A DNA stretch of 64,000 bases, taken from assembly GCA_035998445.1 (NCBI GenBank), contig DASYHQ010000026.1:124001-188000 (forward strand), in the 5' to 3' direction. The position numbers were made by a program, and so were the translations under genes. The notes below the pieces were generated by a model, which saw nothing but the letters and a program-made list of their open reading frames with translations, was not told where the DNA came from and ran no database searches. Source of the DNA: Tepidisphaeraceae bacterium (GTDB lineage: Bacteria > Planctomycetota > Phycisphaerae > Tepidisphaerales > Tepidisphaeraceae). Numbering within the stretch: the first letter of the stretch is position 1; each line of letters starts with the position of its first letter. Shown piece after piece: positions 1 through 64,000 of this stretch.

Positions 1-1678
1 CGCTCGTGTTGTAGCTGCCCGACTCCAGCACGACCTCGTCCCGTTTCGAGCCGGCCAGCCCGTTCATCACGCCACCGGGGATGTTCGGCGTTACCGGTTT
101 GAACTCGCTGGTGACGAACAGTTCGGGCTGGCTCCTGCCCACACCGCTGATCGTGCTGGCGCCGAACGGGTTGGTTCCGATAATCCAGTCGAGCTGCCGC
201 TGCGCCAGCGCGATCAATCGCGGCTCTCGCATCAGCCGACCGGCACGGCACAGGCCCACGCCGTTGGAAGCCAGATGCGCGTTGATGCCCACCCACCAGT
301 CGGACGCCGGGTTGCGCTCATCGTGGTCCTGCATGAACCAGCGGTACCAGTACGCGCCCAATCGCCGGTCGCCACCGGGATCGCTACCGCTGTACAGCCC
401 GAACGGGATCGTGCCAAACGCCGACCGGCCGCTCATCGTTTGCAAGTATTCGATGTGCCGCTCGAGCGCGCCGCGCCACAGCGCGGCGTCGCGGTGGTCG
501 GCAAATTCACCGATCGCTTCACAGATCGCCAGCAACGGCAGGTTGCCGTGCATGATCTCGCGCGATGGCTCCGGTTCGTCCGGATGATGCCGGAAGAACC
601 CACGCACCGGCGCAGCGGCGTCATTCACCTGAAGCGCCAGTAGTTGCCGGGTATAACCCGCCGCCAGCGTCTTCAGTCGCGCGCGGGCACTGCGGTCGCC
701 ACCGCCGATGTTGATGGCGCGATGAAGTTCGACGCAGGCGATCACCCCCGCCGCCAGCGATACCGCAGTGCGCGGCGTGCGGCGTTCGACGCACCAGTCC
801 AGGCAGCGCATGGCCGAGGCCTCTGCGGCACGCGCGTAGGCGATGTCGGCCTCGCGCAGGTGGCGCACCATCGCCGCCTGCGCCGCGATGAAGTGAAACT
901 GCGCCGGCACCTCGCACGGTTCGACGTGAATAACCCGGTCGTCGGCCGAGCCTTGAAGGTTGTCGGTGAAGTTGTTGCCATCATCCCCACCGCAGTAGTT
1001 CATCACGTAGCCCCCCGGCTCCTGCATCTTGCGGAAGTACTGGTTGCCCCAGAGCAGCTCGTCGACGATGGCGGCTCGGTCGACAACTTTGGGGCCGAGG
1101 GTGTCCAACACGCGCGACAGGCCGGTCATGCCGTAGATCGTCGCCGTCACCCACTTGCGCACGTCGCAGGCGTCGTGCCAGCCACCGGAGACGTCCTGCC
1201 GCTTGCCGTTGTCGCTGCGGCGCCCGTCGTCCAGATGGCATGGCTGGTTGTAGCCCGATCGACTGTCGCCACAACGCTGCACGGCGAAGTAGGCGATGCT
1301 CTTGTTGATCGCATCCTGGTACACGTCCGGCCGAACGTCGAACGCGCCCGACGTCACACCACCGGCCTCGATCTCGTAAGTCCCCTGTTGCGCGATTGCG
1401 CTGAAATCACCGACAACGTAATCGCCATGATCGCCCTTGAACGGGATCATCTCGCCATTGTGTACCACGTCGCGCAACTCGGAACGGCGCACGGTAAACG
1501 GCACCGCGGCACCGCCGGTCATCAGCACGTGTTTTGCGCCGATGGGTGTGAAACCGACATGGTTCAAGAGCAGTTTCCGACGCCGATCATCCACCCCCGC
1601 GTACGCCGGTGAACCGGCCAAGGCGAGCGTGGCGAGCCCCAGTCCCTGCTGCAGAAGTCGGCGGCGCGTGGGTGACAT
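1..1678 (-). CDS. Secreted glycoside hydrolase family 9 (cellulase-like), 3' part beyond window
   Basis: Reading from the ATG at 1678, 559 residues are visible and the frame is open to the window edge. The N-terminus has an arginine-rich, Tat-like signal (SPTRRRLLQQGLGLATLALA, then an AYA cleavage site). An Ig-like CelD_N domain follows (LLLNHVGFTPIGAKHVLMTG, about residues 38-125), then an (alpha/alpha)6 catalytic region. GGWHDACDVRKW near residue 180 matches the GH9 motif that holds the two catalytic aspartates. WIIGTNPFGASTISGVG is the late GH9 NPFG segment. The general-acid Glu lies outside the window. The likely role is exported endo- or exo-acting beta-glucan hydrolysis; the exact substrate cannot be read. 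Divergent from the ABC transporter. Confidence 0.85.
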   Translation of the reverse strand, partial: MSPTRRRLLQQGLGLATLALAGSPAYAGVDDRRRKLLLNHVGFTPIGAKHVLMTGGAAVPFTVRRSELRDVVHNGEMIPFKGDHGDYVVGDFSAIAQQGTYEIEAGGVTSGAFDVRPDVYQDAINKSIAYFAVQRCGDSRSGYNQPCHLDDGRRSDNGKRQDVSGGWHDACDVRKWVTATIYGMTGLSRVLDTLGPKVVDRAAIVDELLWGNQYFRKMQEPGGYVMNYCGGDDGNNFTDNLQGSADDRVIHVEPCEVPAQFHFIAAQAAMVRHLREADIAYARAAEASAMRCLDWCVERRTPRTAVSLAAGVIACVELHRAINIGGGDRSARARLKTLAAGYTRQLLALQVNDAAAPVRGFFRHHPDEPEPSREIMHGNLPLLAICEAIGEFADHRDAALWRGALERHIEYLQTMSGRSAFGTIPFGLYSGSDPGGDRRLGAYWYRWFMQDHDERNPASDWWVGINAHLASNGVGLCRAGRLMREPRLIALAQRQLDWIIGTNPFGASTISGVGRSQPELFVTSEFKPVTPNIPGGVMNGLAGSKRDEVVLESGSYNTS

Positions 1679-1765
1679 GACGCGGCATCATAACCGCCAG
1701 ACAGGTACTTCATGCAGATCCATCATCGTGAGAGGGTGTTAAAAACACGGCTGCGGTTGCATTGG

Positions 1766-1904
1766 CCGTGGCATGGGCGTCTCGCCCATGCTTGTGGACT
1801 GGAATGAGAAGCTTCATTTGTTGGCTGCTGCGCCGACCGAGCCGCTGCAACCAATCCTGTCTTCCGGCCTCACTACAAGCATGGGCGGGACGCCCATGCC
1901 ACGG
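1766..1904. repeat. Family A palindromic element, copy 1 (139 bp)
   Basis: Ends are CCGTGGCATGGGCG and its exact reverse complement CGCCCATGCCACGG. Each end is itself a small palindrome (GCATGGGCG-GCCCATGC type). The core is shared, in opposite orientation, with the copy at 55992-56130: TTGTTGGCTGCTGCGCCGAC and CCGCTGCAACCAAT are recognisable in both. Lies between the GH9 gene and the ABC transporter gene. Confidence 0.85.
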
Positions 1905-1932
1905 TCGGAGCGGACGCGGCGTTGCGCTTTAA

Positions 1933-2005
1933 CATCCTCTGAGGCACTCCGAAGGATCTCTTCCTGCCGGGATACGGGGAGATCCTTCGAAGTACCTCAG
2001 GATGA
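1933..2005. repeat. Family G inverted repeat
   Basis: Left arm CATCCTCTGAGGCACTCC then GAAGGATCTC. Right arm GAGATCCTTC then GAAGTACCTCAGGATGA. Single arms of the same family occur at 27369-27396 and 44591-44620. Confidence 0.7.
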
Positions 2006-2144
2006 AGATTGGCGGCGGCGGCGAGGTCGCGCAACGTACGCACACAGCAAACTTTGGCCCACCTCGTGCATCGCGTGGCGTGCGTGCCTAAGATTCACCC
2101 GCTGCACGTCGTACGTCACATTACGGCCGAGATGGTAACGCCCT

Positions 2145-4196
2145 ATGAATTTGTCCTCCCGTTCCAGCCGCCAACGCTACCGAGAGTATCGCACCACGCT
2201 GAAGGAACGCCGTAAGGAGGCTCCCGGTTCTACCGGACAGCGCACCGACGGCAACGGCTTGGGGCGGCCGCAGGTCGACCCCAAATACCGCGGGCCGCGC
2301 ACCCGCACGTTCGTGAAGCTGTTTCGCGAGTTCTGGGGATTGCTGGACGGGTTCCACGGCACGCTGTTCTTCGCGCTGGGACTGCTCGCCATCTCGACGC
2401 TGCTCGGGCTGCTGCCGCTGTACGGCACGAAGATCGTCTTCGACAGCGTGCTGCGCGAAGACCCCCTGCCCACCGGCCTGCCCAGTTGGGTGCCGCTGCC
2501 CACCAACCCCCGGCAGCTGCTGACGGTGGTAGCGGTGGGCATGGTCACGATCGCGGCGTTGGCCGAGCTGTGCGGCGTCTGGAGCCGCTGGCAGACCACG
2601 CGCATGACCAAGCGCGTGCAGGTGTCGGTGCGCAAGCGCGTGTTCGACCACGCGGTGCGCCTGCCGTTGCATCGCGTGTACGACCTGAAGTCGGGTGGCG
2701 TCGCCTCGATCCTGCGCGAGGACGCCGGCGGCGTGGCCGACCTGATCTTCTCGATGCTCTACAACCCCTGGCGGGCGATCATCCAACTGATCGGCAGCCT
2801 CGTGATCCTGGCGTTCGTCGATTGGCGGTTGCTGCTGGGGTCGCTGCTGCTATTGCCCACCGTCTGGCTGACGCACCGCACTTGGATCGGGCGCATCCGA
2901 CCAATCTTCCGCGATATCCGCTCGACGCGCCAGCGCATCGATTCCCACGCCACCGAGGCGTTCGGTGGCATGCGCGTCGTGCGCTCCTTCTCGCGCCAAC
3001 AGGCCGAGGCCGCGACCTTCACGCGCAACGGTCACCTGATGGCGCGGCAGGAGATCTTCGCGTGGTGGTGGATGCGCGGCGTCGACGTCGCCTGGTCGGT
3101 CCTCATCCCGTTCGCGTCGGCGCTGCTGCTGTTCTGGGGTGGCAATCGGGTGCTGGGCGACATGGAGAAGTTGCGCACCGGCGCCATCACCGCGCAACAG
3201 GCGCTTACCGTCGGCGACCTCGTGATGTTCCTGGCCTACCTGGGCGCCCTGCTCGGGCCCATTGCTGCGCTGGCGGGCAGCGCGACGGCGCTGCAGAACA
3301 ACCTGTCGGGCCTCGATCGCGTGCTCGACCTGCTCGGTGAACCTTTAGAGATGCCCGACAAACCCGGCGCGCGCGTCGTCAGTCACGACACGGTGACCGG
3401 TCACCTTGCGATGCGCAACGTCTCGTTCAAGTACGCCGGCGTCGAGGCGCCGGTGCTGCAGGACATCAATCTCGACGTGCGGCCGGGCGAGATGATCGCG
3501 CTGGTCGGTCCCAGTGGCGCTGGCAAGACCACGCTCTGCAACCTCGTCGCCCGCTTCTACGACCCCACGAGCGGTTCAGTAATGCTGGACGGCGTGGATT
3601 TGCGCGACATCAGCGCCGACAGCTACCGGCGCCTGCTGGGCATCGTGGAACAGGACACCTTCCTGTTCGACGGCACGATTGCCGCCAACATCGCCTACGG
3701 CCGGCGCGGGGCGACGATCGAAGAGATCCAGCGGGCCGCGAGACTGGCCAACGCACACGAGTTCATCGAGAAGCTGCCCGATGGGTACGAGTCGCTCATC
3801 GGTGAGCGCGGCGTGAAACTATCGGGTGGCCAGCGTCAGCGGTTGACCATCGCCCGTGCCATCTTGGCCGACCCGCGCATCCTCATCCTCGATGAGGCCA
3901 CGAGCAACCTCGACACCGAATCGGAGCGATTGATCCAAGGCAGCCTGCAGGCCCTGATGGCGGGACGGACCAGCTTCGTCATCGCACACCGGCTGAGCAC
4001 GGTGGCGCACGCGAACCGCATCCTGGTGCTGGAGAACGGCCGGATCATCGAGCAGGGACGTCACGAGGAGCTGATGCAGGCCAGCGGGCGTTACCGCGAG
4101 ATGGTCGACCTGCAAACCAGCCCACCAGCCACCACCGTCGTAGAAACCAAAGGCGACGTGTCGGCGATCGGAACGTTTTCGCGGGACGAGTTTTAG
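2145..4196 (+). CDS. ABC transporter, fused permease and ATPase (MsbA/exporter type)
   Basis: 683 residues. A hydrophilic, basic N-terminal extension of about 60 residues precedes a six-helix ABC transmembrane domain (about 70-370). The nucleotide-binding domain follows: Walker A GPSGAGKTT near 454, Q-loop VEQDTFLFDG, signature LSGGQRQR near 558, Walker B ILILDEATSNLD near 577, and switch His in VIAHRLS. This is a half-transporter that would work as a homodimer exporting a lipid, peptide or drug; the substrate cannot be read. It stands alone between the divergent GH9 gene and a convergent small gene. The ATG at 2145 has only a weak ribosome-binding site, so the start is less certain than the product. 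Confidence 0.92.
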   Translation: MNLSSRSSRQRYREYRTTLKERRKEAPGSTGQRTDGNGLGRPQVDPKYRGPRTRTFVKLFREFWGLLDGFHGTLFFALGLLAISTLLGLLPLYGTKIVFDSVLREDPLPTGLPSWVPLPTNPRQLLTVVAVGMVTIAALAELCGVWSRWQTTRMTKRVQVSVRKRVFDHAVRLPLHRVYDLKSGGVASILREDAGGVADLIFSMLYNPWRAIIQLIGSLVILAFVDWRLLLGSLLLLPTVWLTHRTWIGRIRPIFRDIRSTRQRIDSHATEAFGGMRVVRSFSRQQAEAATFTRNGHLMARQEIFAWWWMRGVDVAWSVLIPFASALLLFWGGNRVLGDMEKLRTGAITAQQALTVGDLVMFLAYLGALLGPIAALAGSATALQNNLSGLDRVLDLLGEPLEMPDKPGARVVSHDTVTGHLAMRNVSFKYAGVEAPVLQDINLDVRPGEMIALVGPSGAGKTTLCNLVARFYDPTSGSVMLDGVDLRDISADSYRRLLGIVEQDTFLFDGTIAANIAYGRRGATIEEIQRAARLANAHEFIEKLPDGYESLIGERGVKLSGGQRQRLTIARAILADPRILILDEATSNLDTESERLIQGSLQALMAGRTSFVIAHRLSTVAHANRILVLENGRIIEQGRHEELMQASGRYREMVDLQTSPPATTVVETKGDVSAIGTFSRDEF

Positions 4197-4205
4197 GTTG
4201 GTCGC

Positions 4206-4247
4206 AAAAAAACGTCGCCGACAGGACGTTCGTCCCGACGGCGACGT
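4206..4247 (-). terminator. Intrinsic terminator of the small basic-protein gene
   Basis: On the minus strand AACGTCGCCG pairs with CGGCGACGTT. The intervening GGACG/CGTCC extends the stem, and a run of seven T follows. It sits 36 bp past the stop at 4284. On the plus strand the same hairpin closes the ABC gene but lacks a T-run. Confidence 0.8.
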
Positions 4248-4283
4248 TGTACTTGTCACAGTTACCCGAATCGGCCGTTCGGC

Positions 4284-4547
4284 CTACCTGGCGCGCGTGG
4301 AAACGTCGCGCCGCGGGGTGTTGCCACGAGCCGAGTGCTTCACGTTTGTGGTGTAGGTGGGGTTCGTGTCGCGGCGATCGCCACGGTGCTTGGTCATGGT
4401 CTTACCGGGTCCGGGACGGCTCGCTTCCGTTCTGGCCACTTGCGGGACCATAGGACTGGTGGGCGAAGCGGCTGGGATATCCGAGATCTGACTACGGCCG
4501 CGCTGTTTACGATCCTTGTCGCCGTGCATTCCTTTTGCTTTTGCCAT
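4284..4547 (-). CDS. Small, strongly basic protein of unknown function (87 aa)
   Basis: Starts MAKAKGMHGDKDRKQRGRSQ; Lys, Arg, His, Pro and Thr rich throughout, with no hydrophobic core, signal peptide or cysteine motif. A longer frame runs upstream to 4817, but the ATG at 4547 has an AGGAG box about 8 bp upstream, which the longer reading lacks. A well-formed terminator follows the stop. Together these make it a real transcribed gene rather than a shadow frame. The composition suggests an intrinsically disordered, nucleic-acid-binding or stress-type protein, but that is inference; I do not recognise the family. The PilZ gene ends about 150 bp upstream on the same strand. Confidence 0.65.
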   Translation of the reverse strand: MAKAKGMHGDKDRKQRGRSQISDIPAASPTSPMVPQVARTEASRPGPGKTMTKHRGDRRDTNPTYTTNVKHSARGNTPRRDVSTRAR

Positions 4548-4695
4548 AATGCGTCTCCTGGTTCCACCGCGACATCGCGCCACGGGGCTACAGGTACGGT
4601 GTGCAAATCCAGTACCGCCGACGATGACTGGCGGATGAACTGCACCGATAATTTTGCGGCGTGCGGTAAGGCGAGCGGATCGCGTGTTTAAAAGT

Positions 4696-5151
4696 TTACT
4701 CGGGCAGCGCTTCGATCGTCGGCAGAGCCAAAAGTGCCTCGTAGATCCGGTCGGCCGCGCCGTCGCGGTCCTCGTTGCCGACCACATGGCTGAAGGCGGC
4801 GCCAATGTGATGGCCACCGTCGCACGGCTCGCAGTGTTTCACCGCGTACACCGCCAGCGCGACGGTCGCGAGCTTCAGCTTCAGGAAGAAATGCGTTCCC
4901 GGCGCCAACGGATGATCCATCCACAGCCCGACGCCATGAAGCGAACAGTCGGTCATGGTGGCGTGCTCGAACCCGTCATACAGGCCAGGACCGAACGGCA
5001 TCACCACCACTGCCCTCCGCGCGGCACGCGCCTCGGCGCGTCGATCGCTGACCGCCGCCGCCGGCACAGCGCCGGGGTTGGTTACCGGCCGAGCGGGAGC
5101 GTTGGCGGAAGTCCGATCGATTGAGGGCACGGGGGTGCTGGTGGTCTTCAT
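4696..5151 (-). CDS. PilZ-domain protein
   Basis: 151 residues. The first ~35 are low-complexity, Ala/Pro/Thr rich. An Arg-rich stretch RRAEARAARR (about 37-46) could supply the RxxxR part of a cyclic-di-GMP site. TDCSLHGVGLWM then matches the (D/N)xSxxG motif of PilZ, and the beta-barrel ends at HHIGAAFSHVVG. The likely role is a c-di-GMP responsive adaptor acting on motility or envelope functions; the window also encodes a GGDEF-EAL protein at 19057. The ATG at 5151 has GCAGGACG just upstream. The gene starts 23 bp after the FadL-like gene on the same strand, so co-transcription is likely. Confidence 0.75.
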   Translation of the reverse strand: MKTTSTPVPSIDRTSANAPARPVTNPGAVPAAAVSDRRAEARAARRAVVVMPFGPGLYDGFEHATMTDCSLHGVGLWMDHPLAPGTHFFLKLKLATVALAVYAVKHCEPCDGGHHIGAAFSHVVGNEDRDGAADRIYEALLALPTIEALPE

Positions 5152-5174
5152 GTACGTCCTGCTCCGTCAGCGAA

Positions 5175-6395
5175 CTACAGCTTCAGCGAGAACGTCGCCA
5201 TCAGGCCGAACATCTCGTTCTCCCAGCGCCCGTCGACCAGTGGCGAGTACACGCTGCCCGAGACCTCGTGGCTCTCGCGGTGGATGTACTGTCCGGCCAG
5301 GTTGATGCCCCAGCGCTCCGTGCCGTAACCGACGCCAAGGCTGAACAGGTGATAGTTCGAGTCCGGGATGATCGGGGAGAACGTCGCGTCCGGCACGGCG
5401 TTTTCGCTGTAGGCGTAGCCGGCGCGCAGCGTCCAGTTGGTGTTCACCTGATATTCGGTGCCAAAGCGGTACGTGAAGCCACTGTCCCAGTCGGCCGGCA
5501 TCGCCTGGTTGTCGAACGCCGCGTTCGACGACGAGAAGGACAGCTGGTCGACCGTGTCCCAATCCGTCCAGACCACGTCCAGCTCAAGCTTCAACCGCTC
5601 GACCGGCCGGAAGGCGTAACCAACGCCGATGCTCTGCGGAAAGTCCAGCTTCGCCTTCGTTTCGCTCGGGCCCGCGACGGCGTTGCCCGCGACTTCGACC
5701 GAGGCGTCGCCTTCGAATTCCATGTTGAACGGCGAGCGGTAGTAGGCGCCGATCGCGTGGCGCTTGTTGATCTTCCACAGCATGCCCGGCGTCACGCCGA
5801 ACGCGAACGCCTCACCGTCGTAGTCGAACTGGCCTTCCGGCACCGGTGGCGCCGCGACGATCGCGTTGCGCGTTAGGTTCAACCGACCGTAGTAGATGTT
5901 CAGCGCCACGCCGGCGGAGAACTGAGGGGTGAACTGGTAGGCGACGGTGGGCGCAATGTTGATCAGCGCCAGCTGCGCCTCGTTGACGATCAGGCGCAGC
6001 GAGCCGTCGTCGTCCCAGTCTTCGTTGAGACCGAAAACGTTGTTCACGCCAAGGCCGAAGCGCCACTTCTCGGTGCCGAAGTCGCTGGCGATGTACAGGT
6101 GCGGCAGGACGGTGTTCTTCTGCATCTGCTCTTCGGGGCCCGTATCGCGCGTCAGCGTGAACTCGGCGTTCAGCAGGTAGGCGCCCGCCTCGATCTGCGT
6201 GCCCTTCAACTGCGTGAGGCCCGCCGGGTTGTAGTAGATCGCCGACGCGTCGTCCGCCTGCGCGGTGAACGCATCCGCCTGGCCCGCGGCCCGGGCGCCT
6301 TGCATCGGCACCTCGATGCCACCGCCGTGCGATGCTTGGACCACGACCAGGGAGAAACCAATCGCACCGAGAATGAATCGTCGATCAACTCGCAT
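5175..6395 (-). CDS. FadL/OmpP1/TodX family outer-membrane transporter
   Basis: 406 residues from the chosen ATG at 6395, which has a GGAG box 8 bp upstream; an in-frame ATG at 6419 would add eight residues. The signal peptide MRVDRRFILGAIGFSLVVVQ is followed by the family's conserved N-terminal hatch segment: GARAAGQADAFTAQADDASA and IYYNPAGLTQLKGTQ (NPAG motif). Alternating beta-strand sequence continues to a C-terminal strand ending FSLKL. FadL proteins let long-chain fatty acids or other hydrophobic compounds diffuse across the outer membrane. It supports a Gram-negative-type envelope and precedes the PilZ gene by 23 bp. Confidence 0.88.
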   Translation of the reverse strand: MRVDRRFILGAIGFSLVVVQASHGGGIEVPMQGARAAGQADAFTAQADDASAIYYNPAGLTQLKGTQIEAGAYLLNAEFTLTRDTGPEEQMQKNTVLPHLYIASDFGTEKWRFGLGVNNVFGLNEDWDDDGSLRLIVNEAQLALINIAPTVAYQFTPQFSAGVALNIYYGRLNLTRNAIVAAPPVPEGQFDYDGEAFAFGVTPGMLWKINKRHAIGAYYRSPFNMEFEGDASVEVAGNAVAGPSETKAKLDFPQSIGVGYAFRPVERLKLELDVVWTDWDTVDQLSFSSSNAAFDNQAMPADWDSGFTYRFGTEYQVNTNWTLRAGYAYSENAVPDATFSPIIPDSNYHLFSLGVGYGTERWGINLAGQYIHRESHEVSGSVYSPLVDGRWENEMFGLMATFSLKL

Positions 6396-7036
6396 CGCAC
6401 ACACTCCATTGCTTTTCATTCGCCCGCGGACGATGCCCTGCCTTCAGGGTGTTCGGAACCGCCGACCTCGGCTTCATCGGCAGTTGAGCGGGACGACATT
6501 TCCGATTGCGCTGATATTTCCACTTGCCGGACGTGAACGGGATGGAGGGAACAGCGCACAACGTACGCGCGCGGACGCGGCTATGCACAGAGTTATCAAC
6601 AGGTGGGAAGTACCGACAGATCCGATAATGTCGACGGAAACGGTCACACGATTGCGGTTTTATGTGTTCGTGGACAAAACATGACCGCGCGCAGAAAATT
6701 TTCTTTTTTGAGCGTGGCGAAGCAATTAGGATGCGTACTGAGCAGGGATAAAACCAGTTGCAAGCGGGTTTACTCGGACCGTGCTAAACCTTTCATTTGC
6801 AGCGTAAATTGTCCCTCGACCGACAACGGGCAAGTTTGAAACAACCAGTCGTGCAGGCGCCACATTATGGTCGATGTTCGACCCCACGTGGTCTAGATCT
6901 GCGATGCGCGCAACGGACGTCGCCACCGGGATGGGCCGCGGCCCCGTCCGACTCGCGCGTCGCGGGCAACGCTTGCGATGCGCACCCAGAGGCTGCGGCG
7001 CCGTCGCCGTCCATTTGTATTGGGAAGGTACTTATC
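6396..7036. other. Long leader region between divergent genes
   Basis: 641 bp between the FadL-like gene start and the methyltransferase start. I see no convincing gene. The open frame from 6797 runs into the methyltransferase but lacks a start signal of its own. An A/T-rich stretch near 6690-6735 may hold a promoter, but no pair of boxes with normal spacing stands out. Confidence 0.5.
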
Positions 7037-8095
7037 ATGGCCAAAGACGATTACAACGCGATTTCGGCGGCGACGCTCCTGCGCGAGCCCCTGGCGCTCG
7101 GCCTGGGTCAGGCACGGACGGCCGAGTGGAGCGCGCTGATCGAGCGCCCCGCACAGTGGAACGTCGCCAGCGTCGTCACCGCGACCATGCTCGATCGCGT
7201 GCACGCTCGTTTACAGGGCTCGATCGACGAGGTCGGCCCCGCCATGCAAGACTTACTATCCGTTCTCTGGTCGGTCAAATCCGCCAGCGATGCGGACGTC
7301 TGGGCACGCATTTGCCAGCAGTGCCTGGACCACCCCGTGCGGCAGCTGATTCATCAGGACCCCTTCGCCGCCCGCTGCTTTAACAAGCCGCGCGGTTATG
7401 CCGGTGACGCGGTCCTTATCGATTTCCTGTACACGCGCAGCTGCCGGATGTCCGAGGCGGACGACGTGTCGCCCCTGGGCGAGCGCATCTTCGAGTACAC
7501 CCGCGACATCTCCGCCGGTCATGCCGTTCGCCGGCGCCGCGATCTGATGGCGACCATCCTGAACGACCTGTGTGCCACCACCGCCAGCCCGCACGTGCTG
7601 TCGGTGGCCTGCGGTCACCTGCGCGAGGCGTCGCTCTCCAGCGCCGTGCTGGCAGGCAAGACCGGCCGCTTCGTCGCGCTAGACCAGGACGAGCTAAGCC
7701 TGCAGTTGGTCGATCGCGAGGTCGGCCGGCTCGGTGTCACGACGGTCTGCAGTTCCATCCGCGCCATGTTCCGTGGCCCGCTGGCCAGCGAGAAGTTCGA
7801 CCTGATCTACAGCACCGGCCTCTACGACTACCTCGACGACCGCATCGCCGGCAAGCTGACCCAGCGCATGTTCGAGATGCTGAACCCCGGCGGCCGCCTC
7901 GTCGTGGCCAACTTCGCGCCGGAAACGACCTGCGCCGCCTACATGGACGCCCTGCTCGACTGGAAGCTGATCTACCGCAACGCCGACCAGATGATGGCCC
8001 TGGCTGCGACGATTCCCCAAGCGGAAACGCTCGCCCGCAAGGCGTACATCGAAGAGAACGAGAACATCGTCTTCCTGGACATCTGCAAGGCGTAG
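7037..8095 (+). CDS. SAM-dependent methyltransferase, PhcB-like (3-hydroxy fatty acid methyl ester signal type)
   Basis: 352 residues. The ATG at 7037 is preceded by GGGAAGG at 8-9 bp; the frame is open upstream to 6797, but without a ribosome-binding site. A helical N-terminal part leads to FNKPRGYAGDAVLIDFLY near 114, a segment I associate with methyltransferases annotated as making the 3-hydroxypalmitic acid methyl ester signal. The Rossmann methyltransferase domain begins at VLSVACGHLREASL (about 186), with acidic motif FVALDQDE and late strand FDLIYSTGLYDYLDD. Next door are a six-helix sensor kinase and a receiver protein, the arrangement of the proteobacterial phcB-phcS-phcR-phcQ operon. 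The methyltransferase call is firm; the signal-synthase role is inference. Confidence 0.8.
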   Translation: MAKDDYNAISAATLLREPLALGLGQARTAEWSALIERPAQWNVASVVTATMLDRVHARLQGSIDEVGPAMQDLLSVLWSVKSASDADVWARICQQCLDHPVRQLIHQDPFAARCFNKPRGYAGDAVLIDFLYTRSCRMSEADDVSPLGERIFEYTRDISAGHAVRRRRDLMATILNDLCATTASPHVLSVACGHLREASLSSAVLAGKTGRFVALDQDELSLQLVDREVGRLGVTTVCSSIRAMFRGPLASEKFDLIYSTGLYDYLDDRIAGKLTQRMFEMLNPGGRLVVANFAPETTCAAYMDALLDWKLIYRNADQMMALAATIPQAETLARKAYIEENENIVFLDICKA

Positions 8096-8127
8096 CCTCA
8101 ACACGCGCCACAATTCAGTCGATGACA

Positions 8128-8170
8128 GGCGGAAGGTCCGGATAACTCAGGACCTTCCGCCTCGTTGTTG
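8128..8170 (+). terminator. Hairpin terminator after the methyltransferase gene
   Basis: GGCGGAAGGTCC pairs perfectly with GGACCTTCCGCC across a ten-base loop, followed by a weakly T-rich TCGTTGTTGG. It separates the methyltransferase from the kinase, so the two are probably not one simple transcript. Confidence 0.7.
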
Positions 8171-8396
8171 GCGTTCGTAACGCGCAGGATGGCCGCTCGC
8201 ATTGCTGACGCGCGCCTGCGGCCGTCGTCGTTCACGCGGCCACTTTTTGGGCGCAATCCCCTCCCAAACATCCCGACCGAACTAGCCGATAGGTGATGTA
8301 GCCAACGCATGCGCGGCAACGGTCGCGGTGCGTTTGTGAGACGGCGTGCGCGCAACAGGGGGAGATTTTCTGTCAACGTGGAACGATCCGGGACGC

Positions 8397-9788
8397 ATGA
8401 GCGATTCATCCCCGAGCCAACCGCTGCCGACCGCGCTCGTCCAAGCGTACAAGGAGTTCTACGTCGGTCTGCGCATCCGGCAGGCGAAGATCTGCTTCCC
8501 GCTGGCGGTGTTTCTCGTGCCGGCGTGCGTGGGGCTGGACTACTTCGTCTACCCGGACCTGGCGTGGCCGTTCTTCAAGGTGCGGCTGCTCTGTTCGCTG
8601 GCGATGCTGCCGTTCCTGATCTCGTTGTTCAAGAGTTGGGGGCAGCGGAACGTCCGGTGGATCGACAGCATGCCGCTGATCCTGTCGGCGTTCTCGATCT
8701 CGTGGATGATCTACGCCACCGAGGGCGCGCACTCGCCCTACTACGCCGGCCTGAACATCGTGATGGCCGCGGCCATCCTGCTCGTGCCGTACACGTTGGC
8801 CGAAGCATTGGGCATCTGCGGGTTCGTCGTCAGCTCGTACGTGGCCGCGTGCACGCTGCACCACGTGGTGCCGATGACGGCGGGCGTCGAGGCGCCGCCG
8901 TTGAACGTCAGCATCGTCGTCAACAACTTCTACTTCCTGGTGATGACGGCAATGATCGCGATGACCTCCAACCACTTCAACGCCCGCCGGCGGTTCCAAG
9001 AGTTCCGGCTGCGCTACGAGTTGGACCAGAACAACGTCGAACTGGCGACCACCGTGCGCAAGCTGAAGGAGACCGAGGTCCAGCTGGTGCAGTCCGAAAA
9101 GATGAACGCGCTCGGCAAGCTGTCGGCCGGCCTGCTGCACGAGATCAACAACCCGCTGAACTTCACCTTCATGGCCTTGGAATGCGCCGAGCAAGAGGTC
9201 GGCGACAACGAGAGTCTGAAGGAGACGCTGACGGACATCGGCCAGGGCATGGGCCGCATTCGCAGCGTGATCGCCGACCTGCGCGCGTTCGCCTACCCAT
9301 CGAAGCTGACCGACGAGCACGAGTTCAGCCTGGAAGAGGCGTTGACGACCGCCGGCCGGCTGACCGCGCAGGAACTAAAGGACATCCCGATCGACGGCTC
9401 GGCGGTCGTCGGCGTAAACGCGCTGGGCGCCAAGACGCAGGTCATGCACGTCTTCATGAACCTGCTGATCAACGCCGCCCACGCTATTCGCGCCAAGGGC
9501 CCGCTGAACAACCCGCAGATCACCATCACCGCCACTGCGCGCAACGGGCGGCTGGCGGTGTCGGTGCGCGACAACGGCACGGGCGTGTCCAAGGCTGACA
9601 TGCCCCGCGTGTTCGAGCCGTTCTTCACGACGAAGCAGCCCGGCGAGGGCACCGGCCTCGGGTTGAGCATCTGCCAGACGATCATCGAGAACCACGGCGG
9701 ATCGATATCCGTCGCCAGCGAAGTGGGCCAGTGGACCGAGGTCACGTTCGACCTCGGCCTGGCCGCTGCACGGAAGGAAGCGGCATGA
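8397..9788 (+). CDS. Six-helix membrane sensor histidine kinase, PhcS/LqsS-like
   Basis: 463 residues from the ATG at 8397; an in-frame GTG at 8346 would add 17 residues. Six hydrophobic segments (about 25-195) form the membrane sensor, for example ICFPLAVFLVPACVGLDYFV and NFYFLVMTAMIAMT, without a large periplasmic domain. A short coiled coil (about 200-235) leads to the H-box GLLHEINNPLNF with His near 247, N-box NLLINAAHAI near 354, and G-boxes DNGTGV and GEGTGLGLSI. A multi-helix sensor domain fused directly to the kinase core is typical of receptors for hydrophobic autoinducers (CqsS, LqsS, PhcS). Its stop overlaps the next start as ATGA, so the two are translationally coupled. Confidence 0.85.
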   Translation: MSDSSPSQPLPTALVQAYKEFYVGLRIRQAKICFPLAVFLVPACVGLDYFVYPDLAWPFFKVRLLCSLAMLPFLISLFKSWGQRNVRWIDSMPLILSAFSISWMIYATEGAHSPYYAGLNIVMAAAILLVPYTLAEALGICGFVVSSYVAACTLHHVVPMTAGVEAPPLNVSIVVNNFYFLVMTAMIAMTSNHFNARRRFQEFRLRYELDQNNVELATTVRKLKETEVQLVQSEKMNALGKLSAGLLHEINNPLNFTFMALECAEQEVGDNESLKETLTDIGQGMGRIRSVIADLRAFAYPSKLTDEHEFSLEEALTTAGRLTAQELKDIPIDGSAVVGVNALGAKTQVMHVFMNLLINAAHAIRAKGPLNNPQITITATARNGRLAVSVRDNGTGVSKADMPRVFEPFFTTKQPGEGTGLGLSICQTIIENHGGSISVASEVGQWTEVTFDLGLAAARKEAA

Positions 9789-11002
9789 CCGAGACATCCA
9801 AATACGCCAAGTTCGCCGTGCTCTACGTCGACGACGAAGAGCAGGCCCTGAAGTACTTCCAGAAGGGCATCGGCCGCGACTTCCAGGCGCTGACCGCCAA
9901 CAGCGTCGAAGCCGCGCTGGCGATCCTCGAGCGCGACCACCACAAGATCGCCGTCGTGCTGAGCGACCAGCGCATGCCCCGGCAGTGCGGCACCGAACTG
10001 CTGAAGGAGGTCTGCACGCGCTGGCCGCACATCATGCGCATCCTCGTCACCGCATACTCCGAGCTCGACAGCGCGATCGAGGCCGTGAACGGTGGCGCGA
10101 TCTACAAGTACCTCACCAAGCCGGTCGAGTTCGCGAAGATGCGCGAGGTGCTCAAGAGCGCGCTCGACGTCTTCCTGGAGCGCGGCGAGCGCGACCAGCT
10201 GCTGCAGATCAAGATGAGCAGCCTGCGCCGTATGGTCGTCGAGGACCGCGTGCGCAGCCTGAACAACCTCACGTTCGGCCTCACGCATCACCTGCGCAAT
10301 TCCGTGACGGCCATGGGCTGCTTCCTGGAAGAGTTCGACCCGGCCAACACGGGTCCGGCGCCGATGTCGACACCCGAGAGCGCCGAGTGTGCCCGACAGC
10401 TCTGGGCGCTGGCCGTCGACGAGCGCGATCGGTTGATTCAGATGCTCGAGCAGTTCCAGCGTGCCGTGATCGACCCCACCTGCGCGTTCAACGATGAACT
10501 GCAGCCCGACAAGCTGCTGACCGAAACACTTGCCTCCACGCAACCCAACGTCGCGCCCGACCGCCTGGTCGTGAAGGCCGAGGCCGGACTTGGGACCCTG
10601 AAAGGCGACGCGGCGCGCATCACCGATCTGCTCAAGATCCTGGTGACCTACGTCGCGCAGCACGGCAACGCCGCGGGCAAGATCAACGTGACGCTGAGCG
10701 CCGCGGCGCCCCACCGTGGCGCACAGGCGGTTCAGATTCGCATTACCGGCGACGGGCCGGCCTGGACGGATCAGGATGTGGCGACGTTCTTCACGCCGTT
10801 CGCGTTCCCGAAGAACGACCCCTCGGAGCTCGGCCTTGGCCTGCTCAGCACCTTCTCGATCGCCCAGCAACATGGCGGCGATATCCTCGTCCACCGCAGC
10901 GCCCCGCTTGGGCCGGGCTTTGAAGTGCTGCTGCCAGTGAACCCTGCCGAGGTGAAGCGGGCAGACTTGGAACAGAACCTGCTGCAGACGATCTTCACTT
11001 GA
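9785..11002 (+). CDS. Response regulator with C-terminal kinase-like domain, PhcQ/PhcR-like
   Basis: 405 residues. The receiver domain (about 8-130) has VLYVDDEEQA, phospho-acceptor Asp in VVLSDQRMP (about 60), and Lys in YKYLTKPVEF. A linker carries LTFGLTHHLRNSVTAMGCFL near 165, a DHp-like helix in which the usual kinase H-box is replaced by HHLRNS. A reduced HATPase-like domain ends at GLGLLSTFSIAQQHGG. Receivers with this HHLRNS helix are what I associate with PhcQ/PhcR-type regulators. The start overlaps the kinase stop (ATGA), fixing it as the cognate partner. No DNA-binding domain is present, so output is probably through protein contacts. Its last 8 bp overlap the convergent gene. Confidence 0.82.
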   Translation: MTETSKYAKFAVLYVDDEEQALKYFQKGIGRDFQALTANSVEAALAILERDHHKIAVVLSDQRMPRQCGTELLKEVCTRWPHIMRILVTAYSELDSAIEAVNGGAIYKYLTKPVEFAKMREVLKSALDVFLERGERDQLLQIKMSSLRRMVVEDRVRSLNNLTFGLTHHLRNSVTAMGCFLEEFDPANTGPAPMSTPESAECARQLWALAVDERDRLIQMLEQFQRAVIDPTCAFNDELQPDKLLTETLASTQPNVAPDRLVVKAEAGLGTLKGDAARITDLLKILVTYVAQHGNAAGKINVTLSAAAPHRGAQAVQIRITGDGPAWTDQDVATFFTPFAFPKNDPSELGLGLLSTFSIAQQHGGDILVHRSAPLGPGFEVLLPVNPAEVKRADLEQNLLQTIFT

Positions 11003-11990
11003 TCGGCGGCGCAACACCCATGGCTGACTCGATCCGGCTGCGCCACGCGTCGGGATCGGCCGGTGCATCGGGTGCGGGCCCCAACTGCAGCAGCGTGAGC
11101 GTCTCACGCATTTGCGTCGACTCGCCCGGCCGCACGCTTTTCAGCGCGCCCATTTGCTCGGTCTCGGCCCATGGCGCCTTGGCGTCGCCCGATTGAAAGA
11201 ACGTGACGTTGGCGCCGTCTTCGGGATAGGCCGCGTTGGCGTCGAAGTCGACCTTGCTAACAAGCGCCCGATCGCCACGCGCGAAGGCGATCCACCCCGT
11301 GTCGTTGATCACCCCCACCTTCATCGCCGTGCCCGCCAGCGGCGCGGCCGCGTCGGCGGTCACAGCGTCGCGACCGTACTGCAGGCCGGGTTGCGGCAGC
11401 TTCGTCCACCACGAATAGACGAGCCGCCGACGGGCGCGCGGCTTTGTTCCAAAGGGGACGACCATCGTGCCATTACGCGCAAACGCGACCACGCTCCAGG
11501 GCGCCACGACGCGCGGCTCGTCACCGACGTTCTGCAAGGCGTAACCCAACGTCAGCTGTGGCCGCTCGCCCCCCGCCAGTTCAACCGCCACCTCGTATCG
11601 CAGGCCGGCTGCGGGCGCGAGGCGAACCGTGGCACCGCTGGCGGATCGCTTCAGCACCTCGGCCGGCTGCATGCCGACATCGAACGATGTCGGAACCTGG
11701 TCCGGCTCCATGAACGCCAGTCGCACCCCCTTCTGCGCGACGCTGGCGTCGGCCATCAGGGATGTCTCGCCGGTCTTCCGGAATGACAGGACGCGAAACT
11801 CCGGCTCAATGGCAACGAAGGCTTCTGTAGATTCAGCGTTGATCCAGAAACCGCGCGAGCCCTCGTGCTCAATCAATTCGGCGACGCGCGTCGTCGCGCC
11901 ACGGACGACCGGTTGCATGCCGAGCAATGCAACGATCAGCAGGATCAGCACACGCGTTACGCGATTTTCGATTAGCGTCATTCTCTGCAT
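10995..11990 (-). CDS. Secreted DUF4380-like protein
   Basis: 331 residues with an N-terminal signal/anchor (ITRVLIL-type hydrophobic run, then VVRGATTRVAELI). The body is beta-rich and resembles the mutarotase-like DUF4380 fold: a VLSFRKTGETSLMADASVAQ strand pair, LTLGYALQNVGDEPRVVAPW, and late segments NDTGWIAFARGD and AAYPEDGANVTFFQ. No catalytic residues can be assigned. Such proteins often lie beside glycoside hydrolases, as here (next gene upstream on the same strand is a large secreted barrel protein), so carbohydrate handling is a reasonable guess. The family name is from memory of sequence style, not a search. Its 3' end overlaps the convergent regulator gene by 8 bp. Confidence 0.6.
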   Translation of the reverse strand: MQRMTLIENRVTRVLILLIVALLGMQPVVRGATTRVAELIEHEGSRGFWINAESTEAFVAIEPEFRVLSFRKTGETSLMADASVAQKGVRLAFMEPDQVPTSFDVGMQPAEVLKRSASGATVRLAPAAGLRYEVAVELAGGERPQLTLGYALQNVGDEPRVVAPWSVVAFARNGTMVVPFGTKPRARRRLVYSWWTKLPQPGLQYGRDAVTADAAAPLAGTAMKVGVINDTGWIAFARGDRALVSKVDFDANAAYPEDGANVTFFQSGDAKAPWAETEQMGALKSVRPGESTQMRETLTLLQLGPAPDAPADPDAWRSRIESAMGVAPPIK

Positions 11991-12041
11991 CGTGTGGGCT
12001 CGGTTGATGGTGATTAGTGGGTTTCGAGAAGATCGTATGTG

Positions 12042-12075
12042 AAAAGACCTTGCCGCTGAAGCGGCAAGGTCTTTT
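12042..12075 (-). terminator. Strong terminator hairpin, T-run on both strands
   Basis: AAAAGACCTTGCCGCT, loop GAA, then GCGGCAAGGTCTTTT. It lies 31 bp after the stop of the minus-strand gene ending at 12106 and before the start region of the DUF4380-like gene, so each minus-strand gene has its own transcript. Confidence 0.88.
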
Positions 12076-12105
12076 CTATCGGTGATGTTGGCCGAAAAGC
12101 CGGTG

Positions 12106-14352
12106 TTACCGAATGTGGATCGACCGCAGTTCAGCGGCGTCCATCGACAGCTTCAGTTGACCGCCTTCGGCCTGCAACGCCTTGCCCGTCGCGGCATCGG
12201 TCACCTGACCGTTGCCACCGGCGGGCAGCTTCACCACGACCTCGGCCTTCGGGGCCATGCCCGTGTTAGCGATCGCCAGCCAAGTGCCCTGCCCTTCCGT
12301 GCGAATCGAACGGACGACGACCTCGTCGTCGCTCGTCGCGTCGTTCAGCACCTCGCTCGGCAGTGCCGGCAGCGAGAGGTACGCCTGGTTGAACCGCCGG
12401 GCGTAGTGCGGGAAGCCACGGTTGAACTGGTGGCCAGCCAGGTATCCGATGTAAATCGGATCGCCGTTGGCGACGGCCGTCACCTCGGCGTGCATCATGT
12501 GGGCGCCGGTGCGCTCGACGTCCATCACGAAGTACCCGATCGATTCCTCCATCTCGTTCTCGTTCAGGCAGAAGTGCCGCACCATGCCCAGCCCCGCCTT
12601 CGAGCGGTACGCGTCAAGCGTCTCCGGCGAGCTCACGGTGTACATGCGGTTGAACGGGTAGCTGAGGACGACGCCTTCGGTCTCCTTGTAGTTGGCCGGA
12701 TCGGCGCTGGGGACCGAGTGTTCCCACTCCCACTTGCCCCACGTGCCGTGCGGCGCCAGCAGCGCCTTCAGGTAGCGGTTCTCCTCCAGCACCGTGTTGA
12801 ACGCGACCGGGTTGATCTCCAGGCTCTTCGCGCTGGCCAGCTGTTGCCACGCGGCCACGTCGTCGGTGACGACGGTGTTGCCACCGATGCCAACGCCGGG
12901 CTCGCTGGCGTCAGCGGTGAACAGGATCATCGCATCCTCGTTGCCAGCTTGGCGCAGATGGTCGCGCAGCGCGACGAGGAACTTCTGCCGCTGGTCGTTC
13001 CACCAGCCGATGTACTGCTCGTACATCTCGCCGCGCTGCCGCAGTTGCTCGCGCGACACCGACTTGCCGTTCATCACGTCAGTCGAGAACTTCTTCAGTG
13101 CCGAATCGGAGAAGCTGACCGGCATGTGGCTGGGCCGCGGGCGGATCCACGCGCCGGTGAAGGGCATGACGTCCTTCCAGCGGTTGATCGTGAGGTCGAG
13201 CACCTTCTTGGCATCTTCCAGAATTTCCGGCTCGGTCACGTCGGCGTAGGCCTTCTCGCTCCAGGTGATGTGCGTGTAGGCCTCCTCGTCGCTCAGCGGG
13301 CGGGCGAACTTCCTGGTGCCCGGGCTGTTGCCCCCGACGCTGCCGGCGTACTCGTAGTACGGCAGGACGGTGAAGTCGTAGCCGCCGTCCTTCAGCATCT
13401 TCAGCACGTTCTCCCAGCGCTTGGGCGTCTTGCTGGCGTTCATCCAGTTTGGCCCGCCGGGCGTGGTGTCCCAGCCCTGGTTGTGCCCGAATTCGAGCAT
13501 GTCGATCGTATAGGTGTTCATGCCGAGGAACTGCATGAGGTTGGCCTTGGCGGCGTACCAGTCGACGTCGTTCTTGAAGCCCGGATCGTCACCGTTCACG
13601 ATGCCGTCGCTCATCTCCTCCCGCCAGAACAGGTGCCGCCGGGGCAGATCGCCGGGCGGGTAGTTGATCGACAGCTTCAGCTTGCTCGGGTCGACGACCT
13701 CGTACAGCGCGATGCGCGAGAACGCCGCCCCTTCCGACATCGGCGCGTTCTTTGCCTTCCATTGCGAGATGATCACCGGCACACCGTCGGCCGGCGTCAC
13801 GTCGCGCTTGATCGGTTGGTCGCGCGGGACCTTCAGGCTGAACGATTTGTCCTGCAGGTAGAACAACATTTGAAACTGCTCGTGCTTGCCCGACAGCGGG
13901 TACTGGAGCGATTCGGGGTTCGAGTGCACGTACCGCCCGCGCAACACGTCGCCGACGGTGGAACCGGTGTACAGGCCGCGCGAGGTCTCCGAGGCGCGGT
14001 TGTGGACGAACATCGTGCGCGGCGCGTCCTCCGGATACTCGACCTGCAGCACGTACGCGCCGTTGGCCTTCAGCCCCATGCCCTTGCCAAGGCGGTAGGT
14101 CACGTAGACGCCGACGTCGTTGGTGTTGGGGATGACGCGCGTGGGCTTGCCCAGCACGTCGCGCACCTCGCTGACGCCCTGCTTCGATTCGGTGAACGCG
14201 TGCGTGTCCTGTTCCTGCCCGACGACCACCTCATCGATGAGACGAAGTTCGCCGAACATCTCGCGTGAGGCGTCGGCCTGTTGCGCGCGGCTGACACCAC
14301 CGGTGGAGACCACGACCAGGACCGCCAGGAGACGCAGGTACGGTTTCGACAT
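12106..14352 (-). CDS. Large secreted protein, probable glycoside-hydrolase-like barrel, family not recognised
   Basis: 748 residues from the ATG at 14352, which has AAAGG 8 bp upstream (an earlier ATG at 14367 lacks one). Signal peptide MSKPYLRLLAVLVVVSTGGV then VSRAQQ. Residues ~30-230 are beta-rich, with GVYVTYRLGKGMGLKANGAY. The middle (~260-640) looks like a TIM barrel: LMQFLGMNTYTIDMLEFGHN, FTVLPYYEYAGSVGG, FTGAWIRPRPSHMP, DAMILFTADASEPGVG, and HFCLNENEMEE near 600 as a candidate acidic site. A C-terminal beta-sandwich (WLAIANTGMAPKAEVVVKLP) ends at RSIHIR. I cannot name a CAZy family. Divergent from the LacI regulator gene, which may control it. Confidence 0.75.
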   Translation of the reverse strand: MSKPYLRLLAVLVVVSTGGVSRAQQADASREMFGELRLIDEVVVGQEQDTHAFTESKQGVSEVRDVLGKPTRVIPNTNDVGVYVTYRLGKGMGLKANGAYVLQVEYPEDAPRTMFVHNRASETSRGLYTGSTVGDVLRGRYVHSNPESLQYPLSGKHEQFQMLFYLQDKSFSLKVPRDQPIKRDVTPADGVPVIISQWKAKNAPMSEGAAFSRIALYEVVDPSKLKLSINYPPGDLPRRHLFWREEMSDGIVNGDDPGFKNDVDWYAAKANLMQFLGMNTYTIDMLEFGHNQGWDTTPGGPNWMNASKTPKRWENVLKMLKDGGYDFTVLPYYEYAGSVGGNSPGTRKFARPLSDEEAYTHITWSEKAYADVTEPEILEDAKKVLDLTINRWKDVMPFTGAWIRPRPSHMPVSFSDSALKKFSTDVMNGKSVSREQLRQRGEMYEQYIGWWNDQRQKFLVALRDHLRQAGNEDAMILFTADASEPGVGIGGNTVVTDDVAAWQQLASAKSLEINPVAFNTVLEENRYLKALLAPHGTWGKWEWEHSVPSADPANYKETEGVVLSYPFNRMYTVSSPETLDAYRSKAGLGMVRHFCLNENEMEESIGYFVMDVERTGAHMMHAEVTAVANGDPIYIGYLAGHQFNRGFPHYARRFNQAYLSLPALPSEVLNDATSDDEVVVRSIRTEGQGTWLAIANTGMAPKAEVVVKLPAGGNGQVTDAATGKALQAEGGQLKLSMDAAELRSIHIR

Positions 14353-14749
14353 AAGTTGACCTTTCATTGAAGTGTAGGGCAGCGCGTTGCTGACAAGCGA
14401 CGTTAGCCGTGCCGATCATGCCCGTGAACGGCTGGCAGAAACCTCGAATTGTCCCACGAAGTGGACCGCAACCCGCGGCCTCGCGGATGGCTATAAAAGC
14501 GTCACCCATTACCACGTACCGGGGACACGTTTGCAGCCGATCCTAAGGGAAGTCCCTGATGCAGTGCAACAGTTTCGTCACATTCTAAACAGGAAGCTGC
14601 TTGTACCGTGCATACCACGCGTCGGCTAAGCCGTTGCAGAAAAAATTTGGCCGCCGATTGGCCTGATTGGAAAACGTGGGGTATTATCTGCAACAGTTGC
14701 GTCATGTTGGGCCACCACCACTTCTCTGGCCCGGACGCGCAGCTTTTGT
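14353..14749. promoter_or_regulatory. Divergent control region with repeated operator-like 20-mers
   Basis: Two near-identical 20-mers lie at 14565-14584 and 14689-14708 (TGCAACAGTT, T or G, CGTCA, then CATT or TGTT; 17 of 20 match). The second contains the odd palindrome GCAACAGTTGC and sits just after a promoter-like pair TTGGCC (14658-14663), 18 bp, TATTAT (14682-14687), upstream of the LacI-type gene. A separate small palindrome AGGGA-AG-TCCCT is at 14546-14557. Plausible sites for autoregulation and for control of the divergent secreted protein; assignment is inference. Confidence 0.45.
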
Positions 14750-15817
14750 ATGCAAAACAAACGGACCCAATCGATCTACGAATTGGCCACCAAAACGGGT
14801 GTGTCAGCCAGCACGGTCAGCCGGGTGTTGAACAACCACAACGGCATCGCGCTCGCCACCCGCAGGCGGGTGCTGGACCAGGCCCGTGACGCAGGCCTGC
14901 GCCCGCGTGGCAAGTCTCGGCCGATAACGATTGGCGTCGTCGTCGACCGTCACCAGTACGCAACCGCCAGCGCGTTTGTGCCAAACCTGCTCAGCCACGT
15001 CATCCAGGCACTGTCGCACCACGACGTGGCCGTGGAACTTTGCACGGAACACAATCTCTGTCGGCTGAATGATCGATTGATCGACGGTGTGCTGGCCATG
15101 GCGTGGGACGACGTGACGGTACAACGTTTGCATCAGCTAGGTGATGTGCCGGTCGTCCTGCTGAACCGCGTGGACGTCCCTGAGTTTTCAGCCGTCGCGA
15201 CCGACCACCGCATGGATGGTCAGATGGCCGTCGAATACCTCGTGGGTCGCGGGCATCGCCGGATCGCGCTGATCTGTGAAGAGCAGCACAACTGGGGTTC
15301 GCTGGAGCGTGTCGAGGGCTTCCGCGAGCAGGCCCAGCGATCTGAAATCGATCTCGACAGCAGCCTGATCGCGTTTACCGAGCACCAGCCGATGTACGGC
15401 CTGCTGCAGCGCGTTTTAGCCAGCGAACCGACCGCAATTTTCATTGCGAACGAGAACCTGGGCCTCGAGGCTTCGTATATCTTAAGAGACGTCCTTGGTG
15501 TGCGTGTGCCCGATCGGGTTTCACTGCTAGGAATGGAATCTAGCCAGGTCTCGCAGTTCCTGTCTCCCCCAATGACGACCCTCGCCCAGCCGCTGGATCA
15601 GTTGGCGAAAGCGTCGCTGGACCTGCTGCTGCGGCAGATCGAAGAAGGCGACCGCACCCCGTCGCGGCTCATCCTTCGCAATCAGATCATCGAACGCGAA
15701 TCGGTCATTACGTTACCGTCCGCAACGCCCGAACAAACAAGCCCCGCCGCCGATGCAGCGAGGGCCCCGATCGTCCCGAGTTTTCCGTCAACCATTTCAG
15801 GCCATCTCTCTCTATAG
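14750..15817 (+). CDS. LacI-family transcriptional regulator
   Basis: 355 residues. The helix-turn-helix and hinge region is at the N-terminus: SIYELATKTGVSASTVSRVL, then NNHNGIALATRRRVLDQA. This is the LacI pattern, with TVSRVLN as the recognition helix, although the hinge AGLRPRG is less canonical than YxPN. The periplasmic-binding-like effector domain (about 60-320) includes ITIGVVVDRHQYATA, DGVLAMAW, VVLLNRVD, VATDHRMDGQMAVEYLVGRG and HRRIALI. A Pro/Ala-rich tail follows. Likely senses a sugar and represses nearby carbohydrate genes. Eight bases separate its stop from the prepilin-like gene, so it probably heads the 14.7-18.8 kb transcript. Confidence 0.9.
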   Translation: MQNKRTQSIYELATKTGVSASTVSRVLNNHNGIALATRRRVLDQARDAGLRPRGKSRPITIGVVVDRHQYATASAFVPNLLSHVIQALSHHDVAVELCTEHNLCRLNDRLIDGVLAMAWDDVTVQRLHQLGDVPVVLLNRVDVPEFSAVATDHRMDGQMAVEYLVGRGHRRIALICEEQHNWGSLERVEGFREQAQRSEIDLDSSLIAFTEHQPMYGLLQRVLASEPTAIFIANENLGLEASYILRDVLGVRVPDRVSLLGMESSQVSQFLSPPMTTLAQPLDQLAKASLDLLLRQIEEGDRTPSRLILRNQIIERESVITLPSATPEQTSPAADAARAPIVPSFPSTISGHLSL

Positions 15818-15825
15818 GAGCACGT

Positions 15826-16710
15826 ATGTCGCACGCTCAAACCCTGTCGGTCGAGGCTCGCTCGCCGAACAAGTATCGTGGCCGTCGTTCGGCCTTTACG
15901 CTCGTGGAACTGCTGGTCGTCATCGGCATCATCGCGCTGCTGATCAGCATCCTGTTGCCCTCGCTGAACAAGGCAAGGCAGCAGGCGAATCTTGTCGACT
16001 GCTCTGCGCGTCTACGTCAGATGGGCCAGGCCATTCACCTGTATGCCTCGCAGCATAAGGGTTACCTACCTCCGACCAATGCACATTCGGATTCATTCGT
16101 AGCAGGTTCGGCAGCGGTGAAAATCAGCGATCAGTTGGGCACTAAGAATTCCGGTTTCAATAACTTTAGTCCGGTGATGAAAGACCTAGATGTTGACGTC
16201 CCGACATCGTGGTGGCCGAAAGGTCGAGTCGACTACAGCTTCAATGAAGGACTCTTCGTCAACACGGAAATGGAAGATACGTGGTTGCCCGGTCCAACCC
16301 CAAAGCCCAAGTTTCGTGCTCGACCGATGTCTCGCGTAAGGAACTCGCAGGAAGTTGCAGCGGCGTGGGACGCGTTGGGCTTCTCGGGCTGGGATTATGT
16401 TGCCGACATGAACACCTCCGAAGGCATTTGGGATCAGCCGACCGGAGGCGGTGCAATTAAGTACGGCACTCGGTTGTTCGATTCATCTCCGTCAAGCTAT
16501 TACCCCGATTACAACCGCGTAATTCCGCAGCTGCGGTACCCGCTCTCAACGTCCGGATATGGGTACTACCGTGGTCACCCCGACTTCCGACACATTCGTG
16601 GAAGTGGGAAACCTGGCACGACCGCGAATGTCCTCTTTCTAGATGGGCACGTCGAAGGCCGTAAGGTAGGCGAACTGAAGGTGAAGGATTTCTGCTTCCC
16701 GTGGCGCTAG
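15826..16710 (+). CDS. Prepilin-type secreted protein, planctomycetal H-x-DG type
   Basis: 294 residues with TATAGGAG 5-6 bp before the ATG. After a basic leader of about 24 residues comes the type IV prepilin cleavage/methylation motif FTLVELLVVIGIIALLISIL, then the usual planctomycete continuation LLPSLNKARQQANLVDCSAR. The globular part has mixed polar sequence. The C-terminal end NVLFLDGHVEGRK is the hallmark of the very numerous planctomycete pseudopilin-like proteins (DUF1559 group and relatives). It would be processed by a prepilin peptidase and held at the inner membrane or in a pseudopilus. Its setting between a LacI regulator and a glycosidase suggests a role in glycan contact or uptake, which is inference. 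Confidence 0.88.
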   Translation: MSHAQTLSVEARSPNKYRGRRSAFTLVELLVVIGIIALLISILLPSLNKARQQANLVDCSARLRQMGQAIHLYASQHKGYLPPTNAHSDSFVAGSAAVKISDQLGTKNSGFNNFSPVMKDLDVDVPTSWWPKGRVDYSFNEGLFVNTEMEDTWLPGPTPKPKFRARPMSRVRNSQEVAAAWDALGFSGWDYVADMNTSEGIWDQPTGGGAIKYGTRLFDSSPSSYYPDYNRVIPQLRYPLSTSGYGYYRGHPDFRHIRGSGKPGTTANVLFLDGHVEGRKVGELKVKDFCFPWR

Positions 16711-16746
16711 TGCGAAACGCCGAAGCGAATACATCAGTGTCCATAG

Positions 16747-16781
16747 GCGTGGCAGTCTCCCGAGTGTGGAGCCTGCCACGC
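16747..16781 (+). terminator. Intergenic hairpin without T-run
   Basis: GCGTGGCAG pairs with CTGCCACGC, extended inward by CTCC/GGAG. It lies between the prepilin-like gene and the anchored-protein gene. With no T-run it may be a processing or stability hairpin that sets relative expression rather than a full terminator. Confidence 0.45.
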
Positions 16782-16831
16782 TCACATTCCGGGTTGTTCA
16801 TCACCCACTACTTGAGCCAAGGAGAGCAACA

Positions 16832-17359
16832 ATGGCCGTCCGAGAATTTCTAGATAAGAATCGTAACGCCACTGTTATCGGGGCTTCTCTTTTGATCGTC
16901 TTGGGTCTAGGTGCGTCACTCTATCAGTTGAGAGGGGGCAGCACGACCAGTGATGCGTTCGAAGGAAACATGTTCTTCAGCGTTGACGATGGCAAAACTT
17001 GGTTTCCAGCCGACGCTAAGAACGTTCCGCCATTCGATCACGAAGGCAAGCCTGCAGTCCTTGCGCATGTTTTTGATTGCGGTGGCACTGAGTTCGTGGG
17101 CTATTTAGAACGCTATACGCCGCAAGCACGGGAGGTTGTAGTGGCTTCGCGCAACTTCGATGCCACTACCGCCGACGGCAGTTCCCCACCTGCATTTGCG
17201 GCCGCCCTGCCACGCGCGCAGACTGAAGGCCGGCAACTAAAACGGCCGGGTGAGAAGGATTGGACTTCAGGTTCGAACTTGCCGGCTATAAATCAGATCA
17301 TGCAGGTGAAATGCCCGGAGGGCAGTTCTGGATCGCCACAGGCAGTTGTTTCACGATAA
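16832..17359 (+). CDS. Membrane-anchored protein of unknown function
   Basis: 175 residues from the ATG at 16832, with AGGAG 7 bp upstream. The N-terminus is cytoplasmic and basic (MAVREFLDKNRNAT), followed by one transmembrane helix VIGASLLIVLGLGASLYQL and an exported domain of about 140 residues. NMFFSVDDGKTWFPADAKN recalls sialidase/BNR-like Asp-box wording (S-x-D-x-G-x-T-W), but there is only one copy, so no propeller can be built. PAVLAHVFDCGGTEFVGYLE contains the only recognisable cysteine pair partner region. Proteins of this size and layout commonly sit next to prepilin-like genes in planctomycetes; function unknown. Confidence 0.7.
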   Translation: MAVREFLDKNRNATVIGASLLIVLGLGASLYQLRGGSTTSDAFEGNMFFSVDDGKTWFPADAKNVPPFDHEGKPAVLAHVFDCGGTEFVGYLERYTPQAREVVVASRNFDATTADGSSPPAFAAALPRAQTEGRQLKRPGEKDWTSGSNLPAINQIMQVKCPEGSSGSPQAVVSR

Positions 17360-17463
17360 GGCTCACATTAGCCCTTTAGATATCCACACGACTGATCGTC
17401 GCATCAGATATCGTCCCGACGATCTTAGCACCCGAATACGCGGGTACTCCATCAGGATACGCT

Positions 17464-18627
17464 ATGACCTTATCGAAACATCTGCACCTTCTATCCGCTG
17501 CAGTTCTGCTTTCCACAACAGCAAGTTCGGCGCAGGTCAATCCCAAACCGCTACTGCGCGACTTCATCGGCATCAACGCCCACACGGTCCAGTTCGATCC
17601 CGAGCTTTACGCCCCGCTGTGCAAGCTGGTCCGCGATTACCACCCGTTCGACTGGGACGTGCGCGACGGCAACAGCGCTGATTTACGGGGCTTCCCGGTG
17701 GCGCAGCATATTGATTGGAAGGACACCTCCGGCAAGTTCCGCAGTTGGCATGCGCCGGTGAACTGGCACGAGTTGTACGCGTCGTGGCAGAAGCAGGGGT
17801 TTGAGATCGATGCGTGCATTCAGTTCGACGGCTTTACGCCGGACAAGTGGAAGGACATGCCAGCCGACGCGTATCGGTACGGGAAGGCGTTCGCGGAGTA
17901 CTTTGGACCGTCGGGGGCGAACAAGCTGGTGACGTCGGTCGAGATCGGCAACGAGCCGGCGGGGCAGAAGCGGTTCAGCCCAGAGCAGTACAAGGTCATC
18001 TTCGAAAACATGGCGCGCGGCGTGCGCGACGGGGACCCGAAGCTGCAGATCCTCACCTGCACCGTTGAGGCGGGCGAGCCCGACGGCTGGTCGATGCCGC
18101 TGGACCTGTTCAAGGATTCGTCCAACCTGTACGACGTCATCAACCTGCACAAGTACGCGCTCATGGAAGGCTGGCCGAGCTTCGAGCGCACCTATCCTGA
18201 GAACGCGACGGTGAACTATCGGGGGCAGCTGCAGAAGTCGATCGACTGGCGCGATGCGAACGCGCCGGGCAAGGAAGTGTGGGTCACCGAGTTCGGCTAC
18301 GACGCGTCCACCAAGGAACCGGCGGCCGACAACAGCAAGTGGAAGGACTCGACCGACCTGCAGCAGGCGCAGTGGATCGTGCGGTCGTTCCTGATGTTCT
18401 CGGAAATGAACCTCGACCGCGCCTACCTTTACTGGTTCAACGACAGCGACGCCCCCAGCTTCCACGCGGCGTCGGGCGTCACGCGCAACATGGAACCCAA
18501 GCCCAGCTACCACGCCATGCGGCACCTGTACCAAAGCCTCGGCGACTACCGCTTCGCAAAGGCTGTCGAGAAGGTGGACGACGATGTGTACGTGTTCGAG
18601 TACGCCCACGGGCAGGATCCGGATTAG
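17464..18627 (+). CDS. Secreted clan GH-A glycoside hydrolase, catalytic domain ended by an in-frame TAG
   Basis: 387 residues up to the stop. Signal peptide MTLSKHLHLLSAAVLLSTTA then SSAQ. A (beta/alpha)8 barrel follows: FIGINAHTVQFDPELYAPLC at the start, acid/base Glu in VEIGNEPAGQ near 164, nucleophile Glu in VWVTEFGYD near 276, and YLYWFNDSDAPSF late in the barrel, consistent with GH39/GH5-like enzymes of clan A. The barrel is complete. The stop TAG at 18625-18627 falls after YAHGQDPD, and the same frame continues for 66 sense codons with a matching C-terminal beta-sandwich (next entry). The encoded enzyme is therefore a truncated, sandwich-less form unless the TAG is read through or is a sequence error. 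Last of the LacI-prepilin-anchored protein gene run. Confidence 0.85.
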   Translation: MTLSKHLHLLSAAVLLSTTASSAQVNPKPLLRDFIGINAHTVQFDPELYAPLCKLVRDYHPFDWDVRDGNSADLRGFPVAQHIDWKDTSGKFRSWHAPVNWHELYASWQKQGFEIDACIQFDGFTPDKWKDMPADAYRYGKAFAEYFGPSGANKLVTSVEIGNEPAGQKRFSPEQYKVIFENMARGVRDGDPKLQILTCTVEAGEPDGWSMPLDLFKDSSNLYDVINLHKYALMEGWPSFERTYPENATVNYRGQLQKSIDWRDANAPGKEVWVTEFGYDASTKEPAADNSKWKDSTDLQQAQWIVRSFLMFSEMNLDRAYLYWFNDSDAPSFHAASGVTRNMEPKPSYHAMRHLYQSLGDYRFAKAVEKVDDDVYVFEYAHGQDPD

Positions 18628-18828
18628 CTCGTGTGGGTCGCGTGGTCGGCCACGGGAAGTGACCGGACGACCGATAAATCGCTGACGTTGCCCGGCCAGC
18701 TCGTGAAGGTCGAGCAGATGCCCACGACCGATCAACCCGCCGCCACCCCCGCGGTCGAACAGGCGGCCGATCGTTCGGTTCAGCTGAAATTGACGGAATC
18801 GCCGACCTACCTTTGGCTGAAGCGGTAA
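18628..18828 (+). pseudogene. C-terminal beta-sandwich of the upstream glycosidase, cut off by a TAG stop
   Basis: In the same frame as 17464-18627 and directly after its TAG, the sequence reads LVWVAWSATGSDRTTDKSLT, then LPGQLVKVEQMP, then a Pro/Ala linker, then LKLTESPTYLWLKR and TAA. This is the wording of the accessory beta-sandwich at the end of clan GH-A proteins (VWVAWS..TG.., ESPxYL). No start codon with a ribosome-binding site precedes it, so it is unlikely to be translated alone. The single base change and absence of other damage suggest a recent mutation, read-through or an assembly error. Confidence 0.8.
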
Positions 18829-19056
18829 TCGCTGATCGACGACGCGATCCGCACGACAACGTGACACGGGCGGTGGAAGCAGGCCGATTGGCTCGCAACC
18901 ATCGCCCGTTTTCATGCGCGAGTGCGACGCTGAACCAATCCGCTGATCGCTTCAGCCGGCGGCGCATCTGCCCGATGAATAAAGTGCCGTACAGCAGTTT
19001 TGTAACGCTGCGGCATATCAAAGGCACTTCTTGAAACGCGCCGCGGAGAAGTAGGA

Positions 19057-22000
19057 ATGACCACGGCTGGCCAGGTTGGCGGGGGAGCGATTGCGACCAG
19101 CGCCCAAGGTGCGGGCCAGCTCGGCATGGTCAGCGATCTGCAGGGCCTGCTGGATTCCGTCATCGCGCGCTCCACCGCCGGCATCTGCGCCGCCGAGGCG
19201 ATTCGCGATGCGGGTGGGACGATCATCGACTTCCGCTGGCTATTGGCCAACGACGCGGCGCTGCGCCTCATGGGGCTGCCGGGCCAGCACATTATCGGTC
19301 GCTGCGTGCTGGAGGTCATCCCGGGCCTGAAGGACTCGGGCCTGTTCGACAAATACGTCAACGTGGCCGACACCGGAACGCCCTACCGCGTACAACGGCG
19401 GTACGCTCATGACGGGCTGGACTTCGTCGCCGACATTTCCGCCACCCGGTTCGGCGATGGCATTGCCGTGACGTTCGCAGACATCACCGAACACAAGGTC
19501 GCGCAGCAGGCGCTAACTGAAAGCATCGAACGATTCGAACGCGTGCTGGCGACCGTGCAGGACGTGATCTACGTCATCGACGCCCAGGGCCGCTTCACCT
19601 CGCTCAGCGATGCGTTCGCGACCAGCACGGGCTGGACGTGCAGCGAATGGGTCGGGCAACCGTTCGCCAACCTGATTCACCCGACCGACCTGCCCTTCGT
19701 CGCCAGCCGCTTCGCCATCACGATGGGCGGCGAGTCGCCACCAGCGTTCGAGACGGGCATCCTCTGCAAGGATGGCTCGTACCGCACGTTTCAGGTCAGC
19801 ATCGCGCCATCGCGCGAACAGGGGCGCATCACCGGAGTGATCGGCGTCGGCCGCGATGTGACCGAACGTCGGGCCGAGGAAGCCGTGCGGGCGCGCTTGG
19901 CGGCGATCATCGAAAGCTCGGACGATGCGATCATCAGCGCGACGCTCGACGGCACGATTAACAGTTGGAACGCCGGCGCCGAACAGATCTTCGGTTACGC
20001 GGCTAAGGAGGCGGTCGGTCGCCCGCTGGACATCATCTGCCCGCCCGAGTTGAAGGCCGGCGCAGACCGCCTGCTGGAGCTGGTGCGACAGGGTCGGCGG
20101 GTTGCGCATCATGAGATCGACCGGTTGAAGAAGGGCAACGAGCGCATCTGCGTCTCGGTGTCCATCTCGCCCATTCGCGATGCGGCCGGCAACATCACCG
20201 GCATCTCGAAGATCGCGCGCGACGTTTCGACGCAGCGGCGCGCCGGTGACACGCTGCGATTCCAGAAAGCGCTGCTCGAAGCGCAGAGCGAGGTATCGAT
20301 CGAGGGCATTCTCGTCACCTCGCCGGGCGGGTCGATCGTCTCGTACAACCGACGGTTCGCCGAGCTGTGGAACCTATCAAGCGAAGTGCTGGCCAGCCGC
20401 TCCGACGACGACGCCCTTCGCGCCGTAAGCGGCCAGCTGGTGGACCCCGCGGCGTTCGCGGCGCGCGTTGCGCACCTCATGCGCAACCTTGACGAGCGCG
20501 GGCGCGACGAGATCCAGCTGCGCGATGGTCGCACGTTCGACCGGTACACCGCGCCGCTCTGCGATGGCGACGGGACGAGCTACGGGCGCATCTGGTACTT
20601 CCGCGACGTGAGCGAGCAAAAGCAGGCCGAGCGTGCGCTGGCCGAATCGGAACGGTTCGCGCGATCGGCGTTGGACGCGCTGACGTCGCACATCGCGATT
20701 CTGGACCAGCATGGCACGATCATCGCGGTGAACAGTGCCTGGCGGAAGTTCGGCGAAGATGCAGGCGACGGCGGCAATGGCAGGACCGGCGTGGGTGCCA
20801 ATTACCTTGACACGTGCGATCGATCCAGCCGAAGCGAAGACGATACTCCCGCCAGCGTCGCCCGCGGCCTGCGCGCCATCATCAGTGGCGAGCAGAGCAC
20901 GTTCACGATCGAGTACCCGTGCCACGCGCCGAACGAACGGCGGTGGTTCGCGATGCGCGCCTCGCGCTTCGCGGGCGATGGGCCGGTTCGCGTGGTGGTG
21001 GCGCACGACAACGTCACCGACCGCCGCACCGCCGAGGAACGACTACGCCACGATTCGCTGCATGACGCGTTGACCGGCCTGCCCAACCGCGCGATGTTCA
21101 ACGAGCGCATTGCGCAGGAGGCCGCCAAGGCCACTGGTGACGCGGGCGTGGGATTCGCCGTGCTCTTCTTGGATCTGGACCGGTTCAAGGTCATCAACGA
21201 CAGCCTCGGACACGCCGCCGGCGACCGGTTGCTGGTGACGATCTCCGAGCGGTTGCGACGCGTGCTGCAGGCAGCGACCCAAAGCCAGCCGCACGCCTCG
21301 TTCGAGGTCGCGCGGCTGGGCGGCGACGAGTTCACGGTGCTGCTGGCCGGCCTGCGCAGCGCGAGCGACGCGGCCCGCATCGCCGAGCAATTGCTGGCCG
21401 CGGTCGCGCATCCGGTGGACTACCAGGGGCAGGAGATGACGACGACCGCCAGCATTGGCATCGTGCTGGCCGACCGCGCGAACCCGCACCCGCGCGACCT
21501 CCTGCGCGACGCCGATGCCGCGATGTATAAGGCCAAGGCCGAGGGGAAGAACCGCTACGCGATCTTCGACGAGACGATGCACGCGCAGGCCATGCAGCGG
21601 CTAAGGGCCGAGAGCGAGTTGCGCCACGCGGTGTCGCGCAACGAGATGCAGCTTCACTATCAGCCCGTCGTCGCGCTGAGCACCGGCGCACTGGCCGGCT
21701 TCGAGGCGTTGCTGCGCTGGTCCAAGGACGGCGCCCTGATCAAACCGCTGGACTTCATCCCGATCGCCGAGGATACGGGTCTGATCGTGCCGATCGGACG
21801 CTGGGTGATCAGCGAGGCCGTGCGCCAGGCGGCGGTCTGGCGGGCGCAGCTGCCCAGTTCGGTCCCGTTGCGCGTCGCGGTGAACGTGTCGCGCCGGCAA
21901 CTGCAGGACCCGGGGCTCGTCGCGCACGTGCGTGCGCAACTGCAAACCCATGCGCTGGACCCGGCGGACCTGATGCTGGAGATCACCGAGAGCGTGATCA

Positions 22001-22380
22001 TGGACGACCGCATCAACGCCCGGGACATGCTCGACCAGCTGCGCGCCATCGGCGTGCGCGTGGCGGTGGACGACTTTGGCACTGGCTATTCCAGCCTGAG
22101 CTGCCTGCATAAGTTTCCGGTCGACCTGCTGAAGGTCGACCGCGCGTTCATCGCCAACCTCGACCGCCGGCGCGACGCCGCCGTGCTGCACGCGGTGATG
22201 GACCTGGCGCACAACCTCAGCATGACCGTGGTCGCCGAGGGCATCGAGAAGGCCGAGCAGGTCGCGTTCCTGCAGGCGGTCGGGTGCGATCTGGGGCAGG
22301 GCTTCCTCTTCGCCAAGCCCCTGTCGGCCGACGAGGCGACCGCCTACCTCAGGCAATCGCGCATCGCCACGGCCGCCTGA
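19057..22380 (+). CDS. Multi-PAS GGDEF-EAL protein (c-di-GMP turnover)
   Basis: 1107 residues, apparently cytoplasmic (no transmembrane run). Five PAS-type domains span about 25-655 (for example VQDVIYVIDAQGRFTSLSDA and DAIISATLDGTINSWNAGAE, each followed by PAC segments such as GVIGVGRDVTERRA). The GGDEF domain (about 665-840) has DALTGLPNRAMFNERI and an intact RLGGDEFTVLL. No RxxD inhibitory site is seen at the usual place before GGDEF. The EAL domain (about 855-1100) keeps GFEALLRW, EITESV, DDFGTGYSSL, KVDRAF and VVAEGIE, so phosphodiesterase residues are present. Either or both activities are possible. Effector candidates in the window include the PilZ protein at 4696. Convergent with the pyrophosphatase gene, 4 bp apart. 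Confidence 0.93.
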   Translation: MTTAGQVGGGAIATSAQGAGQLGMVSDLQGLLDSVIARSTAGICAAEAIRDAGGTIIDFRWLLANDAALRLMGLPGQHIIGRCVLEVIPGLKDSGLFDKYVNVADTGTPYRVQRRYAHDGLDFVADISATRFGDGIAVTFADITEHKVAQQALTESIERFERVLATVQDVIYVIDAQGRFTSLSDAFATSTGWTCSEWVGQPFANLIHPTDLPFVASRFAITMGGESPPAFETGILCKDGSYRTFQVSIAPSREQGRITGVIGVGRDVTERRAEEAVRARLAAIIESSDDAIISATLDGTINSWNAGAEQIFGYAAKEAVGRPLDIICPPELKAGADRLLELVRQGRRVAHHEIDRLKKGNERICVSVSISPIRDAAGNITGISKIARDVSTQRRAGDTLRFQKALLEAQSEVSIEGILVTSPGGSIVSYNRRFAELWNLSSEVLASRSDDDALRAVSGQLVDPAAFAARVAHLMRNLDERGRDEIQLRDGRTFDRYTAPLCDGDGTSYGRIWYFRDVSEQKQAERALAESERFARSALDALTSHIAILDQHGTIIAVNSAWRKFGEDAGDGGNGRTGVGANYLDTCDRSSRSEDDTPASVARGLRAIISGEQSTFTIEYPCHAPNERRWFAMRASRFAGDGPVRVVVAHDNVTDRRTAEERLRHDSLHDALTGLPNRAMFNERIAQEAAKATGDAGVGFAVLFLDLDRFKVINDSLGHAAGDRLLVTISERLRRVLQAATQSQPHASFEVARLGGDEFTVLLAGLRSASDAARIAEQLLAAVAHPVDYQGQEMTTTASIGIVLADRANPHPRDLLRDADAAMYKAKAEGKNRYAIFDETMHAQAMQRLRAESELRHAVSRNEMQLHYQPVVALSTGALAGFEALLRWSKDGALIKPLDFIPIAEDTGLIVPIGRWVISEAVRQAAVWRAQLPSSVPLRVAVNVSRRQLQDPGLVAHVRAQLQTHALDPADLMLEITESVIMDDRINARDMLDQLRAIGVRVAVDDFGTGYSSLSCLHKFPVDLLKVDRAFIANLDRRRDAAVLHAVMDLAHNLSMTVVAEGIEKAEQVAFLQAVGCDLGQGFLFAKPLSADEATAYLRQSRIATAA

Positions 22381-22384
22381 TGAA

Positions 22385-24913
22385 TCAGCCAACCTCGTCG
22401 GCGACGCTCTGGATTCGCATCCCGTAGAACGAGCGGTAGACGAAGATCAACGCCACAGCGAAGAACGCAACCGCGAGGATGTGCCGCAGGTCAGCGTGCC
22501 CATCTTTGCTGAGCTGCAGCGCCAGTTCCACCGCGAGCAAACCGAAGAGCGTGCTGAACTTGATGATTGGGTTGAGCGCGACCGAGCTGGTGTCCTTGAA
22601 CGGGTCGCCGACCGTGTCGCCGACGATCGAGGCATCATGCAACGGCGTGCCCTTGGCCCGCAGTTCGGTCTCGACGATCTTCTTGGCGTTGTCCCACGCG
22701 CCACCGGCGTTGGCCATGAAGATCGCCTGAAACAGGCCGACGATCGCCAGTCCGATCAGGAAGCCGATGAAGAAGTATTCCTCGATGAACGCGGTCGCCA
22801 GCGTCATGAAAAATATGGTAACGAAGATGTTAATCATCCCTTTTTGGGCATAAATAGTACAGATTTCAACGACCTTCTTGGAGTCTTCGGTGCTGGCCTT
22901 CGTCTCGCCATCGAGTTTCATCGTGCGCTTGATGTACTCGACGGCGCGGTACGCGCCGGTGATGACCGCCTGACAGCTGGCGCCGCTGAACCACATCACG
23001 ACCGCGGCCCCCATGATGATGCCCAGCAGGAACGGCGCGTGCAGGATCGACAGCTTGGCGATGTTCTCGGTGACCGTCAGGCCGTCGGTCAGGATCATGA
23101 TGAGCGAGAAGATCATCGTCGTGGCGCCCACGACGGCGGTGCCGATGAGCACGGGTTTTGCGGTGGCCTTGAACGTGTTGCCGGCACCGTCGTTCTCTTC
23201 CAGCAGCGTCTTGGCGGCGACGAAGTCGGCATCGGCGATGCCGAAGTTCTGCTGCAGGTCGGTCCGGATGTTCGGCTGTTCCTCAATCAGCGAAAGTTCG
23301 TAGACGCTTTGGGCGTTGTCGGTCACCGGGCCGTAACTGTCGACCGCGATCGTGACCGGCCCCATGCCCAGGAAGCCAAACGCCACCAGGCCAAACGCAA
23401 AGATCGCCTCGGCCGGCATGATCGACGCCAACCCTGTGTCTCTGCCACCGATCTGGCTGATGCCGTACGCGATCGCCATCAACCCGCCAATCGTGATGCC
23501 CCCCACCCAGAACGCGCTGAAGTTGCCCGATGACAGCCCCGACAGAATGTTGAGCGACGCCCCACCCTCCCGCGATGCCGTCACCACTTCCCGCACGTGC
23601 CGCGAGTGGACGGACGTGAAGACCTTCGTCACCTCAGGGATAATCGCCCCGGCCAGCGTGCCGCAGGTGATGATCGTCGCCAGCAGCCACCACAGGTCGG
23701 TATTGACGGTGCCATCGCGCATCGTGATCTCGTGGATCAAAAAGTACGAAGCGATGTACGTCGCCGCGATCGACAGGATCGAGGCGATCCACACCAGCGT
23801 CGTCAGCGGCACCTCGTAGTTGAAACTGCGCACGTTGGCGAAGCGCGACTTGGCGATGGCCTCGTTGACGAAGTAGGCCAGCCCCGACGTGATGACCATC
23901 AGCAGGCGCATCGCGAAGATCCAGACGAGCAACTGCACCTGAACCACCGGGCTGGCGATCGCCAGCAGGATGAATGCGATCAGCGCCACGCCGGTCACAC
24001 CGTACGTTTCGAACCCGTCGGCCGATGGGCCGACCGAGTCGCCCGCGTTGTCGCCCACGCAGTCGGCGATCACGCCGGGGTTGCGGGCGTCGTCCTCCTT
24101 GATCTTGAAGACGATCTTCATCAGGTCGGCGCCGATGTCGGCGATCTTCGTAAAGATGCCGCCGGCCACGCGCAGCGCCGCGGCGCCGAGCGATTCACCG
24201 ATCGCAAAGCCGATGAAGCAGGCGCCGGCAAGGTTCGGTGGCACGAACAGCAGGATGCAGAGCATCAGGAACAGCTCGACGCTGATCAGCACCATGCCGA
24301 TCGACATGCCGGCCTTCAGCGGGATCGCGTAGCACGGATACCCGTACCCGCGGAGCGACGCATGCGCGGTGCGGCTGTTGGCGAACGTATTAACGCGAAT
24401 GCCGAACCACGCGACCGCGGTCGAACCGGCCATGCCGATCAGGCTGAACGCGACGATCATCGCCACGCTGCCCATTGGGTAGCCCGCGGTCATCTGCGCC
24501 ACACCATCCAGGATCACGCCAGTCGGGTACTCGGCGAGAAAACCGAAGTAAGCGACCACCGCGATCGTCATCAGCGCCCACAGCCCCATCAGGAACCGGC
24601 CCTGGGTGAACAGGTACGTTTTGCACGTCTCGTAGATTAGCTCCGACACCTCCAGCATCGTGCGGTGCGCGGGCATGCGCTTCAGCTGCGCGCAGATCAT
24701 CAAGCCAAACAGCAGCCCAAGCAGCGGGATGAACATGCCCGCCAGGAGCAGTGTGTGACCGCTAAGGCCGAAGAAATCCACGGCGTTGGCATCGCTTAAT
24801 TCGGCTGGGATGTGAAGGTCTGCCTCACTGGCAGCTGCGATGGACGGAACGAGCAGCGACGACGCAACAACGACAAGCGGTACGGCCCGCCTGGAAAGGG
24901 TTGCTACCTGCAT
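22385..24913 (-). CDS. hppA: Membrane-bound ion-translocating pyrophosphatase, divergent clade
   Basis: 842 residues, about 16 membrane helices. It couples pyrophosphate hydrolysis to cation export across the cytoplasmic membrane. Substrate-binding motifs are present: EDDARNPGVIADCVGDNAGD near 275-295, GPSADGFETYGV, and the C-terminal NAGGAWDNAKK and GDTVGDPFKDTSS. Around the K+-dependence position the sequence reads GNTFKATAKP, with Lys rather than the Ala of K+-dependent enzymes, so K+ independence is expected. KIVFKIKEDD in place of KVEAGIPEDD, and SFEVPLT-type loops, place it with the divergent clade known from Chlorobium, described as Na+-regulated H+ pumps. The clade call is by motif memory. 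GGAG lies 11 bp before the ATG. Confidence 0.93.
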   Translation of the reverse strand: MQVATLSRRAVPLVVVASSLLVPSIAAASEADLHIPAELSDANAVDFFGLSGHTLLLAGMFIPLLGLLFGLMICAQLKRMPAHRTMLEVSELIYETCKTYLFTQGRFLMGLWALMTIAVVAYFGFLAEYPTGVILDGVAQMTAGYPMGSVAMIVAFSLIGMAGSTAVAWFGIRVNTFANSRTAHASLRGYGYPCYAIPLKAGMSIGMVLISVELFLMLCILLFVPPNLAGACFIGFAIGESLGAAALRVAGGIFTKIADIGADLMKIVFKIKEDDARNPGVIADCVGDNAGDSVGPSADGFETYGVTGVALIAFILLAIASPVVQVQLLVWIFAMRLLMVITSGLAYFVNEAIAKSRFANVRSFNYEVPLTTLVWIASILSIAATYIASYFLIHEITMRDGTVNTDLWWLLATIITCGTLAGAIIPEVTKVFTSVHSRHVREVVTASREGGASLNILSGLSSGNFSAFWVGGITIGGLMAIAYGISQIGGRDTGLASIMPAEAIFAFGLVAFGFLGMGPVTIAVDSYGPVTDNAQSVYELSLIEEQPNIRTDLQQNFGIADADFVAAKTLLEENDGAGNTFKATAKPVLIGTAVVGATTMIFSLIMILTDGLTVTENIAKLSILHAPFLLGIIMGAAVVMWFSGASCQAVITGAYRAVEYIKRTMKLDGETKASTEDSKKVVEICTIYAQKGMINIFVTIFFMTLATAFIEEYFFIGFLIGLAIVGLFQAIFMANAGGAWDNAKKIVETELRAKGTPLHDASIVGDTVGDPFKDTSSVALNPIIKFSTLFGLLAVELALQLSKDGHADLRHILAVAFFAVALIFVYRSFYGMRIQSVADEVG

Positions 24914-25154
24914 AGGATTTTCCGCTCCAGAGATGATTAAAGGCGAGCGGCACGACCGGAATGTCCCCGATCACCGAGACCGCCGCGCCCGTTTCCTTGT
25001 GCGGCATCATAACACCCGCGCGGGTCCTGCCCAATCCTGATAATTCGGTCTGACAATCTCGATTGGTCCGACCGCCTCCCCACAGGGAGGAGGCTCCTCG
25101 CTTCATACGTGCGCGTTGCGCGCTCGTGGCGCTGCCGGCGCACGCGCGCGGTTA

Positions 25155-27149
25155 TCACGCGCCATCGAAGATGACGAAAGCCGACGTGAACGGCGCAACG
25201 GTGATCGCCGTCCCTACCCGGCGGCCATCGTCCAGCATGTCCCGCCCCGTTGCCGGCAGGTTGATCACGTGCGGCACCGCATCCCAGTTCACGATCGCCC
25301 AGGCCTTGCGGCCATCAACCGCGGTGTGTGGGAAAAGGGAAACGCGCTCCGGTGTCGGCACGAGATCAATCCCTTCGCGCCGAAGGATGTCGCCGTAAAC
25401 CACCGCCCGCTCGGCCGGCTCGATCCGGCTGCCCAGCACGTAGATGCGGCCCTTGCCAAACGGTCGGCTGATGCCCCACGCCGCCTTACCGAGCCGTGGG
25501 TGGTCGTACGTGCCCAGCACCTCGTCATCGACCGACGCGTCGAACACGATCGACCGCATGCTGGCGTGCGCCCTCGTGCCATTGGCGAGCGTGATGCCGT
25601 TGCCAGTACCTTTGCCGAGCGACAGCGTGAACTTCGTGCGGAATCCAAGCATCGCCTCGACCGCGCCCAGTTCACCCTCGGTCGGCACGGTGTGATCGCG
25701 ATCGCGGTACCCGCAGTACGGCCCCGCGACCCACGCGCCGCCATTCTCAAGATGCTCGCGCATGCGCTGCAGGAAGTCGCTCGACGCGTGCGGCAGGTAG
25801 GGCGAGAAGACGATGCGATACCCCGTCACCGGCGCCTGGTCGTAGATCACGTCGCGCCACAGGCCAAGTCGGCGCAGCGTCTGGTACTCCTCTTCCAGAC
25901 GGGCGCGAAAGTTGAAGTTCGGTTCTAGCCCGGCCACCCGGTCGACGAAAAAGAAATGTCCGTTCGTCTCCGATCTCACGAACGCAGCCGGTGCGCGTGC
26001 GGGTCGAAACTCGCGCAACAGTGGCTCCAGTTGCTGCCGTAACTTGCTGATCTTCTCGATCTCGTGCCACCCGCTCGACGGGCGACCGGCCACGCTGACG
26101 ATCGCGTTGTGGTCGATCTCAGCGCCCGCCCTCTGTTGCCGCCAGGGCCAGTAGCTAAGCCCGTGCGACCCACTGGCGAAGTTCATCATCGCAAAGCATG
26201 GCAACCACCCTGCCGGCGCCAGCTCACCATACAGGTACCCCTCCGAGCCGGTCTCCATCGTCCAGAACGGCGTGCCCGCTTTCAGGCAGCGAAAGCAGTC
26301 AAATCGGTACAGGACGTGCTCAGGATGGTGGCCGTCCACATAGGTGTCGGTCGCGGCGAAGTCGAGTTCGCGCGTGAGGTCCCACTCGTCGACGCTGTCC
26401 TCACTGTTGTGCGTGATCGGCGCATAGCTGTACTTTCGAATCACCTCTATCTGCTCGCGCTGAAACGCGACTACGGAGTCGTTCATGTACCGCCGATAGT
26501 TCGTCAACAGCGACATGCTGTGCGAGTAGGTCGGAAGTGGCCACGGCGCGGGCACCTGCTCGAACGCGCCGTACCGTTGGCTCCAGACTTCGGTGCCCCA
26601 CGAGGCGTTCAATGCTTCGATGTCACCGTCGTACCGCGCGCGCAACCACTCGTGCCAACCCGCGATGGCCGGTTCTGACAGCGACAGCTTCTGGTGGCCG
26701 CGCAGCTCGTTGTCCGTCTGCCATGCGATGAGCGCCGGGTGATCGCCGAGCCCCTGTGCCACCGCCTCGTTCACGCATCGACAATAATCGCGGAACAGCG
26801 GGTTGTTGTAGTCAGCCTGCTGCCGACCACCATGGCCATACTGACGGCCGCTCTGGTCGACGTAACCCAGTTCGGGGCGCGTGTGCAGCAACCACGCCGG
26901 CGGCGTAGCAGTGGGCGTGCAGAGGACGACGCCGATGTCGTGCGCATGCGCCAGGTCCATCGCGTCGCGCATCCACTGCGTTTCGAACCGCCCCTCGGCT
27001 GGCTCGAAACGCGCCCACGCGAATTCGCCGACACGCACGGCGTTGATGCCGAGCTGCACCATCAGGCGGACGTCCTGCTCGAGCACGTCGCGCCCCCACT
27101 GTTCCGGATACCACGCGGCCCCAAGACGCAGGACGGGTTTCTGTGCCAT
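25155..27149 (-). CDS. Beta-galactosidase, glycoside hydrolase family 42
   Basis: 664 residues from the ATG at 27149. The open frame extends to 27203, but MAQKPVLRLGAAWYPEQWG matches the normal GH42 beginning (G..YYPEQW). The TIM barrel has NAVRVGEFAWARFEPAEGRF, the acid/base Glu in WQTDNELRGH near 147, and nucleophile Glu in WTMETGSEG near 299. The GATase-like trimerisation domain (IVFSPYLPHASSDFLQRMRE, about 400-600) and a C-terminal beta domain follow. No signal peptide, so it probably acts in the cytoplasm on imported beta-galactosides. Stands alone on the minus strand, after the pyrophosphatase by about 240 bp. Confidence 0.93.
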   Translation of the reverse strand: MAQKPVLRLGAAWYPEQWGRDVLEQDVRLMVQLGINAVRVGEFAWARFEPAEGRFETQWMRDAMDLAHAHDIGVVLCTPTATPPAWLLHTRPELGYVDQSGRQYGHGGRQQADYNNPLFRDYCRCVNEAVAQGLGDHPALIAWQTDNELRGHQKLSLSEPAIAGWHEWLRARYDGDIEALNASWGTEVWSQRYGAFEQVPAPWPLPTYSHSMSLLTNYRRYMNDSVVAFQREQIEVIRKYSYAPITHNSEDSVDEWDLTRELDFAATDTYVDGHHPEHVLYRFDCFRCLKAGTPFWTMETGSEGYLYGELAPAGWLPCFAMMNFASGSHGLSYWPWRQQRAGAEIDHNAIVSVAGRPSSGWHEIEKISKLRQQLEPLLREFRPARAPAAFVRSETNGHFFFVDRVAGLEPNFNFRARLEEEYQTLRRLGLWRDVIYDQAPVTGYRIVFSPYLPHASSDFLQRMREHLENGGAWVAGPYCGYRDRDHTVPTEGELGAVEAMLGFRTKFTLSLGKGTGNGITLANGTRAHASMRSIVFDASVDDEVLGTYDHPRLGKAAWGISRPFGKGRIYVLGSRIEPAERAVVYGDILRREGIDLVPTPERVSLFPHTAVDGRKAWAIVNWDAVPHVINLPATGRDMLDDGRRVGTAITVAPFTSAFVIFDGA

Positions 27150-27368
27150 GACGATGTCGCTTTCACCGCTGATATGCGAGCGTGATCGTGCCGCTCGGAA
27201 CACGCGATCGCGTCGTGCAACCGTTGCGTTATCGTCGTGATGATTTGTGGGGCGTCAATGAAAGGGAGGGTAGATGCAGGAGCAGGCCTCCGCGCGTGCC
27301 GCTGCATGAATGGTCGTCATCTCTGAAATGACGCGAAAGATCTTTGCATCCCCAAAGTGAATACGGGG

Positions 27369-27396
27369 GGAGATCCTTCGGAGTACCTCAGGATGA
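27369..27396. repeat. Family G repeat, single arm
   Basis: GGAGATCCTTCGGAGTACCT then CAGGATGA, matching the right arm of the pair at 1933-2005. Confidence 0.6.
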
Positions 27397-27445
27397 CGGC
27401 TTGGCGATTGGGCTACTTTTTCAGTTGCATAGGTGCGAACAGAAA

Positions 27446-27473
27446 AGGGCAGGCACGGAGGCCTGCCCCTACT
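27446..27473 (-). terminator. Hairpin after the MCP gene (also a dispersed-repeat type)
   Basis: GGGCAGGC, loop, GCCTGCCC. On the minus strand it is followed by TTTT. It lies about 20 bp past the MCP stop, so it is suited to terminate that gene. The wording resembles other dispersed palindromes of this genome. Confidence 0.55.
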
Positions 27474-27494
27474 CTTGGTTTCTAATCAGAACGC

Positions 27495-29015
27495 TTACGC
27501 CGCGGCGCGATACGTATGGGCGGAGCGTTCAGTGGTTGAGGCGTTCGCAGCGGTAGTGGCGAATCGCGGGCCTGATCCTGTGACGCTCGGCATGCGGCCA
27601 CCGACCATCGCCAGCAGCTCGCGGACCACGCACTGAAGCTGCTCGGCCTGGCTGCTCAGCTGTTCGGCGGCGGCGGCGCCTTCCTCGGCGCCGGCGGCGG
27701 TTTGCTGGGTGACGCTGTCGATCTGCGCAATCGACCCGTTCACCTGTGCGGTGCCGCTCGCCTGTTCCTTCACCGCTGCCGCGATCTCCAGGATCAGCCC
27801 GTTCAACTGCGTCGCCGACGCGTTGATCTCGCCCAGCGTGGCCGCGGCCTCGTCGGCCAGGGTGGCGCCAGTGCGCGAGGATTGGACCGACGCCTCGATC
27901 AGCGCGGCCGTGTTGCGGGCCGCCTCTGCACTGCGCATCGCGAGGTTGCGCACTTCCTCGGCAACCACCGCAAAGCCCTTGCCGGCCTCACCGGCGCGGG
28001 CGGCCTCCACGGCGGCGTTCAACGCGAGCAGGTTGGTCTGGAACGCGATCTCGTCGATCGACTTGAGAATCTGTGACGTCTTGGCGGCGCTCTGCTGGAT
28101 GTCCACCATCGCGGTGCCCATGCGGGACATCACCTCGTTGCCCTTGGCGGCGGCGCGTTGTGCGTCGGCGGAGATGGACGTGGCCCGGCCGGCGCTTTCG
28201 GCGCTGGTGCGGCTCATCGCGGCCATCTCGACCAGCGCGCTCGTGCTTTCCTCCAGAGCGCCGGCCTGTTCGCTGGCGCCCTGCGCGAGGCTTTGGCTGG
28301 ACGATGCCACCTGCCCGGCGGCATCGGCCACCTGGCTTGCGCCCTCAGCGAGCGTGTTGGCCAAGCGGTTCAACAGCCGACCCGTGCTGCGCGAGATCAG
28401 CAGCGCGATGGCCGCCCCACCCAGCACCGCCAGCAGTACGCCCGCGGTGATCAGGCGCACCGACCGCGCCACGGTCGCATCGATCTGGGTCGACGCGGCT
28501 TCGGCACTGTTGCGGTTGAAGTCGGTCAGCTGTCCGATGGCTCCCTGGTACTTGTCGTACGCCGGCACAACCTTCGCTTCCAGCTGGGCGTAGACCTCTT
28601 CGGGCGTGGTCGCCTTCAGCGCGACGTTGCGCTGCGCGATGTACTCCTTGCGGGCGGCCCCCACCGCGTCGAACAGCGCGCGGTCGGCGGGGTCGGTGAT
28701 GGCGCTCTCGTACTCGGCGTACAGCGCGGTGAGCGCCGCGGTCGTGGTCTTCATCTCGGCGTCCACGCTGGCTTTGTCCTTCGGATCTCGCGCGAACAGC
28801 TGCTTGAACATCCGACCGTTGTTCGTCGCGATGCAGTTCTGCATCTGCAACGTCCGCTGTACCGCGGGCAGGCTGACCTGCGTAACGGCCCTGCTGTCCC
28901 GCTGAACCGAGGTCAGGTTCATCAGGCTGAACCCGCCGAGCCCGGCGCTGAGCAGAATGGTCGCGGTGAAACCGAGTGCAATTCGTTTGCCGATCGTCAT
29001 CTTCATCATCGTCAC
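27495..29015 (-). CDS. Methyl-accepting chemotaxis protein
   Basis: 506 residues. TM1 [20 protein letters not shown], a four-helix-bundle-type periplasmic sensor (about 35-190), then TM2 [20 protein letters not shown]. The signalling coiled coil begins almost directly after TM2 ([20 protein letters not shown]), so there is no room for a standard HAMP domain. The conserved hairpin tip [20 protein letters not shown] and [14 protein letters not shown] are intact. The sequence ends in a short polar tail without an NWETF-type CheR tether. It lies 67 bp downstream of cheA on the same strand and is probably co-transcribed with it. Confidence 0.93.
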
Positions 29016-29082
29016 CTGTGTAGACTAGAACATACGTACACACGTCTCCGCCGTGGCGGGTGGTGCTTGATTGAATGGGAAC

Positions 29083-31290
29083 TTAAGCCGCGGCGGCCAG
29101 GTCGATCAGGCCGGGCACGTCGAGGATCATGCTGACGCTGCCGTCGCCCAGGATCGCGCCACCGGAGATGCCCGGCACCGTGCCGACGCCCTCCCCCAGC
29201 GACTTGATCACCACCTGCTGCTGGCCAAGCAGTTCGTCGACCAGCAGACAGCAGCAGCGGTCGTTGTCCTGCACGACGACGACGAGCGCATCGGTCGGGT
29301 CTTCCTTGGCGCCGTTGACGTTGAACATGCTGTATAGCCGGAACAGCGGCAGCAAGCGGTCGCGCACCATGCACATCTCGCCGCGACCCTGAATGCTCGA
29401 CAGCTGCTCGGGCGTGGGGCGCAGGCTCTTTTCGATGCTGGTGATCGGCACGATGTACTGTTCAGACCCGACGCGCACGATCAGCCCGTCGATGACGGCC
29501 AGCGTGAGCGGCAGTTGGATGGTGAACGTGGCGCCCTTGCCTTCGACCGACGTGATGTCGATCCGGCCGCGCAGCGACTCGACATTGCGCTTCACCACAT
29601 CCATGCCGACGCCGCGGCCCGACACGTCGGTGATCTGCTCGGCGGTGGACAGGCCGGCGTGGAAGATGAGCTGGAAGATCTGCTGATCCGTCAGTTCGTC
29701 CCCCTCGGCGACGATGCCGGCGGCGATCGCCTTCTTCAGGATGCGCTGCTTGTTCAGCCCGCGGCCGTTGTCGGCGATCTCGACGAAGATCTTGCCCGCC
29801 TGCTGATAGGCACGCAGTTCGATCCGCCCGACGCGCGGCTTGCCGGCGGCAAAGCGCACGTCCGGCATCTCCACACCATGGTCGGCGGCGTTGCGCACCA
29901 TGTGGATCAGCGGATCGCTGATCGCTTCCACAACGTTGCGGTCGAGTTCGGTCTCGCCACCGATCACGTTCAGTTCGATCTCCTTGCCACTCTTTCGGGT
30001 CAAATCGCGGACGAGGCGGGCCATCTTCTGGAAGACGCCGTGGATCGGCACCATGCGCATCGACATCGACAGGTCCTGCAGTTCACGCGTGAGCTTGCCG
30101 AGGTGACCGATGTTGCGCGTCATGCGCTGCCCGGCGGTGGCGCCGAGGATGGACTTGGCGTCCTGGGCCACCATCGACTGGGCGATGACGAGCTCGCCAA
30201 CCATGTTGATGAGGGAATCGAGCCGATCGGTCGCCACCTTCACGGTGCCATCGCCAGCAGTGGCGTTGGAGTTGTTGCCGGCAGGGGCTGCGTTTGCGGC
30301 CGGCGCTTCGGCTCGCGGTTGCGGCGCCGCGGGACGCGGTGTTTCAGTTTGAGGAGCGGCGGCAACCGGCGCGCTTGCGATTGTGGATGAAGGCTTCGCG
30401 TCGGTCGCAACGGCGGCCACTGGGACGGCGGCAGCGGCGACGGGCGCAGTGGCGCCCTTGGCATCCACGCAGGCCTTCAGGCGATCGATCAGCGATAGCA
30501 ACCGATCGTTCGGTGGCGTGGCGACGCCGGCCTTGGCGGCGGCGTCGGTCGCCAGCACCAGCGCCTTGGCGACGTCCACCGATTCCAGCACGAGGTCGAT
30601 CGACCCATGCTCCAGCCGCACCTCACCCTTGCGCGCCAAGTCCAGCAAATTCTCGGCCGAGTGGGCGAGGGCGCCGATCTGGCGCAGGTTAAGGAAGCCG
30701 GAGACGCCCTTGATCGTGTGGAACGCGCGGAAGATCGCGTTCAGGCATTCGACGTCATCCGCATGCGCCTCGAGCTTCAGCAACTCGGCCTCGGCGGCCT
30801 CCAGGTGGCCCAGAGCCTCGGCGACGAACTCCTGCACCAGCGGCAGGTCGTCGGCGGCGATCGGGCGCTCGTCGGCGGCGTAGTCGGTGTGTTGGACGGC
30901 AGCGGCGGTTGGCGTTGCGGCGGTCGCGGGGATGCTGGCAACGGCGGCGTCGGGCGTGGGCCGCTGGCTCGGCGAGCTGTCGATGCTCGAGATGGCGCGC
31001 ACCATGTCGGTCACCGTATCGCTCAACTGCTTCAGCGCCGCAGCGGTGTCCTGGGCTTCGCGCAGGATCAGGCTTTCCACGATCTTCTCGGCCGTCGTTG
31101 CACGGTCGACGACCGCGCTCGACTTGCCACTGGCCACGGCGCTCTGCAGGTCGCCGTGCAGCGCCGCCAGCGCGACGACGTCTTCGGCGTCGGCCATCAC
31201 CACGGCAGAGGCGATGCGCTCGACGAGCGCCGTCAGTTCGCCGGCATCCTGTTGGTTCGACGGCAAGGTTACGTTGTCCTGCTTATCCAT
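29083..31290 (-). CDS. cheA: Chemotaxis histidine kinase CheA
   Basis: 735 residues. An unusual N-terminal stretch of about 130 residues (Ala-rich helices, KQLSDTVTDMVRAISSI) precedes the Hpt domain, whose phosphorylated His is in AFHTIKGVSGF near 190. A Pro/Ala-rich linker (about 285-345) follows, then dimerisation helices (DRLDSLINMVGELVIAQSMV), HATPase (HMVRNAADHGVE, DNGRGLN, GRGVGMDVV) and the CheW-like regulatory domain from about 600. No separate P2 domain is evident; the low-complexity linker takes its place. The fused CheW-like domain is the only CheW-type module in the locus. Divergent from cheR. Confidence 0.95.
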   Translation of the reverse strand: MDKQDNVTLPSNQQDAGELTALVERIASAVVMADAEDVVALAALHGDLQSAVASGKSSAVVDRATTAEKIVESLILREAQDTAAALKQLSDTVTDMVRAISSIDSSPSQRPTPDAAVASIPATAATPTAAAVQHTDYAADERPIAADDLPLVQEFVAEALGHLEAAEAELLKLEAHADDVECLNAIFRAFHTIKGVSGFLNLRQIGALAHSAENLLDLARKGEVRLEHGSIDLVLESVDVAKALVLATDAAAKAGVATPPNDRLLSLIDRLKACVDAKGATAPVAAAAVPVAAVATDAKPSSTIASAPVAAAPQTETPRPAAPQPRAEAPAANAAPAGNNSNATAGDGTVKVATDRLDSLINMVGELVIAQSMVAQDAKSILGATAGQRMTRNIGHLGKLTRELQDLSMSMRMVPIHGVFQKMARLVRDLTRKSGKEIELNVIGGETELDRNVVEAISDPLIHMVRNAADHGVEMPDVRFAAGKPRVGRIELRAYQQAGKIFVEIADNGRGLNKQRILKKAIAAGIVAEGDELTDQQIFQLIFHAGLSTAEQITDVSGRGVGMDVVKRNVESLRGRIDITSVEGKGATFTIQLPLTLAVIDGLIVRVGSEQYIVPITSIEKSLRPTPEQLSSIQGRGEMCMVRDRLLPLFRLYSMFNVNGAKEDPTDALVVVVQDNDRCCCLLVDELLGQQQVVIKSLGEGVGTVPGISGGAILGDGSVSMILDVPGLIDLAAAA

Positions 31291-31704
31291 GGCTATGTGC
31301 CCCGTGAATCCGTTTTCGGCGTCTGGCGTCTACTGTGGTCGGCATCACGCTGATGCCGTTGCGCAGTTCGTACGCTTTACGACGGCTGTACCGATGCAAC
31401 TTCGGCCATGTAACCCCTACCGTTTAGCGAAATGTCCCACCCCGTTTTTCAAAGCCCCGTCCGATAAGGGCGGTAGTGCTTCCCGGTGCGTTCGCAGGTT
31501 CCAATAACTGCAATCGAAGGCAAAATTGTCCGAATCCGCGCTATTCCGCGTTATTCCAGATAAACCCACGGCCTTATCCAGTCGAACCAAAGGGCATCAC
31601 CGCATCGAAGGACGGTGCTGCACAATTCTCCCGCCTCGCGTTGGCCGTGAACACGGCGTTGTGCGGCGGGCGGTGCTCGGGTGAACGACAGGAGATGACG
31701 AACC
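31291..31704. promoter_or_regulatory. Divergent promoter region of the two chemotaxis operons
   Basis: 414 bp between cheA (minus) and cheR (plus). The region is less GC-rich than its surroundings and has no convincing gene. Both che transcripts must start here, but I could not single out promoter boxes with normal spacing. AGGAG before cheR is at 31689-31694. Confidence 0.5.
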
Positions 31705-32562
31705 ATGCTCGCACAAGCCGAATGCAACCTGACCGAACGCGAGTTCCGCCGACTCAGCGACATGGTCTACCAGCACTGCAAGATCAACCTGCACGACGGC
31801 AAGATGTCGCTCGTTCAGGCGCGGATCGCCAAGCGGCTGCGGGCGACGGACCTGAATAGTGTCAGCGCGTACCTGGACTTTGTGGAGGCCGACAAGAGCG
31901 GCGCCGAGTTCACGACCCTGATCGACGCGATCAGCACGAACCTCACCAGCTTCTTTCGCGAGAACAAGCACTTCCAGCATTTGTCAAAGGTGCTGCTGCC
32001 CGGCCTGCTGGAGCGCCGGCGAAAGAGCGGCGACCGCCGGTTGCGCTGCTGGAGCGCGGGTTGCTCGAGCGGCGAGGAACCGTACACGCTGGCCATCACG
32101 CTGATGGAGGCCATCGAGGCCGCCGGGCAATCACCGGCCGAGTGGGACGTGAAGGTGCTGGCGACGGACATCTCGACCCGCGTGCTGGGCATCGCCCGCG
32201 AGGGCGTCTACGAGAAGGCGCGCGTCGAGTCGGTTCCACCGGCAATCAAGAACAAGTACTTCCGCCCGGAACGGCAGGACGGTGAAGCCGTCTTCCGCGT
32301 GGCCGACGCGCTGCGTGCCAGCGTGCGCTTCAGGCACTTGAACCTGATGCAGGAACCCTGGCCGTTCGACGCCACGTTCGACTTCATCTTCTGCCGCAAC
32401 GTGATGATCTACTTCGACAAGCCGACGCAGGAAAAGCTCGTCGGCCGGTATTGGGGCTGCCTGGAGAGCGGCGGCCTGCTGTTTACCGGGCACTCGGAAT
32501 CGCTGACGGGCATCAACCACAAGTTCAAGTACGTCGAGCCGACCATTTACGGCAAAGTGTAA
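31705..32562 (+). CDS. cheR: Chemotaxis protein methyltransferase CheR
   Basis: 285 residues. The N-terminal helical domain (FRRLSDMVYQHCKINLHDGK) precedes the catalytic domain with the NLTSFFRENKHFQHL segment, SAM-binding SAGCSSGEEPYTLAITL, TDISTRVLGIAREGVY, NLMQEPWPFDATFDFIFCRN and the closing LFTGHSESL. It methylates glutamates of receptors such as the MCP encoded at 27495 using S-adenosylmethionine. First gene of the plus-strand chemotaxis run; cheD follows after 93 bp. Confidence 0.95.
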   Translation: MLAQAECNLTEREFRRLSDMVYQHCKINLHDGKMSLVQARIAKRLRATDLNSVSAYLDFVEADKSGAEFTTLIDAISTNLTSFFRENKHFQHLSKVLLPGLLERRRKSGDRRLRCWSAGCSSGEEPYTLAITLMEAIEAAGQSPAEWDVKVLATDISTRVLGIAREGVYEKARVESVPPAIKNKYFRPERQDGEAVFRVADALRASVRFRHLNLMQEPWPFDATFDFIFCRNVMIYFDKPTQEKLVGRYWGCLESGGLLFTGHSESLTGINHKFKYVEPTIYGKV

Positions 32563-32655
32563 AACGCATCGATCGAACCAGGACCGTTATGCCCTGCCCA
32601 CTTCAGCGGGCAGGTCTTTACCAAACGACCGAACGCGTTAGAGACGGGAACCAAC

Positions 32656-33132
32656 GTGAACATTGTCGTCAACATTTCGGATGCCAAGGCATCGAACGAC
32701 GCGAGCGCGACGATCGTCACCTACTCGTTAGGCTCGTGCATCGGCGTCTCGATGCACGACCCGGTCGCGGGCGTCGGTGGCATGCTGCACTACCAGCTGC
32801 CCACCTCGACGCTGGACGCCGACCGGGCCAAACAGTGCCCCACCATGTTCGCCGACACCGGCTTTGCCGTGCTGTTGCGCGAGATGGAGCGACACGGCGC
32901 AAACAAGAAGCGCATGAAGGTGAAGCTGGCCGGCGCGGCGCAGATGTTCGACGACAAGGGCGTCTTCAACATCGGCAAGCGCAACCACACCGCAATCCGC
33001 AAGATCCTCTGGCAGCACGGCATGCTGATCGAGGGTGAGGACATCGGTGGCAAGGCCCCACGCACCGTTTATCTGGCCGTGGCCGACGGCGCGCTGACGA
33101 TCAAGAGCGGTGGTGAGACGAAGGTGATGTAG
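32656..33132 (+). CDS. cheD: Chemoreceptor glutamine deamidase CheD
   Basis: 158 residues. The catalytic Cys/His pair is in YSLGSCIGVSMHDP and GGMLHYQLP. Further family segments are KLAGAAQMF, IGKRNHTAIRK and GGKAPRTVYL. CheD deamidates receptor glutamines and in other species interacts with CheC/CheX-type phosphatases; three CheX-like proteins are encoded in this same run. GAACCAACGTG lies before the ATG at 32656. Sits between cheR and a cheY. Confidence 0.95.
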   Translation: MNIVVNISDAKASNDASATIVTYSLGSCIGVSMHDPVAGVGGMLHYQLPTSTLDADRAKQCPTMFADTGFAVLLREMERHGANKKRMKVKLAGAAQMFDDKGVFNIGKRNHTAIRKILWQHGMLIEGEDIGGKAPRTVYLAVADGALTIKSGGETKVM

Positions 33133-33205
33133 GACGGGTCAGCGGGACGCGGGCAGCGACGAACGATCGAAAGCGATTGAACGAGAGAGAGCGAGAGTGC
33201 CTTTC

Positions 33206-33602
33206 ATGAACAGCAACGGACACAACATCCTCATCGTCGATGACTCGGCCACCACGCGGGCGGTCATCAAGCGAACGCTGCAGATGGCCGAGGTGCCCCT
33301 TCAGCAGATCTACGAGGCCCCCAACGGTAAGGCGGCGCTCGAGGTGCTGTCGTGCGTGCGGGTCGACCTCGTGCTGGCCGACCTGCACATGCCGCAGATG
33401 ACCGGCGTGGAGATGGCCAGCGCCATCCACGCCAACCCGGAGACCACCGGCATCCCGGTGATCGTCGTCTCGGCCGAGCCGAACGTGGAACGGTTGGAAC
33501 GACTGACCAGCGAGGCGGGCATTCGCGGGTACGTCCGCAAGCCCTTCACGCCCGAACAGATCGCCGTCGCCGTGCGCGACGTGCTTCAGGGAGCGACGAA
33601 CC

Positions 33603-33610
<8 letters not shown>
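33206..33610 (+). CDS. CheY-like single-domain response regulator (first copy)
   Basis: 134 residues from the ATG at 33206; a GTG at 33197 would add three. Receiver only: ILIVDDSATTRAV at the N-terminus, phospho-acceptor Asp in DLVLADLHMPQM near 57, Ser/Thr switch in VIVVSAEP, and Lys in YVRKPFTPEQ. It could be the CheA-phosphorylated output or a phosphate sink. The last 8 bp overlap the start of the following cheX, so the response regulator and its probable phosphatase are translationally coupled. Confidence 0.92.
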
Positions 33611-35167
<1,557 letters not shown>

Positions 35168-35179
35168 AACAACGTGCCG

Positions 35180-35215
35180 TTCGATCCCCCGTGCCCCGCG
35201 GATCGAATGGTTTTT
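35180..35215 (+). terminator. Terminator after cheB
   Basis: TTCGATCC pairs with GGATCGAA over a 12-base loop, then TGG and TTTTT. It splits the plus-strand chemotaxis genes into a cheR-cheB part and a cheX-onward part. Confidence 0.6.
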
Positions 35216-35282
35216 CGATGAGGCGGGCACACGTCGCTAGCGCGACGATTCGATAGCAACACGCGAAACGCGAGAAGTAACT

Positions 35283-35780
35283 ATGTCAACTGCAACGCCG
35301 GCGGCGCCGGTCCTCAACCCGAAGTTGATCATCCCGTTCGTCAACTCGGTGCGTCAGGTCTTCAGCACGATGGTGTCGGTCCCCACGACCGTGAAGCCCC
35401 CGCACCTCAAGGGCAGCGCCGGCCCGTCGTACGACGTGTCGGGCATCATCGGCTTCTCGGGCGACGTGGTCGGCTCGGTGGTCGTCAGCTTCGAGAAGTC
35501 GGCCGCCGTCAAACTCGTCGCCGCCTTTGCCGGCATGGAGATCGCCGTCGACAGCCCCGACTTTGCCGACGCGATCGGTGAGCTGGCCAACATGATCGCC
35601 GGCAGCGCCAAGAAGGACCTCGGCGCCGCCGCCAGCATCAGCGTGCCCAACGTGATCATCGGCGCCGGCCACACGGTGGCGCGCCTGAGCGACGTGCCGT
35701 GCATCGTCATCCCCTGCACCACCCCGGTCGGCGACTTCGCCGTCGAGGTCAACGTGAAGCAGACGGTCAAGCCTGCTTAA
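35283..35780 (+). CDS. cheX: CheX-like CheY-P phosphatase (second copy)
   Basis: 165 residues. N-terminal FVNSVRQVFSTMVSVPTTVK and SGIIGFSGDVVGSVVVSFEK match the CheX beginning. The catalytic ExxN is in AIGELANMIAGSAKKDL near 100, the standard CheX helix. It should dephosphorylate CheY-P; the next gene, 63 bp away, is a CheY and the natural substrate. More canonical than the first copy. Confidence 0.88.
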   Translation: MSTATPAAPVLNPKLIIPFVNSVRQVFSTMVSVPTTVKPPHLKGSAGPSYDVSGIIGFSGDVVGSVVVSFEKSAAVKLVAAFAGMEIAVDSPDFADAIGELANMIAGSAKKDLGAAASISVPNVIIGAGHTVARLSDVPCIVIPCTTPVGDFAVEVNVKQTVKPA

Positions 35781-35843
35781 CCTTTACACCCGTGGTCGCG
35801 ACGGATGCCGGCGCGCCTGTGAGCCTTTTCGGAGAGAACCCCA

Positions 35844-36233
35844 ATGAAGATCCTACTGGTCGACGACTCGCGCACGATGCGCAACATTCAGAAGAAGGTC
35901 CTGGACACCCTTGGCGGCGTCGAGTTCGGTGAGGCCGGCGACGGCCTTGAAGCCCTGACCGCCATCGCGGCGGCCGGAAAGTTCGACCTCATCCTGGTCG
36001 ACTGGAACATGCCGAACATGGACGGTCACACGCTCGTGAAAAAGATCCGCGAGACCGACAAGGCCACCCCGCTCATCATGGTGACCACCGAGAGCGAGAA
36101 GCAGCGCGTGATCGACGCGATCAAGGCCGGCGTGAACAACTACGTGATCAAGCCCTTTACGCCCGACGCGCTGATGGACAAGGTCAAGCAGACGCTCAGC
36201 AAGCTCGCCGTCGCCGCCGCCGCCGCCGCCTAA
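35844..36233 (+). CDS. cheY: Chemotaxis response regulator CheY (second copy)
   Basis: 129 residues. KILLVDDSRTMRNIQKKVLD is close to classical CheY. Asp is in LILVDWNMPNMDG near 54, Thr in IMVTTESEKQRVIDAI, and Lys in NNYVIKPFTPD. The C-terminus is a six-alanine run encoded by near-perfect GCC repeats (about 36208-36231), a slippage-prone tract. Of the two CheY copies this is the better candidate for the flagellar or motility output. Confidence 0.93.
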   Translation: MKILLVDDSRTMRNIQKKVLDTLGGVEFGEAGDGLEALTAIAAAGKFDLILVDWNMPNMDGHTLVKKIRETDKATPLIMVTTESEKQRVIDAIKAGVNNYVIKPFTPDALMDKVKQTLSKLAVAAAAAA

Positions 36234-36354
36234 GCGGCGAACGACGCGCCTGCGGGAACGTCTCGCGCGTGCGTCCCCACATAGCCGCTGGCTTGCCGGT
36301 GGCCATGTACCGGCGTGCGACGATCGCCCATCGACCGGTGGGCACAAGGCAGGC

Positions 36355-37611
36355 ATGACGATGTACCCAACGCACCCCAACCACGGTCCGACCGACCCAT
36401 CGGCGGGCGCCATCTTCACCTGCCCGGCCCTGCAAGGGCTGGCGCGGATGGTGGAACTGCTGCCGGCGCCCGTGAGCGTGGGTGCCCACGCACAGGTCGT
36501 GCCCGTGACGCTCGACCAGAACGTTGCGCGCGTGCGACTGGACGGCGCAACGGCATCCCCGGCCAACATGCTGGCACTGGCGGGATCGGGGGTCACGGTG
36601 TTCGATGACGGCCTGTCGCTGCGCGCGTCGCGTGCAGGTCGGTTAAGCGTCGATCAGCACGGCAGGTTGAGCGTCGTGCCCATGCTCGAGGTCGACGGTC
36701 ACGTCACGCCGTCCAGTGGCCCTGTCGATTTCGAGGGTGACGTGCTGGTGCGCGGCGACGTGCGCGACAACGCGCACCTTCGCTGCGGTGGCACGCTCTG
36801 GGTAACCGGCTGCATCGAGGCGGCGCACCTGGACGTTGCGCGCGACATCTGCGTGGCCGACGGCATCTCGGGCAACAACAAGGCCTGCTGCAGCGCCGGT
36901 GGCAACATCTCGGCCAAGCACATCAGCCACGGCAACGTGCGCGCCGGTGGCGACGTGACGGTCGACGGCACGGTGTCGGGCAGCCAGGTCGACTGCGACG
37001 GCCGACTGATCGTGAATCGCGGGTCGGTCGTCTCCAGCCGCGTGACCGCGGTGGGGGGACTGCGATGTTCCGTGCTGGGCGCGCCGGCCGATGGGCACAC
37101 GGTGATCGAGGTGGGCAACGACCACCGACTGGCGGCCCAGGCGCAGCAGACGATCCGTGAGATTCAACAGCAACGCTTCAAGGCGGCCGAATTGCGCCGC
37201 TCGGCCGAGCCGTTGCTGCGGTTTCGCAAGCACCTGACGCCCACGCTGCAGACGCAAATGTCCGACCTGCTGCACCAAGCTGCGAAATTGGACGTCCGCA
37301 GCGCCGAAGGCATGGAATGGCTTCGCGTCGCGTACGAACGCATGACGAACTCGGCCGCACACGCGATCGAGGTCACCCAGCGGGTGCATGGGCGGTTGAC
37401 GCTGCTGTTCCCGCGCGTCTCGTGCCGCGTGCTGCGCGAGCGGCCGGGGCCGATTCGAATCGAGACCCGTCGGATCGATGGGCTGGAACAGGTGGTGATG
37501 CTCGACGCCGGTGGAGAGATCGTGCAGGTGCTTGAAGCGCAGCCGGTCGTCAACGACGCGTTGGACGCCGTGCATCAGGCCACGGTGGTGCAGACGCCGC
37601 AGGCCGCGTAG
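36355..37611 (+). CDS. FapA/DUF342-family protein in the chemotaxis locus
   Basis: 418 residues. The centre (about 110-260) is a right-handed beta-helix-like series of short repeats built on V-x-G-D-V (FEGDVLVRGDVRDNAHLRCG, GNVRAGGDVTVDGTVSGSQV), the pattern of the flagellar assembly protein A / DUF342 family. A coiled coil of about 100 residues follows (QAQQTIREIQQQRFKAAELR) and a beta-rich tail. DUF342 proteins are polymer-forming or assembly factors linked to flagella and surface motility. Its place between cheY and a third cheX supports a motility-linked role here; the exact function is open. An ATG at 36361 is an alternative start. Confidence 0.75.
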   Translation: MTMYPTHPNHGPTDPSAGAIFTCPALQGLARMVELLPAPVSVGAHAQVVPVTLDQNVARVRLDGATASPANMLALAGSGVTVFDDGLSLRASRAGRLSVDQHGRLSVVPMLEVDGHVTPSSGPVDFEGDVLVRGDVRDNAHLRCGGTLWVTGCIEAAHLDVARDICVADGISGNNKACCSAGGNISAKHISHGNVRAGGDVTVDGTVSGSQVDCDGRLIVNRGSVVSSRVTAVGGLRCSVLGAPADGHTVIEVGNDHRLAAQAQQTIREIQQQRFKAAELRRSAEPLLRFRKHLTPTLQTQMSDLLHQAAKLDVRSAEGMEWLRVAYERMTNSAAHAIEVTQRVHGRLTLLFPRVSCRVLRERPGPIRIETRRIDGLEQVVMLDAGGEIVQVLEAQPVVNDALDAVHQATVVQTPQAA

Positions 37612-37658
37612 CGCGTGGGTTGGGATCAAGGGTACGCCAGAAGGGGTCAAGGGATCGC

Positions 37659-38153
37659 TTGAAGGCCGAACACATCAACATCTTCATCGAGGCGACCGGC
37701 CACGTCATCAAGACGATGGTGCACGTGCCGATCACGCTGGGCACGCCCCGCCTGCGCCGCGACGACGACCGGCTGCATAAACTGTACAAGGTGTCGGCAA
37801 TCATCGAACTGTCGGGCAAGATCCGCGGGTTGTTCGTGCTGAACCTGTCGGCGCCGGTGGCGCTGGCACTGGCGACGGGCATCAGTGGCACCCCCCAGAC
37901 CGCGATCGATGCCGACACGCTCGATGCGATCGCCGAGATCGCCAACATGATCGCCGGCAGCGCCAAGCAGAAGCTGTCGACCGGCGCCGGTGGCCCGCTG
38001 AGCATGACGGTCCCCACGCTGCTGAACACCGGCGACGTCGTCTACCCCCAGGCGCTGCCGTTCATCGCCATTCCGTTCGATTGCCCCAACGGCCGCTTCC
38101 TGATCGAGGTCGGCCTGCGCCCCGCCGCCGACGTGCTGTCGACGGCAGCGTAG
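37659..38153 (+). CDS. cheX: CheX-like CheY-P phosphatase (third copy)
   Basis: 164 residues from a TTG at 37659 with AAGGG 5 bp upstream, giving LKAEHINIFIEATGHVIKTM, the normal CheX beginning. An earlier in-frame TTG at 37620 would add 13 basic residues that do not look native. The ExxN motif is in AIAEIANMIAGSAKQKL near 95, almost identical to the second copy, and the ends PFIAIPFDCPNGRFLIEVGL also match. Closely related to the second copy but not to the first, so a local duplication is likely. Confidence 0.85.
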   Translation: MKAEHINIFIEATGHVIKTMVHVPITLGTPRLRRDDDRLHKLYKVSAIIELSGKIRGLFVLNLSAPVALALATGISGTPQTAIDADTLDAIAEIANMIAGSAKQKLSTGAGGPLSMTVPTLLNTGDVVYPQALPFIAIPFDCPNGRFLIEVGLRPAADVLSTAA

Positions 38154-38235
38154 AAACCTTGGGGATTTCCCCGCAACACTGCCTGGCGAGAAGCTGCGCC
38201 TGCCTATCTACGTGTATAATGACGTCACCTCTCTC

Positions 38236-40365
38236 ATGGACGACGTTGTGAACGCTATGCTCAGCCTGCTGACCGCACCACTGGCGCTCTCGATGGGCCC
38301 GTCTGAACTGACGGTCCTGCTGGCCACGGTGCTCGTATGCCTTGGGGTGGTTCGATGGTGGGACCGGTGGGTTGCGCAGGAACGTTCTCACCGGCGCAGC
38401 GCGACGGTTACGCCGCCATCGGCCACCGTACCCTCGGCCCCGGCGCCGGCGGAATCGATCGCCGGCCGGGAGCTGGAACGGCTGCGCGCCGCCATGTCGG
38501 GCATCGCCAACGGGGTCGTGGTCGCCGACAGCAAGGGGAACCTGATCGACTGGAACCCCGCGGCGCTGCGGTTGCACGGCTACGCGTCGATCGACGAGGT
38601 GCGGCATCACGTGGCCCACTTCGTCGACACGTTCGTGTTGGCCGAGCCGGGCGGTCGGGTCCTCAGCGTCCCCGAATGGCCAATCCCTCGCATGATTCGA
38701 GGCGAGCACGTCGATAACGTCGAGTTGCTGGTGCGGCGCACCGACACCCAACAGGAATGGTTCATCAACTACACCGGCGCCATCGTGCGCAGCCCATTGG
38801 GCGAGATCGAGTTGCTCGTGCTGACGCTGCAGGACACCACCGAGGCGCGCCGCGCCGCCAAGGCGCTTCGCGAGAGCGAGGAGCGCTTTCGGCAGTTGGC
38901 CGACGCGATGCCCCAGATCGTCTGGACGGCCGGCGGCGATGGTCAGATCGACTACTACAACCGCCGCGGGCTCGAGTTGATCGGTGAGCCGAACGCCAGC
39001 AGTAGCCGCTGGGACGCGTTGTTTCACCCGGACGACGTCGCGCCAACGCATGCGATCTGGAGCGAGTCGATGCGCACGGGCAATGCGTTCGAGCACGAGT
39101 ACCGCCTGCAGGACGCTCGCAGCGGTGAGTTCCGCTGGTGGTTGGGCCGTGCGGTGCCAGTGACGGACGACGAGCGCAACATCGTCCGCTGGATCGGCAC
39201 CAGCACCGACATTCACGAACTGAAGCTCGCGGGCGATGCCATTCGTAACGGCTCGACACTGCTGCGCACGCTGATCGAGGGCATTATCGATCCCGTCTAC
39301 ATCAAGGATGTGGACGGCCGGTACCTGCTGGTGAACGCCGCCCTGGCCAGCGCGATGAACCGCACGCCAGAGGAGATCGTCGGCAACGACGACATCACGC
39401 TGCTCGGCCCGGAGGTCGGTGGGATCGTGCGCAACAGCGACCGGCGCGTGCTGGCGTCGGAGGGCACGCAGACGTACGAGGAGACGGTCACGACGAACGG
39501 CCGGACCTTCCACTTCCTGGAGACGAAATCCCCCCACCGCGACGCCGGCGGGCGCGTCGTGGGGTTGATCGGCATCTCGCGCGACATCTCGGCTCACAAA
39601 CAGTCGGAAGAGCGATGGCACGAGCAGCAGGCGCAGCTGGCCCATCTGGAACGCGTACGCACGGTCGGCCAGATGGCGTCGGGCCTCGCGCACGAGCTGA
39701 ACCAGCCGCTGGGCGCAATTGCGAACTACACCGAGGCCTGCCGCGTACTGCTTGAGCGTGGCAACCTCAGTGCACCACAACTGGCCGACGCGCTGGCGGC
39801 CGTGGTGTCGGAAACCGCGCGGGCAGGCGAGATCATCCGCCGGTTGCGCAGCTTCGTGAAGAAGCAACGGCCGCACGGCCAACCGGTGGACATCAACGCG
39901 ACCGTTCGCGATTCGGCCAGCATCATGTCCTACGACCTGCGTACCGCAGGCGTGCAACCGCAGTGGCAGTTGGATTGCACGCTCGGTCCGGTGTTGGCCG
40001 ACCACGTGCAGATCGAGCAGGTGTTGATCAACCTGATGCGCAACGCGATCGACGCGATGCGCGACAACGAGACGCCGGAACGACGGCTGATCGTCCGGAC
40101 GGCGTGCAACGGCCAAGGGAAGGTGCGCGTGTCTATATCGGACAACGGCAGCGGGGTGCCGGCCGACCAACTGCCACGCATCTTCGACGCGTTTTACACG
40201 ACCAAGTCCAACGGTATGGGCATCGGGCTGGCCCTGTGCCGAACCATCATCGAAGAGCACGGTGGTGAGATCGCCGCCGAGCGCAACCCCGACCGTGGCA
40301 TGACCTTCTCGTTCACCCTGCGACCCACGCGCCCGGTGACCGACGTTCAGCAGGAGGCTGTATGA
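38236..40365 (+). CDS. PAS-domain sensor histidine kinase (FixL-like)
   Basis: 709 residues from the ATG at 38236; an upstream GTG (38212) and a later ATG (38257) are alternatives. One N-terminal transmembrane helix (SELTVLLATVLVCLGVVRWW), then three PAS domains (about 80-210, 215-340, 345-470). The kinase core has H-box MASGLAHELNQPLGAIANYT, N-box VLINLMRNAIDAM, and G-boxes ISDNGSGVP and GMGIGLALCR. The AHELNQPL H-box is typical of FixL/DctB-like HPK4 kinases. Its stop overlaps the start of a FixJ-like regulator (ATGA). No haem-PAS His could be assigned, so the signal is unknown. Confidence 0.92.
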   Translation: MDDVVNAMLSLLTAPLALSMGPSELTVLLATVLVCLGVVRWWDRWVAQERSHRRSATVTPPSATVPSAPAPAESIAGRELERLRAAMSGIANGVVVADSKGNLIDWNPAALRLHGYASIDEVRHHVAHFVDTFVLAEPGGRVLSVPEWPIPRMIRGEHVDNVELLVRRTDTQQEWFINYTGAIVRSPLGEIELLVLTLQDTTEARRAAKALRESEERFRQLADAMPQIVWTAGGDGQIDYYNRRGLELIGEPNASSSRWDALFHPDDVAPTHAIWSESMRTGNAFEHEYRLQDARSGEFRWWLGRAVPVTDDERNIVRWIGTSTDIHELKLAGDAIRNGSTLLRTLIEGIIDPVYIKDVDGRYLLVNAALASAMNRTPEEIVGNDDITLLGPEVGGIVRNSDRRVLASEGTQTYEETVTTNGRTFHFLETKSPHRDAGGRVVGLIGISRDISAHKQSEERWHEQQAQLAHLERVRTVGQMASGLAHELNQPLGAIANYTEACRVLLERGNLSAPQLADALAAVVSETARAGEIIRRLRSFVKKQRPHGQPVDINATVRDSASIMSYDLRTAGVQPQWQLDCTLGPVLADHVQIEQVLINLMRNAIDAMRDNETPERRLIVRTACNGQGKVRVSISDNGSGVPADQLPRIFDAFYTTKSNGMGIGLALCRTIIEEHGGEIAAERNPDRGMTFSFTLRPTRPVTDVQQEAV

Positions 40366-40979
40366 GCGACGAACAACCGATCGTCCACGTCGTCGACGAC
40401 GACCCCGGCATGCGCCAGTCGACCGCCCTGCTGCTGCAGTCGGCCGGTTTAGCGTGCGCCACGTACGCGTCGGCAGCGCAGTTCCTGGCTGCCTGCCGGC
40501 CCACGTGCCCGGGTTGCCTCATCCTCGACCTGCAACTGCCGGGTATGTGCGGCATCGATCTCGTCGAACAGCTGCGCACGCGCGGCATCGCGTTGCCGAT
40601 CCTGATCGTCAGTGGCACCGGCACCATTCACATGGCGGTGCAGGGCATGAAGCTGGGCGTGCTGGACTTCCTCGAGAAGCCCGTCGACCCGCAGACGCTG
40701 CTGGCCAAGGTGCGCTCTGGGCTTGAACTGGACGCCCAGAACCGCGCCGCCGATGCTGAACTGCGAGAGTTGCGCGACCGGTTCACCGCCGTCACGTCGC
40801 GCGAGCGAGAGCTGTTGAAGCTGCTGGTCGACGGGCTTTCGAGCAAGCAGATCGCCAGCACGCTCGGCATCTCGATCAAGACCGTCGAGAACCATCGCAC
40901 GCACCTGATGGAGAAGACCCGCGCGATGAACATCGCCGACCTCGTCCGCATGAGCATGCTGATCGACGCGCACAAGTGA
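40362..40979 (+). CDS. FixJ/TodT-family response regulator (receiver + LuxR-type HTH)
   Basis: 205 residues. Receiver: VHVVDDDPGMRQSTALLLQS, Asp in CLILDLQLPGMCG near 53, Lys in DFLEKPVDPQTLL. C-terminal LuxR/GerE-type DNA-binding domain: SREREVLKLLVDGLSSKQ-like segment (here SRERELLKLLVDGLSSKQIA) and SIKTVENHRTHLMEK. Overlaps its kinase by 4 bp, so the pair is coupled. It activates transcription of unknown targets, possibly the neighbouring chemotaxis genes. Confidence 0.94.
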   Translation: MSDEQPIVHVVDDDPGMRQSTALLLQSAGLACATYASAAQFLAACRPTCPGCLILDLQLPGMCGIDLVEQLRTRGIALPILIVSGTGTIHMAVQGMKLGVLDFLEKPVDPQTLLAKVRSGLELDAQNRAADAELRELRDRFTAVTSRERELLKLLVDGLSSKQIASTLGISIKTVENHRTHLMEKTRAMNIADLVRMSMLIDAHK

Positions 40980-41002
40980 CGTGATCGGCTCTGCTCCGGC
41001 CG

Positions 41003-41026
41003 TAGCATGGGCGTCCTGCCCATGAC
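41003..41026. repeat. Family A-like solo palindrome between convergent genes
   Basis: GCATGGGCGTCCTGCCCATG, one end of a family A element without its partner. Lies between the response regulator stop and the hydrolase stop and could act as a two-way terminator. Confidence 0.55.
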
Positions 41027-41038
41027 CGCGCCTCTCAA

Positions 41039-41965
41039 TCACGTTGAAGACTTGAGGAACGTCCTGATCGCACGCTCATAGGCCTCGCTCGCATCGCGCA
41101 GCCCCGCCAGGTGTCCGACATCGTCTAACACGACCTGCGTCGATCCCGCAGCGGCCGATGCACATGCTTGTGCGAGCGCCGCACGGCACTCGGCGTCGCA
41201 GAAGGGGTCGAGCGCGCCTTGGATGATCAGCACCGGACACTTCGACCGCGCGACCAAATCCACCGGCCGAACCTTGTCGTAGTTCGCCCCGCTCATCCAC
41301 TCGGCGATCGTCGCCGCCAGTCGCGCCACAATGCCGCCCGGCGCGCCAAGTAAGCGGGCGTGAACATCGATCGCAGCGCGATAATCGGCGAACGGGCTGT
41401 CCATCACCACGGCCGACACGTCGTCTCGCAGGTCCGCCGTCGCGATGGCGACCGCGCTACCGAGGCTGACGCCGAACAACACGATCGACTGCGACGCGGC
41501 CGCGTGCATCCCCTTCAACTGGCTGACGATCGCGTCCAGATCGTGCCGTTCGAAATAGCCGGCCGTCACCTGCGTGCCGTCGCTGTCGCCGTGGGCGCGA
41601 AGGTCGACCGCAAGTACGTTGAGGCCCATGCCGAGCAGCGTCGGCGCCCATGCGATACCACCGACCTTCGCGTCGGCGTAGCCGTGCAGCAGCACCACGG
41701 TGGTGGTCGACGGCTGGCTGGCCGGCATCCACCAACTGGCAAATTTCATATCCCGCCCGCTGCGGTCGTCGCGAACGGTGAAGGTGATCGATTCGTACGC
41801 GATGCCAATATCGGTCGGCGACAAGCGCTTCAGCAGGTAGAGCGCCTTGCCATCGGTCATGCGGGGTGGCCACAGCAGCAGGCGCGCCATGAGCGCGGCC
41901 GTTCCGACGAACGCAAACGCGCCGGCAAGCAGCAGAATGAGAACCAAGATGACGTACTCAGCCAT
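41039..41965 (-). CDS. Membrane-anchored alpha/beta hydrolase
   Basis: 308 residues. One N-terminal transmembrane helix (AEYVILVLILLLAGAFAFVG), then an alpha/beta-hydrolase domain. Oxyanion-region motif VVLLHGYADAK, nucleophile Ser in LFGVSLGSAVAI near 147, acid Asp in LIIQGALDPFCD near 250, and His in DDVGHLAGL near 280. The catalytic triad is complete. The substrate (ester, peptide or lactone) cannot be inferred. Stands alone, convergent with the response regulator gene and divergent from the peroxidase gene. Confidence 0.88.
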   Translation of the reverse strand: MAEYVILVLILLLAGAFAFVGTAALMARLLLWPPRMTDGKALYLLKRLSPTDIGIAYESITFTVRDDRSGRDMKFASWWMPASQPSTTTVVLLHGYADAKVGGIAWAPTLLGMGLNVLAVDLRAHGDSDGTQVTAGYFERHDLDAIVSQLKGMHAAASQSIVLFGVSLGSAVAIATADLRDDVSAVVMDSPFADYRAAIDVHARLLGAPGGIVARLAATIAEWMSGANYDKVRPVDLVARSKCPVLIIQGALDPFCDAECRAALAQACASAAAGSTQVVLDDVGHLAGLRDASEAYERAIRTFLKSST

Positions 41966-42064
41966 TCGGCACGGATGGTACCCGCACCGTATGGAAGATG
42001 TGCAACGCGAGCGTCGCGGAGCCTAAATGCTGGCGGACATAAATTCGTCGCCTTGTGCGCACTT

Positions 42065-42167
42065 GTCATCCCGAAGGGAGCGGTAGCGACCTGAGGGATC
42101 TCCCAAGGCCGAGAACCGTCCGTGGTCCGAGATCCCTCAGGTCGCCTGAGGCTTCCATCGGCATGAC
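42065..42167. repeat. Family H inverted-repeat element, copy 1
   Basis: Begins GTCATCCCGAAGGGAGCGGT, then AGCGACCTGAGGGATC, and closes with GATCCCTCAGGTCGC and a CATGAC end. A second copy in the same orientation lies at 43685-43790; together they flank the peroxidase and ComB-like genes. Confidence 0.8.
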
Positions 42168-42273
42168 AACGTCCCTGATCCACGCTGGAATTTCCTCCGC
42201 CAACCTTTAGGCGAAGGAAATACTCGGGCCCGCTTTTGCCTGTCGCAAACGGCCGCTCTACACTAGGGGCACT

Positions 42274-42891
42274 ATGATTCGTCTTCTTGCCATCATCGCT
42301 ATCGTCGTTGCCGTTACGTTCTTTGCCGTTCGCGTGAAGCGCGCCACTGCGAAGGACGTAGTGAAGGAACCCTCGGCCGCCGCGTCGGCAACGCAGCCGG
42401 CGGGGCCACTGTCGTTCGTCATGAAGGACATCAACGGCAACGACCTGGACCTGGCCACGCTGAAGGGACAGCCCGTGCTGATCGTCAACGTCGCCAGCAA
42501 GTGCGGGCTGACCAAGCAGTACAAAGGCCTCGAAGAGCTCTATCGCAAGTACAAGGATCAGGGCTTCGTGATCGTTGGCGCCCCCGCCAACAACTTTGGC
42601 GGCCAGGAGCCGGGCAGCGACGAAGAGATCAAGACGTTCTGCTCGACGAAGTACGACGTCACGTTCCCCATGCTGAGCAAGATCAGCGTGAAGGGGGACG
42701 ACAAGCACCCCCTTTATCAGTTCCTGACCGAGCAGGCCACCGCCGGCGAGTTTGCCGGTGAGATCGGCTGGAACTTCACGAAGTTCCTGGTCGACCGCAA
42801 CGGTCAGATCATGGCCCGCTTCGACAGCAAGACCTCGCCCGATGACGAAAAGCTCGTGGCCGCCGTCGAGACCGCGGTCGCGGCGAAGTAG
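42274..42891 (+). CDS. Membrane-anchored glutathione-peroxidase-like thiol peroxidase
   Basis: 205 residues. N-terminal anchor or signal MIRLLAIIAIVVAVTFFAV and a short Ala-rich linker precede a thioredoxin-fold peroxidase domain. Peroxidatic Cys is in VNVASKCGLTKQY, with Gln in NNFGGQEPGSD and Trp-Asn in IGWNFTKFLVDRNG completing the GPx tetrad; it is a cysteine, not selenocysteine, enzyme. It reduces peroxides at the outer face of the membrane, probably with thioredoxin rather than glutathione. The ComB-like gene begins 27 bp downstream on the same strand. Confidence 0.9.
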   Translation: MIRLLAIIAIVVAVTFFAVRVKRATAKDVVKEPSAAASATQPAGPLSFVMKDINGNDLDLATLKGQPVLIVNVASKCGLTKQYKGLEELYRKYKDQGFVIVGAPANNFGGQEPGSDEEIKTFCSTKYDVTFPMLSKISVKGDDKHPLYQFLTEQATAGEFAGEIGWNFTKFLVDRNGQIMARFDSKTSPDDEKLVAAVETAVAAK

Positions 42892-42918
42892 GTTGCGCCT
42901 GGCGAGCGCTCTATACCG

Positions 42919-43647
42919 ATGCTGATCGACGTCGTACAGCTTCCGCGGGACCTCTCGGCCGCGCACGTGGACGGTCGTACCGTCGTCGTCTTCGACGTGT
43001 TACGCGCCACCACGACCATGACCGCCGCCCTGGCCGCGGGCGTGCGGGAGATCTTCGTGCAACCCGACATCGCGAGCGTCCTGACCGCGGCCGAGCAGTT
43101 TGGGCCGGACGCCATCACTTGTGGCGAGCGCGACTGTCTGCCGCCGGCGGGCTTCACGCTCGGCAACAGCCCCGCAGGCTTTACGCCAGCGATGGTGGGA
43201 CGAACCGCGTTCATGGCGACCACGAACGGCACCAAGGCGATTGTCGCGGCGCGCGGGGCCAAGCACCTGTTCGTCGGCGCGCTCGTGAACGCTACCGCCG
43301 TCGCGCAGGCGGTGGCCGCAGTGGGTAATGACGTCACGCTGCTTTGCTCCGGTAGCGACGGCTTGGTGTCGCTCGAAGACTTGATCGGCGCCGGTGCCGT
43401 ACTGAAGGCGCTATCGGCGCTAAAACCCGTCGTGCTCGCCAGCGATGTCGCGCTGGCCGCGGGTGATTTGTTCCATCACGCCCGCCCTGACCTCCCTGCT
43501 GCCCTAGTCCGCACCCGCGGCGGCACGAACATCATCCGCAATGGCTTGCAGGACGACATCGAATTCGCGGCCCGGTTGGACGTGTTCGATATTGTGGGAA
43601 AGGTAGAACCGGACCGGCTGCGAATTGCGCGGCACGTTGCCGGTTAG
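42919..43647 (+). CDS. comB: 2-phosphosulfolactate phosphatase family protein (ComB-like)
   Basis: 242 residues. Family motifs are VVVFDVLRATTTMTAALAAG near the start, CGERDCLPPAGFTLGNSP, FMATTNGTKAI, VTLLCSGSDGLVSLEDLIGA and ASDVALAAGDLF. ComB removes phosphate from 2-phosphosulfolactate in the coenzyme M route. Many bacteria that carry this protein lack that pathway, so the physiological substrate here is uncertain. Probably co-transcribed with the peroxidase gene. Convergent with rpiA. Confidence 0.88.
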   Translation: MLIDVVQLPRDLSAAHVDGRTVVVFDVLRATTTMTAALAAGVREIFVQPDIASVLTAAEQFGPDAITCGERDCLPPAGFTLGNSPAGFTPAMVGRTAFMATTNGTKAIVAARGAKHLFVGALVNATAVAQAVAAVGNDVTLLCSGSDGLVSLEDLIGAGAVLKALSALKPVVLASDVALAAGDLFHHARPDLPAALVRTRGGTNIIRNGLQDDIEFAARLDVFDIVGKVEPDRLRIARHVAG

Positions 43648-43684
43648 GCACGGTCTGACGAATCGAGCGTCTGTGAACGAGTTT

Positions 43685-43790
43685 GTCATCCCGATCGGGA
43701 GCGGTAGCGACCTGAGGGATCTCGAACGGTCGGAGATCGTCCCCAGTACCGATCCCTCAGGTCGCTTCCGCTCCCGATCGGGATGATGAC
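43685..43790. repeat. Family H inverted-repeat element, copy 2
   Basis: GTCATCCCGATCGGGAGCGG then TAGCGACCTGAGGGATC. The right half is its near-perfect reverse complement, ending CCCGATCGGGATGATGAC. Compared with copy 1, the outermost palindrome differs (CCCGATCGGG against CCCGAAGGGAG). Confidence 0.85.
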
Positions 43791-43831
43791 GTGCTCTGCT
43801 TTACGAACGTTTCGTCGAACAATCTTCTAGC

Positions 43832-44512
43832 TCACGTCCGCTGGATCTGCCGCACACCAGTCTCGCTGCCGATGATGGCGACGGTGGCGATTCCGAGGAA
43901 CAGGCCGGTGTCGATGACGCCGGCGCGGGCGCGGATGGCCAGTTCCAACTCGCGTGGCCGGTCGATGCGGGGGAACTTGCAGTCGTAGATGTAGTTGCCG
44001 TTGTCGGTCGTGAAGATCGTCCCGTCATCCGATCGGCGGAGCGTGGGTTCGCCGCCCAGTTGGCGCAGGTGCCCGACGTGGATCTCGTGCGAGAAGGCCG
44101 CCACCTCAACCGGTAACGGCGACTTCGTGCCGAGCGTCGGCACGAGCTTGCCTTCGTCGGCGATCACAATCATGCGGGCGGCGCTTTGGGCGACGATCTT
44201 CTCGCGCAGCAGCGCCCCGCCGAGGCCCTTGATCATGTCCAGGTGCGGGTCGATCTCGTCGGCCCCGTCGACCGCGATGTCCAGTTGTGGGTATTCGCTC
44301 AGCGAGACGATGCCGATGCCCAGATGACGTGCGAGCCGTTCCGACGACAACGACGTCGGCACGCCGCGCACGTTGCGCAGCCGCTCCGCCTGCAGCGCAT
44401 CGCCGAGCGCGCGGATGAAGTAGTCGGCCGTCGACCCCGTGCCGATGCCGATCACGCTGTCCGACGTCACGTAAGTTAGCGCCGCCTCTGCCGCCCGATG
44501 CTTCGCATTCAT
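43832..44512 (-). CDS. rpiA: Ribose-5-phosphate isomerase A
   Basis: 226 residues from the ATG at 44512 (MNAKHRAAEAALTYV); the open frame reaches 44596, but the extra residues are non-native. Substrate-binding motifs are VIGIGTGSTADYFIRAL, VPTSLSSERLA, DIAVDGADEIDPHLDMIKGL and GGALLREKIVA. It interconverts ribose 5-phosphate and ribulose 5-phosphate in the pentose phosphate pathway. Length is normal for RpiA. Convergent with the ComB-like gene. Confidence 0.95.
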   Translation of the reverse strand: MNAKHRAAEAALTYVTSDSVIGIGTGSTADYFIRALGDALQAERLRNVRGVPTSLSSERLARHLGIGIVSLSEYPQLDIAVDGADEIDPHLDMIKGLGGALLREKIVAQSAARMIVIADEGKLVPTLGTKSPLPVEVAAFSHEIHVGHLRQLGGEPTLRRSDDGTIFTTDNGNYIYDCKFPRIDRPRELELAIRARAGVIDTGLFLGIATVAIIGSETGVRQIQRT

Positions 44513-44590
44513 CGCGGGAAAGATACGGGGGGCGGGGGGAAGTGGGAAGTCGGAAGGTGGAAGCAATGAATCCAGGTTCAAGCGCATCCT

Positions 44591-44620
44591 CGTCATCCTG
44601 AGGTACTCCGAAGGATCTCT
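44591..44620. repeat. Family G repeat, single arm
   Basis: TCATCCTGAGGTACTCCGAA then GGATCTC, the reverse complement of the arm at 27369. Lies within the 332-bp gap upstream of rpiA, which otherwise holds only the next repeat. Confidence 0.6.
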
Positions 44621-44715
44621 TCGGTCGCGGCGGTGTCATTTGAAAAGCGATGTTTCCGGCATGCTGTAGTGGCGATGCCTGCGTCGCGGTCGATGCGCAG
44701 CATCGATATGGACCC

Positions 44716-44780
44716 GTACCACGGGCGGCCCGCCCGTGTCTTACGTCCAGCTGAAGACATGGGCGAGCCGCCCATGGTAC
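44716..44780. repeat. Short family A-like element with 27-bp inverted ends
   Basis: Left end GTACCACGGGCGGCCCGCCC then GTGTCTT; right end AAGACATGGGCGAGCCGCCC then ATGGTAC. 24 of 27 positions pair. The interior is only about 10 bp, so this is a compact variant of the 138-139 bp family A elements. Confidence 0.75.
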
Positions 44781-44844
44781 GAATTTGCGGCTGCGCCGCA
44801 GCGCGATGCAGTCGTCACCACTACTAAGTGAAGCGATGGTCTCA

Positions 44845-45636
44845 CTAATCGAATAAACCACGCTCAGGCTCTGGCGTCGGGCGGTGGCCTACCGGTTGGC
44901 CGATCGTTCGCTTGAAGCGCTCGCACGTCTCGATCGCATACCCGGCGTAGTCGTTGTTGAAGAAGCCGAAGATATCGGTGATCGGCTCGGGGGTCGGTTC
45001 CAGCAACTTTTCCTTCCACCACGCTAGTCGGTCGCCGAGGTCGATCTGTTCGCGAGTGTAGGTCGAAAACCGCTCGTGCTCGCCGATCCAGCGGACGTAG
45101 CGGAAACTGGCCGTCTGCGGCAGCAGGCGAGGCGGATGGCGGTACTCGGCGTGCGCCAGCGCTACGCCGTGATGCGACAGCAAATCGAGCGTCTGCTGCG
45201 TGCCCCACGAACGGTCGCGCAGCTCGACAGCGAACCGCACGTCCGTCGGCACGGTGGCCAGCAGTGCCTCCAGCTTGGCAACTTGCCCGATTGCAAAGCT
45301 CGGCGGGAATTGCAGCAGCAACACGCCGAGCTTGTCCTCAAACGCACGCATGGAATCGACGAACACCTTCAGTTCCTCCACAGCCTGCGCCGGCGGCATC
45401 TCGTGCGTGGCCCGCTTCGGAACCTTGGCGCAGAACGTGAAGCCGGCCGGCGTGGCGTCGCGCCACTTCTGCACGCGCTCGACCGGGGGAATCGCATAGA
45501 ACGTCGTGTCCAGCTCGACCGCGTTGAACTGCGTCGCGAAGAACGACAGGTACTGGGTGGATGGCGTGCGCGGGGGATAAAAGACGCCGGCCCAGTCGTC
45601 GTAGCCGAAGCCCATCGTGCCGAGGTGCCAGTTCAT
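44845..45636 (-). CDS. DUF72 family protein
   Basis: 263 residues. Family signature segments are the N-terminal LGTMGFGYDDWAGVFYPP (G..G[FY].dW.g.fYP), FNAVELDTTFYAIPPVERVQ and FTFCAKVPKRATHE, then LLLQFPPSFA, VRFAVELRDRSW and DIFGFFNNDYAGYAIE at the end. DUF72 proteins have a TIM-barrel fold and no settled biochemical role. No signal peptide. The DUF488 gene follows upstream by about 90 bp on the same strand. Confidence 0.9.
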   Translation of the reverse strand: MNWHLGTMGFGYDDWAGVFYPPRTPSTQYLSFFATQFNAVELDTTFYAIPPVERVQKWRDATPAGFTFCAKVPKRATHEMPPAQAVEELKVFVDSMRAFEDKLGVLLLQFPPSFAIGQVAKLEALLATVPTDVRFAVELRDRSWGTQQTLDLLSHHGVALAHAEYRHPPRLLPQTASFRYVRWIGEHERFSTYTREQIDLGDRLAWWKEKLLEPTPEPITDIFGFFNNDYAGYAIETCERFKRTIGQPVGHRPTPEPERGLFD

Positions 45637-45727
45637 GGGAAGGTCGGTTAAGTGTGTGATGTGAGACGAACCGGAATGACAAGCAAGCCGGCCCGATCGC
45701 CTAACCGACCAGCCCGGCGAGGCTGCA

Positions 45728-46096
45728 CTACCCTGTTGCGTCGATGAGTTCCTTCAGGATCGACCGGTGACATCGCGACTCGCGCTCGCACGCGCTGGAA
45801 CAGAGCAGCGTGATTGTCTCGCCTGCCTGAGAACGCTTGGCAAGCGCAGCAATCTTGTCCGCGTTCTCCTTCTGCTGGGCGATGTACTGTTTCCGGTAAA
45901 TCGGCCACGGCACCGGCGACGCGCTGCTCGTGTAGACGGCCGCGTGCAGGTCCTTCGTCGGGCCGAGGCTGGGGTCCCACGCGTCCCACGTCTCGTCGGC
46001 CTTGGCAACGCCGCGCGGGCGGTAACGCGTCACTAGCAATCGATGGCCGTCGTCCGGCTCGCGCGGGTCGTTCCATCGTTTCGTGTGGATCGGCAT
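45728..46096 (-). CDS. DUF488 family protein
   Basis: 122 residues. HRLLVTRYRPRGVAKADETW and ITLLCSSACERESRCHRSIL match the DUF488 pattern (L.TR..PRG..k.....W and LlC.e.....CHR..L), with a conserved Cys and Cys-His near the C-terminus. Function unknown; often found beside DUF72 genes, as here, which suggests a shared, possibly nucleic-acid-related or stress role. Length is typical. Confidence 0.85.
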   Translation of the reverse strand: MPIHTKRWNDPREPDDGHRLLVTRYRPRGVAKADETWDAWDPSLGPTKDLHAAVYTSSASPVPWPIYRKQYIAQQKENADKIAALAKRSQAGETITLLCSSACERESRCHRSILKELIDATG

Positions 46097-46136
46097 ATGC
46101 GAGATTGTAGGATGGTGAAGGAGAATGCTTCTGATC

Positions 46137-46251
46137 CCCTCTCCCGGTACGCCGGGAGAGGGTTAGGGTGAGGGTGATTTTGAACTGTTGAGGACTTCGG
46201 AAAGAACCAAAGGCACCCTCACCTAGCCTCTCCCGGCGTACCGGGAGAGGG
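46137..46251. repeat. Family C inverted-repeat pair, copy 1
   Basis: Left end CCCTCTCCCGGTACGCCGGG then AGAGGGTTAGGGTGAGGGTG; right end CACCCTCACCTAGCC then TCTCCCGGCGTACCGGGAGA and GGG. The two ends form an inverted repeat of nearly 38 bp, and each end is also an internal palindrome. Confidence 0.85.
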
Positions 46252-46274
46252 ACCGGAGCACCCATCCTTCTCTT

Positions 46275-46304
46275 ACTCTTGGCGTCCTTGGCGGTTTATC
46301 CTCT
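46275..46304. repeat. Family D repeat, single arm
   Basis: CTTGGCGTCCTTGGCGGTTT, the right-hand form of the repeated AACCGCCAAGGACGCCAAGG unit, 24 bp past the family C pair. Confidence 0.6.
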
Positions 46305-46316
46305 TTGCGTGCAATC

Positions 46317-47246
46317 CTAAAGGCTCTCCACCGGATTCGGTCCCGCCGATTCGACGTCGCCGGCGTCGGTGGCACCCTCGAAGTCCATCAGGAAGTGGAT
46401 GCGGGCCATCTGCTCATCGCCCACCAGCTTGCGCAGGATGCGGCGAGCCCGGCCGACGCCGGTGCGACGGCTGACGTGGCCGAGCACGATTTGTTGGTTC
46501 TTCAGCTTCGGCAGCAGCTTGGCGAACTCATCCACGTGCAAGTGACGGCCGGCCTTGGCCTTGGTCTTGTGGTCGACATCGAAGAACGTGCACTCGGTGA
46601 TCAGCGTCTCGGCGTTCTGCACGTCGGGTTCATCGAACACGGGGCCGGCGGTCGTGTCGCCAAGGAACGCGACGGTCGGCACCTCCAGGCGGTACTGGAT
46701 CTCGACACCGCTCTTCTTCATCTCCGCCAATTCCGGGCCGCTCTTTTCCATGTATTCCGGCTTCAGCTTCTCGCGAATGCTGACGAGCGAGTAGCCCAAG
46801 CTGGCGCCACCGTGGTGCGTGGCGAAGCAGCGAATGCCGAAATCGCGCCGCACCTCGTACATTTGGCCGGGGCTCATGGGGATGAGCTTGAACGGCGTGC
46901 CCTGCCGTTCGACGTCGCGCCAGCTGCGCAGCATGGCTTCGATTGGCCGTTCCAGTTCGCGCGGAACGAGGACCGTGCCCGGCTTCATGCCCTGGAAGTA
47001 CCGCTGGCTCAGGTAGTACGCCAGGCCGGCCAGGTGGTCCATGTGGGCGTGGCTCAAGCAGACATAGTCGCTGGTGAGCGCGAAGTAGGGGCAGCGGCCG
47101 ATGTCGAAGCAGACGTTCTGTTCGGGGATCTGGACGACCGTCTCCTCGCCGGCCACCGAGTAGCCCACGACGTGGTACTGCCCGAACTTCAGCTTGGCGA
47201 ACTTCTGGACGAGGAACGATTTTTCAGGCGTAGGCTGCGTTGACAT
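46317..47246 (-). CDS. Metallo-beta-lactamase-fold hydrolase (RNase Z-like)
   Basis: 309 residues from the ATG at 47246 (MSTQPTPEKSFLVQKFAKLK); the open frame to 47405 is not native. Metal-binding motif CLSHAHMDHLAGL near 64-75 (HxHxDH), further ligands in CFATHHGGASLGY, FLGDTTAGPVFDEP (Asp) and IVLGHVSRRTG (late His). The arrangement resembles tRNase Z / phosphodiesterase-type MBL proteins, but the usual RNase Z exosite is not evident, so a general phosphodiesterase is possible. Divergent from the prepilin-like gene, 88 bp apart. Confidence 0.85.
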   Translation of the reverse strand: MSTQPTPEKSFLVQKFAKLKFGQYHVVGYSVAGEETVVQIPEQNVCFDIGRCPYFALTSDYVCLSHAHMDHLAGLAYYLSQRYFQGMKPGTVLVPRELERPIEAMLRSWRDVERQGTPFKLIPMSPGQMYEVRRDFGIRCFATHHGGASLGYSLVSIREKLKPEYMEKSGPELAEMKKSGVEIQYRLEVPTVAFLGDTTAGPVFDEPDVQNAETLITECTFFDVDHKTKAKAGRHLHVDEFAKLLPKLKNQQIVLGHVSRRTGVGRARRILRKLVGDEQMARIHFLMDFEGATDAGDVESAGPNPVESL

Positions 47247-47317
47247 ACCGTTCGGAGGATAGGAGAGACGCCGGCGCGTGTCGAGCGATTCGGTTTCCGC
47301 ATGGCGACCCCGCAGGG

Positions 47318-47323
47318 TATACT
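47318..47323 (+). promoter_or_regulatory. TATACT box just upstream of a prepilin-like gene
   Basis: A near-consensus -10 hexamer ends 11 bp before the ATG at 47335. If used, transcription would begin at or next to the start codon, giving a leaderless mRNA. No good -35 is present and there is no ribosome-binding site. Confidence 0.35.
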
Positions 47324-47334
47324 CGGCTGACCTC

Positions 47335-48087
47335 ATGCGGCACCGCGCCTTCACGCTGGTCGAACTGCTGGTCGTCATCGGCATCATTGCGGTGTTGTTG
47401 GGCATTCTGCTCCCGACGATCGCCGGTTCCCGCCGAAGTGCCGTTCGCGTGCAGTGCGCCTCGAACCTGCGACAGCAGGTGATGACGATGCACGTCTACG
47501 CCAACGAGCACCGCGGCTTCCTGCCGCGGTACGATCCGTTCCTTTTACCCCCTGCGGCGACGTCGACCGACACGGGTGCCAACTCGATCGATCTGGCCAA
47601 CGCGTGGTACGACGCGATGCTCACGCGATACAAGCAGCCGCACGACCTGCTGTTTTGTCCAGATGCGACCGACGAATTGAAGTCGAGGAAGTACAACCTC
47701 TTCAGCTACATCATCGCCGGTTACAGTCACTGGGTGCCCCGCCGCGACGCCGACCTGATGTACCCTCCAGCCGAAACGGTCGGCGCCTACCTTGTAAACG
47801 GCTCCGATCCCATTCAAGGTCCGGTTCGGCTCGGTGATCGACTGGCGAAAACGAACCCCGTCCTGAGCGACTCCGTACTCGTCATTAAGGAACGCGTCGT
47901 GGATCCGACGTCCTATAATTTGGCGACCGCGCCGCAGTCCGATTTTCAGATCGACCTCAGCCATCACTTGCATCGCGGCCGGTTAACGGGGGCGAACCTG
48001 GCGTGGATCGACGGCCACGTGGAATGGCGACCGCCCCGTGAGCTGAAGCTGCGCTATCTCAGCCAGAATTCTTGGAATTGTTGGTAG
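47335..48087 (+). CDS. Prepilin-type secreted protein
   Basis: 250 residues. A very short leader MRHRA precedes the prepilin motif FTLVELLVVIGIIAVLLGIL, then LLPTIAGSRRSAVRVQCASN. The exported part has the usual CPDAT cysteine region and ends with LAWIDGHVEWRP, the H/D-G tail of planctomycete pseudopilin-like proteins. Compared with the copy at 15826 the leader is about 19 residues shorter. The open frame from 47278 is not needed: the ATG at 47335 gives the canonical short basic leader. The partner structure is unknown. Confidence 0.87.
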   Translation: MRHRAFTLVELLVVIGIIAVLLGILLPTIAGSRRSAVRVQCASNLRQQVMTMHVYANEHRGFLPRYDPFLLPPAATSTDTGANSIDLANAWYDAMLTRYKQPHDLLFCPDATDELKSRKYNLFSYIIAGYSHWVPRRDADLMYPPAETVGAYLVNGSDPIQGPVRLGDRLAKTNPVLSDSVLVIKERVVDPTSYNLATAPQSDFQIDLSHHLHRGRLTGANLAWIDGHVEWRPPRELKLRYLSQNSWNCW

Positions 48088-48121
48088 AACCGGCCTGAGC
48101 ATTACGGGTTAATACCCAAAA

Positions 48122-48145
48122 CACGTCCGAAGTCGTTTGGACGTG
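48122..48145 (+). terminator. Weak hairpin after the prepilin-like gene
   Basis: CACGTCC pairs with GGACGTG across a ten-base loop, 35 bp past the stop; no clear T-run. Confidence 0.35.
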
Positions 48146-48265
48146 CTTCTGATACGGGATAGACTTGCGCGGCTTGCCGATGAACGGTGCGCCTGAGGAT
48201 GGATCCACAGCGCGCAGCCCGTGGTCTATCGCCCTACCGAAACGAAACTTGAAGGAGCCTTGCCC

Positions 48266-50137
48266 ATGTGCGGAATCGTCGCCTATGTCGGTCGGAAGAT
48301 GTGTCAGCCGCTGCTCATCGAGGGCCTGAAGCGCCTCGAGTATCGCGGCTACGACTCCGCCGGCATCGCCGTCATCGACGGCAAGGGCGATCTGCACGTC
48401 CGCCGGGCGGTGGGCCGGATCAGCGTGCTGGAGAACGCGATCAACAACGCGACGCCGCTGCCCGATGCGTTCATCGGCATGGCCCACACCCGCTGGGCGA
48501 CCCACGGCGCCCCCACTGAGGTGAACGCCCACCCGCACAGCGACAACGCCGGCAAGATCGCGCTCGTCCACAACGGCATCATCGAGAACTACGCCGCCCT
48601 GAAGCAGTTCCTGGTTGAGAAGGGTCACACGTTCCAGAGCCAGACCGACACCGAGGTGCTGGCCGTGCTCGTGGGCGATTTGTACACCGATATCAAGCTG
48701 AAGAACCACATCGCCAAGGGCACCAGCGTGCTGCAGTTGGCGGTGCAGGCGGCGTTGGACCAAGTTGAAGGCACGTACGGCATCGCCGTCGTCTGCCGCG
48801 ATGAACCGGACACGCTGATCGTCGCCCGCAAGGGTTCGCCGCTCATCGTGGGCGTTGGCGACAACGAGTACGTGGTGGCGTCCGATGCCAGCGCGATCGT
48901 CGAGCACACGACGCAGGTCATCTACCTGAACGACAACGAGATGGCCATCCTGCGGCCCGACAGCTTCCGCACGATGACGATCGACGACCAGCACGTGTCG
49001 CCGGTCGTCAGCCAGTTGGAACACAAGCTCGAAGAGTACGAGTTGGGCGGCTACCCGCACTACATGCTGAAGGAAATCTTCGAGCAGCCCGGCGCCATCC
49101 GCAACTGCCTCCGCGGTCGCGCGGAGCCGCGGGAAGGGCGCATCGTGCTGGGTGGCATCGGCGACCATGCGCGCGACTTGGTGAAGGCCCGCCGGTACAT
49201 CCTGGTGGGTCAGGGCACGGCGTTCCACGCGGGGCTCGTGGGCGATTACCTGTTTGAAGACCTGGCGAAGGTCGTCACCGAATGCACGTTCGCCAGCGAG
49301 TTCCGCTACCGCAACCCCCTGGTGGAAGAAGGCACGGTCGTCGTCGCGATCAGCCAAAGCGGCGAGACCGCCGACACGCTGGCGGCACTGCGCGAGGGCA
49401 AGGAGAAGGGCGCGCTGGGCCTGGGCGTGGTGAACGTCGTCGGCAGCACGATCGCCCGCGAGACCGACGGCGGCGTCTACCTGCACGCCGGCCCGGAGAT
49501 CGGCGTCGCCAGCACCAAGGCCTTCACCTGCATGTGCGCCACGCTGACCATGCTGGCGCTGTTCATCGGCCGCCGCCGGTTCATGAGCCAGAGCCAGTGC
49601 CAGGAGACGATCGAGGGGCTGGTGGCGATCCCGGACAAGATGCAGCGCGTGCTGGACCAGAGCGACGCGATTCGCGACATGATCTCCAAGTTCATCGACC
49701 GCGAGAACTGGCTGTTCCTGGGCCGCGGCTATCACTATCCGGTGGCGATGGAGGGGGCGTTGAAGCTGAAGGAGATCAGCTACATCCACGCCGAGGGCAT
49801 GCCCGCCGCCGAGATGAAGCACGGGCCGATCGCGCTGATCACCGAGGGCATGCCGGTCGTGTTCATCGCGACCAAGGGCGTGCAGTACGACAAGGTGATC
49901 AGCAACATCGAGGAGGTGCGCGCCCGTGGCGGTCACATCATCGCCGTTGCCACCGAGGGGGACACGAACATCAGCCGCCACAGCGACCACGTCGTCTACG
50001 TCCCCGACGCGCTGGAGTGCCTGCAACCGCTGCTGAGCGTCGTGCCGCTGCAGTTGATGGCCTACCACGCCGCCGTGCTGCGCGGCTGCAACGTCGACAA
50101 GCCGCGCAACCTGGCCAAGAGCGTGACGGTGGAATAA
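48266..50137 (+). CDS. glmS: Glutamine--fructose-6-phosphate aminotransferase
   Basis: 623 residues from the ATG at 48266 with GAAGGAG 8 bp upstream. The frame is open to 48221, but Cys2 after the initiator Met is the nucleophile of this N-terminal amidotransferase, which fixes the start (MCGIVAYVGRK). The glutaminase domain continues with LEYRGYDSAGIAV and ATHGAPTEVNAHPH. Two SIS isomerase domains follow (LVGQGTAFHAGLVGDYLFED, ISQSGETADTLAAL; LGRGYHYPVAMEGALKLKEI), ending NLAKSVTVE. It makes glucosamine 6-phosphate, feeding the UDP-GlcNAc used by the murein genes at 56-64 kb. Confidence 0.97.
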   Translation: MCGIVAYVGRKMCQPLLIEGLKRLEYRGYDSAGIAVIDGKGDLHVRRAVGRISVLENAINNATPLPDAFIGMAHTRWATHGAPTEVNAHPHSDNAGKIALVHNGIIENYAALKQFLVEKGHTFQSQTDTEVLAVLVGDLYTDIKLKNHIAKGTSVLQLAVQAALDQVEGTYGIAVVCRDEPDTLIVARKGSPLIVGVGDNEYVVASDASAIVEHTTQVIYLNDNEMAILRPDSFRTMTIDDQHVSPVVSQLEHKLEEYELGGYPHYMLKEIFEQPGAIRNCLRGRAEPREGRIVLGGIGDHARDLVKARRYILVGQGTAFHAGLVGDYLFEDLAKVVTECTFASEFRYRNPLVEEGTVVVAISQSGETADTLAALREGKEKGALGLGVVNVVGSTIARETDGGVYLHAGPEIGVASTKAFTCMCATLTMLALFIGRRRFMSQSQCQETIEGLVAIPDKMQRVLDQSDAIRDMISKFIDRENWLFLGRGYHYPVAMEGALKLKEISYIHAEGMPAAEMKHGPIALITEGMPVVFIATKGVQYDKVISNIEEVRARGGHIIAVATEGDTNISRHSDHVVYVPDALECLQPLLSVVPLQLMAYHAAVLRGCNVDKPRNLAKSVTVE

Positions 50138-50154
50138 GGGCTGGTCTGTAGAAT

Positions 50155-50282
50155 GTAGGACAGGCATTCCTGCCTGTCTCTCCCTCCGTATTCCTCTCCC
50201 CCTGTCTTCTGTCTTTGTCTCCTGTGGCACAGACATTCTTGTCTGTGCCACAGGAAGAGACAGGCAGGAATGCCTGTCCTAC
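50155..50282. repeat. Family B composite inverted repeat, copy 1
   Basis: Outer ends GTAGGACAGGCATTCCTGCC (then TGTCTCT) and their exact reverse complement form a 27-bp inverted repeat. Inside, at 50221-50254, is a second palindrome, CCTGTGGCACAGACA / TGTCTGTGCCACAGG. The inner one reads like the outer with matched changes on both arms (ACAGGCA/TGCCTGT against ACAGACA/TGTCTGT). Confidence 0.85.
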
Positions 50283-50320
50283 CGAAGACCGCCCTGTCGC
50301 ATCACCAGCGGGCATTGCTA

Positions 50321-51742
50321 TTACTGCGGTGGTTCGATCCGCACCGTGTCCTCGCGGCCCTCGCGCTTCACGACCAGCACCACGGCCTCCTTCGGCGACG
50401 CTTTCCGGAACGTTTCGTAGTCGGTCGTGAACTGCTGCAAATCGGTCACGGGCTTGCCGTTCAACTGCGTGATCATCTCGTTGCCCTGAAGCCGTGCTGA
50501 CTCGGCGGCGCTTTGGGGGCGGACGATCGTCATCGCCACGCCCTTCTCACCCTCGGCCAGGCGGCGTTCGTAGATGTCGTCGAAGACCAATTCGCGCACG
50601 CCGAAGCCAAGGTCTTCCGCGTAGTAACGCTTGGCGAGGTTGGCGCGCATCGGGCGCTCGCCGAGCGTCACCTTCACGTCCTGCGTGGGCTGGTCCTTGG
50701 CGGGCAGGACCGACAGCGTGACCTCTTCGCCCACCTTCATGCGGAGCAGCGTGCGACCGAAGATGGCCGGCAGATCGTCCGGGTCGCTGCCGCGTTCCAG
50801 CGGCTTGCCGTTCAGCTGCGTAATGATCGCGCCGCGCTTCAGTCCCGCCTCGGCCGCGGGCGTGCCGGGGACGATGTCGCCGAGCTGGATCGCGGGTTGA
50901 TCGACGAGCCCGTAATACTCGGCCACATCCTTCGCCAGGCCCTTCATCTCGCGCACGCCCAGGTAGGACAGCTTCAACGGCTCACCGGCCTTCGGCAGGT
51001 CCGACAGGCCGGCGATGAAGTCGCTGGCGGGCACGTAAAAACGCGGTGGGTTGGTCAGGGCGAGCAGCTGGCTGCGCTCATCCAGCTCGCGCTGCCCGGT
51101 GCTCAGGTACGGCGTCTGCCCGGGCGATGCGCTGACCAGCCCCACCGCGGCCCCCTTGCCGTTGAACACCGGCGACTGGATCGGCCCCAGCGACCCCATC
51201 GCCAGCACCTGCGGCACGGCCTCGGGAATCTTAGCGCCCACGACCGCGGTCGTCAGGTACGACTTGTACCCGCCGGCCTTGGGCAGCATGCCGACGGATA
51301 CCACCGGTTCACCAATGCCCACCTCGGCCGCCTCGAACTTCATGGGCTTCCAGTCACGCTTGGTTTTGGCCTTCACGTAGGCCACGCCGTAGCGTTCGTC
51401 TCGACCGAGGAACTCGGCCTCCACTTCCTCGTTGTCCTTGCCCTGCTGCGGGATGATGATCTTGAAGTCGACGAGCTGCTCGTCCGGAAACTGCGGGTTG
51501 AACGCCGCCAGCGACGCCATCACCACACCGTCCTCCGTCACCACCACGCCCGCGGCCGACAGTTCGAGCTTGCGAATCTCCGACGTCCACGTGAACTGCA
51601 CGACCACCAACGACGGCGATGCCTCCTCGTACACCTTCGCCGCCACATCGGGGGCAACCTGGGCGGTGGCGGGAGACGTAAGGCCGATGCTGACGCTCGC
51701 GATGGCGAGCGATAGGGATGCGCGGATGAGCCAGTGTTTCAT
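50321..51742 (-). CDS. HtrA-like PDZ protein with degenerate protease domain
   Basis: 473 residues from the ATG at 51742 (signal peptide MKHWLIRASLSLAIASVSIG). The trypsin-like domain (about 30-240) is recognisable: SPSLVVVQFTW, SAAGVVVTEDGVVMASLAAF, DERYGVAYVKAK. The catalytic Ser motif GNSGGP is replaced by GPIQSPVFN, and the expected His is absent from VMASLAAF, so it is very probably inactive. Two PDZ domains follow (GDIVPGTPAAEAGLKRGAII and VRPQSAAESARLQGNEMITQ, both with LNGKP). It resembles paired active/inactive HtrA proteins; the intact protease is encoded next to it at 52031. May be a chaperone, adaptor or regulatory subunit. Confidence 0.85.
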   Translation of the reverse strand: MKHWLIRASLSLAIASVSIGLTSPATAQVAPDVAAKVYEEASPSLVVVQFTWTSEIRKLELSAAGVVVTEDGVVMASLAAFNPQFPDEQLVDFKIIIPQQGKDNEEVEAEFLGRDERYGVAYVKAKTKRDWKPMKFEAAEVGIGEPVVSVGMLPKAGGYKSYLTTAVVGAKIPEAVPQVLAMGSLGPIQSPVFNGKGAAVGLVSASPGQTPYLSTGQRELDERSQLLALTNPPRFYVPASDFIAGLSDLPKAGEPLKLSYLGVREMKGLAKDVAEYYGLVDQPAIQLGDIVPGTPAAEAGLKRGAIITQLNGKPLERGSDPDDLPAIFGRTLLRMKVGEEVTLSVLPAKDQPTQDVKVTLGERPMRANLAKRYYAEDLGFGVRELVFDDIYERRLAEGEKGVAMTIVRPQSAAESARLQGNEMITQLNGKPVTDLQQFTTDYETFRKASPKEAVVLVVKREGREDTVRIEPPQ

Positions 51743-51825
51743 AGGTTTCCTAAATGTGGTTCGCTGGAAGGATGATAGCCGCGATGGCCGCCGGGGACGC
51801 CAGGCGAAGCGGAACGTTGCCTTTA

Positions 51826-51963
51826 CCGTGGCATGGGCGTCTCGCCCATGCGTGTGGTAAGGCCAGAAGTTCCGGTTCGGTATCGTTGCCCGGCCGAAGC
51901 AACAGCCACCAATCGCATTTCGTATTTCAGTCCACACGCATGGGCGAGACGCCCATGCCACGG
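51826..51963. repeat. Family A palindromic element, copy 2 (138 bp)
   Basis: Ends form a perfect 32-bp inverted repeat starting CCGTGGCATGGGCGTCTCGC and ending at CCACGG. Fills the gap between the degenerate and intact HtrA genes. Confidence 0.9.
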
Positions 51964-52030
51964 TCGGAGCGGACGTCATCGTTTGACTGGCGTCCTCGAT
52001 CATTCGATTTTTGCTCTCTGTCCAGGCAAA

Positions 52031-53488
52031 CTAATACGTCACCCTTAGCACCACACTGCGGGCGCCGCGGTTGCGGGTGACCTCGATCAGCACGCGGTTC
52101 TCCTTCTTCTCAACCGACGTTGCGTACAGCGCGCCCAACGCGTTCAGGTCCGTCACCGGCTGGCCGTTGATGCTGCGGATCACGTCGCCCTCCTGCAGTT
52201 CGGCGCGGGCGGCGGGGTAGCCGGGCGTGGTGGTGGTGACGACGGCCCCCTCGTCGTCGTTCAGCTGATTGTCGTTGGCGTAGCTGCGCGTCACATCGCG
52301 CACGCTCAGGCCCCAGACCTTCAGCTCGCGCTCTTCGCCGACGGCCCCTTCCAATGCCTGCGTCTGCACCTTCACGTCGAGCGTTTCCTTACCGCGTTTG
52401 AGAGTCAGCGTAACGTCGCTGCCGATGGGCAGATCGGCGATGCGCTTGCGCGCAGCGGCGAGTTCTTCGGGGAAGCGGACGTTGATCGGCTGGCCGTCCA
52501 GCTTCATCAAGATGTCCTGCGTGCGCACGCCCGCCTTGGCCGCGGCGCTGCCGCGTTCGACGCTGTTGATCAGCACGCCCTGGTTGATGTCGATGTCGTA
52601 GAACGATTCGAGCTCGTTCAACGGCTTGAAGACCAGCCCAAGGTCGCTGCGATGCACCTGTCCCTTCATCTTACCGGTGTCGTCGGTCGCCGCGTCGGCC
52701 ATGATGGCCCTGGCGACGTCGCGGGCGACGTTGATGGGGATGGCGAAGTTCAGGCTTTGCCCGGGGATGCCGCGCGTGTTGATGCCCACGACGCGCCCGT
52801 TCATGTCGACCAGCGGGCCGCCGCTGTTGCCCTGGGCGATGGGGGTGTCCATCTGCACCCAGTTGAAGAAGTCGCCGGTCTCGTACTCGTCGATCATCTG
52901 CCGGCCGGGGTAGAACGTGCGGTCGGTGTTGCTGACGATGCCCAGCGTCGTCGTGCGCGCCAGGCCGAACGGCGTGCCGATCGCCATCACGTCCTGCCCG
53001 GTCAACAGGCCACTGCTGTCGCCCATCTCGGCCGACCGGAACTTGATGCCCTTCTTGCGCACCGTCTCCATGTCCATCTGCACGACGGCCAGATCGGACC
53101 AGTGGTCGTCCCCCACCACTTTGGCGGGCACGCGTTCCTTGTTGAACAGCGTCACGAAGATCTCCGCCGCCCGTCCGGCGACGTGGAAGTTGGTCAGGAT
53201 GCGACCCTCATCATCGATGATCACGCCCGACCCGATGCTGCGCTCCAGCGACCGCTTGCCTTCCTTGTACCGCTCCTGCGCCACGTCGAGCCGCACGACC
53301 GCCGGGAAGATGCGCTCCGTCACCGCGACGACCGCCGACGGGGTGGCCGCGGGGAACGGGTCCTGTTGAAAGTTCTCCGTTCGCGCATCCAGATGCGATC
53401 GCTGCAGCTCTGGCGTCACGCAACCGGTCACGGCGGCAATGAGGATCGGGGAAAGAACCAAGCGGTGGGAAAAGCGTGAAGCAGCCAT
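52031..53488 (-). CDS. HtrA/DegP-type serine protease lipoprotein with two PDZ domains
   Basis: 485 residues from the ATG at 53488, with AAGGAG 4-5 bp upstream; the open frame to 53557 is made of repeat DNA. A lipobox-like signal (LVLSPILIAAVTGC) suggests lipid attachment. Catalytic triad: His in ILTNFHVAG near 101, Asp in WSDLAVVQM near 133, Ser in AQGNSGGPLVDM near 222. Two PDZ domains follow (GVLINSVERGSAAAKAGVRT, and TTTTPGYPAARAELQEGDVI then RSINGQPV). Degrades or refolds misfolded envelope proteins. The degenerate paralogue follows after a family A element. Confidence 0.94.
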   Translation of the reverse strand: MAASRFSHRLVLSPILIAAVTGCVTPELQRSHLDARTENFQQDPFPAATPSAVVAVTERIFPAVVRLDVAQERYKEGKRSLERSIGSGVIIDDEGRILTNFHVAGRAAEIFVTLFNKERVPAKVVGDDHWSDLAVVQMDMETVRKKGIKFRSAEMGDSSGLLTGQDVMAIGTPFGLARTTTLGIVSNTDRTFYPGRQMIDEYETGDFFNWVQMDTPIAQGNSGGPLVDMNGRVVGINTRGIPGQSLNFAIPINVARDVARAIMADAATDDTGKMKGQVHRSDLGLVFKPLNELESFYDIDINQGVLINSVERGSAAAKAGVRTQDILMKLDGQPINVRFPEELAAARKRIADLPIGSDVTLTLKRGKETLDVKVQTQALEGAVGEERELKVWGLSVRDVTRSYANDNQLNDDEGAVVTTTTPGYPAARAELQEGDVIRSINGQPVTDLNALGALYATSVEKKENRVLIEVTRNRGARSVVLRVTY

Positions 53489-53528
53489 TGTCTCCTTATC
53501 GTCGCGCGGTCGAGTCATTGAAGAGGAT

Positions 53529-53742
53529 TGAACCGCCAAGAACGCCAAGGACGCCAAGCAGGTAAAGCGGCGACGGTTCTCGCCCCCTCTCCCGGTACGC
53601 CGGGAGAGGGGGCGAGGGTGATCTCGATCGCCGAGAATCGCCAGCAGTTCGAAATCACCCTCACCTAGCCTCTCCCGGAGTACCGGGAGAGGGACAGGAG
53701 GCCCATCTGTATTTCCTTGGCGGCCTTGGCGCCCTTAGCGTC
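53529..53742. repeat. Nested repeats: family D arms enclosing a family C pair
   Basis: TTGAACCGCCAAGAACGCCA (53529) and the mirrored TTGGCGGCCTTGGCGCC (53715) enclose a family C pair. C left: CCCTCTCCCGGTACGCCGGG (53584). C right: CCTCTCCCGGAGTACCGGGA (53668). The order is D-C-C'-D'. Upstream of the HtrA gene. Confidence 0.8.
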
Positions 53743-53979
53743 CCAATTCTCCACAATCAACAGGCCAATGTGGATAACATGCGCGATAGGTGTCGCCGTC
53801 GCAACGGAACGTTTGCGAATCGGGCCGTCACCGCTACCATCCCGCCCCGCGCCTGGGATATCCGCAACGAACTGTCAGGCGTTCTCGGACGAAGGTTGCC
53901 GATAGCGGAGGAACACGATGGTGACGTGTGCTGCTCGTCACCGTCCGCACGGGCGTACATCGGCATTCGTCCGGTCCGA

Positions 53980-54117
53980 CCGTGGCATGGGCGTCTCGCC
54001 CATGCGGGTGGACTGGCATGAGAAGGGTGATTGCTGGCCGTTGCGCCGGCCGCACAGTGGCAACAAATGGAGTCGCCCGACCTCATCACACGCATGGGCG
54101 AGACGCCCATGCCACGG
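53980..54117. repeat. Family A palindromic element, copy 3 (138 bp)
   Basis: Left end CCGTGGCATGGGCGTCTCGC, right end GCGAGACGCCCATGCCACGG, exact complements, then a shared GTGGACTGGCATGAGAAG-type core like copy 1. Ends about 90 bp before the next gene. Confidence 0.9.
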
Positions 54118-54204
54118 TAAAGGCCGCCGACGCACCGCCATCACCCGGCCTTGCTGGATGATGAGAACGAGTTCTTTCGCTTACTTACGCAAAAGGTTGT
54201 CTCC

Positions 54205-55392
54205 ATGGGCTTTTCTTCCGGTTCCGTCAGTTTCCGCCGTTTCGCCGTCATGGGCGACAGCCCCACGCGGGTCGAACAGGATCTGCTCGACAAGCTCGAC
54301 GCCCTGGCCCTTCGTCCCGGCGACATCGGCATCCCCGAAGAGGTCGAATACGGCTGGTCGGGTGGGCGGCACATTCTGGATGCCAACTTCACCTTCGAGC
54401 GCAACGTCTTCGCCGACTGCCTGCACTTCGCGCTGCGCGTCGACACCAGCAAGGTGCCCGGCTCGCTCAAGAAGGCCTACACGATCATGGAGGAAGAGGC
54501 CGTCGCCAGCACCAACCCGTCGGGCTTTATCCGCAAGGATCAGAAGCGCGACGTGAAGGACGTGGTCAGCCGGCGGTTGGATGAAGATTTGCGCAGCGGG
54601 CGATTCCGGCGCAGCAAGATCGTGTCGCTGCTGTGGGATTTGCCCAACCAGACGCTCTACGCGTCGGTCGGGGGCAAGACGCAGGAGATGCTGCTGGAGA
54701 TCTTCGAGCGCACGTTCGGCCTCTCCCTGCAACCGCTCAGCAGCGGATCGCTGGCGCTGAAGATGATGGAACCGCAGGGCCGCCGGCGCGATTATGAGGA
54801 CAGCCGCCCCACCCGCTTCGTTTACGGGCCCGAAGGGGAAAGCCAGCACCCCGAGTACCCCTGGACCGCCAAGGGGCCGGAGCCGAAGGATTTCCTGGGC
54901 AACGAGTTCATGCTCTGGCTGATGCACGAGCTGGACGTGAAGAGCGGCACGCTGCAGACGCCGGCCGGTCCGGTGGCGGTGATGATCGACAAATCGCTCG
55001 ACCTCGACTGCGCCTACGGCCAGACGGGTCGCGACGGCCTCCGCGGCGACGGCCCCGCCCGCATGCCCGAGGCCCGCGACGGCCTGCGCAGTGGCAAGAT
55101 CCCGCGCAAGGCCGGCTTGGTGATGGACGCCGCCGGTCACACGTACAGCCTGACCTTGGGGGCCGAGGGATTGGCCGTCGGTAGTGCCAAGCTGCCGGAC
55201 GTAGAGGAAGCCGAGGACGAGCGCGGCGTGTTCGAGGAGCGTATCGGCATGATCCGCGACCTCGCCAAGGGGATCGACGGGCTGTACGAGACGTTTCTCA
55301 AGCTCCGCTGCAACACCGGCTGGGAAGGCGCCACCGGCAACATCCGCCGCTGGATCCAATCCAACGGCAAGCCCGTCGCCGCGGTGGCGTAA
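54205..55392 (+). CDS. Conserved-looking cytoplasmic protein, function unknown
   Basis: 395 residues from the ATG at 54205 with AAAGG 8 bp upstream; the open frame from 54151 lacks a site. No signal peptide or membrane segment. Notable segments are EEVEYGWSGGRHILDANFTF, VFADCLHFALRVDTSKVPGS, SKIVSLLWDLPNQTLYASVG and LGNEFMLWLMHELDVKSGTL. The last two recall RdgC-type recombination-associated proteins, but it is about 90 residues longer than RdgC and I cannot confirm the match. Highly charged, alpha/beta composition. Stands alone between repeat-filled gaps. A nucleic-acid role is a weak guess. Confidence 0.75.
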   Translation: MGFSSGSVSFRRFAVMGDSPTRVEQDLLDKLDALALRPGDIGIPEEVEYGWSGGRHILDANFTFERNVFADCLHFALRVDTSKVPGSLKKAYTIMEEEAVASTNPSGFIRKDQKRDVKDVVSRRLDEDLRSGRFRRSKIVSLLWDLPNQTLYASVGGKTQEMLLEIFERTFGLSLQPLSSGSLALKMMEPQGRRRDYEDSRPTRFVYGPEGESQHPEYPWTAKGPEPKDFLGNEFMLWLMHELDVKSGTLQTPAGPVAVMIDKSLDLDCAYGQTGRDGLRGDGPARMPEARDGLRSGKIPRKAGLVMDAAGHTYSLTLGAEGLAVGSAKLPDVEEAEDERGVFEERIGMIRDLAKGIDGLYETFLKLRCNTGWEGATGNIRRWIQSNGKPVAAVA

Positions 55393-55584
55393 CGGCCGTC
55401 GCCCTCGTTTGCCGCGACGGAGGCGCCTCGACCACCGCCGCCGTCGCCGATCGCTCCCATGCCGGACTGCGCCGAGATTGCGCTCTGCTTCGGCGGCTTA
55501 CGCGATCGCTCCGTTATCCCGCTTGTGCAAACCGGAATCGCGCCCTCGTCGATCTGGAAGCCGCCGGCCTCCTCCAGCAGCTTC

Positions 55585-55764
55585 CTGCAGCGCTGCAGAG
55601 CCTCTGTGCAGCGCTGCAGCGTCCCTCTGCAGTGCTGCAATGCCGCTCTGCAGCGCTGCAACGCCCCTCTGCAGTGCTGCAATGCCGCACTGCAGCGCTG
55701 CAACGCGCCTCTGCAGCGCTGCAACGCCCCTCTGCAGGGCTGCAATGCCCCTCTGCAGTGCTGC
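55585..55764. repeat. 21-bp tandem repeat, about 8.6 copies
   Basis: Units of the form CTGCAGCGCTGCAACGCCCC plus T, in register from 55585 with no gaps, each containing CTGCA twice. Variation alternates: CAGCG/CAACG units against CAGTG/CAATG units. Because 21 is a multiple of 3 and no unit contains a stop, several frames stay open on both strands. One minus-strand frame reads as an AALQRGV-type heptad. No start signal supports translation. Confidence 0.92.
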
Positions 55765-55923
55765 CGGATCGTCCACCTGCCGTTCTTTGGCGCGGTGGCG
55801 GTGCAGTTGGTCTGGACGCTCCACCCCGCCGACCGCCGGTTGATCATCGAGGGCCTCCGCGACGGCCCGATGGGCATCGCCCGGCGCACGCGCGGGGCGA
55901 CGAACGGAGGGACGGCAGCGGAT

Positions 55924-56187
55924 TAAACCGCCAAGGACGCCAAGGACGCCAAGGGAAGAAGAGGCGAATCAACGCGACGTGTCCGCTCCGACCGTGGCAT
56001 GGCGCCAGAGCCCATGCTCGTGGTGGGGCCGGAAGACAGCATTGGTTGCAGCGGCTTGGTCGGCGCAGCAGCCAACAAATGAGATTCCTCCTTCCAGTCC
56101 ACACGCAGGGGCTCTGGCGCCATGCCACGGTTGGAGCACCTTCCCCGCTTCAACTTGGCGTCCTTGGCGTCCTTGGCGGTTTAACTT
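55924..56187. repeat. Nested repeats: family D arms enclosing family A copy 4
   Basis: TTAAACCGCCAAGGACGCCA (55924) and its mirror TTGGCGTCCTTGGCGGTTTA (56163) enclose the family A element at 55992-56130. The arrangement D-A-D' mirrors the D-C-C'-D' block at 53529. Confidence 0.85.
55992..56130. repeat. Family A palindromic element, copy 4 (139 bp), altered ends
   Basis: Left end CCGTGGCATGGCGCCAGAGC and right end GCTCTGGCGCCATGCCACGG are exact complements, although both differ from the GGCGTCTCGCC form of copies 2 and 3. The core matches copy 1 on the opposite strand. Confidence 0.9.
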
Positions 56188-56352
56188 CTTCCATGTTTTC
56201 CCCTTCCCGCGAACCCATCTGGCCTATCGAACGTCTACATTTTCTAACTTGTCGCGTTTGATCTGACCGATGTGCTGTGATAGCTTCGAACCGGCTGGAC
56301 AAGGATGTCCGACCCGAACGCTTTTCGTAGTCCATTGGGAAAGGACGTCCCG

Positions 56353-57816
56353 ATGCACCTGCACACGCTGCTGTCGCAGCTTCGCCCCCGCCCATCCGTG
56401 GCGGGCGTTCCCAACCTGATCATCACCGGCATTGCCGACGACAGCCGCCTGGTTGCGTCGGGCAACCTCTTCGTCGCGCGAACCGGCGTGAAGGCCGACG
56501 GGGCCGCCTTCGTGCGCGACGCGCAGACCAAGGGAGCCGTGGCCTGCGTGGTGGCGGCAAAGATCGACAACTGCCCGCTGCCGCAGATCGTCGTGAAGGA
56601 CCCTGCCGCCGCGGTGTCGCACCTGGCGCACGCGTTTTACGAGCACCCGACCGACGCCGTGCGCGTGGTGGGCGTGACGGGGACGAACGGCAAGACGACG
56701 ACCACGTATATCATCCGCCACCTTTTAAGCTCGGTGCGGACGCGGTGTGGGATGGTCGGCACCGTCGAGATCGACGACGGCCGCGCCCGCCGCGAGGCCA
56801 CCATGACCACGCCCGGCGCGGTCGAACTGGCGGGCCTGTTCGCCTCCATGCGCGACAAGGGTTGCCGGGCGGCGGCCATCGAGACCAGCAGTCACGCCCT
56901 CGTGCAGGGTCGCGGCGCCGCCATCCGATACGCCGGGGCGGGGTTCACCAATCTCACCGGCGACCACCTCGACTACCACGGCACGATGGAGAACTACGCC
57001 GCCGCCAAGGCGACGCTGTTCGCGGCTCTGGAGCCCGACGCCGTCGCGGTCATCAATGGGGACGACAAGTGGTCGGACCGCATGATCCAGGACTGCCCGG
57101 CCCGCATCTTCCGCTTCGGCTTCGGCAAGAACGCCGACTACCGCGCCAAGGACGTCGAGATCACCGCGACCGGCAGCAACTTCACGCTCTGCACGCCGGA
57201 TGGCAAGGCCAACGTGTCGATGGGCCTGATCGGCAAGCACAACATTGAAAACGTCCTGCTGGCCGCTGCCTTGTGCGGCGAGGTGTACGGCCTGAGCGTC
57301 CAGCAGCTCGCCAACGGTTTGAAGACCGCCGCCGGCGCGCCGGGCCGGTTGCAGGTCGTCCGCACGGGCCAACCGTTCGCGGTGCTGGTCGACTACGCCC
57401 ACACGGACGACGCGCTCGACAACGTCCTGTCCGCCCTTCGCCCCTTAACGCGCGGCAAACTCCGCGTCCTGTTCGGCTGCGGCGGCGACCGCGACACCAC
57501 CAAGCGCCCCCGCATGGCCCGCACCGCCGAGCGGTTGGCCGACGCCGTCTATATCACCAGCGACAACCCGCGCACCGAGCAACCGCAGGGCATTCTGGAT
57601 CAGATCTGCTGCGGGCTGACCGACCGGGCCAAGGCCATCGTCGAGATCGACCGCCGCGCGGCCATCGAGCGCATCCTGGCGGATGCGCAAGCCGGCGACG
57701 TGGTCCTGCTGGCGGGCAAGGGGCACGAGAACTACCAGATCGTCGGAACCGAAAAACACCACTTCGATGATGTCGAGGAAGCCCTGCGGGCCCTGAAGGG
57801 AAAGGTGGCGGCGTAA
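56353..57816 (+). CDS. murE: UDP-MurNAc-L-Ala-D-Glu:meso-diaminopimelate ligase
   Basis: 487 residues from the ATG at 56353 with AAAGGA 8-9 bp upstream (the frame is open from 56305). ATP-binding GVTGTNGKTTTTY near 110, the carbamylated-Lys and substrate loop region (TTPGAVELAG, ETSSHALVQGR), VDYAHTDDALDNVL, and the amino-acid-selecting motif DNPRTEQP near 403. The DNPR form selects meso-diaminopimelate, so this organism makes DAP-type peptidoglycan. First gene of the cell-wall cluster, preceded by a repeat-rich gap. Confidence 0.96.
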   Translation: MHLHTLLSQLRPRPSVAGVPNLIITGIADDSRLVASGNLFVARTGVKADGAAFVRDAQTKGAVACVVAAKIDNCPLPQIVVKDPAAAVSHLAHAFYEHPTDAVRVVGVTGTNGKTTTTYIIRHLLSSVRTRCGMVGTVEIDDGRARREATMTTPGAVELAGLFASMRDKGCRAAAIETSSHALVQGRGAAIRYAGAGFTNLTGDHLDYHGTMENYAAAKATLFAALEPDAVAVINGDDKWSDRMIQDCPARIFRFGFGKNADYRAKDVEITATGSNFTLCTPDGKANVSMGLIGKHNIENVLLAAALCGEVYGLSVQQLANGLKTAAGAPGRLQVVRTGQPFAVLVDYAHTDDALDNVLSALRPLTRGKLRVLFGCGGDRDTTKRPRMARTAERLADAVYITSDNPRTEQPQGILDQICCGLTDRAKAIVEIDRRAAIERILADAQAGDVVLLAGKGHENYQIVGTEKHHFDDVEEALRALKGKVAA

Positions 57817-57828
57817 GGCCCCGCTTCT

Positions 57829-58060
57829 GTAGGACAGGCATTCCTGCCTGTCTCTCAGGGCGTCCTCCTCTCCCCCCGTATTCGGTGGAGAAGAAGCGGT
57901 TGAACCGCAGAGGACACAGAGCACACAGAGGCAGACACGGAGAAGACGCCTCTGATTGGGATTTGGTCATTGGTGCTTTGTTTGGCATTGGGGCTTGGGA
58001 TTTTGGTTTTCAGAGAGACCGGGGGAGACACAGACAAGAATGTCTGTGCCACAGAAGAGA
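57829..58060. repeat. Family B ends around other repeat fragments, murE-murF gap
   Basis: GTAGGACAGGCATTCCTGCC at 57829 and an altered mirror arm GACACAGACAAGAATGTCTG at 58026 enclose a GAACCGCAGAGGACACAGAG-type arm and a fragment related to the GGTCATTGG repeat at 59585. Fills the 282-bp gap between murE and murF. Confidence 0.7.
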
Positions 58061-58098
58061 GAATCTAAGGCTGGCATGGAAGCCAGCCGGGGAGCGAT

Positions 58099-59505
58099 GT
58101 GAAGGCGTTAACATTACAGCAGATCAGGCAGGCCGTCGGTGGCCGTGCCTTGTCGACGCTGCCCAAGCAGTCGCCTCCCATCACCGCCGTCTGCACCGAC
58201 ACGCGCCGCATGGAGCCATCGTCGCTCTTCATCGCGCTGCGCGGCGACAACTACAACGCCAACAACTTCATCCCCCAGGCGGCCGCCGGTGGCGCGATCG
58301 CGGCGCTGGTGGAGGAGATCCCCGACGTCTCGCTGCCGAACGTGCATTTGATCAAGGTCGACAACACGCGCACGGCGCTCGGTAAGCTGGCGACCTACGT
58401 CCGCAAGGGCCTGAAGAGCAAGGTGATCGCCGTCGCCGGCAGCAACGGGAAGACGTCGACCAAGCACCTGATTCACGCGGCGCTGTCGGGCAAGTTGGAC
58501 GGGTCGATCTCGCCCAAGAGCTACAACAACGACATCGGCGTGCCACTGACGATATTGCCGGCCAACCCGACGCAGGACTACCTCGTGCTGGAGATGGGCA
58601 CGAACCATCACGGTGAGATCAAGGTGCTGTCGGACATGGCCCTGCCCGACATCGCCGTCATCACCAACGTGGGGGCCGAACATCTGGAAGGCCTCGACGA
58701 TCTGATGGGCGTGCGGCGAGAGAACGCCAACATCGTGTCGGGCTTAAACCCGCGCGGCTGTTTGATCGTCAACGGCGACGACCGTGAACTGGTCGCCGCT
58801 GTGCAGCACTACGAGGGGACGATCGTTACCTTTGGCTTTGGCGAGCACAACGACCTGTTCGCGACCGACGTCGAATGGGACCACGCCGGCACGCGCTTCA
58901 ACCTGAACGGTAGCCGCCGCACGGTGACGGTGCCGATGATCGGCCGTCACAGCGCCGCCAACGCGCTGGCAGCGTTGGCCGTCGCGCGGCGCGTGGGCGT
59001 GAGCGAGGAAGAGGCGATCGCGGACCTGGCGCACTCTTCCGGCCCGGACATGCGCATGCAGCGGCACGAGCTGGGCACGCTGACGCTCATCAACGACGCC
59101 TACAACGCCAACCCCAACAGCATGCGCGCCGCGTTGGAAACCGTCGCCGGCCTGCCCGCCAGCGGGCGGCGGGTGGCGATTCTTGGCGACATGCGCGAGC
59201 TGGGCGACGCCGCCGAGCGGTACCATCGCGAGCTTGGCGCATTCGTGGCCGAGTGTAAGTTCGACCTGCTGCTGTGCGTCGGCGCCGACGCCAAGCTCTA
59301 CGCCGACGCCGCCCGCACCGCCGGCATGCCGGAACAATCGATCCACCACTACGGCGACGCCAAGCAACTGGCCGGCGACGTGGCGCAGCACATCCGCAAG
59401 AACGACCTCGTACTTCTGAAAGCCTCCCGCAGCGTGCGGTTGGAGGAGGTCGCCAAGGTCCTGCTGCACGGTGAAGAACGCGGCACGCGGATGGCGGCAG
59501 GATGA
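58099..59505 (+). CDS. murF: UDP-MurNAc-tripeptide:D-Ala-D-Ala ligase
   Basis: 468 residues from a GTG at 58099, with GGGGAG 5 bp upstream (the ATG two bases before it is out of frame). N-terminal substrate domain CTDTRRMEPSSLFIALRGDN, ATP loop VIAVAGSNGKTSTKHLI near 113, SPKSYNNDIGVPLTIL, LEMGTNHHGEI, HNxxNALAA-type segment RHSAANALAALA and TLINDAYNANPNSMRAAL. It completes the UDP-MurNAc-pentapeptide in the cytoplasm, the substrate of MraY encoded next. Confidence 0.96.
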   Translation: MKALTLQQIRQAVGGRALSTLPKQSPPITAVCTDTRRMEPSSLFIALRGDNYNANNFIPQAAAGGAIAALVEEIPDVSLPNVHLIKVDNTRTALGKLATYVRKGLKSKVIAVAGSNGKTSTKHLIHAALSGKLDGSISPKSYNNDIGVPLTILPANPTQDYLVLEMGTNHHGEIKVLSDMALPDIAVITNVGAEHLEGLDDLMGVRRENANIVSGLNPRGCLIVNGDDRELVAAVQHYEGTIVTFGFGEHNDLFATDVEWDHAGTRFNLNGSRRTVTVPMIGRHSAANALAALAVARRVGVSEEEAIADLAHSSGPDMRMQRHELGTLTLINDAYNANPNSMRAALETVAGLPASGRRVAILGDMRELGDAAERYHRELGAFVAECKFDLLLCVGADAKLYADAARTAGMPEQSIHHYGDAKQLAGDVAQHIRKNDLVLLKASRSVRLEEVAKVLLHGEERGTRMAAG

Positions 59506-59519
59506 GGTTGGAATCCGGT

Positions 59520-59774
59520 TCCCTCTCCCGGTACTCCGGGAGTGGGTTAGGGTGAGGGTGATTTCGATTTGCAAGCGAATTGACAATGACCAATTCCCAA
59601 ACCCGAATGACCAATGAATGTCCAAGCACTAATGCCCAATGAAGATGCGTCTTTGGGCATTGGTCATTGGGATTTCATTGGTCATTCGGGTTTGGGAATT
59701 GGTCATTCCTCTCCGCGACGCTTGTCATTCGACATCACCCTCACCCAGCCTCTCCCGGAGTACCGGGAGAGGGG
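59520..59774. repeat. Family C pair enclosing a long inverted repeat (family E), murF-mraY gap
   Basis: CCCTCTCCCGGTACTCCGGG (59521) and CCTCTCCCGGAGTACCGGGA (59751) are complementary outer arms. Inside, AATGACCAATTCCCAAACCC (59585) mirrors GGGTTTGGGAATTGGTCATT (59688) with a further ATTGGTCATT repeat between. The outer tip changed from GTACGCC of copy 1 to GTACTCC on both arms. Confidence 0.85.
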
Positions 59775-59840
59775 CCGGATTGCGCCGGCCACATGTTAAC
59801 TGTTCGACGATGCTCTTCGTAATTGTTAGGTTCTCCCCCC

Positions 59841-60983
59841 ATGCTCTACTGGCTCGCCGAACGGTTTGAACTATGGCTGGAAGCCCACGGCCTCGGGTTC
59901 TTTCGCGTCTTTACCTTCCCCACGTTCCAATCCGTCGTCGCGGTCATCACGAGCTTTCTGATCGTTATTTTCGCCGGCCCTACCGTCATCAGTTGGCTGC
60001 GTCGGCAGAAGATCGGCGACCTCGCCACGTTCGACCAGGCCGAGATCGACGCGCTCATGGCGAGCAAGAAAGGCACGCCCACGATGGGTGGCCTGTTGAT
60101 TGTCACGGCAATCGCCGGCACCACATTGCTGCTGGCCGACTTGACGAACTTCTACGTTGGTATGGCGCTCGTCTGCCTGATCTGGCTCGGCGGTGTCGGC
60201 GCCGCCGACGATTGGCTGAAGCTGACCGCCGGCCGGCGCGCCGGTAGCCGCGTGGGGCTCACCAGCTTGGAAAAACTGCTGTTTCAGGTCGGTTTGGGCG
60301 TGCTTCTATCCGTTTTCACCTATTACTACGGCCACCAACTTCCCGACACCAGCAAGCTGTACATCCCGTTCATCAAAGACCCGATCCTGCAGATGTCACT
60401 GCCGATGTTCGTGCTCGTGGGCACGCTGGTGATGACCGGCACAAGCAACGCCGTGAACCTGACCGACGGTCTCGACGGCCTGGCCGCGGGCTGCGTGGCG
60501 ATCGCGAGCTTCACGTTCCTCGTCCTGGCGCTGATCGTCGGCGACTACTACCTCGCGCCGTTCCTGAAGATGCCCCACATCATGCCCGCCGGCCAGATGG
60601 CGGTGCTGGCGGGGTCGATGGCCGGCGCGTGCCTGGGCTTCCTCTGGTTCAACTGCAACCCCGCCCGCGTCTTCATGGGCGACACCGGCTCGCTGGCGCT
60701 GGGCGGCCTGCTGGGCTACATCGCGATCGTCGTCCGCCACGAATTGGTCCTGTTCCTCGTCGGCGGCATCTTCGTCGCCGAGGCGGTGTCGGTGATGATG
60801 CAGGTGAGCTACTTCAAGTACACCCGCAAGCGCTTCGGTGAAGGCCGGCGCATCTTCCTGATGTCCCCGCTGCACCACCACTTCCAGCGCAAGGGTTGGA
60901 CGGAAACCCAGGTTGTCACCCGCTTCTGGCTGGTGGGCGCCATGCTGGCCATGCTGTCGCTGGCGACGGTGAAGCTGCGCTAA
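59841..60983 (+). CDS. mraY: Phospho-MurNAc-pentapeptide transferase
   Basis: 380 residues from the ATG at 59841 (MLYWLAERFELWLEA). About ten membrane helices. Catalytic and UDP-binding motifs: KKGTPTMGGLLI, GAADDWLKL (Asp-Asp) near 121, NLTDGLDGLAAG near 205, FMGDTGSLALGG near 279, and SPLHHHFQRKGW near 343. It transfers phospho-MurNAc-pentapeptide to undecaprenyl phosphate, forming lipid I at the inner membrane. Length and layout are standard. In most bacteria murD follows directly; here a 468-bp gap of repeats separates it from ftsW. Confidence 0.97.
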   Translation: MLYWLAERFELWLEAHGLGFFRVFTFPTFQSVVAVITSFLIVIFAGPTVISWLRRQKIGDLATFDQAEIDALMASKKGTPTMGGLLIVTAIAGTTLLLADLTNFYVGMALVCLIWLGGVGAADDWLKLTAGRRAGSRVGLTSLEKLLFQVGLGVLLSVFTYYYGHQLPDTSKLYIPFIKDPILQMSLPMFVLVGTLVMTGTSNAVNLTDGLDGLAAGCVAIASFTFLVLALIVGDYYLAPFLKMPHIMPAGQMAVLAGSMAGACLGFLWFNCNPARVFMGDTGSLALGGLLGYIAIVVRHELVLFLVGGIFVAEAVSVMMQVSYFKYTRKRFGEGRRIFLMSPLHHHFQRKGWTETQVVTRFWLVGAMLAMLSLATVKLR

Positions 60984-61451
60984 ACCGCCGATGCTACTCG
61001 CTTCTGTAGGACAGGCATTCCTGCCTGTCTCTCCCCCCGTCTTCGCTGCGCAACGAGTCATCGAAGAGACACGAAGGCGCGAAGATCGCGAAGCAGGACG
61101 CGAAGGGCAACCGGGCCCGTCGCGGCGGTCTGGGTAAGCCGAAACCCGAAAACATGCACCATTCTGCACCATTCTGCACCATTGGGTGAGCGGGGAAGAG
61201 CCAGGTCTGGTCCCGCGAGTCGCCTACTCGGTTCTCAAAGAGCATGCTGTCCAACTCTACGCTCGCGCTGCGCGTTTGACGTGGATGGGGCGCAACGCCC
61301 TTCGCGCCTCTTCGCGTCCTCACCTTCGCGACCTTCGCGTCAAAAAACTTCCTCCTTCCGCAGGACGGAAGACGGGGGAGAGCGGAGGGAGAGACAGGCA
61401 GGAATGCCTGTCCTACAGAAGATGAGGGTAATCGTCCGATAACGCTTTTGT
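60984..61451. repeat. Nested family B and F repeats at the expected murD position
   Basis: Outer family B arms: CTTCTGTAGGACAGGCATTC at 61001 and the mirror ending CTGTCCTACAGAAG at 61420. Inner family F arms: GAAGAGACACGAAGGCGCGA near 61064 and CTTCGCGCCTCTTCGCGTCC near 61299. TGCACCATTC is repeated three times in tandem near 61154-61184. No frame in the gap shows Mur-ligase motifs, so there is no murD remnant that I can recognise. Confidence 0.8.
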
Positions 61452-62651
61452 ATGGATGCCTGCATCTACCGCCTGCGCCTCCGCGACATCCTCGCCATCT
61501 GCGTGATCGCATTGCTGTTGTTCGGCGTGATCATGGTGCAGTCGGCGGCCACGAACATCACCGGGGACCTGGGATGGGAGTGGACGCAGCGCGGCACGCG
61601 GCACCTCATTTACGCCGTCGTCGCGATCGCGACGTTCTTCATCATCGGGCACATGGATTACGCCAGCTTGTTGCGAAGGCGCGACAGCGTCTTCCGCGCC
61701 CCCGTGCTCTGGCTGGCGGCGCTGGCGGCGATCGCGTGCGTGCTCGTGCTGGTGCCGGGGATCGGCAAAGAGGTCAACGGCGCCCGCCGCTGGCTGGCGC
61801 TGGGGCCGGTGCAGGTGCAACCGTCGGAAATGGCCAAGTGGGCCACGGTGCTGCTGCTGTCGTACTGGCTCACACACCGGCCGGTGAACACGGAACGATT
61901 CTTCGGCTTCCTCTGCACATTACTGCCCATCGGGGCGCTGTGCCTACTGGTCGTCATTCAGGACTTCGGCACCGCGGCGTTGATCGCGGTCTGTTCGCTC
62001 ACGATGCTGCTGGCCGGGCGGGTGAAGTGGTGGCATTTGGCGATCGTTATGCCACCGGTGCTGGGGGCGGCGTTCTGGTTCGTGTATCACAAGGAATATC
62101 GCTGGAAGCGCATGACCTCGTTCCTCGACCCCTACGCCAGCCCGCAGGGCGAGGGCTACCACATGATCCAGTCGCTGCTGAGCTTCAGCACCGGCGGCAT
62201 CCTCGGCAAGGGGCTTGGCAACGGCATCCAAAAGCTCGGCTATCTGCCGGAGGACACCACCGATTTCATCTTCGCCGTGATATGTGAAGAATTGGGCCTG
62301 TTCGGCGCGCTGCTGACGGTCGTACTGTACCTGGGCATCGTGTACGTCGCCTGGCAGACGGTGAAGCAGAAGCGGGATGACCTCGGCCGGATGCTGGCGT
62401 TCGGGATTTCGACGATGCTGACGCTGCAGGCGGTCATCAACATCGCCGTCGCCACGGTCAGCGTGCCGACGAAGGGGCTGTCGCTGCCGCTCATCAGCGC
62501 CGGTGGCAGCGGATTGGTCATCACCTGCGCGGCCCTCGGATTGCTCTACAGCGTCACCCGCACCAGCCCCGACGAATCGCCGGAGCGCACCCGACTCGCG
62601 GACGATGGGTACAAGATGGAACAACCGCAAGAATCGAAGCGGGCGGCGTAG
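61452..62651 (+). CDS. ftsW: SEDS-family septal peptidoglycan polymerase
   Basis: 399 residues, about ten membrane helices. SEDS motifs: NGARRWLALGPVQVQPSEMA (NGARRW...Q.SE.aK), VIQDFGTAALI, RMTSFLDPYASPQGEGYHMI, KLGYLPEDTTDFIFAVICEE (LPE..tDFifa...EE), and KGLSLPLISAGGSGL. The periplasmic catalytic Asp is in the first loop group. It polymerises lipid II during division or growth. Its presence with mraY and murG indicates an active peptidoglycan pathway. The C-terminal tail is Arg/Glu/Ser rich. Confidence 0.94.
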   Translation: MDACIYRLRLRDILAICVIALLLFGVIMVQSAATNITGDLGWEWTQRGTRHLIYAVVAIATFFIIGHMDYASLLRRRDSVFRAPVLWLAALAAIACVLVLVPGIGKEVNGARRWLALGPVQVQPSEMAKWATVLLLSYWLTHRPVNTERFFGFLCTLLPIGALCLLVVIQDFGTAALIAVCSLTMLLAGRVKWWHLAIVMPPVLGAAFWFVYHKEYRWKRMTSFLDPYASPQGEGYHMIQSLLSFSTGGILGKGLGNGIQKLGYLPEDTTDFIFAVICEELGLFGALLTVVLYLGIVYVAWQTVKQKRDDLGRMLAFGISTMLTLQAVINIAVATVSVPTKGLSLPLISAGGSGLVITCAALGLLYSVTRTSPDESPERTRLADDGYKMEQPQESKRAA

Positions 62652-62822
62652 AAGAATGGAAGAGACGCGAAGGCGCGAAGGAGGACGCGAAGAAACGCGA
62701 AGGTAAAACAGGGTGGAAAGTTTTGCCCCCTATCCGACGTTACACTGACGAATGATGAACTGATCCATTAAATTGAACTTCGCGATCCTTCGCGTCCTCC
62801 TTCGCGCCTTCGCGTCTCTTGC
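62652..62822. repeat. Family F inverted-repeat pair, ftsW-murG gap
   Basis: GAAGAGACGCGAAGGCGCGA at 62659 and the mirror TCGCGCCTTCGCGTCTCTTG near 62803. The pair ends 14 bp before the murG start, so the repeat probably lies in the murG leader and could affect its translation. Confidence 0.8.
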
Positions 62823-62835
62823 TCTCCAAAGAACC

Positions 62836-63951
62836 ATGCCAGACAGTCCAACCATTCTCTTCGCAGGCGGCGGCACCGGGGGGCACCTGTATCCGGGCAT
62901 CTCGGTCGCGCAGGCGTTGCTGAAGGTGAACCCGAACATCAGACCGTTGTTTTTGACGACGAACAAGGAGATCGACAAGGTCATCCTCGAGCCGACCGGT
63001 TTTGAATTCATCCCCCAGCCGATCGTACCGCCGGTGAAAACGGTGGGCGGGCTATTAAAATTCTGGAAGAGCTGGCGGGACACGAAGGACATCGTCCGCA
63101 AGACGATCAACGACCGCCGCCCCGCCGCCGTGTTGGGGCTGGGTGGGTACGCTGCGGGCGTCGCAGTGAAGGAAGGCGCCCAGCGCGGGCTAAAGGCGGC
63201 CGTCATCAATCCGGACGTCATTCCCGGCAAGGCCAACCAGTATTTGCTGCAGTACGTCGACACGGTTTGCTGCCAGTTCGCCGAAACCGCCGAGCATGTC
63301 GAACCGAAGCATCACGGCAAGCTCCGCGTCACCGGTTGCCCGATTCGCACCGAAATCCTTGCCATGCCCTCGCGCGACGAGGCGATCGCCCGCCTGGGGC
63401 TCGAACGCCGGCTGAGCACGCTGGTCGTCACCGGCGCCTCGCTGGGTGCCAAGACGGTTAACGAAGCCATCCTGACGATGCTGAAGGACGTTACGCTGCG
63501 CGGCTGGCAGATCTTGCACCTGAGTGGCCGCGAACACGTCGACAGCGTGCGGGCGGGGTACCGCGAATTGGAACAGCCGGCCCGCATCCTCGACTTCACC
63601 CCCGCGATGGCGGACGTGTGGGCGGTGGCGGACATCGCCATCAGCCGTAGCGGCGCCAGCAGTTGCGCCGAATTGACCGCCTGCGGCGTGCCGAGCATCC
63701 TGCTGCCCTACCCGTACCACAAAGACATGCACCAGCGCGCCAACGCCAAAGTGTTGGCCGACGCCGGCGCCGCGATTTTGATCGACGACGACAAGGACCG
63801 CCGCAAGAACGCCGACAAGCTCCGGCCGGCGTTGGAGTCGCTCCTGTTCGACGGAAACAAGCGCAAGGCCATGTCCGACGCCGCGAGACGCATCGGCAAG
63901 CCCAACGCGTCGGATGAAGTCGCCGCGGCGATGCTGGCGATGATCGGGTAG
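62836..63951 (+). CDS. murG: UDP-GlcNAc:lipid I GlcNAc transferase
   Basis: 371 residues from the ATG at 62836 (MPDSPTILFAGGGTGGHLYP); the longer frame from 62773 is repeat DNA. The glycine-rich N-terminal loop GGGTGGHLYPGISVAQ, AVLGLGGYAAGV, VTGCPIRTEIL, VTGASLGAKTVNEAI, and the C-terminal donor-site ISRSGASSCAELTACGVPSI are those of MurG. It converts lipid I to lipid II at the cytoplasmic face of the membrane. No clear ribosome-binding site; an inverted repeat sits immediately upstream. Confidence 0.96.
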   Translation: MPDSPTILFAGGGTGGHLYPGISVAQALLKVNPNIRPLFLTTNKEIDKVILEPTGFEFIPQPIVPPVKTVGGLLKFWKSWRDTKDIVRKTINDRRPAAVLGLGGYAAGVAVKEGAQRGLKAAVINPDVIPGKANQYLLQYVDTVCCQFAETAEHVEPKHHGKLRVTGCPIRTEILAMPSRDEAIARLGLERRLSTLVVTGASLGAKTVNEAILTMLKDVTLRGWQILHLSGREHVDSVRAGYRELEQPARILDFTPAMADVWAVADIAISRSGASSCAELTACGVPSILLPYPYHKDMHQRANAKVLADAGAAILIDDDKDRRKNADKLRPALESLLFDGNKRKAMSDAARRIGKPNASDEVAAAMLAMIG

Positions 63952-63963
63952 CGGAACCCTCTT

Positions 63964-64000
63964 CTTTAGGACAGGCATTCCTGCCTGTCTCTCCCCCCGT
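63964..64000. repeat. Family B arm at the window edge
   Basis: TAGGACAGGCATTCCTGCCT then GTCTCTCCCCCCGT, matching the left arms at 57829 and 61006. A mirror arm is expected beyond the window. Confidence 0.75.

Follow-up and report, generated by a model that had tools for sequence, protein, structure and literature searches.

Phc signalling has so far been studied in the Burkholderiales, where interest has centred on its role as a virulence switch in Ralstonia, and the locus described here raises the question of whether a planctomycete carries a signalling system of the same kind. The locus lies in the window, that is, the whole stretch of 64,000 nucleotides analysed, which comes from a Tepidisphaeraceae genome assembly of 5.8 Mb that is 95.5% complete. 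A preliminary description of the window proposed that a methyltransferase, a membrane-bound kinase and a receiver protein encoded side by side form a Phc-like cassette in a planctomycete. In the open-licence literature we found no paper that joins PhcB, PhcS and planctomycetes.

Genes of the locus and the reference operons

The three open reading frames described earlier are all present on the forward strand. The first (7037-8095) encodes a SAM-dependent methyltransferase of 352 aa, a candidate signal synthase from a clade of short enzymes with a distant relationship to PhcB, and contains the motif that had been reported for it, FNKPRGYAGDAVLIDF. The second (8397-9788, 463 aa) encodes a kinase composed of a multi-helix membrane sensor of the PhcS type (aa 1-206; 8397-9014), which belongs to no Pfam family and whose homologues adjoin PhcB, and a PhcS-type core with a coiled coil, an H-box containing His248, and a HATPase domain (9015-9788). 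The third (9785-11002) encodes a PhcR/PhcQ-type response regulator of 405 aa, and the overlap of its start with the stop of the kinase gene, in the ATGA at 9785-9788, is as previously described. Pfam assigned Methyltransf_25 to the methyltransferase, HisKA and HATPase_c to the kinase, and Response_reg and HATPase_c to the receiver protein. On the reverse strand, divergent from the methyltransferase gene, is a gene for a FadL/OmpP1/TodX-type outer-membrane channel (5175-6419; PF03349, E 1.8e-59).

The presumed synthase and receptor genes had been said to be separated by a terminator at 8128-8170. The separation is real, with 301 bases between the two genes, and so is a strong hairpin on the forward strand (8120-8170; -39 kcal/mol, z -5.3); as a terminator, however, the hairpin is only putative, as no T-run follows it and it was not among the calls of the terminator scan.

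Operons of Cupriavidus, Paraburkholderia and Janthinobacterium served as yardsticks, standing in for the sequences of R. solanacearum itself. An alignment scan of named genomes for PhcB-like proteins gave 80 Burkholderiales-type loci; when a P. graminis plasmid is added, the exact set of PhcB, PhcS, PhcR and PhcQ is found in 69 of 81. The Ralstonia genes are in the order phcB-phcS-phcR-phcQ and encode a PhcB of 464-468 aa, a PhcR (receiver plus kinase) of 368-374 aa and a PhcQ of 336-337 aa (PMC8578825), and the corresponding lengths in the Burkholderiales-type loci are 467, 377 and 335 aa. The mutations R22C in PhcB and R154C in PhcQ affect function (PMC6989110), and R22 is present in all four of the long methyltransferases that we aligned. 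As the published lengths and key residues recur in the yardstick operons, we take these to represent the characterised system.

Kinase and regulator within the Phc lineage

The alignment of the kinase with PhcS of Cupriavidus and Paraburkholderia covers the entire protein, with the membrane sensor, and shows identities of about 36-41% (E 1e-81 to 1e-101), including 40% over about 440 aa. Residues L47, Y52, P53, R63, G110, S113 and G118 are present in 22 of 22 planctomycete and Burkholderiales sensors. His248 of the H-box is invariant in an alignment of 25 sequences and is equivalent to residue 233 in C. necator; the autophosphorylation site of Ralstonia PhcS is H230 (PMC11960443). The direct joining of membrane helices to the H-box, a feature already pointed out in the preliminary description, is reproduced in the AlphaFold2 model (mean pLDDT 82), where the membrane sensor is all-helical and its last helix, 171-267, continues unbroken into the H-box helix that carries His248. 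A Pfam search with the sensor alone gave nothing convincing, and a fold search with the kinase model placed ordinary kinase cores on top and was uninformative for the sensor.

Relatives show where this kinase and its neighbour belong. One tight operon encodes PhcB together with a hybrid PhcS and a protein of the receiver-kinase type in 12 other planctomycetes (G004, G014, G017, G288, G244, G324, G330, G372, G098, G152 and G159, with G196 cut by a contig end), the first three of which are from the same family as the window genome. In a draw from the phylum PhcB was found in 9 of 392 planctomycete genomes (E below 1e-119), and in all nine a PhcS sensor is encoded immediately beside it, for which the hypergeometric chance is about 1e-16. 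Of 299 genomes drawn from the phylum of a Cupriavidus genome, three had PhcB, that Cupriavidus included, so PhcB is no rarer among planctomycetes than in this second draw. The assembly of G372 has just two contigs, which makes contamination improbable as the origin of the operon there. Planctomycete PhcB reading frames are 467-500 aa long, and planctomycete PhcS normally has the order sensor, kinase 1, receiver and kinase 2 in about 860-940 aa. In the window, no phcB shares an operon with phcS and the regulator gene, and we found no convincing synteny between its flanks and those of PhcB-bearing relatives beyond the cassette.

The shorter kinase of the window appears to derive from such a hybrid. 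Its core is 58% identical to kinase 2 of G004 and 30% identical to kinase 1. At the junction of sensor and core, the residues QEFRLR match the end of the G004 sensor, and the coil that follows them, VRKLKETEVQLVQSEKMNALGKL (RKLKETEVQLVQSEKMNALGKL), matches the start of the second G004 kinase. In a tree of kinase cores, whose deep branches are weakly supported, the window sequence and kinase 2 of G004 group together (98/90) within a clade that unites PhcS with the second kinases (99/98), and the kinase 1 sequences stand apart (97/95). The simplest account of these alignments is that the window lineage would have lost about 420 residues, the inner kinase-receiver unit, with a domain swap as the alternative.

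The receiver domain of the third protein is 39-46% identical to those of PhcR and PhcQ and has the residues Asp61, Thr89 and Lys112. The gene directly follows that of PhcS, and the protein has no DNA-binding domain. Planctomycete regulators have a linker, RERDQLLxEKL, that matches PhcQ (hhalign E 5.5e-10), and what remains does not align with PhcQ; in their C-terminal part the match is to the kinase region, that of PhcS at E 1e-11 and that of PhcR at E 3e-6. The HHLRNS helix noted earlier was found in the window protein as LTHHLRNS, and the H-box histidine is not conserved among these proteins, the window having THHLRNS and its relatives NHIRNS, YRLRNS or NRIRNS, whereas PhcR keeps HELN; the window regulator does not have the canonical H-box together with the G1 box of PhcR. 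The earlier assignment to PhcR/PhcQ therefore stands in that the protein is related to both, and fails in that it is not simply either; planctomycetes have one such protein, which on these alignments seems to correspond to PhcR and PhcQ together. PhcQ works by binding PhcA (PMC13320629), and for this reason a partner-binding output is likely for the window regulator. Two LysR matches are present in the window genome. Neither G004 nor G014, both relatives with the complete operon, has a LysR protein, so PhcA would not be universal in planctomycetes.

We are thus highly confident that the kinase and the regulator are members of the Phc lineage, and the proposal of a Phc-like system in a planctomycete is upheld by full-length similarity, trees and gene order in relatives, and extends beyond one genome. 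A Phc signalling lineage in the Planctomycetota is supported.

The methyltransferase and the source of the signal

The preliminary description also took the methyltransferase to be the PhcB synthase, and here it fails. Comparison with the Phc proteins matched the kinase and the receiver protein, but the methyltransferase is only 25-30% identical to PhcB, with the motifs KPxGYAGD and GL(F/Y)DYL in common. The N-terminal domain of PhcB (FRNSQG...YNPY), for which Pfam gave nothing convincing, is absent from the window enzyme. In the methyltransferase tree the enzyme falls in a short clade (98/99) apart from the PhcB clade (100/97), a placement that rules out orthology to PhcB, and we found neither a PhcB in the assembled genome nor the remains of one in other parts of the window. 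The short clade includes sequences from Rhizobium and Roseateles plasmids and from the planctomycetes G020, G103, G084, G089 and G420, at roughly 34-43% identity to the window enzyme. Its genes in Rhizobium and Roseateles adjoin GGDEF/EAL genes, not PhcS, and those in the other sampled planctomycetes are never beside PhcS. A structure model of the methyltransferase was not usable (pLDDT 58), and in a PDB profile search nothing closer came up than remote methyltransferases, phosphoethanolamine methyltransferases among them.

FadL is a probable partner of this methyltransferase, and the divergent pair recurs in a relative (G019, locus L029; 54% identity for FadL and 48% for the methyltransferase). 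Work on rhizobia links FadL to extracellular long-chain acyl-homoserine lactones (PMC9938287), and a role in hydrophobic signalling is in that respect compatible with the unit, as is one in lipid metabolism.

The reading that we prefer, with a probability of roughly 0.55, is that the Phc-type receptor and relay module of the window descends from a complete planctomycete operon, that PhcB has been lost, and that the upstream methyltransferase with FadL probably supplies a methylated acyl ligand. The ancestor would have had PhcB, a hybrid PhcS and a regulator; the hybrid kinase would have lost its internal kinase-receiver unit and the window lineage its PhcB, and a methyltransferase that is paired with FadL and comes from another clade of the PhcB superfamily would have taken the place directly upstream. 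A diffusible acyl methyl-ester-like molecule would bind the membrane sensor, the unbroken last helix would carry the signal on to the dimerisation helix, and His248 would be phosphorylated and would pass its phosphate to Asp61 of the regulator. As the regulator lacks a DNA-binding domain and its kinase domain looks inactive, it would act by binding a partner, as PhcQ does with PhcA. By descent, a methylated lipid-type signal is probably what the system responds to; it is plausible but unproven, at even odds or somewhat less, that this signal comes from the neighbouring methyltransferase. Conservation of a trio in relatives is seen for the PhcB-PhcS-regulator operon and not for the window methyltransferase, which lies beside PhcS in this genome only, other members of its clade being elsewhere without PhcS; this counts against our preferred reading, as do the hairpin and the 301 bases.

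The main rival, a serious possibility although we think it doubtful, is that the PhcS-regulator pair is an orphan receptor which senses the signals of other bacteria or another cue, and that the methyltransferase and FadL have an unrelated function with lipids or hydrophobic compounds. The missing PhcB, the intergenic hairpin and gap, and the conservation of FadL rather than PhcS as neighbour of the methyltransferase all agree with it, as does G403, a planctomycete genome in a single contig that has PhcS and the regulator with no match to PhcB or to the short methyltransferase. Yet the methyltransferase occupies, on the same strand, the position that PhcB has in relatives, and it belongs to the PhcB superfamily with both common motifs; chance placement there seems unlikely. 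A true PhcB-PhcS-regulator operon making a 3-hydroxy fatty acid methyl ester would explain this position and superfamily, and PhcB is indeed the only match of the methyltransferase at E 1e-5 in three Burkholderiales genomes, but the low identity, the well-supported separate clade, the lack of the N-terminal domain and the length of 352 aa against 464-468 aa (PMC8578825) make it very improbable. Equally improbable is a generic two-component pair beside a generic methyltransferase, with no cell-cell signalling: Pfam and NCBIfam give only generic domain names for the three proteins, but this reading is largely refuted by the full-length PhcS match, sensor included, and has against it the Phc gene order in relatives and the nine-of-nine co-occurrence of sensor and PhcB. 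Our preferred reading has a more specific form, which we hold tentatively: a PhcS lineage without PhcB and the inner relay may have been re-paired with a non-orthologous methyltransferase and FadL, giving a new signal molecule to an old receptor family.

The locus suggests that a PhcS sensor can outlive its synthase, and the window is a test case for a change of partner between receptor and synthase or for eavesdropping. With whole PhcB-PhcS-regulator operons present in several planctomycete families, lipid methyl-ester signalling becomes directly testable in the phylum, and the planctomycete hybrid forms, possibly ancestral, may explain the two odd regulators of Ralstonia, PhcR and PhcQ.

Comparison with known systems

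The LqsS and CqsS systems also have a multi-helix membrane sensor on a kinase, but their synthases, LqsA and CqsA, are not methyltransferases. The Phc system of Ralstonia, Cupriavidus and Paraburkholderia, whose signal and DNA-binding-free outputs have been described (PMC8578825, PMC11960443, PMC13320629), is like the window in its PhcS, where the H-box comes directly after a multi-helix sensor, in a receiver protein without a DNA-binding domain, in the order of PhcS and then regulator, and in a KPxGYAGD methyltransferase upstream. It differs in that the methyltransferase of the window is short, of another clade and behind a hairpin in a genome without PhcB, and in that the window has one regulator, with a degenerate kinase domain, instead of two. 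The short methyltransferase clade contains the window enzyme, but its other members are not found beside PhcS. The complete planctomycete operons have a true PhcB and a hybrid PhcS, whereas the window is without PhcB and the inner kinase-receiver unit; the operons' sensor, second kinase and regulator all have their orthologues in the window.

Surroundings of the cassette in the window

A PilZ-domain gene (window 4699-5151, (-) strand; Pfam E 1.3e-6) lies two genes upstream of the methyltransferase. Downstream of the cassette, and on the opposite strand, the region at 10998-14367 (-) contains a weak DUF4380 match, below the cut-off, and a 753-aa protein for which no Pfam family was found. A multi-PAS histidine kinase at 38212-40365 (+) is akin to a kinase-regulator pair in the planctomycete G020 (locus L030).

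Related arrangements in planctomycetes

In the single-contig genome G403, a hybrid PhcS and a 339-aa receiver protein are encoded at 6968-10577 (-) of locus L200, and neither a PhcB nor a short methyltransferase match was found in that genome; the pair is likely an orphan Phc receptor. In G020, a short-clade methyltransferase and its adjoining genes occupy 6373-9469 of locus L028; judged by eye, one neighbour resembles a fatty-acid desaturase and another a di-iron enzyme, a context that would suggest lipid modification.

A further, more distant methyltransferase/hybrid-kinase arrangement occurs in five genomes of one planctomycete family, f73 (loci L205, L206, L207, L209 and L210), where methyltransferase genes, encoding proteins of ~510-540 aa, are convergent with those of hybrid kinases whose sensors are weakly PhcS-like.

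The PhcR position in Burkholderiales

No PhcR was seen in one Janthinobacterium locus, L064. In Paraburkholderia, a shortened receiver protein occupies the PhcR position (L008 9169-9573, annotated as 134 aa; L043 12628-13158).
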